From positions 8,635,563 through 8,699,562 of the forward strand of contig JAJEKV010000014.1 of NCBI GenBank assembly GCA_021234155.1: DNA of 64,000 bases. The letters run 5' to 3'. Positions 1 to 64,000 of the stretch are shown one piece after another. The notes beneath the pieces are model-generated. The model did not search any database. It was not told the DNA's origin and worked only from the letters and a program-made list of their open reading frames with translations. The number at the start of each line of letters is the position of its first letter. The stretch's first letter is position 1. Source of the DNA: Isoetes taiwanensis. Its lineage: Eukaryota > Streptophyta > Lycopodiopsida > Isoetales > Isoetaceae. Position numbers and translations under genes: made by a program.

Positions 1-2370
<2,370 letters not shown>

Positions 2371-2599
2371 GGGGTTGCGTTTTAGATTTTTTCTTCTTTT
2401 TTGGCATGATCATCTGGGAGCTCTAGTGTTTGCTGGTTCCTTTGTTCACTTTATTAGCGCAATTCTTTTGTTGCTTCTCGAAGTTGTATTCTCGGTTCTT
2501 GAACATGGGTGACAGGTGATGTTGTTAGGTGTACCAATTTTATGGATTTGGGCGATTCTTTGTTTTCGTTAAGCTCCACTTTGTCCCTACCAGGTACAT

Positions 2600-5470
2600 G
2601 ATGCAGACACGGATGTCCAGATGCCGTATAGGGAACTGTATGATGACATAGACCGCTATAATCAGCAGGGACAAGTGTTTTTGCTTGGAGATTTCAATGC
2701 TTCGTGCTGTTGCCTGATTGCGGTCGGTGACCTTCAAGGTGGCGATAATCTTGATCCGCTTTGGCTTGAGGCAGCGGCCGCTATTCAGAATACACGGCAC
2801 TCCCAGGATATGGTGGCTAGACCATTTGGCGGCACTGGTCCAGCTCTGCCGTGGTTTTGACATGGTAATTTGTAATGGTATCGTGATGGCCACACTTTCG
2901 GGGGTGTTACTTGCGGGAGTGATAGGCGGGATGGGGGAGCTAGTGTGTTGGATTACCTTCGCCCGGTAGCAAAAGACGCTTTGACATGGTTACACACCTC
3001 TCCATTGGCACAAGCACAGGGGGATGAGGAGGCTTTGTCGGATCACTACCGCTTTATGTCGCGCTGAATTGGGAGCACTCAATAGCGGAGACACCTTTGC
3101 GGGGGCGTGGAGGGTTACCATACATCCCACGCTATCGAGCGAGGGGCAGTATGAATCGTGTTGGTGCAGGAATTACTGAGGGTTTTGATAGCTTCTACAC
3201 ACTGCAAGACAGGTGTGCATGGCTGGTGAGGGCGCTGCTTGTACCGCCGAGGCTTCCTTTGCGTGAAGGGCCCTCCAGGAGGGACACCGCATTTTTCCCG
3301 GAGAACCCGTGGTTTGATGCTGATTGCAAGGCTCTAAAGAGCCAGCTGGCGGCTTGGTCATAGATCCACGGTTGCGACCCACAGGCCTGCAAGACTATAA
3401 GCTCTTCCTAAAAGCCAAGAAGGGGAGATACATGGCAGAAACCAGGGCGCCTGTTTGACATGCTCATGGCAGAGCCAAAAGCTTTTTGGCGTAAGGTGTT
3501 ATATAAGAAGCGCCAGGTGGCTGGTAATGTAAGTGTGGAGCAATGGATGCACTGGGCTGCGGGGAGTTATATGACCCGCCCGGGAGCTAATGCCGTGGTC
3601 CGGATGGTAGGAGGAGAGTCTTTGCGGCTCCTCACGCGGGAGGATGTTGACAAGGTCTCGGGCATCCGGCGAATGGCAAGGCAAAGGATTTATAGGGCTG
3701 CAGGCGAAAAGCTGTTGAAATGGGGTGGCCCATCGTGGTAGGCCCCCGGCGGTGATCATTAACCAGGGCTACGGCGAGGGGCTCCCCAGAGTGGATGGTT
3801 AGTAAGGTTGTTCCCTGTTCATAAAAGCCGGGTAATCTGGATGAGCCGTGAATTACGGATGATTATGGTAAGCTCATTTGTTTGCAAAGCTCTGGCGGGG
3901 GTGGTGGAGAAGAAACTTACTAAGTGGGCGGGGAGGAGGGGGTGCGGGCAATTGGCAGGCGGGGCTTTACCGGCTCACTCCACGACCCGACCATATCTTC
4001 ACTTTGAGAGTGTTGATGGAGGCAAGCGGAATGAGCCGGGGACTTGTATTGCTGCTTTGTAGATTTTAAGGCGCATATGATACCGTCCCCAGGAGACATC
4101 TTGTGGCAGAGGTTGCAAGAATTGCGAGTTCCACGGGGAGTTGCGAGAATGTGGTGCACCGGCTTTATGATGGGATTTATGCCTTTGCCTTATGAGGATC
4201 GGCGGGTAGCTAGCACTATGGGAGTTAAGCGGGGCTGCCCGTTGTCTCCAACGCTTTTGGGTTGTATATTGATAGCTTGGAGACGTGGATGCAAGCACCA
4301 TGGGGAGCGGGGTGCAATTATCGTCGCGACCTGCGGAGAGCCGGTTACTATATGCGGATGATGTAGCTTTGCTAGCTCACACGCCAGCAGTATGCAAAGA
4401 AGCATTTGGATGCCCTCGATGGGTTACGTGGGGCAACGGGAATGACAAATGAACTTGCACAAAACTAAGCTTCTCGCGATCCCGTCCTCGCAACACCCTA
4501 TCCGGGAGTTCTATTACGGGGGGGGAAGTGGAGATGGTGCGGAGCTTCAAGTATCCGGGAATTGATTTCACTACTAACATCTTTGTGGGATGAGTGTGTG
4601 GAGAAGAGCCGGTTACAGGCCTGGAAGGCTTTATATGCGATTGCAAAAACGCGTGTTGCGGATAGATCTCCTGTGGATTTGGCGAGGAGAGCACACCTGC
4701 TTAGAGCTTTGGTTGAGCGGTCTTTGCTATATGGGGTGGAGGTTTGGGGCCCAAAGATTAGCAAAAATACGTGGGATAGGTTGGAAAGGGTGCAGAAAGC
4801 TTTCTTGACCTATAGCTTGGGAGTGAAGGACACCGCACCGTGTCAGATTTTGTTGTATGAGGCGGGGTTCGGCCTTCTGACGATACGCTATCGCGAAGGC
4901 ATCTTACTTGCTTCCATAAGGTGGATGGGATGGATGAGCATCGCTTGCCCCCCACAGGCCGTGTTGTTAAGCAGGGGGCCCCGGCGAAAGAAGAGGGTAT
5001 GGCACGAGCAATGTAAGGGATGGTTTAGGAGGTGGTCTATGGATTACCAGCGGATGGTGGCTGGCGGCATTGCATGCGAATGGGCAATTGGATGCGGGCT
5101 ATGCTGCCACTGTGGGATGCCTCTACTCTTGCAAAGCCCAAGGCGAGCACTATCACGCTCGGATTAATCCCAGCCTTGAGCATGGACCCCATCGGTGCTT
5201 GAAAGCACACATCTCTGTGAAGAAACGGAGAGCTATTGCCGCCATAAGGGCGGGTTCCCATTACCTCGAATTGAGGCAGTCATTTGGGGGTGAATGGCGG
5301 GCACGGGATCCCGGGGAGGAGAGGATATGTCGGTGTTGTGAGATGCACGTGATAGAGGATGAGCACCATGCCCTCCGTGATTGCCAAAGATATGCCCATG
5401 TCCGGCGGTGCACAGCGATCTTAGATGCTCTGACACACCGCTACATCAGTTACTCGCATCACCTATGGTA
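2600..5470 (+). pseudogene. LINE A ORF2 remnant (endonuclease, RT, zinc-knuckle-like C-terminus)
   Basis: The protein would nick target DNA and reverse-transcribe the LINE RNA. Visible blocks: endonuclease GDFNA near 2685 followed by DPLWLE; linker with NPWFDADCKAL near 3310; RT motif around 4230 (VKRGCPLSPTL) and catalytic YADD near 4350; SFKYPGIDF near 4540; LLYGVEVWGPKI near 4725; C-terminal C-x2-C...H...C cluster at 5328-5400. The reading frame changes and stops many times, so it is dead. The DPLWLE and DEHH blocks match the remnant at 11.8-14.3 kb. Confidence 0.85.
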
Positions 5471-5545
5471 GCGCGACTGGGAGCTTACATCCTGCAGATT
5501 TCGGCCGTCAGACTTGCTCTTCTGGGGCATGGTATTTGAGAGCCT

Positions 5546-5600
5546 ACTGTTAGGGTTTTTCCTCCCAAGTGGGGGTTTTTTCATCCCGGTAGTAGGGTTC
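5546..5600 (+). other. LINE A 3' UTR structured hairpin
   Basis: GGGTTTTTCCTCCC-AAGT-GGGGGTTTTTTCATCCC can fold on itself with a four-base loop between CCC and GGG. The same layout with different loops occurs at 7601, 11366, 15410 (minus), 25385, 33912 (minus) and 44087. Confidence 0.65.
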
Positions 5601-5670
5601 CACTGTACAGTTACATTGTTTGTTTTTGGTGTTGGGGTTTTTGGCTTTTTTGCCTGTTCTGTGCCGTCTC

Positions 5671-5727
5671 ATAGGCCTCTGGCCTCCGTGGACGTTAAAA
5701 TAAACTTCCTTCCTTCCTTCCTTCCTA
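5671..5727 (+). repeat. LINE A 3' terminus: hairpin, CCGTGGACGTTAAAA, (TTCC)n tail
   Basis: AGGCC-TCT-GGCCT forms a five-pair stem, followed by CCGTGGACGTTAAAA and a TTCC tetranucleotide tail. Other family members have a (TTCTA)n tail after the same block. Confidence 0.85.
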
Positions 5728-6177
5728 TTCGCAGTAGGCTTATTTTTCCGTGAATAGCTTTGCTCATAATATGTAACATTACATACTCATTATGTTTTCA
5801 TTTCCTTTAACATGTACTTTCCCTCGTTGGCTTTCTTATTGCAGACCATCTGTACGGCACTAGCTTTGCTCACAATAGGTCCTTCTACGTCGTCCTTCTA
5901 CCATGTGGCTAACCTCCTAGCACTCCACTGGGACCTCGTCGCTGTTGACTTTCATTTCCTCGTTCTCTTGGCCAGACCCTCACCTTGTTTTGGTCTCACA
6001 TTTGACATGCATTGCTTGTGCATAGCCATCCTACTTTTCTTCCAACTTAAGCCTCATTTTTTGGCAAGTTGCAGTTTTGGCATCATGTTCTTGAAGCGTC
6101 CAATGATGAAGGGTTCCTCTTTCCCTTGATGACTTATCACCATCTGGATGTTGGCCCATGTTAGATAAAGGTTAAGA

Positions 6178-6250
6178 ACGGATAACAGCCACATTCACGG
6201 ACTTCAGTATATCCACGGACATAAGTCCGTGATCTGCATTCATATACGAA
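6178..6250. repeat. CACGGAC hairpin repeat
   Basis: CACGGAC-ATA-AGTCCGTG is a palindrome with arms of seven or more pairs, preceded by a half-copy (CACGGACTTCAG). It is followed by ATCTGCATTCATATA, exactly as in the copy at 8620-8712. Confidence 0.8.
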
Positions 6251-6841
6251 CTTCCGGAGGCTTGCATCGCTCTGGGCTACAGGTGTGCATTGTACGCATT
6301 AACATGGTTTGTTTTCCATCGCCTTGTTGCCGTTCTCGTTGGCATACCGGGGCGCCTCCTTAGATTCGTCATCGTGGCGGGCTTACCTGGTATACACAAG
6401 GTATTATATTGGGCGCTGCACTTTCGGCTCCTATTGTGCATGGGGTCTTATCTTGGGCGCATTCTAGTTTTGTGCAGGGTGCTAGTCCTGCCTCATTCTC
6501 GTTGTCTTGGGGAATTCCTTTCTAGCTGGTTGTTGAGATCTTTTTTCACTGTCAATTGTGCTATCATTTTCACTGTCAGTTGTGCTATCATTGTGCATTG
6601 TGCCTTATGCTATCCTTATGCATCATTTGCCAGGGAATTCATTTCTAGCTAGCCGTTGAGCTCTTTGTTCACAGCGTATTGGGTTATCATCGTGCATTGT
6701 GCTATCATTATTTATCATATTTGCTATTTAGGTATATCTGGATGTATCAAATATTGCGTTTGGCACTCCATTGCAATTTTGTGACATGAGTTTCTCTTGG
6801 ACTATTTTTTTGTGGGTGGTGCTGTCTGGATGACGCTTTTT

Positions 6842-7050
6842 CTCCAACCTCCGGGGGATGCTGTTTATTTCCACCTCGAGGGTGATGCATATTTCTTTTT
6901 ACATGATTGTTATCCACCCCCCTATGGGTGATGCCACCTCCACCGGCGGGTGATGCTGTTTATTTTCACCTCGAGGGTGATGCATATTTCTTTTTACATT
7001 TTGTTTTCCACCCGTTGGGTGATGCTGTTCTCCACCCTATTGGGTGATGC
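6842..7050 (+). repeat. array of seven small hairpins, CACCC..GGGTGATGC
   Basis: Units read CCACC(C)-loop-GGGTGATGC with loops such as TCGA, CCCTAT, GGC, GTT and TATT; the stem is kept while the loop and spacer vary. The same series is at 10617-10822, and two units are at 9088-9130. Confidence 0.85.
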
Positions 7051-7194
7051 TCTCTTTTTTTCTGCTACATGTTGGATTTTCTCTAACCATTCACGGGTGG
7101 TTTTCGAGTTCTTTGTGTTGCTTGCAGGTTTTCCGCCATCGGCTTATAGTTGAGGAAGTCCTTGGGTAGTCGGCCGTTTTTGTGTCTCTTGCGA

Positions 7195-7266
7195 GTCCCT
7201 TTCTAGAATAGCATCGATCCGAGCCATCGGATCGCCATTCTGGGAAGGGACGAGCTACTATATAAG
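7195..7266 (+). promoter_or_regulatory. 57-bp palindrome followed by TATATAAG (copy I)
   Basis: Left arm GTCCCTTTCTAGAAT pairs with ATTCTGGGAAGGGAC (some mismatches in this copy), and the inner arms CGATCCGA/TCGGATCG are perfect. TATATAAG follows within 8 bp. The arrangement suggests a Pol II promoter with a palindromic upstream site. Confidence 0.7.
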
Positions 7267-7600
7267 GCCATTTCCTCTTTCGAACCGGTTATCGGTGTCT
7301 TCTCACAGCAGCTCTTCTTCTATTCTCGTTGCTTCCCTCCCTTCCCGCCCTGCTGCGTGGGGGCATGAGTTTGCTTTTCTCTCACCATTCACGGGTGTTT
7401 TTTTAGGGGTTCTTTGTGTTGCTTGCAGGTTTCCGCCGTCTTCTGGGGTCCTGCTATATTTGTGTTCGCCATCAATCCACCTCCTTCTGTTCTCTAAGCA
7501 ACCCATTCAAGGATTCTGCCGTCTTCTGGGGTCCTGCTATCTTTGTGTTCGCCATCAACCCATCTCCTTCGGTTTTCCAGGCAACACATTCAAGGTTGTT

Positions 7601-7678
7601 GGCGACCATTTCTCATTAGGGTTTTCCTCGAAAACCCGAAAGGGCGGGGTTTTTTTATCCCGATAAGAAGTTGTCGCC
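7601..7678 (+). other. structured block with GAAA tetraloop (copy I)
   Basis: GGCGAC and GTCGCC form an outer stem; inside, AAAACCC-GAAA-GGGCGGGGTTTT is a strong hairpin with a GNRA-type loop. Copy II (11366-11442) is nearly identical, and the LINE 3' UTRs share the core. Confidence 0.7.
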
Positions 7679-8089
7679 ATTACCCTTCTATATTGCCTGT
7701 GCACATTTTTTTTTACGGGGTAGTCCGATATTGTTCCTATGGTCGGCTACCCCTCTCTATTCTTCAAACCATTGTATACTGTTGCTGTGATGAATGACAA
7801 GCCTATGTAGCATTCTCTAATGTTGATCCTCTATTTGACACCCTATGTCTCAACCCATTAAAATTAATGCATCCATTTCGTTCTTCTGGATTTCTTGTGG
7901 TCTTTTTATATTTAAAGCATATCTTTATTTTTCTATAGCTTGTGGGTTTGTATCCTCAACCTCACCAATCCAAGACATTTGGGGTTTGCACATATTCATT
8001 TTCAACTCTAGTAGTGCTCCTTCACTGTTTTTCTACAGGTATCTCTGGATGGATGCACGGGAGGGGTTAGCGCACTTCTCCTCATTCTA

Positions 8090-8345
8090 GACTTCATCTT
8101 GAGCTTGGGATTTCGATTTGACCTTGATTCACCTTGCTGCCGTCTTCGCGCTCTCCACTCTTCCTTCCACACAACTGTCTTGCCCATAACCATGTCCACT
8201 CTTTTGTCAACCTGGCCCACTTTGATCATTTTTAGGCTTTCCTCTTCTCGGGCTTGCCTCCAACAACCATCTCTCTCTCTCTCTCTCTCCCCCCTCCCCT
8301 CCCCCCCCCCCTCCCCCCCCCCCTCCCCTCCCCCTCCCCCCCCTC

Positions 8346-8398
<53 letters not shown>

Positions 8399-8570
8399 GT
8401 TGTCGTTCCATTAAAAATTTTTTTGGAGACCTTTTCTGTCCCATTAACGTATTTTGCGACCTGTTTTCTACCTCTTTGTCCTTTGTGGCTAAATTTCTTA
8501 TATATATAATATGTATTTGGGTTTGGACCTATACTTGGATTTGAATATTTTGTGTATACATCTTACACAC
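8090..8570 (+). repeat. dispersed repeat with CT/C-rich tract (copy 2)
   Basis: The part before the tract (8101-8230, around CACCTTGCTGCCGTC) recurs at 9470-9600; the part after it (8395-8545) recurs at 2223-2370. The tract between (about 8268-8394) mixes CT, CCCT and pure C runs. Long frames here are simple-sequence artefacts. Confidence 0.85.
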
Positions 8571-8619
8571 TGCCATAGGTTGAGTTTCTTCTTTGTCTTA
8601 TTGTCTATGTATCGGGCTA

Positions 8620-8712
8620 CACATCCACGGACTTCAGTCCGTGATTCAAATGGAAAAACCTCCACGGACATGAGTCCGTGATCTGCATTCATATAAGAAT
8701 TTCCTAGACGCA
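8620..8712. repeat. two CACGGAC palindromes
   Basis: CACGGACT-TC-AGTCCGTG and CACGGAC-ATG-AGTCCGTG are separated by about 25 bp and followed by ATCTGCATTCATATA, as at 6240. The stem is kept and the loop changes. Confidence 0.85.
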
Positions 8713-8714
8713 TC

Positions 8715-9320
8715 CACGGAGGGTGCTAGTCCTGCCTCATTCTAGTTGTCTTGGGGACTTCTTTTATAGCTGGTTGTTGAGATCTTTTTTCACTGTAAAT
8801 TGTGCTATCATTGTGCATTGTGCATTATGCTATCCTTATGCATCATTTGCCAGGGAATTCATTTCTAGCTATCCGTTGAGCTCTTTGTTCACAGTGTATT
8901 GGGATATCATCGTACATTGTGCTATTATTATTTATCATATTTGCTATTTAGCTATGTCTAGATGTGCCAAATATTGCGTTTTTGCAATTTTGTGACATGA
9001 GTTTCTCTTGGACTATTTTTTGTGGGTGGTCTTTGTTTCTCCCCCCCCCGATGGGGATGCAAATTTCTATTTATCATGGTTTTTCTTCCACCCGCTGGGT
9101 GACGCTTTTTCTCCACCCTCCGGGTGATGCTATCTTCTTGTTTCATGTATTGTTGATTTTCCTCATTACTAATTGCTCACATCGATTTGAGTTGTTGTGC
9201 AGCTTGCCGCTTCGCCGTCATGCACATTCATTCGGCCCTATCATTAGGCGTTCTTTTATATTTTACATTTCAACAGGCGTTCTTATTTTTCTAACATGTC
9301 CCTTCCGATAGTCCTTGTGT
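8715..9320 (+). repeat. hairpin-rich dispersed repeat, partial copy
   Basis: Begins with GGGTGCTAGTCCTGCCTCATTC as in copies I and II and follows them to the two hairpin units at 9088-9130, then diverges. It lacks the palindrome, TATA box and tandem part. Confidence 0.7.
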
Positions 9321-9454
9321 TTTTGGTTCATTTATCATATCCACTACTGTGTTTTGCTTTAATACTGGCCTAGTAGTGCTCCTTCAATGTTTTTCTGTAG
9401 GTATCTCTGGCTGGATGCGCAGGAGGGGTTAGCGCACTTCTCCTCATTCTAGAC

Positions 9455-9830
9455 TTGGAGTTCTATCTTGTGCTTGGGATTTCGATTTGACTCACCTTGC
9501 TGCCGTCCTCGCTCTCTCCACTCTTCCTTCCACACAACTGTCCTGCCCATAACCATCTCCACTCTTTTGTCAACTTGGCCCACTTTGATCCCTTTCGGGC
9601 TCATCTATAGCGACATCACAGCTTCCTCTTCTCGGGTGCCTCCAAAATCATCTCTCTCTCTCTCTCACAGCTTCACTGTTCTGCACGTTCTTGTTCTCCT
9701 TCACTGCTAATGGGTGCCTTCTACATGTTGCAATTCTTCTCGCGCTCGGTCGTTGGCGCTCCTCTTTGTCTCACCCTTGTTACGTGCTTCATGACCCGAC
9801 TCAACACTTGGAGTTTTCGTGGCGGATGGG
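9455..9830 (+). repeat. dispersed repeat resembling 8090-8230 and 1900-2045
   Basis: Shares CACCTTGCTGCCGTC and CCACACAACTGTC segments with 8110-8180, and the ACGTGCTTC..GACCC.ACTCAAC segment with 2010-2035. A short (CT)n lies at 9652-9665. No gene is seen from 9830 to 10220. Confidence 0.7.
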
Positions 9831-10616
9831 CTTATAGTTTATGAAGTTACGCCTCATTTTTTCATTTACGTTGTGATCCGAATTAATTTTCGTCTCAGTT
9901 TTCTTCTTGGCCTTCTTTTTGATCGGTGCTAGCATGTCTATGTCCTCTTCCTCAATCTCGTCCCTCGTTGTCAAAGTATGTTTTCCTATTGGGGCCTTTA
10001 TTCATGGCTTTACGCATATGGTCTTATTTGTCTTCTGACATCACCATACATTTCTCCTATTCTTCCCTGCACCAGACCTTAGCATTTTCGCTCTCCTCAT
10101 CTTGTTCTACCCTTTTCCCAACCTTATGAACCTCTTTGCTTTAGACTTCTTGTTGATGTCCACCTCATTTTTCTTATCATTTTTTCTTTGGGATGCTTAT
10201 CTTTCTTTAGATGTGGCGTATCTTGAGTTTTTGTGCTTGGGGTCTTATCTTGGGCGCATTCTATTTTTGTGCAGGGTGCTAGTCCTGCCTCTTTTTAGTT
10301 GTCTTGGGGAATTCCTTTCTAGCTGGTTGTTGAGATCTTTTTTCACTATCAATTGTGCTATCATTGTGCATTGTGCATTATGCTATCCTTATGCATCATT
10401 TGCCGGGCAATTCATTTCTAGCTAGCCGTTGAGCTCTTTGTTCACAGCGTATTGGGTTATCATCGTGCATTGTGCCATCATTATTTATCATAGTTGCTAT
10501 TTAGCCATGTCTGGATGTGCCAAATATTGCGTTTGGCACTCCATTGCAATTTTGTGACAGGAGTTTCTTGTGGACTATTTTTTATGGGTGGTGCTGTCTG
10601 GGTGACGTTTTTTCTC

Positions 10617-10822
10617 CACCCTCCGGGTGATGCTGTTTATTTCCACCTCGAGGGTGACGCATATTTCTTTTTACATGATTGTTATCCACCCCCCTGTGGG
10701 TGATGATATCTCCACCGGCGGGTGATGCTGTTTATTTCCACCTCGAGGGTGACGCATATTTCTTTTTACGAAATTGTTTTCCACCCGTTGGGTGATGCTG
10801 TTCTCCACCCTATTGGGTGATG
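10617..10822 (+). repeat. array of CACCC..GGGTG hairpins (copy II)
   Basis: Same unit order as 6842-7050, with small substitutions in spacers (GATGC/GACGC) and loops while the CACCC/GGGTG arms remain. Confidence 0.83.
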
Positions 10823-10966
10823 CTCTCTTTTTTCTGCTACATGTTGGATTGTCTTTAACCATTCACGGGTGGTTTTCGAGTTCTTTGTGTTGCTTGCAGG
10901 TTTTACGCCATCGGCTTATAGTTGAGGAAGTCCTTGGGTAGTCGGCCGGTTTTGTGTCTCTTGTGA

Positions 10967-11038
10967 GTCCCTTCCCAGAATAGCATCGATCCGAGCCATC
11001 GGATCGTCATTCTGGGAAGGGACGAGCTACTATATAAG
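10967..11038 (+). promoter_or_regulatory. perfect-arm palindrome followed by TATATAAG (copy II)
   Basis: GTCCCTTCCCAGAAT (10967-10981) and ATTCTGGGAAGGGAC (11009-11023) are perfect inverted arms; CGATCCGA/TCGGATCG nests inside them. TATATAAG starts 8 bp after the palindrome. Confidence 0.75.
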
Positions 11039-11365
11039 GCCATTTCCTCTTTCAGACCGGTTATCGGCGTCTTCTCACAGCAGCTCTTCTTCTATTCTCG
11101 TTGCTTCCCTCCCTTCCCGCCCTGTTGCGTGGGGGCATCAATTTGCTTTTCTCTCACCATTCACGGGTGTTTTTTAGGGGTTCTTTGTGTTGCTTGCAGG
11201 TTTCCGCCATCTTCTGGGGTCCTGCTATATTTGTGTTCGCCATCCTCCTTCTGTTCTCCAAGCAACACATTCAAGGCTTCCCGCCGTCTTCTGGGATCCT
11301 GCTATATTTGTGTTCGCCTTCAACCCATCTCCTTCGGTTTTCCAGGCAACACATTCAAGGTTGTT

Positions 11366-11442
11366 GGCGACCATTTCTCATTAGGGTTTTCCTCGAAAAC
11401 CCGAAAGGGCGGGGTTTTTTATCCCGATGAGAAGTTGTCGCC
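11366..11442 (+). other. structured block with GAAA tetraloop (copy II)
   Basis: GGCGAC..GTCGCC outer stem and AAAACCC-GAAA-GGG hairpin, as in 7601-7678, with one base less in the T run. Confidence 0.7.
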
Positions 11443-11639
11443 ATTACCCTTCTATATTGCCTGTGCACATTTCTTTTACGGGGTAGTCCGATATTGTTCC
11501 TATGGTCGGCTACCCCTCTCGATTCTTCAAAACATTGTATCCTGCTGCTGTGATGAATGACAAAAGGAGCCTTTTTAGAAAAAGGTAAAGGTTCGTGGGC
11601 CAACTATAGAATCTCAACCTTTTCCAAGGTTCCATAAAT

Positions 11640-14420
11640 ATCTCAATGGTTCAGGTCTTATGTTCAATTGCCATGCAACTATCTTGTTCTTGCTTTCCGA
11701 ACCACTCCCCCGAGCACCACCATATTAGCATTATAGTCTATCAAGAAAAGGGAGAGGCCAATATAACTGGTGACTTTAATAGTCGTACAAGCAACTAGGT
11801 ATGTGGATAATGAAGATCCCTTATGGCTTGAGGTTGAAGATGAGCACATACTTGAGATGAAGGGATGGAGAAGATCCTCGGCTGATATGGTTGTGACAAA
11901 AACTAGAAGGTATTTATTGAACTTATGTAGTAGCTCAAACATGCTAATTATCAATGGCATTAAGCTATACATGCAGACAAAGAAGTGTAGTGGACTATGT
12001 GATTTGTGTGAATGCACAATTAATTGTATCCAAAATTAGTGATGATGGAGGAAAGACAAGAGGCTGATCACCTTCCAATGATATTCTCTTTGTCATGCAC
12101 TATGGATAAGATTGAGCATGCTACAGTAGCACCTAGCGTGCTTTTTTATTCCAAAAAAGGGAGCCTTTATAGGCAACATATTGAAAAATTGCTCCAAAGT
12201 ATAGTTTGGCCGGATGAAATAAACGATATAAATGATGCACTCTCCAAGGTTTTGCTTGAAACAATGGGTAAATGTTTCATGCCACAGAGAATGGTCAAGG
12301 GACTTAAGTGCAATGCTTGGTATAATTAAGAACATGAAGAAAAGAATGCAGATTGCAAGAGGAACACAAAATTCAACTGATGAAGGAGCTTATGAAACTT
12401 ATATGAAGGAAAAAGAGATCGTACCTCAAACAAGACAAGAGGAATTAGTGCAACAATGTTTGAAAGAGCCAAAGAAGTTTTGGAGCAAGCTGAAACATGC
12501 TAAACCGATGGATGTCCCTCTTGTGGCACATGATCTATGGAAGCATGCCTATTCTTTATATCACATGCAAGATATAGATGACGAAAGGAAATGAGAGTTT
12601 GACTTGATCATTTATGAGGAGGATGTGATGGATGGAATTAATAGACTAGCTAACAGCAAGGCAAGGGATGCCCAAGGCTTGGGAGCTGAGCTCTTAAAGT
12701 GGGCTGGTAGCAAGCTATGTAGCGTGATCACTAAGTTGCTTAATGAGGCTGTAGTACACAGTTCCCAGTGGCATGGCAGACCAATAAAGTTGTACCGATT
12801 TTGAAAGGAGGAGACCCATATGATGCTAATAACTACCAAATGCTAATAGTAAGCAGTCTCTTTTCAAAATTGTTTGCTTCTATTATTGAGAAGAAGATTA
12901 GCTATTAGGTGGTGAAGTAGAATGTTTTGAGCTGAAACCCAAGCAGGATTTAGAACGAACATGTCCACACTAGATCACCTTGTAACTCTGAAGGTAATAA
13001 TGGACTTGGTCAAGGGTAAGAAAAAAACATGTTTATATCCTTTTTGTTGATTTTAAAAAAGTATTTGATAAGGTGCCTCGGCAACGAATGGAGGAAATAC
13101 AAGTACCCATTGCATTGAAAGAAGCAGTGCGAACATTATATGAGAAAGTTATAGTGCAATTCTCATTTCCTCTCTCACTTGATGCTCATGACACTAACTT
13201 GAATAATATCGGAATCAAACAAGGTTGTCCCTTATCCCCAACTCTCTTTGGGTTGTTCATCAATAGCGTGGATTATTAAGAGATGGCATGGACATACATG
13301 GCTATATAGTAAGACTCCTGATGTATCTGATGATGTTGTAGTATTTGCTCACTCGCCTAGCCATATGCAGAAACACCTCGATGTATTCTATTTGTTTTGT
13401 GCTCACACTGACATGCAAGCAAACTTGGATAAGACAAAGGTCATGGTTGTTGGGACACTTAAACAAGATTGGCATTTTCAGACAACGGACATGAGGTACA
13501 AATTTGTGATTCTTATAAGTACTTAGGGGTGACCATACATAGAAATCACAGGTGGAATGCATGCATAGCAAAGAGAGTTGAAGGAGGGTTGAAGGCATTA
13601 TATGCTACAAAGCCTAACCAGAAAGGCCCATTTTGTAGACATGGGGTTTGAAAATCATGCTCTTTTTTGTTCTTCTACAGACAGTGGTATTATATAGATG
13701 TGAGGTATGGGGATCCAGCTTGCCTAAAGGCCTCTGGGAAGATATTGAACAAGTGTTAAAAAAAAAATTGAGACAGAATTAGGAGTTTGAGACGCATAAT
13801 CCATTTGTGATGCTCCTTGCTGAATGTGGACTAATGCCAATGGAGGATGAGGCAATGGTGAGATGTGTCAGATATGTGAAAAGGTTAAGACTACAAAACA
13901 AGGATTGACTCCCTTACCGAGCTATGAAAGCTAGTATTGAACCGGGATAGTGTGAGATTGTGGTTACCTAGATGGGATATATCACTAGACAGTGCATTGG
14001 CATCGGATGAAGACCTTGGGAGGTGGATTAAGGAAAATGTAATAAAAACCTATGGATGAACCCTCAGTCGAAGAAGAACTCTTACAAACAGATTATGAGC
14101 TTCAACTTAAAGAAACACATTTATAGGCAACTATCTCTATAGGTAATAGGCATGCTCTAAGTCGGATTATGCTTAGTTCGCTCAAGCTTGGTGTTGAAAC
14201 AGGAAGACGGGGAAAAATTCGTAAAGAAAGAAGAACATACAAGGTTTGTGGTAGCAGTGCGGATGTCGAAGATGAACACCATGTGATGATACAATGCCCT
14301 GCATATGAGAAGATAAGATCAAGATATGGTATACAAGTGATGAATTTAACTCAATTGTTCAGTAGTAAAAATAAAAATAAAAGAATTAGCCAAACACAAA
14401 TGAGACTCTTCATTTTTTTT
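11640..14420 (+). pseudogene. LINE G ORF2 remnant
   Basis: Ordered LINE blocks on the plus strand: GDFNSR near 11770 (endonuclease), DPLWLEVEDEHI at 11816, EADHLPM near 12062, an RT N-terminal block (AELLKWAGSKLCSVI) near 12690, KQGCPLSPTLFG near 13220, SDDVVVFAHSP near 13328, YKYLGVTIHRN near 13517, and a C-terminal Cys/His cluster (CGSS..EDEHHVMIQC) near 14250. Many stops and frame changes are present. It belongs to the LINE A family but is more AT-rich; no 3' hairpin or tail is recognisable. Confidence 0.8.
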
Positions 14421-14639
14421 TGAAAGCTTTGCCAAAGTATCTGAAATTTTCCACGATACGTTTCTTACTTTAGCCATACTTTACTAGCTTTAGTTCAATT
14501 TTTACAAAATTATCAATAGAACTCCAAAGTTCTTATAAGTTTGGCTAAGGTTTTGCTTATTTTTCTTAGAAACTTTAGCCAAAGTATAGTTAGAAAGTAG
14601 AGGAATTCCATGCAACTATAGCCAAACCAAGTTCATGTT

Positions 14640-15300
14640 TTAAGATTAAGGAATTCTTAATTTGTACCCTGCAGGTAGATGCACTTGCAAGGGCGCAAGT
14701 GTGGTGGAGTTTGTTATTGTGAAACCAAAATTTGCTGATCAAATTGCACACTTTTCAGTAGTAAATGTTCGTTATGAATCAGATCATGTTCCTTCGCTAC
14801 TTGAAGTGTATGCAACACCTTCTAATTTATACAGTTATGTTCCATTACATTGTAAGAGATTGTATTCGAATAGAATGAAGAGCAAATTCTATAGCAAAGT
14901 ATGCGAGGAGAAAGCTAGCCATGTACAATAGCCTTCGGATGGGGATGGCATGAGTGAAATGTTGACCGCATTGTTGATGAGCACACCTGAGCAATGTTTT
15001 CTAGGGGCTACCTCGGAATGGCTGGTTTGAGGCAGAGTGCAAGGAAAAAGGAGCTCATCTTAAGGCTATTGCATGGTGTAATAAGCAATGCATTAAGGAG
15101 TATGTTAGTATGATTAAAGGAAAAAGGGAAAAAAACCAACATTTCTTTTGGTTAAGGAATTGCTCTCAATTCCAGGGCATTCTAGAAAAGACTAAAAATG
15201 GCAAAATCTCAAACATCTAATTTGGAGGCAAATGCTCTCATTCAGCAAGTGCAGAGTCTCTATTTTGTGCCTGATATGGCTTGCAATGATGATAGGTCTA
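14640..15300 (+). pseudogene. LINE fragment (end of endonuclease and linker)
   Basis: ESDHVPSLLEV (about 14780) is the endonuclease C-terminal SDH block; NGWFEAECKEKGAHLKAI (about 15020) corresponds to NPWFDADCKAL of LINE A. The frame is broken and the RT is absent. Confidence 0.65.
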
Positions 15301-15344
15301 ATACCCATGCAAATTATTGTATGTAAATGATAGAATTGAATTGA

Positions 15345-16370
15345 GTATATTTTTATCATCCACAGAGATCAACTGATTTATGGAACCCAAACAGAGAAAA
15401 CATCAAGTGTATTACTGTTACGATTAAAAAACCCTACCCAGAAGGGTTTTTGGAGGAAAAACCTTGGCAATAATAGGCATGCTGACAAACTATACAAAGT
15501 TGTACAATGATATATTAAGGTACAACTCAGTGTCATGCCAGAGGACATAGCTGAGTGTGTGTATCCATGATCTCCTGAAGATATGATCCCATTGAGCCCA
15601 CAGAGGCCATGCAAATATAGTGGCCGATTAGGGGGGATTAACTAAACATAGCGTGCCCGGATATGGTCATATGCTGGACAACTCTGGAGGGCAGGCATTC
15701 ATCCTCAATGGCTCCCTGCTGACAACATTGACAAATCCTATCCTAGCATGCCTCCCCAAGTCTATCTGCCTGTCTCAATGTGGAGGCAATGTGCCCCCAT
15801 TCAAATGGAGGCTATTATTCTATGCTTGCTCATGGGCAGATGTGTTTCTAGGTAGCATCATGGACCACGTGCCAGCGCGGGATTGCTTTACTGCTTGTAG
15901 TGTACCGTTTTAACTTCTTCCAGGGTGCTTGCGTCCCGAAGTTTGCTAATGAAGCAAGCATCAAGGTAGTGCCGTAAATGGTGGTGGTCCTCTTCAATTT
16001 GCATATGTATGCTCCTGCATGTTGCATCGTGAGAATCACTGGACACATTTCTCCTTCCAACATATTTTGAGTCGTCGTGGCCTCAGCACTACAACATAAG
16101 CAAGGTTGGGAGGGCAAGCATCACCCATACCAACCATTTTTTGGGCGATCCCGATCCAACGCGACCCATTGGAGAGGGAAGAGACCTGTTTCCAGCAGCA
16201 AAATCTGATGCAAAACTGTGGACTTTCCCAAGTGTGCGAGATAAGAAGAATTTTTGCACTTGTTCCAAGTCATTCTAGGCGGCAAGGATATTACCGGGCC
16301 CCAAACCTTGACCCCGTATAGGAGAACAGACTCTAGCAATGCTCTGAACAAGTGTGACTAATATGCTTAG
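15345..16370 (-). pseudogene. LINE B 3' part, reverse orientation
   Basis: On the minus strand it starts with LLYGVKVWGPVISL (about 16315) and runs through decayed post-RT sequence to the family 3' UTR. The 3' UTR holds a structured hairpin (15410-15475), the AAATC-AGTT-GATCT stem, CTGTGGATGATAAAA and a degraded TTCAA/TTCTA-like tail near 15340. The 5' truncation at about 16370 is typical of LINEs. Confidence 0.75.
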
Positions 16371-16579
16371 GCATATAGCTTTGCTTTATGACTATTGTTC
16401 TATATGGCATACAGTGCTTTCCAGCCTATTGTGATGAGGGTATAGTACCCTATCTATCACGCTTGATGATGTTCATAATGGACTATAAAACTTGCAAACG
16501 GGAAAGCTTGTTATGCAATAGGCTTAATAGCAGAAATGCTCAAATTGTGACAACCATATGGGTATTCGCACTACTACAA

Positions 16580-17045
16580 AAATAGGCACAAATGGCAAAA
16601 ATAAATGGCACATTTTCATGAATTTGCCATTTGCGTCATTGCAATGGGCAAATGAAAAAATGTGACATGTATGTGCCATTTAAATGACAACTCTTTTGCC
16701 CTTTATTGGCATAAAAATGGCACATAAATTAGTGCCGTCTATGTGCCATTTAAGTGTCCTTCAAATTTTGCCCTTCGAACCGGTATAAAAGGCAAATTAA
16801 TAAGTGCCATATAAGTGCCCTACAAGTGTTGGATGCTTGTGCCATTTGTGTAGTAATAAAGGTCACTTATAAGTGTCTTCTATTTGCCATCAAAGTGTGT
16901 TCAGAATTTTGCCATTTGTCCAAAACAATTGGCACATTTAAAAGTGCCATGCAAGTGCCCTTTATTTGTGCCATTTGCGTATGTGTAAATGACAATTATG
17001 CAACTAGTTGTTTTGTCATTCACAAGCACCCAAAAATTTGCTCAA
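16580..17045. repeat. CACTA left subterminal repeats
   Basis: Many copies of GTGCCATTT, AAATGGCAC and related 9-10-mers in both orientations, densest from 16590 to 17000. In CACTA elements such repeats are binding sites for the element's own DNA-binding protein. Confidence 0.8.
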
Positions 17046-17399
17046 AATTTAATCCTTTGCCCACATCATCATGTTTTTGTATCACTAACTAAGAATAAAT
17101 GACAAGTATAAGAACGCATTGTATAATCCCTTTGAGAGGCGAGAGGAGGATATAAACGAAGTTAAATGAACAAATTTGCTTTTGACAATTTGAGACAAGG
17201 ATACTTGAAATGCACATGTAAACCATCATTATCACTAGAAGCAAGACAAACTTCCCCTAATTTTCTTCTTTAAAATCAAGAATCAAGTTACAATACATAA
17301 AAGCGTGAAATGGAATTGAGCGGAAGCCTTTTCACTATAGAGATTAAGAATGGGTAATCATAGAATGTGTGGAAATCAACATCAAGTTGCGATACAGTT

Positions 17400-20300
17400 A
17401 CAAGTCAATTATCTATACCACCTTCACATTCATCATCAGAAGTAGCCCATCTACGAGATGGGTTTCGAAGCACAATAGACCAACCTGGAGTATTTGGATC
17501 ATCAAAATAGAACACCTGCAATGTATAGATGCATTTAGTACACAATTATCAGGAAAGTATTGCTATTTAGTTTTACCTGTTGGACATGTTCTGGAAAGAC
17601 AAAAGGTTGAGAACTTGAATTAGCTTTGTATGCAGCCTTTGTAGTGTCCACCAGTTGAAAGCTATACTTGTTAAATTTTGTTGATGCTCGTTGTCCAACA
17701 GTATCAGGCCTATACCAATGACATTGCAAAAGCACTACATGCGATGAACCAAGACAAACCTGGAAAACATAAAAAGAAATAAAACAATATTAAAAAAACA
17801 GTGAGTAGGTTAATTAAGTACACTATAGTAACATTGTTATCTAGACATGTAAATCGACAAACCTGTAAAATCTGCTGAATTTTGCCAAAATATTCTATGT
17901 CAGCTTCAATAAGTCACTTATCTTTAGCGCTACTACGACTCATAGAACGAAATATTGTTGAAACACCTGAATCTTGTGTCACTTGCTTTGCGCCTAAATC
18001 TTGCACTCTTAAGTGCCAACCATATGCCCACATGCTTTTATAACTTATAGATATTCTTCGACTCCAAAAGCAAGATCAAGCAACAATGGATTCACTTGCT
18101 CCTTTTTCTCAACCATACATTGGACTTCCATTTTAAGCCACTCTGAGAAATTCAAAATATTCTCCCTTGGGCGCTTGCGCCCAGACAAGATGCCATGTTG
18201 TGATTGTTCATATTTTCTGTCAATCAAAGTCTACAAAGTTAATTAACTTTTATAAATTGAAAAGCATTTCAACATCTGAATAGCAAATAGAGTACTTACA
18301 ATCTCCATGTCTCAATGATACTCGAATTTGCTAGAATGCAATCGTGTGCTTGTTGTTGCAATGATACATCCAACTTTATCAAAGTTCCTTTACCCTCCAA
18401 AACCTCAGATGTGCTACGTTCCAAGACGCCATCGTATTCACCAAAATATTCAAGATTCTTGTCCTCTTTCATTGTAGTAAAAATCATAGCTTCATTGATT
18501 ATGTACCCTTCAGCAATGGATCCCTCTGGACGTGCCATGTTACGAACATATTTCTTAAGGTGTTTTAGGAATCTCTCAATAGGGTACATCCAGCGTACAG
18601 TCACGGGCCCACAAATAGCTATTTCTTCAACTATATGTATGATGAGATGAGTCATAATCGTGAAAAATGATGGCGGAAAATGCTTCTCAAGCAAGCATAA
18701 CACATTCACTGCTTCCAACTTTAGGATACTCATCTTACTTAAGTGAATTTCTTTTGCAGTAATTTGCCTAAACAAAGCACTTAGTCTTACTATTGACATT
18801 CTTTCTCCTTCCCCTAGACATCCACGTATAGCCAAAGGAAGGAACTGTTGAAAAAGAATATGATAATCATGCGATTTCATGGATTTCAACTTTCCATACG
18901 CAACACATTTTTTGAAGTTGGAGGACAATCCTGTTGGAGGTTTCACACTCTGCATAGCAGTAAAAAAAGCTTTTTTTTTTCCTCTTTTGTAAGACATATG
19001 GAGCATGAGGTAAAACCACTTTACCATTTTGTGATTGGGACCAAAGGGACTCTCGTATTCCAACCTCTTTCATGTCTTCTCGTACTTTTTTATTGTCCTT
19101 GTCAACATCTCCAAGTATTGTCTTAACTAGATTTTCTGCGACATTCTTCTCCACATGCATTGCATCCAACGTGTTTCGAATAAGAAGATGCTGTAATACA
19201 AAGTAACATGGTATAAGATATATAAATTGCATGGAAAGATACAAGTAACGAAGTGCGTATACAAACAAAACATACCTCCCAATAAGGAAGCTCGTAAAAT
19301 ATAGAAAGACGTTTCCATCCCGTCCTTTTTGTTGGATCATCGTCATTTTTCTTTTTAAACAATTTGCTCCATTCTTCCTTTTCCTCAACCCATTTTCGTA
19401 TATCACTAGGCGTTACAAGATTTGGAGGTGTTCCGAATTCAATGTTCCGTCAAATGTTTTCATTTTCCGAAAACTATGATCAACAGGAAGGTATCGACGA
19501 TGGCCTGCATAAATAAATTTTCTAAGACTGCTAGATTTACGAACATGAATATCAGGTCCACACAAGGGACATGCTCGATATCCATGGGTTACACATCCAG
19601 CCAGTAAACCATAAGCAGGAAAATCATGTATGGTCCACATGATCATCGCACGCAAAGTGAATTCCCTCTCCAAAGCTGGCCTGCTGAAGTCACTTACTTT
19701 TACTCCTTCCCAAAGCTTATAGAAATCTTCCACAGTAAGGTGCATGTAAACATCAATTTTTGAGGAAGGTACTTGCTACGGTCCAGGAATCAATAGTATC
19801 AACATAATGAAATGTAGCTTCGTGGCTAACCATGGCTCAATGTTGTAATTGATCAACATAACTGGCCAAGTACTCCAGTTAGACCTCATCTCACTAAACG
19901 GACTTACAACATCAAATGCCAATCCAAATCTGATGTTGCGAGGGTCTTCAGCAAAGTCAGGCCACTTGTTGTTGATGTGATGCCATGCGGGTGAATCCGA
20001 GACATACCGACATATGCCATCTGTGCTTATATTATTAGCATGCCATGTCATGTGTCTCGCCATTGATGGGTGTTCATACAATTTCAATAGTCAAGGAATG
20101 ATAGGGAAGTAACGCACAACTTTACGTGCACTAGGTTTGCCCTTTTTGCCCCATCGACTTTCTTGGCATTTTCATTTGGGCAAGAGTCCAGATGAGCATA
20201 CCCCCCCTCCCCCCCTCCCCCGATAAAGAACACAATCATTTGGGCAAGCATGAATAGATTCATGTTCTAGACCAAGATCCTTCATCATTTTTTGTGCATA

Positions 20301-20760
20301 ATAGGATGATCGTGGCAATGAGTTTCCCTTGGGCAATAAGTGTCCTCCTAGAACTTTTAGAAGGCCATCAAGACTAGCATTTGACCATCCATGCATAGTT
20401 TGTAAATTAAGAATCAAAAGTGTAGCAGATAGCACGTTCAATGGACTTCCGTCATATAGTGGTTTCAAAGAATCATGGACCATCATCTAATGGATCTCCA
20501 GATTCATTATGGCCATTATCTAATGGATCCCCACCATTTAATATATCTCCTTCACATACTGGACTTACCTTTTCACTGCTACTTGGAAAATCGTCATTGG
20601 CACCTCTAGAAGGTATGTGACTCCCATAATCACTGTCAATTAGTGCGAAGGTGTCTTGAATCGTTTGTGATATTTGATGATTATCTATACTTCTACCTTC
20701 TTGTAGAAATTTTGGGTGCATTACCCTTGCATCATCAATTCCCAAATCCCGTAATTCAAA
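17400..20760 (-). pseudogene. tnp2-type CACTA transposase (decayed, several exons)
   Basis: The enzyme would cut the transposon ends. Minus-strand blocks in order: N-terminal region (about 20745-20172), Transposase_21-like core (FGLAFDVVSPFSEM near 19920, RAMIMWTIHDFPAYG near 19655, HGYRACPLCG near 19585), DUF4218-like block 19063-18296 (MKSHDYHILFQQFLPLAIRG, then HFPPSFFTIMTHL, RWMYPIERFLKHLKKYVRN and EGSIAEGYI), then a DUF4216-like C-terminus (17735-17400: QCHWYRPDT, QPFVFPEHVQQV). Open frames are interrupted by apparent introns plus stops, so I call it a pseudogene. Confidence 0.88.
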
Positions 20761-22358
20761 TGCAAAAATGTGCCTTGCATATTCTTCAAGTTGTGCTGTT
20801 CTTATGCCACTGTTTCCATAACCTGGCTGATTTTATACTCTTTCTCACAAATGCTGACATAGGCGGGCATGTGCTGATCACAAGAGCCCATTCTACTGAG
20901 TGTTCAGAGGCTATGTCCAAGTTTTTATGCCCAATGCTGCTAAGCATTTTTCTGAGGTTAATCACTCATTGTCCATTAGAAAAGCTTAAAGAAATGTTGC
21001 TCATATTGTAGCAGAAAAAGTGCACATTTTTTCATGTGGCCATATTGTGCCTGCTGAAAGCATATTACCATTAGGCATTCCTAGCTGCAAGATCTGCAGC
21101 CAGCGCAGGCATTGTAGCATCATTATGGCCTATTACTAATAATCCCATGACAGTTTCAACTCCAGGTAAGGAAGTCCGACCCCCCCATAGATTCTGGTCT
21201 ACCATTTGCTAAGCTCACATTTGTTTTGGCATCTGAAGCCAGCAAAGACATATTTACCATCAACCGGTGACTGCTTTGCAATAACACTTTCTGCTTCAGT
21301 TAAGAAAGTTTGACCCTCCAAGCTTACATTTATTTTGGCTTCTGCTATCTCTTCCATTTCTCAACCTGTTTCTTATTTTCTCGTTCAGATTTTCTCGTTC
21401 AGAACTTCAATCACCCTGTTTCTCAACCGGTTTCTTATTTTCAATCGTTCAGAACTTCCTGTTTCTAAATTCCTTTATGACGCTTGGCCCCTCTCTAAAT
21501 TTAAGAGCAGCTTGGCAAATTGCAGAAAGCTGGGACAATATAACAGCTGGTAACCATAGCTAAAGACTTCATTCTGCAGGAAACGCTGCTCCTTAGAAGA
21601 CACCTTGCTCAAACAAATGAAATTATCCCTCATTAAATCGAATGGCTTTTTGGTGGTATCACTTGATTGATGGTACAATTAGGCTTCTGATCACTTACCA
21701 AAAACATCAAGTGAATGATACTTTAAAGTAGTGCTTTCTTCAAATGCTTTGGCACCAGTTAGAAAGCACGGGCGAAGCATCCCCAAGTCCAGGCAGCGTG
21801 AACCAAACAGAAGAGCGGTGGAACCATCCTGCAGTCAAATGAATCAGAAGGAGACTACTTGTAAGTCCCTCCTCTTTTGTTGACAATTTTGCTACTGATA
21901 TACCTGCACTGTTATCAGCCCTTTATCGTTGCTCCTTTATCTGTAGACATTACATTAGATTTTGCCCTATACAATTTACTTGCATCGAAGATAACATCTT
22001 AAATATTAGTAGGATTCATACAGATTTAGCTCTCAACTAATGCGATGGCGCTCATAATAAAGGGTTCAATTCCCTGGCTTATATTTTGTGATTAGTAAAC
22101 TGAATGATACTTTGTCAGCATCTATTGCTCTTGTAGCATCTATTGCTCTGTTGTAATAACACCATTGTGATAAAGTGGATGTCCTTGATTGTGTCTTTAG
22201 GATTCAACATATTTCTGTCTCCTTTCAATTCTTTGTGTTAGTAAGTTTTGGACCAAGCATCTAGAATTTGTCTCTCGCAGTGTGATTTATGAACTGGAGA
22301 ACATTTCTGTAATCTATATGCATATCTCTAGAAGCCGGATTTGAAGCTAGAAATGGCC

Positions 22359-22403
<45 letters not shown>

Positions 22404-22800
22404 GAGGGCCGTTTTGGTCAAAGCTGCCCCATGGTCATTACACCCAAAACTCTATAAGGCACAAGTCCCAAAAAATAAATAATAAGAAGAGCCAATTTTT
22501 GTCGTCAGTTGTTAGGAAAGGGCCAATTTTTTGTCGTTAATTGTCATCTTTTTATTTACATTTTAATGTCATTAATGTTTTAAGCATTTCATGGCTCATT
22601 TTTCTTAAAGGTTCACATGGTAGTTGTGTTGCTAGCATTCGTAACATCGTAGTGTAATATAGATGGTTAGTTCATTTACCATTTTTGTTACCACGTTATT
22701 CGTCATCCATTTCTTCATTGCATTTGATCTATATGTTGATTATGAACTCCTATAATATCTCATATCTTGTATATAAGATTTGATGAAGCTAATTACGTTT
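20760..22800. other. CACTA internal spacer without recognisable gene
   Basis: AT-rich; open frames are short and match nothing I know. It contains a 41-43-base T run (22361-22402) and a tRNA-like stretch near 22025-22075. It lies between the divergent tnp2 and Ptta-type genes and so probably holds their promoters, though I see no clear TATA box. Confidence 0.5.
22023..22076 (+). other. tRNA-like sequence (possible SINE or tRNA relic)
   Basis: TAGCTCTCAACTAATGCG resembles a Pol III A box and GGGTTCAATTCCC a B box with a paired T-stem. Spacing is short and there is no complete cloverleaf. It may be a tRNA-derived SINE scrap or chance. Confidence 0.3.
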
Positions 22801-22814
22801 ATTTCTCTATCAGA

Positions 22815-24500
22815 CCCCACTTCCAAGCAAAATGAGAAAAGCATAGAGGCGGAAGAACTATCTTGTGGTGAGCGAAACATAAACGAGGCTTCACGTAAGT
22901 TATTTGCTCTCTCTTATATTAGTTTACTTTATTTTATTTACTAACTTTTGAATGCATAATATGCTCAAAATAAATAAAACAAAGCTAGAGAGCATGAATC
23001 CACTTATGAAAAAGCACGGCGAAATCATCTAAGGAGATTATCCGAGAGTGCCGCGAGAGCAATTTTAAAAGAGGAAAGGCCATACAAATTGGAATTTGAT
23101 GCTGAAATGAACCCATGCGGTGGCTATAAGAATTACTTTGATAGAAAACTAAATGTGCTTATCAAAAAGCATATTGATCTTTCTATCTCAGACTTGAGAA
23201 AAATTCCTACTGGACAGTTGCACCATGTGCGAAGAACAATACAGGTAATTAACTTTCTAATGAAATCATAATGCATCATGTCTTTGTTTCTTTTGCTAAT
23301 AAAGAACTATTGACTTTTGCTTTCTGAAACTAGGATTGGTTTGTTATTCCATGGGCTGAATGGGACAAAAAATACTGGCGAAATTTCTAAAGGTATTAGA
23401 GATGCAAGAAGGAGTGTTTCTCAGGTCATCTTGCGAGCGAGAAAAAATAACGAGGCCTAGCAAGCCAGAGTGGATGAAAAATGATATGTGGTTCAAATTT
23501 CTTGCATATATGGAGACAAGCCAATACAAGGTATATTATTAACTATTTTACTTAGATCGTGTAGATAGTTTGAATGCAAATACTAAATTCGTTTACTTTA
23601 GAACTCAAACACTCGCAACAAAAAGGCTCGCGCTAATCAAAAGCAAACTGTCAAAACAGGAAGAAGGGGCTATGCTGGAACATATATGTATTTGGTAAAA
23701 ATCTTGATTTATAACTTTGGGGATTTTTTTTTTTTTTTTTTATGTAATTAAAGTTACACTTGGTTATAAGTTTTTAGAAAGAGAAGATGCAAAGGTCACC
23801 AACCACAACTGAAATTGCAAATGAAGCTCATACCTCTAAAGGGTATGGAATTGTACCAAGGGGAGTCAAAACAGTTCCATTTGTGTTGGTAAAAATCTTG
23901 ATTTATAACTTTGGGGATTTTTTTTTTTATGTAATTAAAGTTACACTTGGTTATAAGTTTTTAGAAAGAGAAGATGCAAAGGTCACCAACCACAACTGAA
24001 ATTGCAAATGAAGCTCATACCTCTAAAGGGTATGGAATTGTACCAAGGGGAGTCAAAACAGTTCCATTTGTGTTTTTTCAAAATAATATGTTGAACTTCA
24101 TATGTATTTATTTTATTTGTTGTATGCATTTTTCGGGAACATGTGCACCTTCTTCACCATCTTTCAATATGAAGACTACATGCAAACGTGTTGTGAAACC
24201 AATCGCTCTTTCAGAAAGCTTTGAAAAGCCTGTAGAAGGTCAAGTTGATGTTACACAATCAATGAATGATGCTAGATCTATGCTTCAGGAGTTGCACAAA
24301 CAAATTGAAAGCTTGTCTGCAAAAAAGAAACAACTCGAAGAAGACACGAATAATAAAAAGGTAATTTGAAAACATCTTCATTAATTATTCATGCTCATTT
24401 TATTTTACTTTATAAATCCTTTACAAACATCCATAGGCGGCGAGAAAAGTCATGAATAAAGAAGCTTCGATTGGTAGCCAAGTAAGTAAAATTTTTTACT
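22815..24500 (+). pseudogene. Ptta/En/Spm-type (Transposase_24-like) CACTA accessory gene
   Basis: Exon-like blocks: 22815-22904 (donor GTAAGT), about 22985-23244 (QLHHVRRTIQ before GTAATT), 23335-23530 (DWFVIPWAEWDKKYW; this frame carries a stop), about 23600-23695 (NKKARANQKQ, then KTGRRGYAGTY, the most recognisable block), and 24160-24360, a glutamine/lysine-rich coiled-coil-like tail (LHKQIESLSAKKKQLEED). Family members bind the subterminal repeats. The intron/exon pair at 23693-24073 is tandemly duplicated. Assignment rests on the NK..R..GR..YA block and the context. Confidence 0.6.
23693..24073 (+). repeat. 194-bp tandem duplication inside the CACTA gene
   Basis: 23693-23886 and 23887-24073 are nearly identical apart from the length of a T run (18 versus 10). 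Each unit holds an intron-like part and an exon-like part (MQRSPTTTEIANEAH..). Confidence 0.92.
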
Positions 24501-24660
24501 TAGTGAATTATATAATGTGTTCCATTAATCTTCTCAATGCTTGGACATTAGGGAAGTGCAATTCTAAAAAACAATGCCCACCGATAAAACATGTCCATAA
24601 AAATTTTGAGGTAACATCTATATTTGTGATTCAAGTGCTTGAGTTTTTTGAGAATGCCAC

Positions 24661-24744
24661 GGTTCTATTGCGAAGCATTCGCAATAGAACCGCCATTCTT
24701 TGGCAAGGGACGTTGCTATTTTGGGATCGCATCCCCTATATATG
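24661..24744 (+). promoter_or_regulatory. perfect 14-bp-arm palindrome and TATA-like box
   Basis: GGTTCTATTGCGAA (24661-24674) and TTCGCAATAGAACC (24678-24691) are perfect inverted arms with a 3-base centre. A second short palindrome (GGGATCGCATCCC) and CTATATATG follow. Confidence 0.7.
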
Positions 24745-24914
24745 CTCTTCATTTTCAGTTCTTCTCTCATCGGCGTTCTCATGAGCTACTTTCTCTACTC
24801 TATTCTATTCCTCCTAGCTTCCCTCATCCCTCCCACCCTGACTTGGGGGGATTGAGACTTCTTTTCTTATTATCATTTCTTCCTTTTGGTGGGATTCTGT
24901 AATAGTCTCATTTT

Positions 24915-25187
24915 CTCGGCGTGGCACTGTAGCCTTCGAGATATGATATATTATTCTTTTTCTCTCCGCGTGGCACTGTAGCCTCCGAGGCATACTTATT
25001 ATTTTGTTCTTTCTTGGCGTGGCACTGTAGCCTCCAAGGTTTTCTTCTTTTTCATTTTCTCTCGGCGTGGCAATGTAGCCTCCGAGGCAGCACTAACCAG
25101 ATGTTTATTCTGCGATGGTCATTCCGTGGACAGTTCCTGGTTGGTCGGCTGTTGTTTCTTCTTCGGCGTGGCCTTGGAGCCTCCGAG
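24915..25187 (+). repeat. array of five 26-nt hairpins with compensatory changes
   Basis: Units at 24915, 24964, 25013, 25061 and 25162 read CTCGGCGTGGCACTGTAGCC followed by TCCGAG, with GGC/GCC and CTCGG/CCGAG pairing. The unit at 25013 has CTTGG with CCAAG, a paired change on both arms. Confidence 0.88.
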
Positions 25188-26214
25188 TGCTATTATATTC
25201 TTTTTCTAAACTGAAGTTTGGAACAGGCCCTAACTTAAAGCTCCTAACTTTCTAACGGGTCATTCTCGTTTTCAGACTTTCTAGTGCAGGTCCTTTTTTG
25301 CAGTTCTCTCGGTTGTCAGCGCCATCATGTTTGCAACGGCTCACTTCTTGGCCGACGTATGCTGGTGGCATTCAATGGGAGCATTGGCGACCATTTTTCA
25401 TTAGGGGTTTCCTCAAAAGCCCGAAAATGTAGCAGGGTTTCTCATCTCGATGAGGAGCGGTAGTCGGTTTTATCACATTTGCATATACCTATAGCGGAAC
25501 AATCGTCTTTATCTAGCACTCTTCAGTTTTATCATGCTCTCGATAAATTGTCTAGTTTTGGAGCATGTTCATTTTTTCAAGTATTTCATATTTTCTATCC
25601 CCTAGTAGGGGGGTCAGTATGTACTCAAAGATTTTACAAAAGCTTAATGAGAACACCACTTCACTTCAATATATGTTTTGTCCAGGACCTTGCCATAGAA
25701 TAATACTTATTCTTCTTCTTGTTTGATTTACATTAGGAGAATAGTGAAGTCCAAATTCTTGATCTAAGAAATCTAAGAAATGAATCTATCATTGGTATGC
25801 AAGCAAAATAAGTTAAGACGTCGATTCAAGTACACGAGAGCAGTTGATTTGAGTACATGAGATTTGGACTTGCCACTTTCAACCCATTGGGAATGGTAAT
25901 GGTTCAATTACGATTCAAAATGTGAACCCTGGACACTTGAATGATCAGTTATTATATCCAACAAGTGAACTTACGACATTCAAAGATGCGATAAACTCAG
26001 TAATCATATGGCCACTATCTTTATTGAGTAATATTTCTCAATAAACTTATTGAGTTACTGTCTAGTACACTTTGTTGAATGTATTGCAATTGCAAGTTTT
26101 ATTGCAAACATATTTCTTTAAACTTGTTTCTTGTTCATATTGTCTATAAATTTGGCATATAATATAATTATTGAATATCCTTGTGATGATGTGCGATACT
26201 TAAATAATGTAAAA

Positions 26215-26790
26215 TTGGCAATTTCTTCCCATAAATCTGTCATAATGCTTGTCATATCAATGCCACTTGAATGTCGCAACCACTACACATACATGGCACT
26301 TGAATGACACAATCACCACATATATATGTCATCTACATGTCAAATTAATGGCATTTGAGTGGCACAAGCACCATATATACATGTGAGAATTCATGTCATT
26401 TCCATGGCAGTTGAATGACACAATGCATGTCACTTAGAGCACACATGAATGGCACAACCAAGTCACATATATATCAGATAGCATGTCACTTAAATGACAG
26501 TTGAATGGCATAAACATGTCACAAACTGCATGTCACTTAGAACACACATGAATGGCACAACTAAGTCACATATATGTCAGAATGCAAGTCATTTAAATGG
26601 CAGTTGAATGGCATAAACACGGCACTTAAATGGCACTTAAATGACAAATATTTTGGCCACACAAAAATGGCACAAAAAGGGTGGAGGATAAAGGGCATAA
26701 ATTTGCATAAACGGCACACATCAAAAGTGCCATTTGTATACGTAAAAAATGACACTTATTTATGCCATTTATATGTATTTTTATAGTAGT
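26215..26790. repeat. CACTA right subterminal repeats
   Basis: Dense AAATGGCAC, TGAATGGCA and GTGCCATTT motifs in both orientations up to the terminal inverted repeat, the mirror of 16580-17045. Confidence 0.8.
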
Positions 26791-26861
26791 GTCGTCGTAT
26801 ACGAGTATTTTACTCATATGTACAAAAGATTGCTGTCACACGAATGCAAAAAAAAAAAGTA

Positions 26862-26945
26862 GTTGCACAAGGCAAGGTTTGAACTCGCAACTTTCTAACT
26901 ACAAGTCATGCACCTTTGTCAAATGCACTACTAATACTTGTTGAG
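26862..26945 (-). other. tRNA-like sequence with B box and T run
   Basis: The reverse strand holds GAGTTCAAACC, close to the Pol III B box, inside a paired arm (TTGC/GCAA), with an A-box-like TAGTGCATTTGAC about 40 nt upstream. A run of T's follows within 30 nt, as a Pol III terminator would. No convincing acceptor stem is visible, so it is a tRNA-derived SINE head or pseudo-tRNA at best. Confidence 0.35.
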
Positions 26946-26984
26946 AGTATTCTCTCACATCTTCTTCATATGCATAGCTGTTTC

Positions 26985-27095
26985 TAAGAGGTTCTAGAAT
27001 ATTCTAGGACCTACATGCATGTGCGACACTTGGCACGATCTCGTCCATTGGAGTGGCGCGATCCTCACTATTGGCCTAAATATATATAGAGGCAC
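26985..27095 (+). promoter_or_regulatory. heat-shock-element-like site and TATA box
   Basis: TTCTAGAATATTC (26992-27004) is a perfect nTTCnnGAAnnTTCn arrangement. A TATATATAG box lies about 80 bp downstream (27081-27090), upstream of the gypsy gag remnant. It may be the promoter part of a lost or unrecognised LTR. Confidence 0.5.
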
Positions 27096-27369
27096 CTCCT
27101 TCTTGTCGAACTATTCCAGTTCAGTCTTGAACCTTTTAGGCATTTCTCCGTACTCTTGCTTGTCTTCGGGTCATTATATTCTTGTTTCTTCATCATATAT
27201 CAGTATCTTTGCCAATCTTGGCATATATCTTGCGTATTTTTCATATATTTTCCTGTGTTCACGTAGGTTCATGATAGTTTGAACTGAAATCCCTTACCGG
27301 TTCTTGCACGTTCTGATCCTAAGCATTTTTTTTGCTCATATTTGGTGATTTCGTCTCTCTGGAGGCGGT

Positions 27370-28240
27370 TTTGACCTTATTATAGCAAGCCCAGCCACTT
27401 ATTCAAGTATGCCAACAGTTGCAATTGGACAATAAACAACTCAAAGAACAGGTTGCTTCACATAAATCCGCTTCTAGCTCTGGATTGATGCCATCAGAGC
27501 CTAAGATTAGCTTGCCAGAGAAGTTTGATGGCATTCGGGCCAAGCTTCGCGGCTTTTTGAATCAGATTCGGCTTGTCATTTAGCTCCATCCTCACATGTA
27601 TCCCACAGATTGGGAACAAGTTGGATTGGTCAGTTCTCTTCTCACATGACCAGTTCTTAGTTAATTTGCTCCTTTGCCGAAGAGAAGGGCTCTAGAATTG
27701 CAAGATTTTGCTGATCTTACTGTTGAGCTTGAGGCATATTTTAGAGATACAGATCGGCAGCGCACAGCTGCTACAAGACTCAGTAATCTCAGAGCATAGT
27801 TCTCGTTCAGCTTCAGTATATGCATCGAATTTCATCAAATTGTTGTAGATACAAATTGGGATGATGTTGCACTTCGAGGTTGCTTTCGAAGGAGCTTACA
27901 TGAGAATGTCAAAAATATGTTATTATCTATAGAAGACCCCAAAACACTAGAAGACATCAGACTTATAGTTCATCGTGATAATCGTCTATTTGAGCGGAGA
28001 CAGGAAAGACGTCATCAGACTTTTTTTCCAAAAGCACAAGCAGTGCTAGTGTCTGCTCCATCCAGCATCTCTGAGGCGATAGTCCAGTGCCATGTTGATC
28101 GATCGTGCAGTTCAAGGTCCCTTGCAGCTTGAAGCAGCACCAGAGAGAGGCTAATCATTGCCTCTATTGTGGAGAAGCTGACCATATTGCTCGTGGATGC
28201 CTTGTTAAGCGTCCAAATCAATCAAAAATTCTCGGGGCCG
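27370..28240 (+). pseudogene. gag remnant with CCHC zinc knuckle
   Basis: The capsid-like region has LPEKFDGIRAKLRGFLNQIR (about 27509) and DWEQVGLVSSLL, with ELEAYFRDTDRQRTAATRL following near 27730. The zinc knuckle CLYCGEADHIARGC (C-x2-C-x4-H-x4-C) is at 28161-28202. Stops occur repeatedly. The family packages retroelement RNA. Confidence 0.82.
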
Positions 28241-28369
28241 GTCCGAATAATAGGAGTTTCTCGACGGCTGGCCGCCATCTCTCAGACTCCTCCCACACGT
28301 GATGAAGGGTATATTCCATCTGATAAGGTTAGTAAGACATTCTTTATCTCTCTAATATTAGAGTCAAAT

Positions 28370-28640
28370 TTTGGGAGGTTGGAAGCATTGGTGCTACTTG
28401 ATAGTGATGCAAATGCTTGCTTTATGGATAATGCGTTCGCTACTAAGAACGCCATCCCTAGAAGCAAGGTTGAGCATCCCAGTCTGTCGATGTGATTCAT
28501 AGATGTGAGAACACCTTGGGTGCAGTCATAGAATGTGCTGCACCTCTTCAAGTTTCGTTCAAGGAAGCTTCTTGTAGCATTTCCTTCAATCTTATTGCTA
28601 GCCCACATTCTCTAGTAGTTTTGGGTCTGCCCTAGTTCGA
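28370..28640 (+). pseudogene. retroviral-type aspartic protease remnant
   Basis: LLDSDANACFMD (about 28392) corresponds to the L-L-D-S-G-A active-site block, with the Gly changed to Asp. VLGLP then a stop where Trp is expected (28617-28634), followed by FEQHNPQID, continues the protease-linker region. Confidence 0.75.
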
Positions 28641-28984
28641 GCAACATAACCCACAGATTGATTGATGTACTAGATCTTTTCAGTTTGCAGATTGTAACTC
28701 TAGTTCCAATTCATTTGTAGTTCAGACCTCTGAACCAACATCTACTTCAGTTCGTGCAGTATCATGAGCTCCTGATTCCATTCTTGCTGATATTCCAATT
28801 CTTGTTTCTGCTTCATGCCCTGATTCAAGTCTTGTCCCTGCTCCAGTTCATGCCCCAAATTCTGACCATGTTCTAGGTGATGTCCCAACTCCAGTTCCTA
28901 CTCTTTAGATTGTAAAATTTGAGCTATCTTAGACCCAAATAGGAGTCCATCCCTCATAGAGTGCGCCAGGACCACTTCCAATGG

Positions 28985-29294
28985 CTCTCACGTGTGTGAG
29001 TGGTCAGACCGAAATGGACCTTACTCATCCCAACTATCTCCAAATTAGATGAAATTTGTTGCAGCATCCTTAGGATGCATTCTCTAACTTAGATTGCCTA
29101 TGAACTGCATAGCACCACCTCAAATTGATAGATATCCCCAAACCCTAAAATTTCCCCAAATTAGGGTTTTGTCTATAAATAGGACCACAACCCTCATTTG
29201 CATCCTACTCCTTTGCTCCTCACTCCAAGGCAATTTTTTCAGCTCCCAGAGGCGCTTCTTTATCTGTTTGATAACCCCAGCAGCTCTAGCATCA
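28985..29294 (+). promoter_or_regulatory. captured promoter: dyad, palindrome, CTATAAATAG, leader
   Basis: GACCACT..AGTGGTC with an inner CTCACGTGTGTGAG dyad lies near 28970-29012; AAACCCTAAAATTT/AAATTAGGGTTT forms a palindrome just before CTATAAATAG (29173-29182), 112 bp upstream of the ATG at 29294. The same box and spacing are found for the accessory genes of the 48-61 kb element. Confidence 0.65.
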
Positions 29295-29945
29295 TGGCAA
29301 CCTCTGCATTTAGGCGATGGTACAGTGCCATTGCTCATGTGGCTGAAGCTGACATCGACTTGGTCTTCGCTGTTTTCCAGAAGGAGATCGATGTGGATGC
29401 CACCATCAATGCTACTCCATACTACCAAGAGATCATGACTGAATTCCATGCGAAGATAGGGCCCTCTTTGGTAGAACTTCCCCCTTGCATAGGATACTTT
29501 GCACCTAGCATGGCCCTTCGTACAGCTCTGCAGGACATTCCCAAGATAGACAAGTACCTAGAAAATAAGGCTACCCGCATGCTTAACTACATGTCTGTAG
29601 CTGTAAATAGGAGGAAATATTTCTCCTACACTGCAGCTGTAGCCATATTCTTGTCCCAACGAGCCCAAACCCAGATAGGAGAACCCTCTGTTCAACCCCT
29701 AGAGCTTGAGCCCATGGCCATGGAAGCAGGCGAGGAGGAGCAGATGCTTCTGGAGTACAAAGAGACAGAGCAGGAGGAAAGAGAAAGGACGTGGGTCTGA
29801 CGTGGAAGACATCATCGACGTCGACCCCGCACAAGAAAGGCAACAAATAGAGGAGGACCTTCCGAGCTTCAAGGAGGGGTTAAGAGCGACACGGACAGCT
29901 CCGCCACTTGGATTAGGCATCACCAGTTTAACCCCGATCATCATT
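29294..29945 (+). pseudogene. truncated copy of retroelement accessory gene 2
   Basis: The product starts MATSAFRRWYSAIAHVAEAD and aligns through PPCIGYF, NKATRMLNYMSVAVNRRKYF, SYTAAVAIFLSQRA and PPLGLGITSL with the gene at 56631-55117. A frame change occurs near 29790. It stops matching after the TSL.PIII block at about 29945, where pol-linked sequence resumes. Function unknown. Its presence inside another gypsy family shows this gene and its promoter moved between elements. Confidence 0.82.
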
Positions 29946-30059
29946 CCTGCTTTCCTGCCCCTGCCCCTGCTCTTGCTCTTGCCCATGCTCTTGTTCCTCC
30001 TCTTGATCTTGCTCCTATCCAGGTTCCTATTTCTGTGTAGGCTTGTTCACTCTTTCGAG

Positions 30060-31385
30060 AGTTCTTAGACATTTTTATTATCTATTTAGATGATATTCTT
30101 ATTTATTTTAAGATTCTCGAAGAGCATGAAAGGCATGTTCGACAGGTTGTCTAGAAACTTCGTGAGCATGGGTTATATGCCAAACTCAAAAAGTGTCAGT
30201 TCGATCAAAATATTGTGGAGTTTCTTTGCTATCGTATCACTTCTCCTTGAGTCTTTATGGATCTGGAGTGGCAAACACCTTCTTCCATTCAAGATATTTC
30301 GAGATTGCCCTTCCTTTGACATGCCTCATGGCAAAAGATGTGCTATTTGAATGGAGCATGAAAGTAGAAACTGTTTTCGTTACCCTGAAGCATGCTTTTA
30401 CCATGGCATAAGTTCTTACTCATGCAGATCCTTCGTGCGCATATATTGTTAAAGTATATGTTCTGCTTTTGCCCTTGGTAATATTTTGTCCATGAGCTAC
30501 ATCCGATTGCCTAACGCAAAAGTTCCAGGCTATCAAAATCAATTATCCAATTTATGACAAGGAGATGTTGGCTATAGTTGATTCTTTCGAGGAGTGGAGA
30601 CATTCCTGGAAGGATTTTCTCATAAGGTCATAGCAGATCATCCGAATCTGGAATATTTTTAGTCTGCTCAAGTGTTCAACCGTCGCCAGACTTGGTGGCA
30701 TACTCAAGTATTATCCCGCATTGATTTCGTGATCAAGTACCATCTTATACCTCTCCAAGGAAAACCTAATGCCTTGTCTCGATGCTCTTACCTTGAGCCC
30801 AAGCCGAGTGATCCTGCATTTGATCAGCAATCGCAGGTTATCCTAGGGCCTGATCGATTCTAGCTTATGGCCATCACTTTGTTCAAGAGATCTCATGATA
30901 CAAATTTGTTGGAGTCTGTTCGGGCATCTCTGCCCTCTGATCGATTGGTTCAAGATGTATTTTCACATCTTGGCTCATCATCATCTTCTCGACAAATGCG
31001 GTCTGACTATAATCATTTTGAGATTTGAGATGGACTTTTTTGTGATGGATTTCTGTATGTTCCAGATGTTGTTCCCCGACTTTGGATTCTCCAGGCTTGT
31101 CATGACTCGCCTATGATTAGACATTCTGGAGTAGCCAAGACTCTTGAACTTATTAGTCGAGAGTATTAGTGGCCTTGGCTTCATCACTCTGTCAAAGCTT
31201 TTATTTGATGTTGTGATATCTCTTGTCGAGCGAAGATTCTGAGACATCTTCCTCATGGTCTTCTTTAGCCACTTCCTGTTCCAGATAGACCTTAGAAGAG
31301 TATTTCTGTGGAGTTTATTCCAGAGCTTCCACTCTCTCGGGGGCATGATGCCATCGTGGTCGTTGTTGATCTCGTATAGGTCTTC
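30060..31385 (+). pseudogene. RT C-terminus, RNase H and integrase remnant
   Basis: DDILIYF (about 30088) is the RT catalytic block, followed by EEHERHVRQ and HGLYAKLKKCQFDQ. RNase H-like sequence spans 30360-30640; FVIKYHLIPLQGKPNALSR (about 30726) is the RNase H end. Integrase zinc-binding region (ACHDSPMIRHSGVAKTLEL, near 31090) and LPVPDRP..SISVEFIPELP lead to GHDAIVVVVDLV, where the sequence breaks at about 31385. Confidence 0.82.
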
Positions 31386-31389
31386 CTCC

Positions 31390-32215
31390 TTTGACATACT
31401 AACTTAATGCTTCTGGTAGTAGACGTTGTATTTGTCGTATATCGCCTTATACTTCCAGTACTTGGCCATGTCCTCCTTGTATTTCTGATCTGACTTGAGG
31501 GAGTAGATCTCCCCTACTATTGGGCTTCTTCGTGGTGTCGGGGAGGGTATCTTGGGGTATGGAGGTGGTTGCTCCTCTGCTGACGCTCGGGCCTCCTGTT
31601 GGTGTTGCTCCCGCTCGACTTGTTAGTCTGGATTGCAGGCTCCTTTCCCTCTGAGAATTGAGGTTAACAACTCTGTGTATACATTATCATCCTCATCGCT
31701 GGAGACATCACTTGTAGGGTTTGGGCGTCTGATGTTGATACGCGTCAGTATTTTGTCTATGTACTTCTTCCGCTTACCCGGCTGCTGAGGCTTCTTCGCT
31801 TTCTTCTTTGCCTGAAGCTTATCTTCATGTTCCCTCTTGTGGCATTCTTCTTCCTCCATTGTTTTCGTCGAGTGTGTCCCTCCTTCTGTTGGGCACGTTC
31901 CTCCCTATGCTTTCTGCGGGCCTCTTTCTCTTCTGACGTCCGCTTCCATTTTTTCTTTAGCTCCGCTAGTTTTTCTGGAGTTTCTACCTACACCTCTTCC
32001 ATCTGATCGTGGTTCTGGGTGGTTCCTCGATCTTCGATGTGGTCATTCTGGTCTTGGAATTGTTGGTCTTGTTCCTCGGTTTGCTCATCTTGCTACTGGG
32101 TCCGCTCTGCATTCTTGTCTTCATATTCTTCCCTCCTTTGGCAGACAACTTGTTCTTGGATATTGGGCAAAGGAGCGACCCTTTCTATTCTTGCGATCTG
32201 TTTCGTCCTTGCCAT
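31390..32215 (-). pseudogene. older copy of the H3-tail retroelement gene (MARTKQIAR), truncated
   Basis: The minus-strand ATG at 32215 is followed by ARTKQIARIERVAPLPN, so the histone H3 N-terminal block ARTKQ-x-A is conserved while third-codon bases differ from the copy at 58583. Downstream are in-frame TAG stops, a charged Lys/Glu linker (31859-31623, including KKAKKPQQPGKRKKYIDKIL and SSDEDDN) and a block near 31560-31400 (KYKEDMAKYWKYKAIYDKYN) aligning with the YERKMREHNAYMKKWEDYN region of the other copy. It is cut off before the histone fold, at the junction with the gypsy integrase. Confidence 0.8.
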
Positions 32216-32425
32216 GTCAGACGTCAGCTGGATTAGAGCTCGGACGCTTAGAAATCGCCTGAAGGATTAGGAGCAATCCTGGAAATTGCCAAGTGTTGAA
32301 TGAGGGAGATCGGCTTGGATACTTATCGGCCTTAGGAGGTCAAATTTGTGAATTTGTCCTTTTGGGGCGTATAGTTATACCATTAGGTGTTATTTTAGGA
32401 GGAAAACATCTTTTCTTAAGGAGAG

Positions 32426-32900
32426 GACTCTCACTGTGCACAGATGGAGGGTTTGAGAAACCTTAGACATGCCTTTCGCGCACCTTGAGAGTCGTTGGCC
32501 CCGAATTGGATTTTACTAAAGAAATTAACTGGAACAAACATGCAATAATTCGAGTTTATTAGGTGCCATGATCAAGATTTGACTATTGGTTCACCTTTTT
32601 GAGATGTTTAAGTGGTCGAAAATGGCTGGAGGATTCTCATCGTGCACAGATGGGGATCTAAGAATTTCAGACATGCCTTTCGCGCACCATGAGAGTCGTT
32701 GGACCCCAAAGTGGTCCATACCTATCTGATTAATATGTTTCCTTATAAAAACAAAGCAATTTAGAACCTGATAAATCTAGTTGCGTACCTTAGGTTAGCA
32801 TTCTGAGATCCCTACCTAATTTAAAAATGTGTAGCACTCTCACCCTGCGTGGATGGGAGGTTTGAAAATCTCAGACCAGCCTTTCATGCACTATGAGAGT
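32426..32900. repeat. three dyad-symmetric repeats of 65-68 nt, about 205 bp apart
   Basis: Units at 32426-32493, 32632-32697 and 32836-32900. Outer arms are GACTCTCA..TGAGAGTC and GTGC/GCAC; an inner hairpin such as AGGGTTT-GAG-AAACCT varies between units. Start-to-start spacing is 206 and 204 bp. They sit upstream of the MARTKQIAR gene, just as the 67-nt repeats sit upstream of the 58.6-kb gene. Confidence 0.82.
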
Positions 32901-32923
32901 CATTGGGTCTATTTAGCCAATTT

Positions 32924-33515
32924 CTACTCATAAAACTTGATTTTTCTGTTCAATTTTCTGTACGTTTTTGGCCAATTAAAGATCCATTCTGCCCAAAGAC
33001 AAGTTTTGAAGATGTGTTCTTCATTTTCCTGTTCCTGCAGGCATCTTACACAGATATCAGAGTTAGACATCTTTAACCTCCATCTCTTTTTGTTAGTAGC
33101 AAGCTTTATGCCATAATTGCCACATAAAAGCCTTAATCTTCGGATAAATAGGGCTATGCCACATAACAGTAAGATTCCTGGAAGCTCTTTCGGGCTCGAT
33201 ATCCCATTTAGTATGAATAGAAATAGTTTGATTCCTGTTGAGATACCTGTAAGCCAAATTAACCCTATAACCACAAAAACCATTAATGTGCCAAAAGTCA
33301 TCAGAGTTGTGCCAATTCCCCACTGCCAGCTTTAAGGAGATACTGTTAAACAACTGCTCAGAATCATCATCCAGATCGCTTAGAACAGAATCATGATAAT
33401 TAAAATTATGGATGATCTCCTTGATATAAATAATACCTCTATTAGTCCACTGCTTGGTCATCTTGGGAAAGTTAGTGGCCAAGCACATAATGGGATCATC
33501 CAGGATCAAGAAAGG
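32924..33515 (-). pseudogene. LINE C-terminal zinc-binding region (zf-RVT-like)
   Basis: The minus-strand frame 33509-33093 ends IYPKIKAFMWQLWHKACY, and the frame 33301-32924 continues with MSNSDICVRCLQEQENEEH and IFKTCLWAEWIFNW, the W..HK......C..C....E...H....C..A...W pattern of the zinc-binding domain at the end of plant L1 ORF2. One frame change separates the parts. It belongs to a different LINE family from LINE A. Confidence 0.78.
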
Positions 33516-33559
33516 GCTCCAAAAAATTGGCTGATCCTGAGAAGATGCAAAAAGATCGA

Positions 33560-33740
33560 GATCGTAGACTTCGAGCTCAAAAAAATGATGTACAAGATGC
33601 TAATTCAAACAGTCCTCTTATATGGATGTAAGATATGGGACCAGTGTTATCTCAAGAAATGTATAAAAAATTAGAGAAGATGACCGAGTTTGCAAACACC
33701 TTATGAGATGCTATTAAAAGAGGCGGGCCTGCTATCAGTA
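33560..33740 (+). pseudogene. LINE post-RT fragment
   Basis: LIQTVLLYGCKIWDQCYLKK (33601-33660) then TPYEMLLKEAGLLSVE in broken frame match the post-RT region of LINE G (QTVVLYRCEVWGSSL). It ends at the pentanucleotide tract of LINE C. Confidence 0.6.
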
Positions 33741-34560
33741 GAATAGAATAGAATAGAATAGAATAGAATAGAATAGAATAGAATAGAATAGAATAGAATA
33801 GAATAGAATAGAATAGAATAGAATAGAATAGAATAGAATAGATTTTTTATCGTCCACGGAGATCAATTGGCCTATGGGACCCAAACAAAAAGAGAGCAGC
33901 AAGCATATTCTTTGTCGGGATTCCTCCCCCTCCCAGAAGGTGGAAAAACTTTAGCAGTAATAAGTATGCTGGTACATTGTACAATTGTGTAGGACAATTC
34001 AATACTGTCTCGGAGGACGCAACTGAGTCCATGTATCCATAACCTCCTAGAAGTATGAACCCAACAAGCCCACGGACGTCGTATTCAATAACTCATGTAG
34101 TGGCTGGTCAGGCACAACTAACCGAACATACCGAGCTCGGATATGGGCAAACGCTGGGCAGATATAGAGGGCATGACATTCATCTTCAATGGCGCCCTGG
34201 TGGCAACACTGACAAAGCCTATCCTCTCGTGCTTCTCGGGTCCAACGCCATGTCTCAATGCGGAGACGATGTGCACCCGTAGGATTGGCTTGCTGCTGAT
34301 AGTGTGCCATCTTAACGTGTGTCAGAGCATCTGCATCCCAGAGCTTGCAAAGGAAACTAGCATCTAGGTACAGCTTTAGTGCATTGTGATCCTGTACGCA
34401 TTTGTTTGCCTGTACATCCCAACGTGAGAACCACTGATTGTCTTTCCAGCAGGCTTTGAGGCATTGGGGACCCATTGCGATGGCCAAAGCAAGGTTGGAC
34501 AAATGCGTATCACACATAGCGACCACCTTCTGGAAGTAAATAATATGGCGTTCCAATGCA
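33741..34560 (-). mobile_element. LINE C, 5'-truncated, with (TTCTA)n tail
   Basis: The tail is about 100 bp of GAATA on the plus strand (33741-33841), i.e. (TTCTA)20 at the 3' end of the minus-strand LINE. Next to it is the family 3' block (33842-33885) and a structured UTR hairpin (33912-33965). ORF2 C-terminus 34556-34047: LALAIAMGPQCLKACWKDNQ, then LYLDASFLCKLWDADAL, and the cluster CQCCHQGAIEDECHALYICP. It is well preserved, so probably a recent 5'-truncated insertion. Confidence 0.88.
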
Positions 34561-34561
34561 G

Positions 34562-34919
34562 CCCGTTGAAGGGATAGAAAACATGTCTCCTGGAGTAGGA
34601 TCTGGTATGGAACTGTGGACTTTACCCCATTATGGCAAGTTTAACAAAAGGATTTGCAGGGGTAGAGTTTGTGTGGAAAATGGGTTTGGGATTGTCAAAG
34701 AGAAATTCAGAATTCTCAAACATCTACTTGTGCATAATGGAAAGGCCTCCAAGATCATACACGCAGCTTGTATAAGACATGGATATGTTGCCAATTGAAG
34801 AAGAATCTGAACCAGTTTATTACTATGAAACTGAAGCTATGAACATGAGTCTAAAAAAACAAGGAGATCAGGTGAGGCTTGTGTTGTTTGAAAACTTGGA
34901 TGGCCATGTGTTGCTGTAG
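34562..34919 (+). pseudogene. PIF/Harbinger transposase C-terminal fragment
   Basis: FNKRICRGRVCVENGFGIVK (about 34640) then EKFRILKHLL match the DDE_Tnp_4 C-terminal block F-N-x-R-x-S-x-x-R-x-x-x-E-x-x-F-G with its catalytic Glu. The tail GDQVRLVLFENLDG ends near 34919 after a frame change. The upstream catalytic part is missing; LINE C abuts it. Confidence 0.75.
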
Positions 34920-35476
34920 ATTTTGATGATTCTGTCAACAGACTTTTTGATAATTTGTTCATGTTTTCAAGTTTTTGAATATTATTGATTTGATCTGATC
35001 TGATACTCTAATGACTCTTAAATACCACGGGGTTATGAACACCAATAACATGACAAGAAATTATATTCAATGTAGTATTGTATTATAACTGCAGCTGTAG
35101 TACATAAAAATGAAATTGGCCACATTTTTGGCCTCCTCCTTAGACCCTAAAAAAGTCCAGTGAAATTTAAAACATACTCTTAGCCACTCCATGACTACGG
35201 ATCTGCAATAACAGAAAATAATCAGAAAGTGAAGACAAAGTAGAGAAAACTTGTCAAATAGATAACAATGCACAGTCGAAGACAAAAACACTAAAATAAC
35301 AGTTGAAGACAAAATAAAACAGTCTTTCATTCCTCGAAATTTGTTATATACTACTCAAGTTAATTCCAGGGACATTTCATAGCAAAATAAGTGGCATGCA
35401 TGCCATTTATACTTAAAAGCTTTACAATAAAAAAAAAAAAAAAAACAAAAGGGCCAGGCAGGGGCTCCTTTTCTAC

Positions 35477-36018
35477 TTAACCACAGAGCTCACAGGTTTG
35501 TGTCACCGTCTTGATTTCATGCAAAGCCCATTTCCCATGAGGCTGCATGTAAACACACTCCACATGGGCCTTCTGCTTCAAAGGTGCAGTGTCAGCCCAA
35601 GCCAGGATCTCAAGTTCCAGGGTGACTCCCATGTCAAAAAAGCTCATCACAGCCCATTGTGACAAAGAGCAATGAATCACTTTGTGGCTGAGAACTTCGA
35701 CTTCTTCACTTTCCTCTTCAATAGAAGGCGAGGAATCCTGGTGTTCTTCAACCATAGATTTGCAGGAGTGGGAGGAGGAGGAGCAGGGGCCGACATGCTG
35801 GAGAAGGAGGACTCTTCAACCAATTCTTCACTTGAAGTTTTCGGCCAAGAAGAATAATTAGAGTAATAATTTTTCTCTAATTCTGAGGTCTCGTGGGAGG
35901 CTTCAGAAGAATCTATAGGGCTAGAATACTCCACAAGGGAGTATTCTTCGGATCGAGTCCGATGGCTAGATATGAAAGATGGAGGGCTGAGCGAACTCCT
36001 TGGACGCTTTGGTGCCAT
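35477..36018 (-). CDS. hypothetical protein, possible frameshift
   Basis: Starts MAPKRPRSSLSPPSFISSH (36018) and is Ser/Glu-rich with a proline run (APAPPPPTPAN). Near 35755 a second frame takes over (VEEHQDSSPSIEEESEEVEV, then WAVMSFFDMGVTLELEILAW) and ends CELCG at 35477. The switch could be a one-base indel or an intron. I do not recognise it. It lies between Harbinger-type fragments and may belong to that element. Confidence 0.35.
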
Positions 36019-36399
36019 TTTTTTATGAAAGGCTTGTGCGTAGAAGAGATCTTAAAATGGTATAAATTGACAAGACTAGCATTTAATGATATATGCTACG
36101 TTATCTATATGCCTAGATTGAAGTACCAATCATTGAATATTAAGACAGTTAACCAATTTGAGACAGTTGCAAATTATTCTTTTGAAATAATATAATGTAG
36201 GAAAGTGAAAATCATACCTTTATTCTTTGTTCTTGGCTGCCAGTTTGGCAATTTCAAGAAGTGTGTCCTTGGTCATCTGACATATGCTATGAGTCATTGC
36301 TGCCATAGATTCAACAATCTTCAAACTATTTGCAGATCGAATAGTCTCTAATTCCCTTACCAATTTCAGTTTCTTTGCAAATTCTTCCTTCATAAATCC

Positions 36400-37160
36400 A
36401 ATTTCTTCACTTCAATGTCTCCAAAAATGCTTGCCATTTGTGAAATTCCAATAGCAATGTCTTCATCAATCTACAACCTGGACTTCTTTCTTCCAGTAGG
36501 CTTTGCACATACTCCAGGTTAATTGCATGTTGCAGATCTGGGGCTGGAGGAATCTGTGTTGTTACCCGTTGGAGTTCGATTGTTTCGCATATCATGCATT
36601 CTGGGGCTTCCTGAATTATCTATGTTGACATTGACATTGGGAATGTATTCAATACTCTCAAAAGGATCATCAAAAGCAGCATCAGATCCAACTGTTTCAT
36701 AGAAACTGTCAGAAAAGTTAGTGTGCAAATCTCTCCAAATTCCCCATTATCCCCAGCCTCTGGAATGGAGTTATCTGATGTCACTCCATACTTGACTTCT
36801 TCCATTCTTTCATACCACTGCCAACTTGAAGGCTCTGAATCCGTATGACTAGAAGCCTCTTTCTCATCCTTGAATTTCGCCTGAAGTTTATCCCATTTGT
36901 TCTTCAGTTGCCTGACTTTTACTAATCCATCAACAATTGGCTGTAATTTCACCAGAATTTCTCTCCACTGTGTATTAGAAAGATTCAGACTACCATTAGT
37001 AACCAATTCCATCTCATTCAGGAGGTTCAGGAAGGTAGAAACACTCTGATCTGTCCATTGGACTGGAGTCTTCCTATTTTTTATGTCAATTGGCTTGGGA
37101 TTTTCTTTTTCTTGAACACCAAGAGCCATTGAATTCTCGGGCTGAGAAGATTCACTCACA
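36400..37160 (-). pseudogene. Myb/SANT-like DNA-binding protein (Harbinger-associated type)
   Basis: The domain lies at residues 30-110 of the frame starting at 37159: VQWTDQSVSTFLNLLNEMEL, NTQWREILVKL, VRQLKNKWDKLQAKFK, then WQWYERM, the tryptophan-spaced pattern of Myb_DNA-bind_3-like proteins. Near 36730 the frame shifts and continues to about 36407 with ESIEYIPNVNVNI. In PIF/Harbinger elements such a protein brings the transposase to the ends, which fits the transposase fragment 1.8 kb away on the other strand. It could also be a host gene. Confidence 0.65.
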
Positions 37161-37814
37161 ATACTGGCAGGTGCTTGGATTTCTCTGAGAACTCGCTTAC
37201 ATCGCCTTTCCTTTGGCTCTTTTATTGTGGGAATTGGCTCAGAATTTGTCTGAAGTCCACATTCATTGAAATCTGTCCTGTCATCTTTCAGATCCTTTTT
37301 GGAGCCATTTTCTCAATGAGAGGAGGTACAAAGGGTTTGCTACTTGCTGCCAAGACAGATCTAGCTGCCTTAGACATTGGACTTTATAGAATTCAAGCTA
37401 AGCAACCAAGAAACAATATATCTGTTCTAATAGAATTTGATATCAGAATAGTGTAAGATGAATCGAATTGAATTAATAAGGATTGAACAAGCTAAGAAAT
37501 ACCTCTAGACCGCTAATCAGCAAGGCGGATTGAAGAATTAATGGGAATTCAAGGATTTGCACAACATTGAAGACCAAGAAATAGAGGAAAATGGCGCCCC
37601 TGAATTTCGATGAGGGAAAGTTTTTGGTGGTGATTTTTAGACGACCATAATTTTAGGGGGTTGTTAAGTTAGTGGTTAATGGAAACGTTCCTAACGGCTC
37701 TTGGGGGAAAATCATCTCTCAAGGTGAAAGTTGGGTTTTTCCACTCTCACCCATCTCTCATATCTCTCACCTCTCGTATTCTCTCTCACCCTCTCTAAGT
37801 CAGCATGTGACCAA

Positions 37815-37860
37815 GGCATCTCTCTCTCTCTCTCTCTCTCTCCCCCTCCCTCCCTCTCCC
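37815..37860. repeat. short (CT)n tract
   Basis: About 26 bp of CT followed by CCCTCC runs. No gene is seen from 37200 to 38500. Confidence 0.9.
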
Positions 37861-38699
37861 CGTGATATGGATGATCTATTCTTCCTGTAAAACTAGCAAA
37901 CAAGTTAAGGAAAAGCAGCTTTAAATCTCTAAAACAGGATCTTCTGGCACAAATTCAGTACCCAACAGGGCACAGACTTGTGAACACTGCAACAGGACGA
38001 TCTAGTTCAATTCTGAGAATCTGTCGTTCAACTGGATAACTTCTCTTGGATGTCTAGAGATTCAAGAACAAGGCTCAAGTAGGAATTGTCTTTCTAAATT
38101 GCAGATGGACTTAGCAAGCAACAAGCTATATTCTAGCTTTTTTTCCTACGCTTAAGGAAATTGATCTCTTATATACAGTTTAAGAAATGTTCTTTCTTTG
38201 GCTTACTTTGGATCTTCCCTTTCCTAAATCATCTCTTCATCCTTATTCGGCTCATTCTACCTTAATCGGTTCAAATTGGGTTGAGCCAGACCTGTTCTGG
38301 CCTTATTCACTCAAGTCTGACAATTCTAGTGTTGTTTATCTTCACCTGGTCGCTAACTTTGTAGTGACCATTGAAATTCAATGTTAATTAATAATTTATT
38401 TTATTGTTAGTTTTACATAAGCTTAATATTTTAACTTAAAGTTTGATTTAATTTCTAAGGTTATTAATTCAACTATGATTGCATGAATTATAATGTTTTA
38501 TCTCAATTCTTAGGGCCTTTGCATCTGTGTTCATTTTTGCAAGCCTTCTAAGCCACACCCCGAACTTGTACATAATGCTCTTTCCCTTCCTCCCTCTATT
38601 GGCCCGATGCTTCAGTATATTATTTGTGATGGATGCAACTAAATCAACTTGGAGCCTCCTTGCTTGCTTCTCGTCATCAATCCATCAACACAAATGTCA

Positions 38700-39190
38700 T
38701 CAGGCAATCGTCGTTTGATGAAGTAGTTGATGACATTTGTGTTGATGAATTGTCTCATTTGGTCTCTGTGGACGCTAAAAATATATTCTATTCTATTCTA
38801 TTCTATTCTATTCTATTCTATTCATTGGTCAGCAAGGGATTGTTGTCATAAACTTACTTGGATGCAATTGTCTTTTGTGCCAATCACGAAGGTTTGGTCT
38901 ATCCCTTCAAGTTTTTTGCCTACATCACCCCGGAAGTTGAAGACTTGAAGAAGGATATATTCATGTCTAATGAACTATCGAATGAGATGGTCAAGCGAAT
39001 CATGTAGCTCTTGCCTCCTATTCTCCATATGTATGGCAATGTTGGTGTAGATGCCTGATATGGTACGAGCTCGGGGACATGGTTCTTTATGCAAGAGGTC
39101 TTAACGCAAGGAGTTACTTTAATTAACGCAAAGGCTTGCCAAACAAGACTAAAGTCTTGGAGACATTTATAAATAAAAGCTAAAATTCAA
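38700..39190 (+). repeat. direct duplication, copy 1 (with LINE-tail insertion)
   Basis: Matches 39630-40070 at high identity through GGATGCAATTGTCTTTTG, CCCGGAAGTTGAAGACTTGA and GCTTGCCAAACAAGACTAAA. This copy is interrupted at 38760-38825 by a LINE 3' tail. Confidence 0.88.
38757..38825 (+). mobile_element. tail-only LINE insertion
   Basis: GGTCTCTGTGGACGCTAAAA followed by ATATA and (TTCTA)n is just the last few bases of the LINE A/C/F family plus its tail. The duplicate at about 39655 has the uninterrupted target TTGTCTCATTGGCCAGC. TCATT/CATTGG repeats on both sides of the insert look like the target duplication. Confidence 0.82.
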
Positions 39191-39235
39191 TTAGCTATAT
39201 CACTATATTTAGAGCTCTGAAATGAGAATGTTGCA

Positions 39236-39402
39236 ACAGTTTTTTTACAGGTGGTTTTTAATCTGGGCCATGGTGATTATGTTTTGTTCTGTGGGCTTCG
39301 GCCCTTGTTCTGGTTAGGGACTTCGGTCCCGTCTTGTACTTGTGGTCCCATAACCCGATTGGGTTCCGTGGACATTAAAAGTTTCTTCCTTCCTTCCTTA
39401 TA
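39236..39402 (+). mobile_element. LINE 3' end with two UUCG hairpins and TTCC tail
   Basis: GGGC-TTCG-GCCC (39293-39304) and GGGAC-TTCG-GTCCC (39317-39330) are followed by AACCC-GATT-GGGTT (39352-39365), CCGTGGACATTAAAA and TTCCTTCC. Only about 165 bp, so strongly 5'-truncated. Confidence 0.82.
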
Positions 39403-39589
39403 ACCATCTCAATGTCTAGTTTCTAAATTCTGTTTGACATTTTTTGTGGTTCACTCATATGAGAGAGTAATGACCGAAAGTACAACAAGTGGTAAAAAAT
39501 GATTGTTTTACTTTTTAATCATGAAATCTGATTCCAAAGAAAGCCATTATGTTTTTTAGAGTCTTCTAATATCATCGTATTGAACTTAA

Positions 39590-40075
39590 TTCTTGGAGTA
39601 TTGTGTTTTGAAGAAAAGCTCGAGTAGAGAAAATGACATTCGTGTTGATGGATTGTCTCATTGGCCAGCAAGGGATTGTTGTCATAAACTTGCTAATTAC
39701 TTGGATGCAATTGTCTTTTGTTCCAATCACGAAGGTTTGGCCTATCCCTTCAAGTTTTTTGTCTACATCACCCCGGAAGTTGAAGACTTGAAGAAGGATG
39801 TTTTCATGTCTAATGAACTATCGAATGAGATGGTCAAGCGAATCATCTAGCTCTTGCCTCCTATTCTCCATATGTAGGGCAATGTTGGCGTAGATGCCTG
39901 ATATGGTACGAGCTCGGGGGCGTGGTTCTTTATGCAAGAGGTCTTAAGGCAAGGAGTTACTTTAATTAAGGCAAAGGCTTGCCAAACAAGACTAAAGTCT
40001 TTGGAGACATTTACAAATAAAAGCTCAAATTCAATTAGCTATATCTCTATATTTAGAGCTCTAAAATGAGAATGT
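39590..40075 (+). repeat. direct duplication, copy 2 (empty site)
   Basis: Contains an open frame (39593-39850) ending VEDLKKDVFMSNELSNEMVK; the same frame is recoverable in copy 1. I do not recognise the protein; it may be a fragment of a host or element gene. The lead-in (39530-39630) also resembles 41560-41660. Confidence 0.75.
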
Positions 40076-41214
40076 TACTTCCTTATAACCATCTCAGTGT
40101 CTAGTTTCTAAATTCTGGTTGACAGTTTTTGTGGTTCACTCATATGAGAGAGTAATGACCGAAAGTACAACAAGTGGTCAAAGATGATTGTTTTACTTTT
40201 TAACACGTATGAAATCAACACTATATAGTATTCTGCTTGAAATCTTATAGTATTTTGCGAATCTTGTTATACAGTATAGCAAATTTTGTACTTGCATACC
40301 CCACAAACGAGGAACTTTACGTACGGTGTAGATTAAGGAATAAGGGGTGAATATGCCTATCCAACAGCTCTCGTTGCCCGGAGTCACCCCCCGTGTGAAT
40401 ATGCACCCAAACCAAAGGGGGTTTAAGGGGGATTTTAATTTAAATGTGTTGGACCCAATGGTTGTGTTAATTAATGTCAATGGTAGTTATGTGTTGGTTG
40501 TTAATGTCAATGGTTGTTATGTGTTGGGGGGTTTAATTTTTATATGTTGGATGTTAATGGTTTGTGTTGCAAAAAAAAATTTTGGCCCCGCCGGGGCCTT
40601 AAGGACATCATGACCCCTCCCCCGGTAAGACAAAAATTTAGAATTCAAACCAGAAAAAACTAGAATTCATTTGAGGCTTTCATCACCTGTAGCTTTTGAA
40701 TTTCATCACAATAAAACAAATAGAACATAAGTAAAAGTTACCATAAAGATAGAGCAGATTGATCCCATTATTCTGAAAGTCATAAAGTTTGCAACACCCA
40801 TACACAAACATTTTTCAATTGGAATTTAACAGCAACCTTTGGCCTCCATGGATTCTTGTGGTGAGAAACCAAAGTGGGAAACTTTTCTGCTTGTTAGCAC
40901 AAGGATCTAGAAGCCTCAAAATCTAAAAATGCATGGTAATTTTTTGCAGGCTTCATTCGGAATGAGCCATAAAACAATATCCAATAGCGCAATCCTGTAT
41001 TAATCAGCTGGTAGGATGTAAAAGCCTACCAAACCCGGCCGGAAAATTGCTGTTTTAGCATAGATAACTTAACCAAACATATCCATATCATACACTATCA
41101 AAAAGATCTCGGAGAGAGCTTTCCAACGCAATAAAAATCATCTCAAACAGAGCTCTGGATCAAAAGTTATAATAAGAAATGTGTTGCCAGCGGGGAAACT
41201 GCACTACATGCGCC

Positions 41215-41405
41215 CTTCATGTGCCCATTATGCACCACACACACACACAAAAAGAGGGCTTTTGTTGTGAGCCATTGGTTGTTGACCATTATGCACCACA
41301 CACACGAAAAAAGAGCTTTTGTTGTGAGCCATTGGTTGTTGACCATTATGCACCACACGCACAAAAAAAGGGCTTTTGTTGTGAGCCATTGGTTGTTGAC
41401 CATTG
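41215..41405. repeat. minisatellite, three units of about 60 bp
   Basis: Units contain CCATTATGCACCACACAC and GCTTTTGTTGTGAGCCATTG, with A-run variation. Both-strand open frames here are by-products of the repeat. Confidence 0.92.
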
Positions 41406-41818
41406 GAAAAAAAAAGGCTAAAATCAATGGCTCAGAAATGGTGCACTCTAGATGTACGCATTAGTACATCCATTTGAATACATCACGAAATCATAGGAAA
41501 ACCTTAGTGAAAAGCGTACAAAAACACAAAGAAAACCCCCTGTTATTATGCTACATATTTGATTCCAAAGAAAGCCATTACGTTTTTCAGAGTTTTCTAA
41601 TCTCATCGTATTGAGCTTAATTCTTTGAATATTGTGTTTTGAAAACAAAAAAACTCGAGTAGAGAAATTGCAATTTTTCGTTGAAGACATCAAATTGCCC
41701 CAACCATATGTCAATTGGAAAAGCTCGAGATTCTCTAGACATGGTAATCAAGCTTCTCAAATGAGGCAAGGCATAATTGCCGAGAAAATATATGTAGTGG
41801 AATCAGTGCACATCATTT

Positions 41819-42438
41819 GTCCCACTCATGACACCAAAACTTTCTGAGATGTTCACCAGGGAGGTTACAGGTTATGCAATTTTATGGTTGTGCAGCAACG
41901 AAAGTCTATTTCCAATATGTCTAAATTTGAATTTATGTTTCTAGTATATTGATGAAACTGAAGCCCAAGCCATGGAAGACCTGAGGAATAATCACAGGAT
42001 TTTAAAGAAGCTTGCAGACCTACTTTTGGAGAAGATTTACCTAAGGGGTTATTGATTTTTGGTTTCCCTGTTGAGAGCTTTTATGGGCAAACGTTTGCAA
42101 TTGAATTGGTGGTATTTGCTTCCAATTGCGTCCATCTGTACATTAAGCTAGCTTTAAAATCCTGTGGTATTCTTTGCAGGAGATGGACAAGTTTATAAAA
42201 TCATTGAATCCTGTGATGCTTCCTGATCTCACGATGCCTCTTCCATTTAACGTTGATGTGGTAAGTATTTCTATTTCTATAATGCATGAACATGTCTGGT
42301 TTATTGGACTCCAGTGACCATGATATGTATTCTGGATTTTAGGAAATTACTGTGCCTCGTATATCCCCTGAAAAATCATGTCAGTATGAAAGACTTGAAA
42401 TCTACCCCAGCACCATTGCGGCACTGTTAAAGTTGTGA
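41819..42438 (+). pseudogene. C-terminal exons resembling a chloroplast FtsH-like (FtsHi5-type) protein
   Basis: Three exon-like blocks: one ending TPKLSEMFTREVT (to 41870, GT donor), one from 41945 (YIDETEAQAMEDLRNNHRIL, then KKLADLLLEK), and 42179-42260 (EMDKFIKSLNPVMLPDL, donor GTAAGT) with a last block from 42343 to TGA at 42438. The LSE.FTRE.T.YI.ETE..A...LR.N..IL pattern recalls the end of inactive plastid FtsH-like proteins. Splice phases do not fit cleanly and no upstream exons are seen, so I treat it as a fragment. Confidence 0.45.
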
Positions 42439-43384
42439 TCATAATTGGAATTAGTGGTACATCTGCAGTAACAAATGGACTCCTAGGTAAAGAAAAATAG
42501 ATTCTAGCCATTTTATGAATGGTAACTGATCCTATATGGTTCTCTTCAGGATATACATGGGAGTGTTATGTATCCCAATTTTTGTTGAGATATGGGAGAC
42601 ATCTAGTGAATGATTCAAGTCTAGAAGAAAGGTCAAGGTGTAATTATAGAAGGCATGTCCATACCATGCGATAAGCAAGGGGCAGAAATTAGAACAAAAA
42701 TTTAGCAAAGCATATAAGGGAAAATTTAGCAAAGCATAACATTCCAACTTCACAAAATCAAAGGGAATGTTGAGAGAATTTTGGAGATCAGCATTGGGGC
42801 ACGACTTGATGGGATGGATCTAGACACTCAGTTTTCTAGCCAGACACCAAGATTTCTTTAACACACGTTGATTTCCACATTGGGCCTTTTTCGCACCATT
42901 CTAGCATAGTGTGCCACTGCAATAAATTTCCTGCATATGGAATATAGTTTTGAAGCCAATACTAGAAAGCAAGTTTTATTTTCCTCCAAGCCTTGATTAT
43001 ATAAAGTTGTTGTAACTTAGAACTTCTTCGACCTAGCTGCCATTTTGTTCTTAGTATTCCAAAGAACGATAAAAAGAAAAAAGTTTTGTGTGTTAATCTG
43101 TGATTAATAAACCTAATAATTTGTGCCTCACAAGAGAAACCTAAAAATATGAATTAATCTGGACTTATAAGCCATCACTTACTTTGGTGCAGTTATATTT
43201 ATTATAATATGTAGTCTAGAAGTGCATCTTTTATACCTCATTGACAAAATTAAAAAGAAGAAGAGATAATCTAATAAACCCTCTAAACCCTTCCCAAAAA
43301 AACCCTCCAAAAATTCGCACTCGTTGCAGCATGTTTTCACTATCAAATTCTACTGCAGGAAACAGGATTCTTGCCTCTTCAGAG

Positions 43385-44240
43385 GGCGGCCCTTGATCGC
43401 CACATTGTCTATTTCTAGAAGGTGGTCAACATGGACGATGCTCGTCTCCCAAAACTAGCTTATATCATGGCAATGGGGCCACAACGCCTCAAGGCATGCT
43501 GGAGGGAAAAGAGAGCTCAATGGATGGCTAGATGGAATGTGCAAGAGCACAGGTGCATACATGTGCAAACAGAGGCAGATCGCCATAGCTTGAGGCAATA
43601 TCTTGACGCTTGCTTCATCAGCAAGCTTTGGGATGCCAGCGCCCTTGAACAGGTCAAGACAGCACACTACCAGCGCCACATAAATCCCACATTGGAACGA
43701 GGCCCACAATGCTACCTGCGCACCCACTTGCCCATGAAAAGCCTTGGACTCATTGCCTCCATTCGCGCGAGGGGCACATCATCTTGAATTGAGACAAAGC
43801 GGATGGATTGGTGAGCCACGTCGGGGACGAACTGCATCAATCGCCGCCAAATGGGAGTCATTGAGGATGAATCTCATACCCTTCAAATCCGGACGCACTA
43901 TGCTGAGTTGGTCAGGCCTGGCCAGCCGCTACATGTGACATTGAGCACGGCATCCGTACGGATGCTAGGATCATACCTTCAGGAGGTCATGGACATGCGA
44001 GATCAGCTATGTCCTCGGGCACGCACTTGACATGTACATACACATTTATTTCATGATGATGTATACTTGTACAGTTTGACAACATTCTTATTACTGCCAC
44101 GGTTTTTCCCTCGAAAACCCTTCGGGGCGGGGGTTTTTTAACCCGGACAGTAATAAGTTTGCTGCGCTCCTTCTGGGTCCCATAGGCCGATTGGTCTCAG
44201 TGGACGATAAAAAAACTATTCTATTCTATTCTATTCTACT
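43385..44240 (+). mobile_element. LINE F, 5'-truncated, with TTCTA tail
   Basis: ORF2 C-terminus (YIMAMGPQRLKACWREKRAQ, then LRQYLDACFISKLWDASAL and HYQRHINPTLERGPQC) is followed by a frame change, HHLELRQSGWIGEPR and a degraded Cys/His cluster. The 3' UTR has a 71-nt structure (44087-44157), the AGGCC-GATT-GGTCT stem, CAGTGGACGATAAAA and (TATTC)5. It is close to LINE C (33.7-34.6 kb). Confidence 0.86.
44087..44157 (+). other. LINE F 3' UTR structure with TTCG tetraloop
   Basis: CTTATTACTG (44087-44096) pairs perfectly with CAGTAATAAG (44148-44157). Inside, AACCC-TTCG-GGGCGGGGGTT forms a second stem. Confidence 0.8.
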
Positions 44241-44244
44241 AAAC

Positions 44245-45330
44245 AATGGTGCCTAAGTAGGATTATTCTCATCTATAACGCTAAGGATAAAGATTGTGTG
44301 AGAAATTATAGAGCCATCATGGCGAGCAGTGTATTGATCAAGTTGTTTGGGGCGGCCATGGAAAGAAGATTGGAAAGTGGATGTAAGGGCGAAATGTCAG
44401 AACCAGAGGACATGCATGTTTTTCTCCTAATCATTCAACCACAGACCATCTAATCACATTAAGCATAGTTGCAGATGAATCTAAAGGAGTTGGTAATGCA
44501 CTTTTTTGCTGCTTTGTCGATTTTGCAAAAGCATTTGGCCGAGTCCTAGAGGAGCAATTTAGGAGACAGAATGACGCAATTGAATGTTCAAATTGGACTG
44601 AGACAGAATGTAGCATGGTTGTATCAAAGAGTACTAGCTGAATTGTCTATTCCGCTAAATGGGTAAGGAAAATTGCTTGCAATATTGGCATTAAACAGGG
44701 ATGTCCTTTATTGCCAAGTTTATTTGGTATGTGCATTGATTGAAATTGACTTATTAAAGGAGGAGGAAATAGTGTGAACCTCGCTAAATATGTCATGATA
44801 GCACTATCATATGCTGATGATGTGATATAGAAGATTTATAAAAATCATTTCAGTGCTAGAAGATTTCTATGGAACATCGACAGAAGCTCTTTATTGGACT
44901 CTTGACTATCTTGATCGATTAAAAAACATGGAACTTAGTAGACTTCCACATCTTGCTTTATTGGCATCTTCAATGCAGACATGCACAAGATGGTATAAGC
45001 AGCTTGTACTTTGGGCAGAGCACTGGCAGACTGATGTGGATAATTTTTCAAACAACCAAGTAAGCATGAGAGACTTTGTTATAAAGAAAGTAATTAGGAA
45101 GTTGTTGGTCAGAATATGGTCTGAAGGTGGACTTTTATCGACAAGAAGTAAGGCCCACATTAATATATGTGGAGCAAGAATATGTAAACATCACACCTGA
45201 GTGAGTTCTCATAGGTTGAAGATTGAGATGGGAAGGCAGGATGGCACTCCTTGATGGCAGCAGATATGTCCATCTTGTTAGCACTATCCACTACAGAATT
45301 GCTCCATTTTTGTGAAATCACTAAATGCCC
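44245..45330 (+). pseudogene. LINE H RT remnant
   Basis: NYRAIMASSVLIKLFGAAME (about 44309) is the RT N-terminal block; a degraded GIKQGCP-type block lies near 44690 and SYADDVI near 44810. The region 45120-45240 continues decayed post-RT sequence. It resembles LINE G. Confidence 0.65.
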
Positions 45331-47280
45331 ATTTTATATAAGTTGCTTTTTTCTAACCTCTACAATACGTTTACCATGGCTTGTCATTATAGAAGTCCTT
45401 AATTGCAAGGATTAGGTTTGTCCATGATTGCCAGCTCCAATATCCAATAGTTTTTCTTTTTCTTTTCTTTTTTTTTTTTTTTGTGGAGGGGGGAAGTTAA
45501 TTCCAATCAAGAATTGTGTTATGAGAATCTTGAACAAAAATTTCAGGCCAGCTGCCAAGAAATTGGTTAACATAAATAAGAGAGAGAATAAAGAGTCATA
45601 CAACATTGGCAACATCCGATTGGACATATGAAGTACATACCGCAAGTTGGCTCTTTATTGCCCTTCTGTCCATGTGCCTAACAAATCTTGCTTTTAATAC
45701 ATAAAACATGTGTATGGGAACTCTTAATTTACTCTAAAATGGACAAATAATTTTGAATTAATGTGTGATATCCTAATATGATTCCACCCCTGATACGCTT
45801 ATTTGTTCTAGGTGCAGAAAGAGCAAGATGATTGCGTGCCTAGATTTGAGGAGATAAAGCTCAAATATGGTATAGAGTCTGCACAGTATCATGCATTGTA
45901 GTAAGCACAACTAGACAAAGCAGTTAGGTATATTAAGTTCTTTCTAAGGCTTTTGTATATCAGAGTCCCTTGCATAGTCAAATATTATTTTCATCTGCAG
46001 GCTTGCTAAATGCCAATAGTACAGAGCTGTAGAAAACTGGTGCACTTGAACGATAAAATTCTAAGAGACGAAGTACAACTTTTTTCTTGTCAAGTGCTGC
46101 TGGTGATATGTATTGTTTGGAAATCTACTCTAGACATTTGCAATGTTGAGGATGGAAATTCTACCTTTATTTTGATGTACGGGAAGCCAGCCTATGCATT
46201 GTTTAAAGTACTAGATGATGCAAATGAATCTAAAAATTGGCACAATTTATAGTTGGCAAGAAATCACATAGGTGAAAGCATCTTCATCCATTCTTATTGA
46301 GGGCGAATCTTAAATGAATCAAAGCTTAGATGTTAAAAATTTTATGGCTCTTTGCCAAATATATTTGACTAACCTACTTACTTAAAATATTTTTTTTCCA
46401 GCAGATGTATCGCTTTTTTCGGCATTAGCAGCATTAGTTTTAGGACCTGAAATTGTTTTTCGGCAATATTCCCTGGCTTTTCGGGGTAACTCTCTGTAAC
46501 GTTTTTACGTTTTCTTGCTCTGATGATGGACACCACAGCACACTAAAAGAATGAAAGCTCTATGTTGAAGAGATAAAAATAAAAGCAGGCAATTTATGTG
46601 GGTTGATTGAAATTGCCAAGTGGAATGTTATTGGTCGATTTTGATCAATCGTAATCTCCCTAAATCCCATCAACTGTTTAAATAAAAGTCAATCCATTTA
46701 AAATTGTCAATCCCTCAAGCAAGCAATGGTGTTAATGGAATTAATACTAAATGCATCAATTTTAGCAAGGGCATTTTATAGATATACACACACATGCTAT
46801 GCCCCCTTGTTAGACATCCATTTGTTGGATACAGCATTGTCCTATAGCGATCTAGGATTTATGGTTTGGGAGTTAGGAGTTTAGGGTTTTATAAGTATAT
46901 GTGTTTATCATATTGTCAATACAACCAATGGAATATTCATGACTTCTTGGTTTGGGGTTATGAGTTTAGAACTTTGCACCGACGAGGTTGTCAAGTTGGA
47001 GCACTTCATCCAACTAATTGATGACTTCTTATTTGTTGAAGTCTACTTAAGGGGACATTGTTTACGTAGATGGAGGATAGAGTACATGTATCTACCTATT
47101 AGGTAATATAGTGCTTTGACTAAACTCCACTTGTTTGTGGCTTTTATCAGATGAGAAATAACACCATGCACTGGCAAACTGACATTTTAGTAGCAAAAGA
47201 ACTCTAACCTTTGTTGGAATATGTAATGAAACGATTTTTAGGGTCTACAAATCATTTTGTCCTGAGCCAATATCGTGGGA
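45330..47280. other. AT-rich DNA, no recognisable gene
   Basis: Contains a T run (about 45468-45482) and short open frames (46010-46252, ending DDANESKNWHNL; and about 45814-45900) with no recognisable domain. Confidence 0.5.
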
Positions 47281-47348
47281 CATCGCTCTCACGTCCGCGG
47301 TTCTAAGAATGGATCCGGCACACTGTGGCGCCGGCCGACACTCATCGG

Positions 47349-48074
47349 ATGGAGGAGGCTTTGGCCTTCTTGAATCAGCACAACAGGAGGGAGTTGCAGG
47401 TAGACCCCACCGGCCCTCCGGCTGCCATAGTTGAGCTAGATCATCAGCAGCACCTCAAGTCTATTTCCAATTTAGTCTCGTGCGCAGTGCTGGTGTACTA
47501 TACTGGAGTGATGGACACCAGGAGAGTTGGCGGGTGGCTGCAGGCTCACTTCAAGCGGTTGGGGATCTCGCCATTTCAGTCTTTGAAGTTCCTGGGGAAC
47601 AATTTCTTCCTCCTCATGTTCGATGCGCCCCCGGTAGTCGAGAGGATAGTAGCGAGAGGGGTCGACCTCATGTGGGGGAATTACCTGATTTACCAGCATT
47701 ACACTCCTGGGGTGAGTGCTCGGTCCTTGTCGGCCCCGAAGATCCCGTGTTGGTTTCAGGTAATGGATCTTCCCGCAGATATGTTGCTGTTAGAGTTCAT
47801 GATTGCGATTGCCAATGGGATCGGCGGCCACATTGCTCACTCCATAGTTCAGGAGCCTAAGATTTGTGTGGCTCTTCCCGCGGATAGTCCATTGCCTCCC
47901 GCAGTGACTGTTAGGAGCAGAGATTGGTATTTTCGGTTCTCTCTCAGGCTGTTGAATGGGGCAGAGATTCAGAGAATGTTTCCCGCCCTCCAGGTCTTCG
48001 CAGGCTCGTTACCAGAGTGCAGGTCTGCGTCAGTACCGGGGGCTCCAGGGGAGGCAAGGAGGGAGGTTCCGCAG
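47349..48074 (+). pseudogene. L1-type LINE ORF1, N-terminal part (DUF4283-like), split by LTR element
   Basis: ORF1 proteins bind LINE RNA. The first ATG in frame is at 47349 (MEEALAFLNQHNRRELQ). Residues about 65-170 follow the DUF4283 pattern: SLKFLGNNFFLLMFDAP, VERIVARGVDLMWGNYL, IPCWFQVMDLPADML, FMIAIANGIGGHIA. At 48074 the frame is cut exactly by the LTR (TGTGACG). The frame could continue at 61828 (RFTMAQKLL) without loss of phase, suggesting one LINE split by the 13.75-kb insertion. Confidence 0.75.
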
Positions 48075-49559
48075 TGTGACGTCCCCTACTCGTATACGGT
48101 GCACTCACCGTATACAAATAGGAGTTCATCCCCCGTACCAGCTCCATGCTGATACAGGGCCCTCCACATATCACTGCAACCGTAATGAGTTCCAGTGGGA
48201 AGAATGAAGGGGTCATTTTACCCCGTCTCCCTCAGGGCCTACCTAGCTGCGGAAGCGTAAACATACATGTCAGTATACAACATCATCATATATCCACCTC
48301 GAAGGGTAATACATCAACATCTGCATAGACAAAGATCAGCACAATACATATAGGTTCCTACCCAAGGCTCAGACTCCAGGGGGATGACTGACGGCTTGGG
48401 TCTCCAGAGTTCATTGCAGATAGAATTCATGACAATGGATTTGGCTGGCATGAGAACATGGCATAGGGTTGTCCACTCCATCCGCCCCTCCTGTGCACAC
48501 TTTGCAGAGTAGGTTGAAGAGTGTTAGGACCTGACTGTAGCCCGCCGGATGCATAGCCAAGGGGGCTATTCCTGGGTTGCATCTCCCCAGTTCTGATGGG
48601 GCAGGTAGGGATCACTCCTTCCAGAGATCTCCATGCTGACTCAAGGTGACTAGAGGGCCACTGCCCTTATTCGACTTGAACCCACTGGAGAGTGACGCAT
48701 CACCCCATGGGTGTCGAGCCCATGCCTTGCCCACACTCAGTGGCAAGCCATTAGACCTAGTCCACTATGATCCCCGGTAGACTTTACACACCAGAGGGAT
48801 TGGTCAAGAGTCAGAACACGAACCTCTTTCTGAGCCAGTCTGGCCCCTTCACCCACAACCAGGTGTGGTTCTTGTACACAGGCCGAATACTAGTAATGCA
48901 CTAGAGGGACTAGGGTCTCTACCCCCCTTCCCAATACAATGAGTCCACAGAGTAACATCATCCATCTACATCACAGCAGAACTAAGAATTAGATTTTATC
49001 TATATCATAGAGTTAGGTTCTTTAGTTAGGGCTGGTGTCTGGGGATCTACTTGGCTACTATGGGCAATTTAATAGGCTAAACCTATTGGTTCGATGGCTG
49101 GAATACGGTTTAGGCTATTAGATTGACTAAATACCTGATCCCTGGTTCACTCCTCTTGATCCGAATGCGTCCATGTCGCTGTTCTGCTTGGGGATGCGGT
49201 CGGAAAGGGAATCTGACGAGCTAGGACGCACGGGCAGTTCTTGTGAGTCGGAATGGACTCTTGAGGCGCGCGAACTGGAGCTCGGAAGGTTCGTGGACGA
49301 AAAAGGAAGAATTAGGGTTTGGTTGCCTTACATAGGCTATCGGTTAGGTTTAGGGTTTCCATGACCCTTGGTATGCCTCTTTAAAGGTTAATGGTCTAAA
49401 GTGCGCACATTAATAAGTGTGCGCACCCTTGCAAGTTGCCCCCTAAGGCGCCACTTGCTTGGCTACACGTCGGCGTACACGTCGATTGGAATGGCGTGTA
49501 CGCGTGACGGTGCAGTACGGTATACGTCTTGAGACCGTATATCGTACTGGAATGTCACA
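48075..49559 (-). repeat. 3' LTR of the Ty3/gypsy element
   Basis: 1,485 bp, beginning TGTGACGTCCCC and ending GGAATGTCACA on the plus strand (inverted TGTGAC/GTCACA ends). Near-identical to 59281-60782, with a 17-bp indel near 60115 and scattered substitutions. It is followed by a polypurine tract on the minus strand. Perfect palindromes lie at 48092-48115 (GTATACGGTG/CACCGTATAC), 49401-49426 (GTGCGCAC), 49474-49502 (CGTACAC/GTGTACG), and an imperfect one at 49515-49547. Confidence 0.93.
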
Positions 49560-49571
49560 TTCTCCCCACCT
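49560..49571 (-). other. polypurine tract
   Basis: Minus strand AGGTGGGGAGAA immediately before the 3' LTR; expected primer for plus-strand DNA synthesis. The same tract follows the second LTR at 60783-60794. Confidence 0.8.
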
Positions 49572-50413
49572 TGAGATGTTGCTGTCCGCAACATCGTGGG
49601 TCTCCCCACCTTGGGATCTTCCTAACCTGCAATCAACTTGATGCATAAGATATACTATTATCATACTTACACATTTATTAGGATTACCTTAAGGTAATAT
49701 TTTTAGAACATTATTATACCATTATTCAATCAAATAACTTATCAATCCGTATGTCATTACAACAAGTTACCCATTAGTTTCACTTATCACAATATTTTAG
49801 TTTATCAATATTTTAATATATACAATTATTCTTTGAGGTACTCTTCATTCCTTGCAACACATTCCAACAAAATTTGTGTTGCAAGTCTTCGTAGCTCGAC
49901 CTCCTTGCCCTCCGGAGCACTCTATTGGCCTGCAGGTCGACACTACGTTAGTATCATTTTAATTATTTATAAATTTGGTTATGAGGGAACCACCCCAACT
50001 ATCTATCTCCCGGCGTAGGAAGAGGATGCTTCTTCCATCGTGGCCGTGGAGACAGCACCCTATAATGCCTATATGGCGCTCATGCCTACACCTTTAGTTG
50101 CCCAGCGTGGAGGATGGGGTCCTTCTCGTATATGGAGCGTGAAGGATAGTGCCCCATAGGCATTGGCTAGAGGTGCTTTCCCAATCAATGCATTCCTGAA
50201 TGACCTCTTATCTCTCGAGGTCGTCTACTTCCGTGGGACAGAAGTAGACTTCCCAAGCGGAACCGCGGTCATGCCTACATTGACATTACACCACGTCCTA
50301 GAGATCACCGTAGTGGTCTCATCATCGGTAACAACGCATGCAACCCATACCTAGCATAGGTTGCATGCGTAGATTATTCTTAGCTATCAAGACATAAATC
50401 TACACAAATCGAC
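49572..50413 (-). other. 3' internal non-coding region of the element
   Basis: Between the pol stop and the polypurine tract; duplicated at 60795-61657 with small indels (17-bp insertion near 61229). No conserved protein is seen. It holds small inverted repeats such as GGAAGAGGATGCTTCTTCC. Confidence 0.6.
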
Positions 50414-50427
50414 ATGCCTGAGCCGAT

Positions 50428-52642
50428 TTATTCGGAGATGATCTTGCCGTCCCATTCCTCCATAAACTGTGGGTACTGCTTTATCAGATCTCTCTTAAGT
50501 ACCCATGTTGCGTCTTCCACCGGCAAGTGTTTCCACTTGACCAAGTATTGGAGAAACTCCGATCTCCTTGTCTTCTTGAACGCTTTATCAAGAATCAGTT
50601 CTGGAACTATTTCTATCTGCTCTTCTGTCATTTCCAACATCGTTGGAGTGTCCAAGACTTCATCTGGATTGGGAGTATGCTTCTTCAGCAAACTCACGTG
50701 GAAGACTTTGTGGATCTTTAAGTGTGCTGGAAAGTCTAGGATTGGTTACCTACTCTTTGGATATTCTGAAGGGTCCAGCCCACCTTGGAGCAAGCTTCTT
50801 ACAATTTCCGATGCGGAGCTTCGCCTGCTTCACTTTTATCTTGAGCCATATATCATCTCCAACTTGGAACTCTCTGACTGTCCGATGCTTGTCGGCGATG
50901 CTCTTTTGTCGACTTGTTGCTGCGAGAAGATATCCTCAAACTTCTTCCACGAGCTGCTGCATGTCGCCCAACATTTGCTGCGAAACTTCCACTTTTGACA
51001 CGGGGTTGTGCCAAGTGTCTGGAGTTAGGCATTGGTAGCCATAATTAATCATGAACGGCGACATTTGGGATGATTCCTGCTTGGTGCTATTATATGCAAA
51101 CTCCACCAAGTGAATAAACTCTTCCCACATACCTTGCTTGTTCCAGACATAGTTTCGTAGCATATCCTCCAATATTCTGTTGGTCCTCTCTGTTTGCCCA
51201 TCCATCTGGGGATGATAGGCCGTGCTCATGGATAGCTTCGTCTGAATCGTTGCAAAGAGATCCTGCCAAAAGGCACTGATGAACTTCGGATCTCGGTCGG
51301 AGATAATTTCCCTTGGCATGCCATGGAGCTTGAAGATTTCTTTGGTGAAGAGCTTCGCCGTGTCCATAGCTGTGTCCGTGGTCCTGCAAGGCACAAAATG
51401 GGCCATCTTTGACAACTTGTCGACCACGACCATCAAAGCATCCTTACCTCTTACTGTCCTTGGAAGCCCTGTTATGAAGTCCATGCTGACGACCTCCCAC
51501 TTAGCATTTGGCACCGCTAATGGTTCCAATGCCCCTGGAATTCGAAGCTGCTCTGCCTTCGTTTGCTGACATAGCTGACATTCCTTGATGTGGCGAGCTA
51601 CTTGCTTCTTCATTCCTGGCCAATAATAGCTACTGCGCACTTTGAAATATGTCTTCATGAATCCTGCGTGGCCAGCTATTGGGCTGTTGTGGGTGTCGTG
51701 GAGGATCAACTTCCGCACCCCTGATGATTCAGACACGCACAGCTTGTTCTTATGGTAGAGAAGCTTACCTTCCTTCTTAAAATTTTTGAAGGTTTCCATC
51801 TCCTTGTCTGTTCTTGCTTCCTTGCACAAGCTTGCCCATACTTCCTTGAAGTCCACATCCTTTGGCAATGTTTCTTCAATCTTCTTCCCGAAATCGCTGG
51901 AGAGTGTCGAAATTGCATTGCAATGCACTCTAGTTGTTAGCGGATGCCTTGAAAGTGCATCTGCTACCACATTAAGCTTCCCCGGCTTGTAGACTATGTC
52001 AAAGTCATACTCTTCGAGGAACTCCATCCACCTTCGCTGCCTCAGGTTAAGGTGTGGTTGCGTGAATACATATTGGAGGCACTGATGATCCGTGTCCAAC
52101 TGGAACTTCCTTCCTAAGAGGTAGTGCCTCCAAATTCTTAACGCCCTGACAACTGCAAGCAATTCCTGATCGTGCGTCGGGTAACGCGTTTCGGCGTCGT
52201 TCATCTTCCTGGAGTCATACGCTATTCGCTCTTCTTGCATGAGCACTGCACCTGTGGCTATCTTACTTGCGTCTGTCGCCACTAACTTGTCCTTCTCTGG
52301 GTCTGGCAGGGTCAAGATGGGGGCGGTTGTTAAAGCTTCCTTCAACAATTCAAAGCCTGCTTGGGCTTTCTTGAGCCAATGGTCTGCCCAATTCTTCACC
52401 TTTTCTGCCTTCGTCAAGTCTGTTAGTGGGGCTGCTATCTTTGCGAAGTTCTTCATGAACTTCCTGTAGTACCCTGCTAGGCCAAGGAAACTTCTGACCT
52501 CGTGGACGTTCTTTGGCGCCGGCCATTGAATCACTGCTTCAATCTTGGCAGGATCCGTCGAGATTCCTTCTGCTGAAATCACATGACCCAGGTATCCCAC
52601 CTTCTCTGTTGCGAAGTGGCACTTCGACAACTTGGCGTACAA
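50428..52642 (-). pseudogene. pol, downstream part: RT end, RNase H, integrase, chromodomain
   Basis: In order: RT thumb ([19 protein letters not shown]), RNase H ([25 protein letters not shown]), integrase zinc region ([19 protein letters not shown]), integrase core ([41 protein letters not shown]: the D-D-E triad), GPFRI-type domain, then a C-terminal chromodomain (FLQYLVKWKHLPVEDATWV). Breaks: TAG at 52643-52645 where Gln is expected, TGA at 50936-50938, and a stop with frame change near 50745. Chromodomains of this class direct integration to marked chromatin. Confidence 0.92.
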
Positions 52643-54960
52643 CTAGTGCCTTCTCAACTTCTCGAGCACCCTTCTTACGTGTTGTGCATGTTCTTCAATG
52701 GATCTGCTATACACCAGAATGTCGTCAAAGAACACTATCACGAAGGTGTCCAAGAACTCCCTGAAGATGTCGTTCATGAGTCTCATGAACGTTGCTGGGG
52801 CATTTGATAGCCCAAATGGCATTACTGTGAACTCGTAATGCCCATACCTGGTCCTGAAGGCCGTTTTGTGGACGTCTTCTTCCTTTATCCTGATCTGGTG
52901 ATAACCTGACCTTAGGTCGATCTTGGAAAAGACTTTTGCCCCTTGGAGCTGATCCATCAAGTCGTCCGATCTGGGGAGCGTGTACTTGTTCTTGATGGTG
53001 TGCTTATTCAGCTGTCTGTAATCTATGCACATCCTCAAGCTGCCATCCTTCTTCTTGACAAAGAGAATGGGTGCCCCAAATGGTGAGACACTAGGTCTAA
53101 TGAAGCCTAGGTCGAGCAATTCTTGCAATTGCTTCTTTAGCTCCGTCAGTTCCTGTGTCGTCATTCTATACGGAGCCTTGCTCGTCGGCTTGGTTCCTTG
53201 TTCGAGTGCTATCTCACACTCGACTCCCCTGTAAGGAGGAAGCTGCTCGATCTCATCTGGAAAGAGATCGTGGAATTCCGTGATCAAGTTGGCTATATGC
53301 TTGGGCAACTTGCTGAGCACCTTGTCTTCCTTGCTTTCCTCTGACTCGGGTTCTTCAATCTCAAGTTTGAAGATATATGCTACCTGCTCGCTCTTGATAG
53401 ACTTGAGCAGCTTCTTAATAGACATACACTGCATGATGGGAGCAACTTCTTTACCTGTGATCTCAATGACTTTGCCGTCGGGCGTTGTGACGGTCACCTT
53501 CCGCTTTCCACAATCAATGATGGCCCCTGCTGGTCCAAGGTACTCCATTCCTATTATCAAGTCGTACTTGCCGATGCCCATTACTTTTGCCCCCATCGGG
53601 ATATTAATTCCCGGCAAGTCAATGTCGAAATTGATCCTCTTCCCTACCGTATGTCTTACTGCTCCGCTTGCCAAGATTACGGGCCTCGGCTTGGACTTCA
53701 ATGGTTTCAACTTCAACATATCAACCATTCTTGGGGATGCAAAGTTGTGGCTACTTCCCGAGTCTATCAGGACTATGAAAGACTTGGCCTTGGCCTTCCC
53801 TACTGTGGAAATTACCTTATACTGGTTCTCTGCTTGTTCTATATCTATGGCAGCGAAAATATGACACTCACCCTGAATGTAGTCGCGTGCTGCCTCGCCG
53901 TCATCGTCAGACGGAGTGTCGCATCCACCCAACTCCGCTAGCGCTGCGCTCATGACGAAGGGGCAGTTCCCCGTTCTGTGGCCTGGTTGGAAGCATCTGA
54001 AGCAAAGCTGCTTCTCTATACACTCCTGTCTCTTCTCTTTGGCCCCCATTCCTTGCAAACTTATTGCTTTGGATTCTGCTTCTGATACTGTCTTGGGATC
54101 TATTGCCCTTACAAGCTTACGGATTTCTTCGTTCAATCCTTCAATGTAGCTCTCCACTGCGTGTTTTTCACTCAACTTCGGCACATACAGCCTTAGTCTC
54201 ATGAACTCCTCGGTGTACTTCTGGACTGTTTTGTATCCTTGCTGCAACCTGTAGAACTGCTGCATCATGTTGGACGTGTGTTCCCTGGGGACGGTAATGG
54301 CGCTTGAAGGCTTTAGCAAACTTTTTAAATCTGCACCCATCTCTGCTTAAGCCATGGGCCTTGGCATAACCCTTCCACCAGATGCATGCTGCTCCCTTCA
54401 GGTTGGCTGTTGCCACCCTGCCCGTGTCCTTGTCTTTCATCCCATAGGCGTTGCCATACTCGCTCATCTCGTCGAGCCACGCCTCTGCTTCCAAGCCTGA
54501 CCTGTTCTCGCCTGAGAATTGTTCAAGCTTCCTGGCCTTCCATACGTTGCCCAATGCTGAGTCTACCTTCTTCTGGTAGTCTAAGGCCTTAGCGTCCTTC
54601 TGCCTGCCGTCCCTACAGTCCTGCACTTGTTCAGCCGCTTTCTCGGACTCAGAGTCCGAGACCGAGCTTGAATCGGAGGTATCTGTGCTAGGAGACCTCC
54701 TTCTCTTACTCCTCTTCTTATCCTTCCCCGACTTTCGAGGTGTCGTTTGCGGTCCGGCTGATGCTTGTGCCGCTAATAGAGCCTTTATCTGGTCGAGTTT
54801 TGTTCTCATTTGCGACATCTCTTCTTCTGGGGCCATGGGACCAAATGCTTCGAACAGGTTCCTTGGGATGGGTTGCCTGTCAGGGGTCTCTTCGTCTCTG
54901 TTGGGCCTCCTGTTTTGTTCGACTGTTCTTTGTTCCCTATCTGCATACACAGTTTGTCAT
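52643..54960 (-). pseudogene. gag, protease and RT N-terminal part
   Basis: Gag begins near 54950 (no clear ATG; a TGCAG acceptor-like site precedes it) with a Ser/Asp-rich stretch and capsid-like WKARKLEQFSGENRSGLEAE. An extra base near 54283 shifts frame to [20 protein letters not shown]. The zinc knuckle is [14 protein letters not shown]; the protease site is [13 protein letters not shown] blocks: [53 protein letters not shown] and catalytic [10 protein letters not shown] single TAG joins it to the downstream part. Confidence 0.92.
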
Positions 54961-55116
54961 GGCCTTACAGTTAGATTCATTTACTTTATTGTATTCATGT
55001 ATTTGCCGATATAATTTTTAGACCAAATACAATCAACAAAGTATTTAAATATTGGCAACAAAATATTTTTATTATATAATATTTTAGATACAAGTCTTTC
55101 GGGATCAAGATTTTAA
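54961..55116 (-). other. short spacer between accessory gene 2 and gag
   Basis: About 160 bp, AT-rich, without an open frame. A minus-strand TATGCAG at its gag-proximal end could be a 3' splice site. Confidence 0.4.
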
Positions 55117-56631
55117 CTACTCTTGAAATCGCCGGTAGGATGGGTTATCCTCGAGAAATTTCTTAACTTGGGCCGTTCCTACCGAGCGTCCCAAGTTCCT
55201 GAGGATATTGGTTGACGTCCCGCCCTGTAAGGCTGTCACCAATTCCTCTACTCTGCGGTCGGAGGTGTAGGCCGCGGTTACTGCTAATCTTCCCTGCCGT
55301 CGGTATGGCACAGCGAAGTCGAAGATGTCAAGTGCCATCACTCTCTTGACTAAGACAGTATAGTCGATGTTTTCAGCCATCCAAGCATGCATGCCAATGC
55401 CAGAGAGTGCAATGAGCATAAACACTCCTTCTTCGCCCCGGGGACTGAATTTGCGGTGTATTACCGCTATTCTCCCATCCAGCAGCAGGGGAAGGTAGTA
55501 CCTCAACGACCTGTCATTGTGTGTCGTTGATGACTCGTCACCCGCTTGGCCTCCAGCTCTATGTCTTCCGGCGTATTCATCGACCTCTACCTCAGTGATT
55601 TCTCTGTAATCTCTGATTGTCGATGAATCTCGCCTGATGTCGATTCCTCCTCCTCTTGTGCGAGCTGGTGTCGAAGAGCTCGGCATCAAAATGCTCGTGG
55701 TCTTGTCACGGATCCCCATCCGTTCCTGGATGGCATAGAACTCCTCCTCAGATGGCAGCTCTCGAGCTTCCATTATTTGCCTGATGTTGCTGTAGGCTTG
55801 GATGTCCGAATTCGACTCCCTTGTATAGGTGTCGGCTTCTCTCACTTGAAGCGGGAAGTCTGAGACTCCCCGGACGATGAAGTCATCTAGGTCTGGTTGC
55901 TACCGTAGTTGGTGCAGCAACTCGTCAAGTCGGAACTCCCTCTCCCTGCATTCAGGGAGATTCTGGATATCGCTGAGGAGCAGGTACTCCTCACCGTCAA
56001 TGATGATGGGGGCTAGGCTTGTGATGCCTAGCCCAAGTGGGGGAGCGACTCTGAGGGTCTGGCGGCTTCGCTCGAAGTTGGATAGCTCCTCTTCTGCTAG
56101 CCGCCGTTCTTCCGCTGGGTCGAGCTCCACATATTCTTCATCTTCCGATTCCTCTTCTTCTGTTCTTCCTTCTTGCTCCTGCTGGTACTGCAAAAGGAGC
56201 TGGTCTGCTACTGAGGATGCTATAGGGTCTACCTCCATGGGAGGGATAGAGGTTTCCCCCATTGGGTTTTCAGCACGGTGGGAAAGGAAAATGGCTAAGG
56301 CGGCGGTGTAGGAAAAATACTTGGTCCTGTTAACAGTCAAGACCATGGGTTCTGGCAATCTCTGGGCCTTGTTGGTCAGATATTTGGCGATGTTTGGAAC
56401 ATCACCCAAGGCCGCTTGAAGGGATGGGCGGGGAACAAAATATCCTATGCAAGGGGGTAGCTGCACTAGGGAGGGTCCTACCCTTGGAACTCGGCTGTCT
56501 ATATGCGGGGTTGCATGCAGAGTTGCTTGGACATCTATCTCTTTCCTAAAGACTCGGAAGATGTCATTGACATCGGCCTCGGCTGCATGACCACTGGCGC
56601 TGTACCATCGTCTGAAGTCAGCAGTTGCCAT
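55117..56631 (-). CDS. retroelement accessory gene 2, unknown protein with one in-frame UAG
   Basis: 505 codons from ATG 56631 to the stop at 55117, one frame throughout, interrupted only by TAG at 55902-55900. Part 1 (243 aa) has MATADFRRWYSASGHAAEAD, PPCIGYFVPRPSL, TVNRTKYFSYTAALAIFLSH, an acidic Glu-rich segment and PPLGLGITSLAPIIIDGEEY. Part 2 (about 260 aa) has MEARELPSEEEFYAIQERMG, YYLPLLLDGRIAVIH and a C-terminus KKFLEDNPSYRRFQE. I do not recognise the family. The TAG is followed by CAACCA, fitting the CARYYA readthrough context. A diverged copy of part 1 is at 29294. Upstream are TATA (56753) and two dyad repeats. Confidence 0.78.
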
Positions 56632-56743
56632 TGATCTAGGGAAGATGGGAGTAATAGACGGATGTAGGAGCGCCTCTGGGAGCTGGAAAATCGCCTAAGG
56701 GGTCAAGAGCAGACTTGTAGGGTGTCAAGTGGAAAATGGGGTC

Positions 56744-56753
56744 CTATTTATAG
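56744..56753 (-). promoter_or_regulatory. CTATAAATAG box of accessory gene 2
   Basis: Minus-strand CTATAAATAG, 113 bp before the ATG at 56631. The leader after it (ATCGCC.AAGGG..) resembles that of the H3-like gene. Confidence 0.75.
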
Positions 56754-56944
56754 ACAAGGGAAAAACCCTAATTTTTGGGTGACTTAGAAATTTATGGGGG
56801 TTGGGCAATTCTGACCTATTAGGAGGTCCAAATGAGGATTTGAAGGCTACTTTTGGGGTTTGAGCATGTTAAGACTAGCTAATGAACCTATTGCAACAAA
56901 CTGGAGGTCATTTGGATATGGCATGGTGGAGAAATTGCTAGGAG

Positions 56945-57011
56945 GTCTCGCACGTTGCGCCCAGATCAATATCTGGAGTTCCAGTTTTGCTCCTGGCGCG
57001 ACGTGTGAGAC
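56945..57011. repeat. 67-nt dyad repeat, copy 1
   Basis: Outer arms GTCTCGCACGT/ACGTGTGAGAC (one G-T wobble), inner hairpin CCAGAT-CAAT-ATCTGG, then CTGG-AGTT-CCAG as an alternative pairing, and GCTCCTGGCG. Confidence 0.93.
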
Positions 57012-57143
57012 ATGGACTCTAATTGGGTTAAACTTGTCCAATTTGGGTGGTATGAGGGTCTAATTCTGCTAGACTCATCGAGTTAGGCAGAATTGACCCC
57101 TTATTCGGTCGATTTGGAGGTGTTTTGGGCAAATTTGGGCATG

Positions 57144-57210
57144 GTCTCACACGTTGCGCCCAGATCAAAACTGGGAGTTTCATTTTTGCTCCTGGCGCGA
57201 CGTGTGAGAC
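57144..57210. repeat. 67-nt dyad repeat, copy 2
   Basis: Perfect outer arms GTCTCACACGT/ACGTGTGAGAC; the inner arm is CCCAG/CTGGG. Starts 199 bp from copy 1. Confidence 0.93.
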
Positions 57211-57331
57211 ATCCTCTCAAATTGGTCTAAATTGCTGTTTTGACTAAAACAAAAGCTGGAACTTGCTAACTCAACTTAATTAAGTAAGATTACACATGTT
57301 ATTCAAAAAAATTTTCATCATGTACAAAATT

Positions 57332-58583
57332 TTATGGGCGTTCACCCTTAATATAACTGGCGAGATGCATGTCTTTCTTCATTAGCGTGACTCGCTTAGC
57401 ATGTACTGTGCAGGCTGTAGAATCTTCGAAGTGCTGCACTATCTTTTGCTCGGCCGCTTCCTGTAATGCCAGCAACATCTCGTCGGTTACTCTCATCCCG
57501 GTGTTAAACTCCTGCATCACTTCCCTAACTAATCGGGCGAAGGGTGCACGGGGGATTAGGAACCCGAAGCTGCGTTGAAAATGCCTAATTTCCCGCAGTG
57601 CTTTCCTCTCGCTCTCCTTTCTGCCGGCTCTCTTTTTGACTGGTGGTCTAGGAGGCTTGGGCTTCTGTGGCGGGTGGCCTTAGAGTCTGGTTCTTCGTCG
57701 GATGTCCACCTTCGATAGTTCTTACTCTGTTTTGCTGGTAATAGGAGTTGTAATCCTCCCACTTCTTCATGTATGCATTGTGCTCCCTCATCTTCCTCTC
57801 GTAGACTTTGATGGGGTCGATCACATACGCCTCTCGGGCTGGCCGCGGTGCTTTGTTTCTATCCCACGTTGGGTATGGTGGGGGCTTCTGCGCCTGCTCG
57901 GGCTGCTCCGGGTCGGGTACTGCCTGCTCATTGACGGGATCTTTCGAAGGACCTGCCTCTCTATCATGGGGGTTAAAATCCTCATCCTCCGAGTCATCTG
58001 AGGAGGATGGGGGCTTGTCTGCTGGCTGTTCTTGGATGACTACCTTGGTTCGTGGGGCTTTCTTGAGTTTCCTCTTGCCTACCTCCACGAACTTCCCCTT
58101 CTTCTTCTTCATCTCTTTGGCTGCCTTCGCCTCCTCCTCGTCCCTCTTCCTCTTCTTTTCTACTCTCTTCTTCCCTCGACGGCGTTCTTTTGCTTCATGT
58201 CGTTTGATCCACGCCTCGAGTTCTTCTACTTCGGCTGGCTCGAGCGTCGGCTCCCTCTGTTCTTCATTTTGCTTGGCCACCCGATCTTGCTCCTCCTTCT
58301 GTCTCCTTTCCTCCTCCATTTCTTCGAAGACCTTGTGCATCACGTCTCCTTCCTCTTTGTCGAGGACTTCTGTTCCCGCACCGGAGTGTGCGTCCTCTTC
58401 GACCTCTGTCTCATCCCCTTCTTGGTTGTTGGGGTTGTCGGGGTGCTCTTCGGACTCTGTCCCTTCACTAGATGAAGGATGGCCTCCTTTGTGAAAAAGG
58501 CGCTCCCGAAGCATTTCTTGGAGTAGGGCGCTGGGAGTTGTGTCTCCAGGAGGAACTTTAGCAGTTTGTTTCGTCCTGGCCAT
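57332..58583 (-). CDS. retroelement-encoded histone H3-like protein with giant charged tail (one frame change)
   Basis: ATG 58583 starts MARTKQTAK, identical to H3 residues 1-7 (ARTKQTA). An acidic region follows, then a Lys/Glu-rich basic stretch (residues about 125-175, KKRVEKKRKRDEEEAKAAKE), a SSSDDSEDEDF patch and YERKMREHNAYMKKWEDYN. That frame stops at TAG 57650-57648. The +1 frame, open from 57679, encodes PPVKKRAGRK and a full H3 fold: ALREIR (57601-57584), LVREV, LQEAAE (57466-57449), FEDS, HAKRVTLM (from 57403), final KGERP, stop 57334-57332. Loop 1 length matches canonical H3, not CENP-A. About 417 codons versus 136 in H3. The frames overlap by about 30 nt, so one base change or a +1 shift separates tail and fold. 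Confidence 0.9.
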
Positions 58584-58683
58584 GTTTGACGGCTCGTCGA
58601 TCCGATGTCGGGCGCCAAAAATCGCCTTAGGGAGCTGGAGCAGATTTCTAAAGAGGAGACGTGGAAATGAGGGGGGTCTAGGT

Positions 58684-58693
58684 CTATTTATAG
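58684..58693 (-). promoter_or_regulatory. CTATAAATAG box of the H3-like gene
   Basis: Minus-strand CTATAAATAG, 101 bp before the ATG at 58583; identical decamer to those at 56753-56744 and 29173-29182. Confidence 0.78.
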
Positions 58694-58792
58694 ATGGCCA
58701 ATTTTAGGTCAAATTTCAAACTACCTTTCTGGAAGAGCTAGGACAGTTATTAACCTATTGCATGGCTTAATTTAGACCTTTCTAACCTCATG

Positions 58793-58859
58793 GTCTCACA
58801 CGTTGCGCCCAGATCAATATCTGGAGTTCCAGTTTTGCTCCTGGCGTGACGTGTGAGAC
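58793..58859. repeat. 67-nt dyad repeat, copy 3
   Basis: Perfect outer arms GTCTCACACGT/ACGTGTGAGAC and inner CCAGAT-CAAT-ATCTGG. It lies about 100 bp upstream of the H3-like gene's TATA box. Confidence 0.93.
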
Positions 58860-58998
58860 ATGGTGGGTTTTGATGCTAAATTTTATGCTTTCTAAGCATA
58901 TTTCTAGGAGTGTAATCTGGCTAGTTCTTAGCTTAAAATTCGAATTAGCATGTTACTTTTCGAAAATTCATCAACTTTTAAGGTGTTTTTGGCCCAAT

Positions 58999-59065
58999 GT
59001 CTCACACGTTGCGCCCAGGTCAAAACCTGGAGTTCCAGTTTTGCTCCTGGCGTGACGTGTGAGAC
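58999..59065. repeat. 67-nt dyad repeat, copy 4
   Basis: Same outer arms; the inner hairpin is CCAGGT-CAAA-ACCTGG, a paired change on both arms relative to copies 1 and 3. Starts 206 bp from copy 3. Confidence 0.93.
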
Positions 59066-59267
59066 CACCTTGCTTTAGAAGGGTTTGGCTCACTATTTTT
59101 ATTTTTTTTTATCTTTTTATGTTCTAATTCACTTACTGTTACTAGCTTAACATATACTACCAAAAATAAGAAAACATTTTCCCATTTTTTTCGAGGTTTG
59201 AGGATCCTATCAAGTTAGTACTACTGGGAGCATGGTCAGTGCTTTGTTCTTGGTCTCCAAGAACATT

Positions 59268-59279
59268 GCTCTGATACCA
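59268..59279 (-). other. primer-binding site (initiator tRNA-Met type)
   Basis: Minus-strand TGGTATCAGAGC directly after the 5' LTR end, with one intervening base. It complements the 3' end of plant initiator tRNA-Met and fixes 59281-60782 as the 5' LTR of the left element. Confidence 0.9.
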
Positions 59280-59280
59280 C

Positions 59281-60782
59281 TGTGACGTCCCCTACTCGTA
59301 TACGGTGCACTCACCGTATACAAACAGGAGTTCATCCCCTGTACCAGCTCCATGCTGATACAGGGCCCTCCACATATCACTGCAACCGTAATGAGTTCGA
59401 GTGGGAAGAATGAAGGGGTCATTTTACCCTGTCTCCCTCAGGGCCTACCTAGCTGCGGAAGCGTAAACATACATGTCAGTATACAACATCATCACATATC
59501 CACCTCGAAGGGTGGTACATCAACATCTGCATAGACAAAGATCAACACAATACATATGGGTTCCTACCCAAGGCTCAGACTCCAGGGGGATGACTGACGG
59601 CTTGGGTCTCCAGAGTTCATTGCAGACAGAATTCATGACAGTGGATTTGGCTGGCATGAGAACATGGCATAGGGTTGTCCACTCCATCCGCCCCTCCTGT
59701 GCACACTTTGTAGAGTAGGTTGAAGAGTGTTAGGACCTGACTGTAGCCCGCCGGATGCATAGCCAAGGGGGCTATTCCTGGGTTGTATCTCCCCAGTTCC
59801 GATGGGGCAGGTAGGGATCACTCCTTCCAGAGATCTCCATGCTGACTCAAGGTGACTAGAGGGCCACTGCCCTTATTCGACTTGAACCCACTGGAGAGTG
59901 ACGCATCACCCCATGGGTGTCGAGCCCATGCCTTGCCCACACTCAGTGGCAAGCCATTAGACCTAGTCCACTATGATCCCCGGTAGACTTTACACACCAG
60001 AGGGATTGGTCAAGAGTCAGAACACGAACCTCCTTCTGAGCCAGTCTGGCCCCTTCACCCACAACCAGATGTGGTTCTTGTACACAGGCCGAATACTAGT
60101 AATGCACTAGAGGGACCATCTACTACTAGGCTTTAGGGTCTCTACCCCCCTTCCCAATACAATGAGTCCACAGAGTAACATCATCCATCTACATCACAGC
60201 AGAACTAAGAATTAGATCTAATCTATATCATAGAGTTAGGTTCTTTAGTTAGGGCTGGTGTCTGGGGATCTACTTGGCTACTATGGGCAATTTAATAGGC
60301 TAAACCTATTGGTTCGATGGGTGGAATACGGTTTAGGCTATTAGATTGATTAAATACCTGATCCCTGATTCACTCCTCTTGATCCGAATGCGTCCATGCC
60401 GCTGTTCTGCTTGGGGATGCGGTCGGAAAGGGAATCTGACGAGCTAGGGCACACGGGCAGTTCTTGGGAGTCGGAATGGACTCTTGAGGCGCGCGAACTG
60501 GAGCTCGGAAGGTTCTTGGACGAAAAAGGAAGAATTAGGGTTTGGTTGCCTTACATAGGCTATCAGTTAGGTTTAGGGTTTCCATGACCCTTGGTATGCC
60601 TCTTTAAAGGTTAATGGTCTAAAGTGCGCACATTAATAAGTGTGCGCACCCTTGCAAGTTGCCCCCTAAGGCGCCACTTGCTTGGCTACACGTCGGCGTA
60701 CACGTCGATTGGAATGGCGTGTACGCATGACGGTGCAGTACGGTATACATCTTGAGACCGTATATCGTACTGGAACGTCACA
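59281..60782 (-). repeat. shared LTR: 5' LTR of the left element and 3' LTR of the right one
   Basis: 1,502 bp, TGTGACGTCCCC to GGAACGTCACA. The PBS abuts it on the left and a polypurine tract (60783-60794) on the right, so it plays both roles. It is very similar to 48075-49559. Confidence 0.93.
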
Positions 60783-61827
60783 TTCTCCCCACCTTGAAAT
60801 GATGCTGGCCGCAGCATCGTGGGTCTCCCCACCTTGGGATCTTCCTAACCTGCAATCAACTTGATGCATAAGATATACTATTATCATACTTACACATTTA
60901 TTAGGATTACCTTAAGGTAATATTTTTAGAACATTATTATACCATTATTCAATCAAATAACTTATCAATCCGTATGTCATTACAACAAGTTACCCATTAG
61001 TTTCACTTATCACAATATTTTAGTTTATCAATATTTTAATATATACAATTATTCTTTGAGGTACTCTTCATTCCTTGCAACACATTCCAACAAAATTTGT
61101 GTTGCAAGTCTTCATAGCTCGACCTCCTTGCCCTCCGGAGCGCTCTATTGGCCTGCAAGTCGACACTACGTTAGTATCATTTTAATTATTTATAAATTTG
61201 GTTATGAGGGAACCACCCCAACTATCTACGTGAATACATGGCTAATCTCCCGGTGTAGGAAGAGGATGCTTCTTCCATCGTGGCCATGGAGACAGCGCCC
61301 TATAATGCCTATATGGTGCTCATGCCTACACCTTTAGTTGCCCAGCGTGGAGGATGGGGTCCTTCTCGTATATGGAGCGTGAAGGATAGTGTCCCCCCCG
61401 TAGGCATTGGCTAGAGGTGCTTTCCCTATCAATGCATTCCTGAATGACCTCTTATCTCTCGAGGTCGTCTACTTCCGTGGGACAGAAGTAGACTTCCCAA
61501 GCGGAACCGCGGTCATGCCTACATTGACATTACACCACGTCCTAGAGATCACCGTAGTGGTCTCATCATCGGTAACAACGCATGCAACCCATACCTAGCA
61601 TAGGTTGCATGCGTAGATTATTCTTAGCTATCAAGACATAAATCTACACAAATCGACATGCCTGAGCCGATTTATTCAGAGATGATCTTGCCGTCCCATT
61701 CCTCCATAAACTGTGGGTACTGCTTTATCAGATCTTTCTTAAGTACCCATGTTGCGTCTTCCACCGGCAAGTGTTTCCACTTGACCAAGTATTGGAGAAA
61801 CGCCGATCTCCTTGTCTTCTTGAACGC
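60783..61827 (-). pseudogene. 3' end of a second, truncated gypsy copy (chromodomain and 3' region)
   Basis: Homologous to 49560-50587. It includes polypurine tract, 3' non-coding region and the last about 50 codons of pol (FLQYLVKWKHLPVEDATWV, stop near 61672). Homology ends at GAACGC (61827), where LINE sequence begins. Confidence 0.9.
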
Positions 61828-62163
61828 CGCTTCACGATGGCCCAGAAGTTGCTTTACATCCAGCGACTTCAGGAACGGGCAGAGCAGCGGCAATCCCTAC
61901 AGAGGGGCTCGGGTCTGGTTGAGGAACGGTTGGTGCAGCGATCAGATTCTGATGCGGTATCCACCCAAGCCTCCTCGGAGGGGATGGAACTGGATAAGGT
62001 GGCTCGGGTACGCTCGTAGGCGGATGAGGTGGATTTGGATGCTGAGGTTGCACTCACAGATAACCCGCTCGCTCTGGTTCCATATGACTCAGATCAGGGG
62101 CCCGCTTCACCAGCAAAACGGGGGCGGAAAAAGAAGCATCGTAAAAATCCTTCTTCTCAGTAG
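61828..62163 (+). pseudogene. L1-type LINE ORF1, C-terminal part
   Basis: The frame runs RFTMAQKLLYIQRLQERAE, through an in-frame TAG at about 62018-62020, to VALTDNPLALVPYDSDQG and a basic end PAKRGRKKKHRK, stopping at 62161-62163. It ends 5 bp before ORF2, as expected for a bicistronic LINE. It is probably the remainder of the ORF1 cut at 48074. Confidence 0.7.
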
Positions 62164-62168
62164 CAGTT

Positions 62169-64000
62169 ATGGACAAGAAGATCGTGAGCTGGAATGTTCG
62201 TGGGGTGCGCTCGTCTCCCGCGAAAAGAACGAGAGTGGCGTTGGCCGTTCGGAAGTTGGATCCAGATATCTTGTGCCTTCAGGAACACAAGTGTCACAGG
62301 GGGGATGCTCGGGCACTGTTGGACATGTTTGGGCCGCAATATGCTACTGCAGTTGCCACCTCTGGAGCCTCTAAGGGTGGGACGGCCATCGCGTGGAAGA
62401 TGCATGTGCAGGTGACTTTCACCATGGCTGACCGTTGGGGCAGGTGGGTCATCATCAAGTGGCGTGAGGGTCCGCACGAGTGGGGGATTGTGACTGTCTA
62501 TGCTCACAACACTGTGTGGCAGAGAGGGACGTTGTGGGCATCGTTAAGGCATAAGGTCGCATCCCTGGAGGCGGATGTGGCTTGGCTGCTGCTGGGCGAC
62601 TTCAACATGGTCGAGTCCATTCATGATAGGTGTGGCAGAGGAGCGGAAGTCGTGCAGGGTTTTGAGCGGCAGCAGTGGGTGATGTTGCTGGACTCCTTGC
62701 ATCTGGCAGAGACAGCGGGCGACTCTTCATTTACGTGGTGTAATCAGTGGATGGGGGCCGGCCGGGCGTACGCTCGACACGATGAAGGATGCTGATTTCT
62801 CGTGGGGATGCCAGTAGATCTGGTTTCGTACCTTTCGGGATAATTTTGGGATGCCGGGAATGGTGCAGGCCTTAGCTGAGATCAAGGCATTCGCCAAATC
62901 GTGGGGAAGTCGGAGAGCACGGCAAGAGAGGGAGGAGTTAGAGGCGTTGTATCGCGAATTGGAAGCCCTTAGGTCTCAGCCGTCTGATGGGGTGCGAGAG
63001 AATGAGATTTTGCACTGCATTGCAGCAGATGAATCCAGGAGGGCTGCTCAGGCAAGGGTCAAAGCAGGGATCACCTGGCTGCGGGAAGGGGACACTAATT
63101 CTCGAATGTTCTTTAGGGTTGCGTGACAGAAGAAGTATGCGGCCTCAATGTCGTCACTGGCATTGGCTGATGGTCGTATTTTGAATTCGCCGGTGGACAT
63201 CAAACAGGCTACTTTTCAGCACTTCTCTCAATTTTTTTTGGAAAAGAGACAGATGTGATGGAGGAGATTGTGCTCAATAAAGTGTCATGCAAGGTGTCGG
63301 CAGATGGGAGGCAAGTGTTGCAGCGCCCGCTCACAAAGCAGGAGCTTGAGGAGGCATTCCGGTCGAGTTCTTCCAAGAATATTGGAATTGGGTGGGGGAC
63401 TCGGTGTTGCAGACCTATCAAGATCTGCTTCAGGCAGAAGCGCTGGACTATAGGCTCAACACGGGCTGCATCTCGTTGATACCGAAGGTGAAGGAGCCAG
63501 CTGTCATTTCTGATTGGCGCCCCATTACGCTTCTGTCGGCAGTATACAAAATTATCGCGAAGGCACTTTCGCTCAGACTGCAGGTGGTCTTGAAAGAGAC
63601 TATTAGTCCCATGCAGTCTGGCTTCATTCCGGGCAGGCAGATTCTTAGCAACGTAGCAGCCGCATTCGAGGGCATTCACTGGGCGCGCAGAACAGGTCAG
63701 CAGATTGTGTACTTGAAGCTGGACTTCGCAAAGGCCTATGATAGTGTGCGGTGGACATTCTTGAAAAGGATGATGTTAGCCTTTGGATGTGGGAGAGCTT
63801 TACGGCAGTGGCTCTGAAGCTTTTAACGTCCGCCAGAGCCACCCTCCTGTGTCACGGCGAGTCATCTGCGATCTTTAGGGTGGGGCGTGGAGTTCGCCAG
63901 GGATGCCCTTTGGCGCCCTTCCTCTTTACCATTGTGGCGGAGGCCCTCTCGCAGTTGTTGACTTCCGCAGTAGAGGCGGGTGTGGTGGAGGGGTTGAGGA
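62169..64000 (+). pseudogene. L1-type LINE ORF2 (endonuclease and RT), runs off the window
   Basis: The APE endonuclease starts MDKKIVSWNVRGVRSSPAKR, with LCLQEHK, WLLLGDFNMVES and SSFTWCNQW; a deletion removes the endonuclease end near 62780. The linker has WLREGDTNSRMFFRVA (62851-63126). RT: WRPITLLSAVYKIIAKALS, MQSGFIPGRQIL, LKLDFAKAYDSVRWTFL, then a frame change and RQGCPLAPFLFT near 63897. Several stops make it non-functional. The family differs from LINE A. Confidence 0.88.

Follow-up and report, generated by a model that had tools for sequence, protein, structure and literature searches.

The nearest described counterpart found for the element reported here is fungal: in Pyrenophora tritici-repentis a hAT DNA transposon carries an H3-like gene, H3L, for which the available text of the paper records ESTs and 26 near-identical genes (PMC3538342). 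In plants, Ty3/gypsy elements of orchids carry an AlkB-like m6A demethylase thought to counter host control, and the available part of the same study describes a screen of 121 angiosperm genomes with 15 extra domains in LTR retrotransposons, the nine named there including no histone (PMC9289625). A histone is also encoded by a bracovirus, whose CpBV-H4 is incorporated into host nucleosomes and exerts its effect by way of the N-terminal tail, as stated in the accessible portion of the source (PMC5423620).

The window, that is, the whole stretch of 64,000 nucleotides of Isoetes taiwanensis DNA analysed here, contains an element which resembles hAT-H3L in holding an H3-like gene between its ends together with an ORF of unknown function, but which differs from that fungal DNA transposon with terminal inverted repeats, as far as the accessible text describes it (PMC3538342), in its LTRs, reverse transcriptase (RT) and integrase, in its two diverged branches and in its thousands of tails. 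No transposase was present among the Pfam matches of seven window frames. With plant Ty3/gypsy chromoviruses, as portrayed in the available part of the source (PMC3350952), it shares the order gag-PR-RT-RH-INT, a C-terminal chromodomain, LTRs and a plant-type primer binding site (PBS), and it is set apart from them by an H3 gene and a second extra gene (ORF2) upstream of gag. An extra cell-derived gene fixed in a plant gypsy lineage is a feature in common with the orchid elements, the gene being a histone here and an RNA demethylase there, going by the text available (PMC9289625). CpBV-H4 offers a further parallel, namely a mobile or viral agent that encodes a histone, but it is an H4 of a wasp polydnavirus and not part of a retroelement, according to the accessible portion of that paper (PMC5423620).

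Literature searches covering open-licence papers returned no histone-encoding LTR retrotransposon, the fungal hAT case being the nearest, in agreement with the preliminary description of this DNA, which knew of no retroelement of this kind in the literature. No chromovirus in which an H3 gene and ORF2 precede gag is known to us. The available text of a review on extra ORFs of plant elements mentions no histone (PMC7264820), the string 'retro' is absent from the main text of a review on viral histones (PMC9145170), and the word 'histone' is absent from the main text of the genome papers of I. taiwanensis (PMC8566536) and I. sinensis (PMC10541799).

Results

Architecture of the window element

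The window element is an LTR retrotransposon of 13.8 kb on the minus strand, running from 61827 to 48072. Self-BLAST of the window aligned the 5' LTR (59278-61827, with an approximate and possibly truncated outer edge) and the 3' LTR (48072-50583) at 96.7% identity over 2,550 columns, corresponding to a K2P distance of 0.0245, and the PBS TGGTATCAGAGC was read in the sequence next to the 5' LTR, at 59268-59279. The region from 54950 to 52643 encodes gag, protease and the start of RT in two frames, of which 54340-52643 matched the Pfam families Retrotrans_gag, Ty3_capsid, RVP_2 and RVT_1, while 54950-54168 had no Pfam match. RNase H and integrase follow at 52642-50936 (RT_RNaseH, Integrase_H2C2 and rve), and a chromodomain at the integrase end (50607-50449, Pfam Chromo, 1.6e-10) lies mostly within the 3' LTR. 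The Pfam domains thus occur in the order gag, protease, RT, RNase H and then integrase, which is typical of gypsy elements. Based on the LTRs, the PBS, the gag-to-integrase domains and the C-terminal chromodomain, the element is a Ty3/gypsy chromovirus; since its frames are broken, the window copy is decayed. LINE-like frames, judged by eye, are visible on both sides of the element (47325-48152 and 62169-63817, plus strand), perhaps the trace of an insertion into a LINE.

The H3 gene and its fold

The H3 gene lies inside the LTR pair, between the PBS and gag, as the preliminary description had proposed, with ORF2 (56631-55117) also located between the H3 gene and gag. Its N-terminal part is an open frame of 311 codons on the minus strand (58583-57648), which begins with MARTKQTAK (58583-58557), at the very start claimed for it, and continues as an acidic, Lys-rich linker; the 311-aa frame had no match in the Pfam search. 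The C-terminal part (57679-57332, minus strand), found in a different frame from the tail in the window copy, had been read as an H3 fold, and this reading proved correct. Its match to Pfam Histone (2.2e-27) exceeded the curated cut-off, and a PDB search yielded 175 distinct sequences, with H3.3 ranking first at 1.1e-25; these values rule out a chance similarity to H3. A model built with a 20-sequence alignment (mean pLDDT 69, pTM 0.43) predicted helices at residues 22-38, 44-57, 66-97 and 101-110, which correspond to aN and a1-a3 as in H3, and the 50 matches listed in a fold search were all histone, nucleosome or nucleosome-complex chains with 44-53% identity. Frame 57679-57332 is a genuine H3 histone fold.

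The distribution of tail and fold over two frames is peculiar to the window copy, as copy L021 encodes both in a single continuous frame of 416 codons starting with MARTKQTAR. Programmed frameshifting or splicing as the cause of the two frames was ruled out by the same copy.

ORF2, hairpins and TATA-like boxes

ORF2 occupies 56631-55117 on the minus strand, split in the window copy into two frames (56631-55900 and 55845-55117). It had no Pfam match, and a model of one part, computed from a single sequence, reached a mean pLDDT of 32.7. ORF2 is conserved in four other copies (L061, L062, L063 and L065) and is common to the two branches of the family presented below, between which it aligns weakly yet collinearly (E-values of 4e-4 and 1e-4 in single BLASTP comparisons).

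Each extra gene is preceded by two stable hairpins of about 68 nt, all on the minus strand and repeats of one another: those at 59065-58999 and 58863-58793 (RNA fold z -6.4 and -6.6) lie upstream of the H3 gene, those at 57212-57143 and 57015-56944 (z -6.5 and -5.2) upstream of ORF2. Four hairpins were likewise found in each of L064 and L065. In their alignment 89.7% of the cells were paired, versus 20-49% when the alignment was slid, with a covariation that barely exceeded that of shuffles, and an Rfam search gave no match. The string TATAAATA, a TATA-like box, occurs upstream of the H3 gene at 58692-58685 (minus strand; also in L064 and L065) and upstream of ORF2 at 56752-56745 (minus strand; also in L065), and none was present upstream of the H3 gene in the branch B copies examined. 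These strings might perhaps serve as internal promoters of the two extra genes.

Copies and tails in the genome

The genome of I. taiwanensis (1,658,258,908 bases in 1,110 contigs) was scanned with the window fold, and all 150 loci scored, out of 9,928 first-look candidates, matched it with 81-100% identity. Exact MARTKQTA starts numbered 2,079 genome-wide, versus none for a reversed-pattern control. A canonical H3 query, with 150 loci scored out of 9,064 candidates, returned 15 ordinary full-length H3 loci (96-98% identical to canonical H3).

Thirty window-type loci were fetched by fold similarity, and one of them, L021, was open from the tail through the fold. The start codon could be aligned in 22 of the 30: 16 showed an exact MARTKQTA with R or K as the next residue, four had one substitution and two were broken. 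Residue 9 was V in 19 of the 20 readable loci and I in the remaining one. A second sample was chosen blind to the fold: for the first 20 contigs with listed MARTKQTA sites, the one listed first on the contig was taken. An H3 fold was found 0.7-1.2 kb downstream in 15 of these 20 tail-picked sites (weakly in L069 and L080), several with stops or frame changes, whereas no H3 fold occurred within the stretch read downstream of the tail in L070, L076, L079, L083 and L084; none of the 20 was open from the ATG to the fold.

A general loss of K9 from the tail was considered and rejected: V9 marks the window-type copies, yet K9 was present in 13 of the 20 tail-picked tails and, after a mostly basic residue 8, in 1,075 of the 2,079 exact starts. 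It is the S10-type codon after K9 that is nearly always missing. This combination was seen in 28 of the 2,079 exact starts, 15 of which are the ordinary host H3 loci, and ARKS was absent from the start of all 20 tail-picked sites. When the full ARTKQTARKS tail was looked for, the window-type branch (branch A) was found to carry ARTKQTAR or ARTKQTARK, and branch B to have no such tail. On a single contig (C217), three identical MARTKQTA starts, each followed by K9, are spaced about 5.8 kb apart on the minus strand (120977, 126786 and 132567), perhaps representing a tandem array.

A second branch, probably with both extra genes

Beyond the 15 host loci, the canonical H3 query returned 135 further matches, 71-86% identical to canonical H3. 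Fifteen of these (L046-L060) were examined, all 15 had the same fold type, and the near-canonical fold type found in this way was designated branch B. Eight of the 15 loci had an uninterrupted frame that opened with MAxTK and encoded a different N-terminal domain ahead of the fold; in the protein of L057 this domain spans residues 1 to about 290, and no Pfam match was obtained outside the fold.

The surroundings were analysed in 10-kb stretches for three branch B copies (L061, L062 and L063) and two window-type copies (L064 and L065). An identical PBS, TGGTATCAGAGC, was present in L061, L062 and L065, about 0.75 kb before the H3 gene in the two branch B copies, and was not found in the 10-kb stretches of L063 and L064. 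ORF2 occurred in all three branch B stretches, L062 and L063 continuing to gag and RT; L061 had the PBS and no gag-pol within its 10 kb, its similarity to L062 stopping after ORF2. L065 showed the PBS, H3 gene, ORF2, gag and RT in this order, while L064 had the H3 gene and gag-pol, with neither PBS nor ORF2 found. A second element with the H3 gene between PBS and gag, the absence of which would have told against the preliminary description, was thus found in both L065 and L062. The RT-region DNA of branch B was about 72% identical to that of the window. The shared H3 slot and the weak, same-order ORF2 matches lead us to infer that two deeply split branches hold both extra genes at the same place. 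A host H3 array or an assembly artefact was ruled out by the occurrence of the same neighbours on separate contigs.

In protein searches the branch A protein gave 44 proteins, with alignments that covered at most 33% of the query, and the branch B protein gave 5,821 matches, of which the 120 listed covered at most 41% of it. As repeat elements are often unannotated in protein sets, missing relatives in protein databases are weak evidence.

Selection on the fold

Pairwise dN/dS of the fold, calculated as the ratio of means on loci picked with histone queries, which lowers dN, was 0.067 for branch A (30 loci, 435 pairs, dS finite in 269), 0.024 for branch B (15 loci, 105 pairs) and 0.018 for host H3 (15 loci, 105 pairs, dS finite in 81). 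Because these first loci had been chosen by a histone query, the analysis was repeated on the tail-picked sample, which represents the window-type tail and not branch B. Five of its 15 folds were open enough and 10 were dropped; the resulting 10 pairs showed pN values of 0.07-0.20 against pS values of 0.42-0.94, and dN/dS could be computed for two pairs (0.114 and 0.072), the other eight being saturated. With synonymous sites near saturation, these comparisons indicate that the histone is kept as a protein while its DNA has diverged.

Discussion

Few proteins are as conserved as H3, and marks placed on it are a means by which hosts silence transposons. Our preferred reading, towards which we lean slightly, is that the element makes an H3 variant which would pair with host H4, enter nucleosomes and display its own N-terminal module there. 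The first gene, between PBS and gag, encodes an H3 variant in which the H3 fold is C-terminal to a long extension, and according to this scheme its product would join nucleosomes with host H4, most usefully on the DNA of the element or on its target. On such nucleosomes the N-terminal module would replace the normal H3 tail: in branch A, whose fold is diverged, just the outermost 8-9 H3 residues are retained, at the tip of a stalk some 300 residues long, and in branch B a private domain takes their place. The outermost H3 tail peptide is bound by K4 and K9 readers, and an altered tail module would change the marks and readers possible on this chromatin, so that silencing might be weakened or integration steered; element chromatin might escape normal silencing, recruit activators or become a target for the chromodomain integrase. 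At R69, R72, R83, H113, R116, T118 and D123, which we take to be H4 or DNA contact positions, the host H3 residue is also the commonest residue of branch A and of branch B. Branch A has changes at other positions that we presume to be contacts (R63 to P, F84 to V, R128 to S and R129 to Y/H), which makes the stability of a nucleosome with its fold uncertain.

A more specific version, in which element H3 bearing ARTKQTARK would be placed on element DNA or targets, there to be recognised by the chromodomain integrase of the same element as a self-made epigenetic address, with branch B achieving the same through its private N-terminal module, seems to us unlikely. Roughly half of the exact tails of the A type contain the methylatable ARTKQTARK peptide, and the window subfamily, with V at residue 9, would need another reader. 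In the fungal element MAGGY the chromodomain binds H3K9me2 and me3, as reported in the available part of the source (PMC3350952).

Other functions can be imagined for a histone encoded by a retrotransposon. The protein could act outside nucleosomes as a decoy or mimic, with tail and fold binding H3 chaperones, readers and writers or free H4 and thus diverting host silencing factors. Branch A would suit this role, in that it keeps the outermost tail peptide and has the remaining tail replaced, and viruses with short histone mimics are described in the accessible text of one paper (PMC10208167); a bare peptide mimic, however, would not call for a complete fold kept at a dN/dS far under 0.2, and branch B has no such tail, so we regard a decoy as somewhat unlikely. 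The Lys-rich linker and the encoding of the gene within the element, upstream of gag, would also fit a structural role in the particle or pre-integration complex, where a basic protein with a histone fold would coat the cDNA or RNA of the element like an extra nucleocapsid, but the gene is separate from gag and H3-specific positions are kept beyond what a DNA coat needs, and we hold this role to be very improbable. That the captured H3 gene is a functionless passenger, simply copied along, might be suggested by the fact that the majority of the copies examined are broken, the window's among them. Against it, amino acids are strongly constrained compared with near-saturated synonymous sites, and the gene is kept in two deeply split branches and with about two thousand exact tails, which leaves the passenger scarcely credible.

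The descent of the fold bears on one more alternative, decidedly unlikely in our judgement, namely that branch A captured a CENH3 and uses its fold to reach or occupy centromeric chromatin. Among the 38 columns in which plant CENH3 and host H3 differ (three of them CENH3 insertions), the agreement of branch A with CENH3 in 12 speaks for such a capture, but it follows H3 in nine and neither in 17, and it lacks the CENH3-type insertion in loop 1, between a1 and a2, a longer loop 1 being a CENH3 trait. A first tree, in which branch B grouped with canonical H3, joined branch A with CENH3 at 97/92, but with more diverged H3s added the support was 82/53, and A and B as one clade were not rejected in either tree (AU p 0.073 and 0.28, respectively); moreover, the CENH3 rows of these trees had been retrieved with the A profile, which favours the A-CENH3 grouping, and host CENH3 was absent from the set.

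Returning to the H3 variant that would enter nucleosomes, the preliminary description had likewise proposed that the element encodes its own H3 variant, perhaps to mark or repackage the chromatin around its cDNA or target. The encoding of an H3 holds for the lineage, with its H3 gene upstream of gag, its many copies and its purifying selection; the copy originally noted is a decayed one, and the ARTKQ tail is not shared by branch B.

Gene capture by LTR retrotransposons is already known, and a maintained H3 with a tail peptide is new as far as we have searched. More than 100 H3-type starts exist for every ordinary H3 locus scored, the majority of those examined in broken copies, and in this element family nature has in effect mutagenised both the tail and the fold of H3, across thousands of sequences. 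Judging from sequence, these elements may alter host chromatin, and a retrotransposon lineage that keeps its own H3 makes it testable whether transposons rewrite the nucleosome itself.
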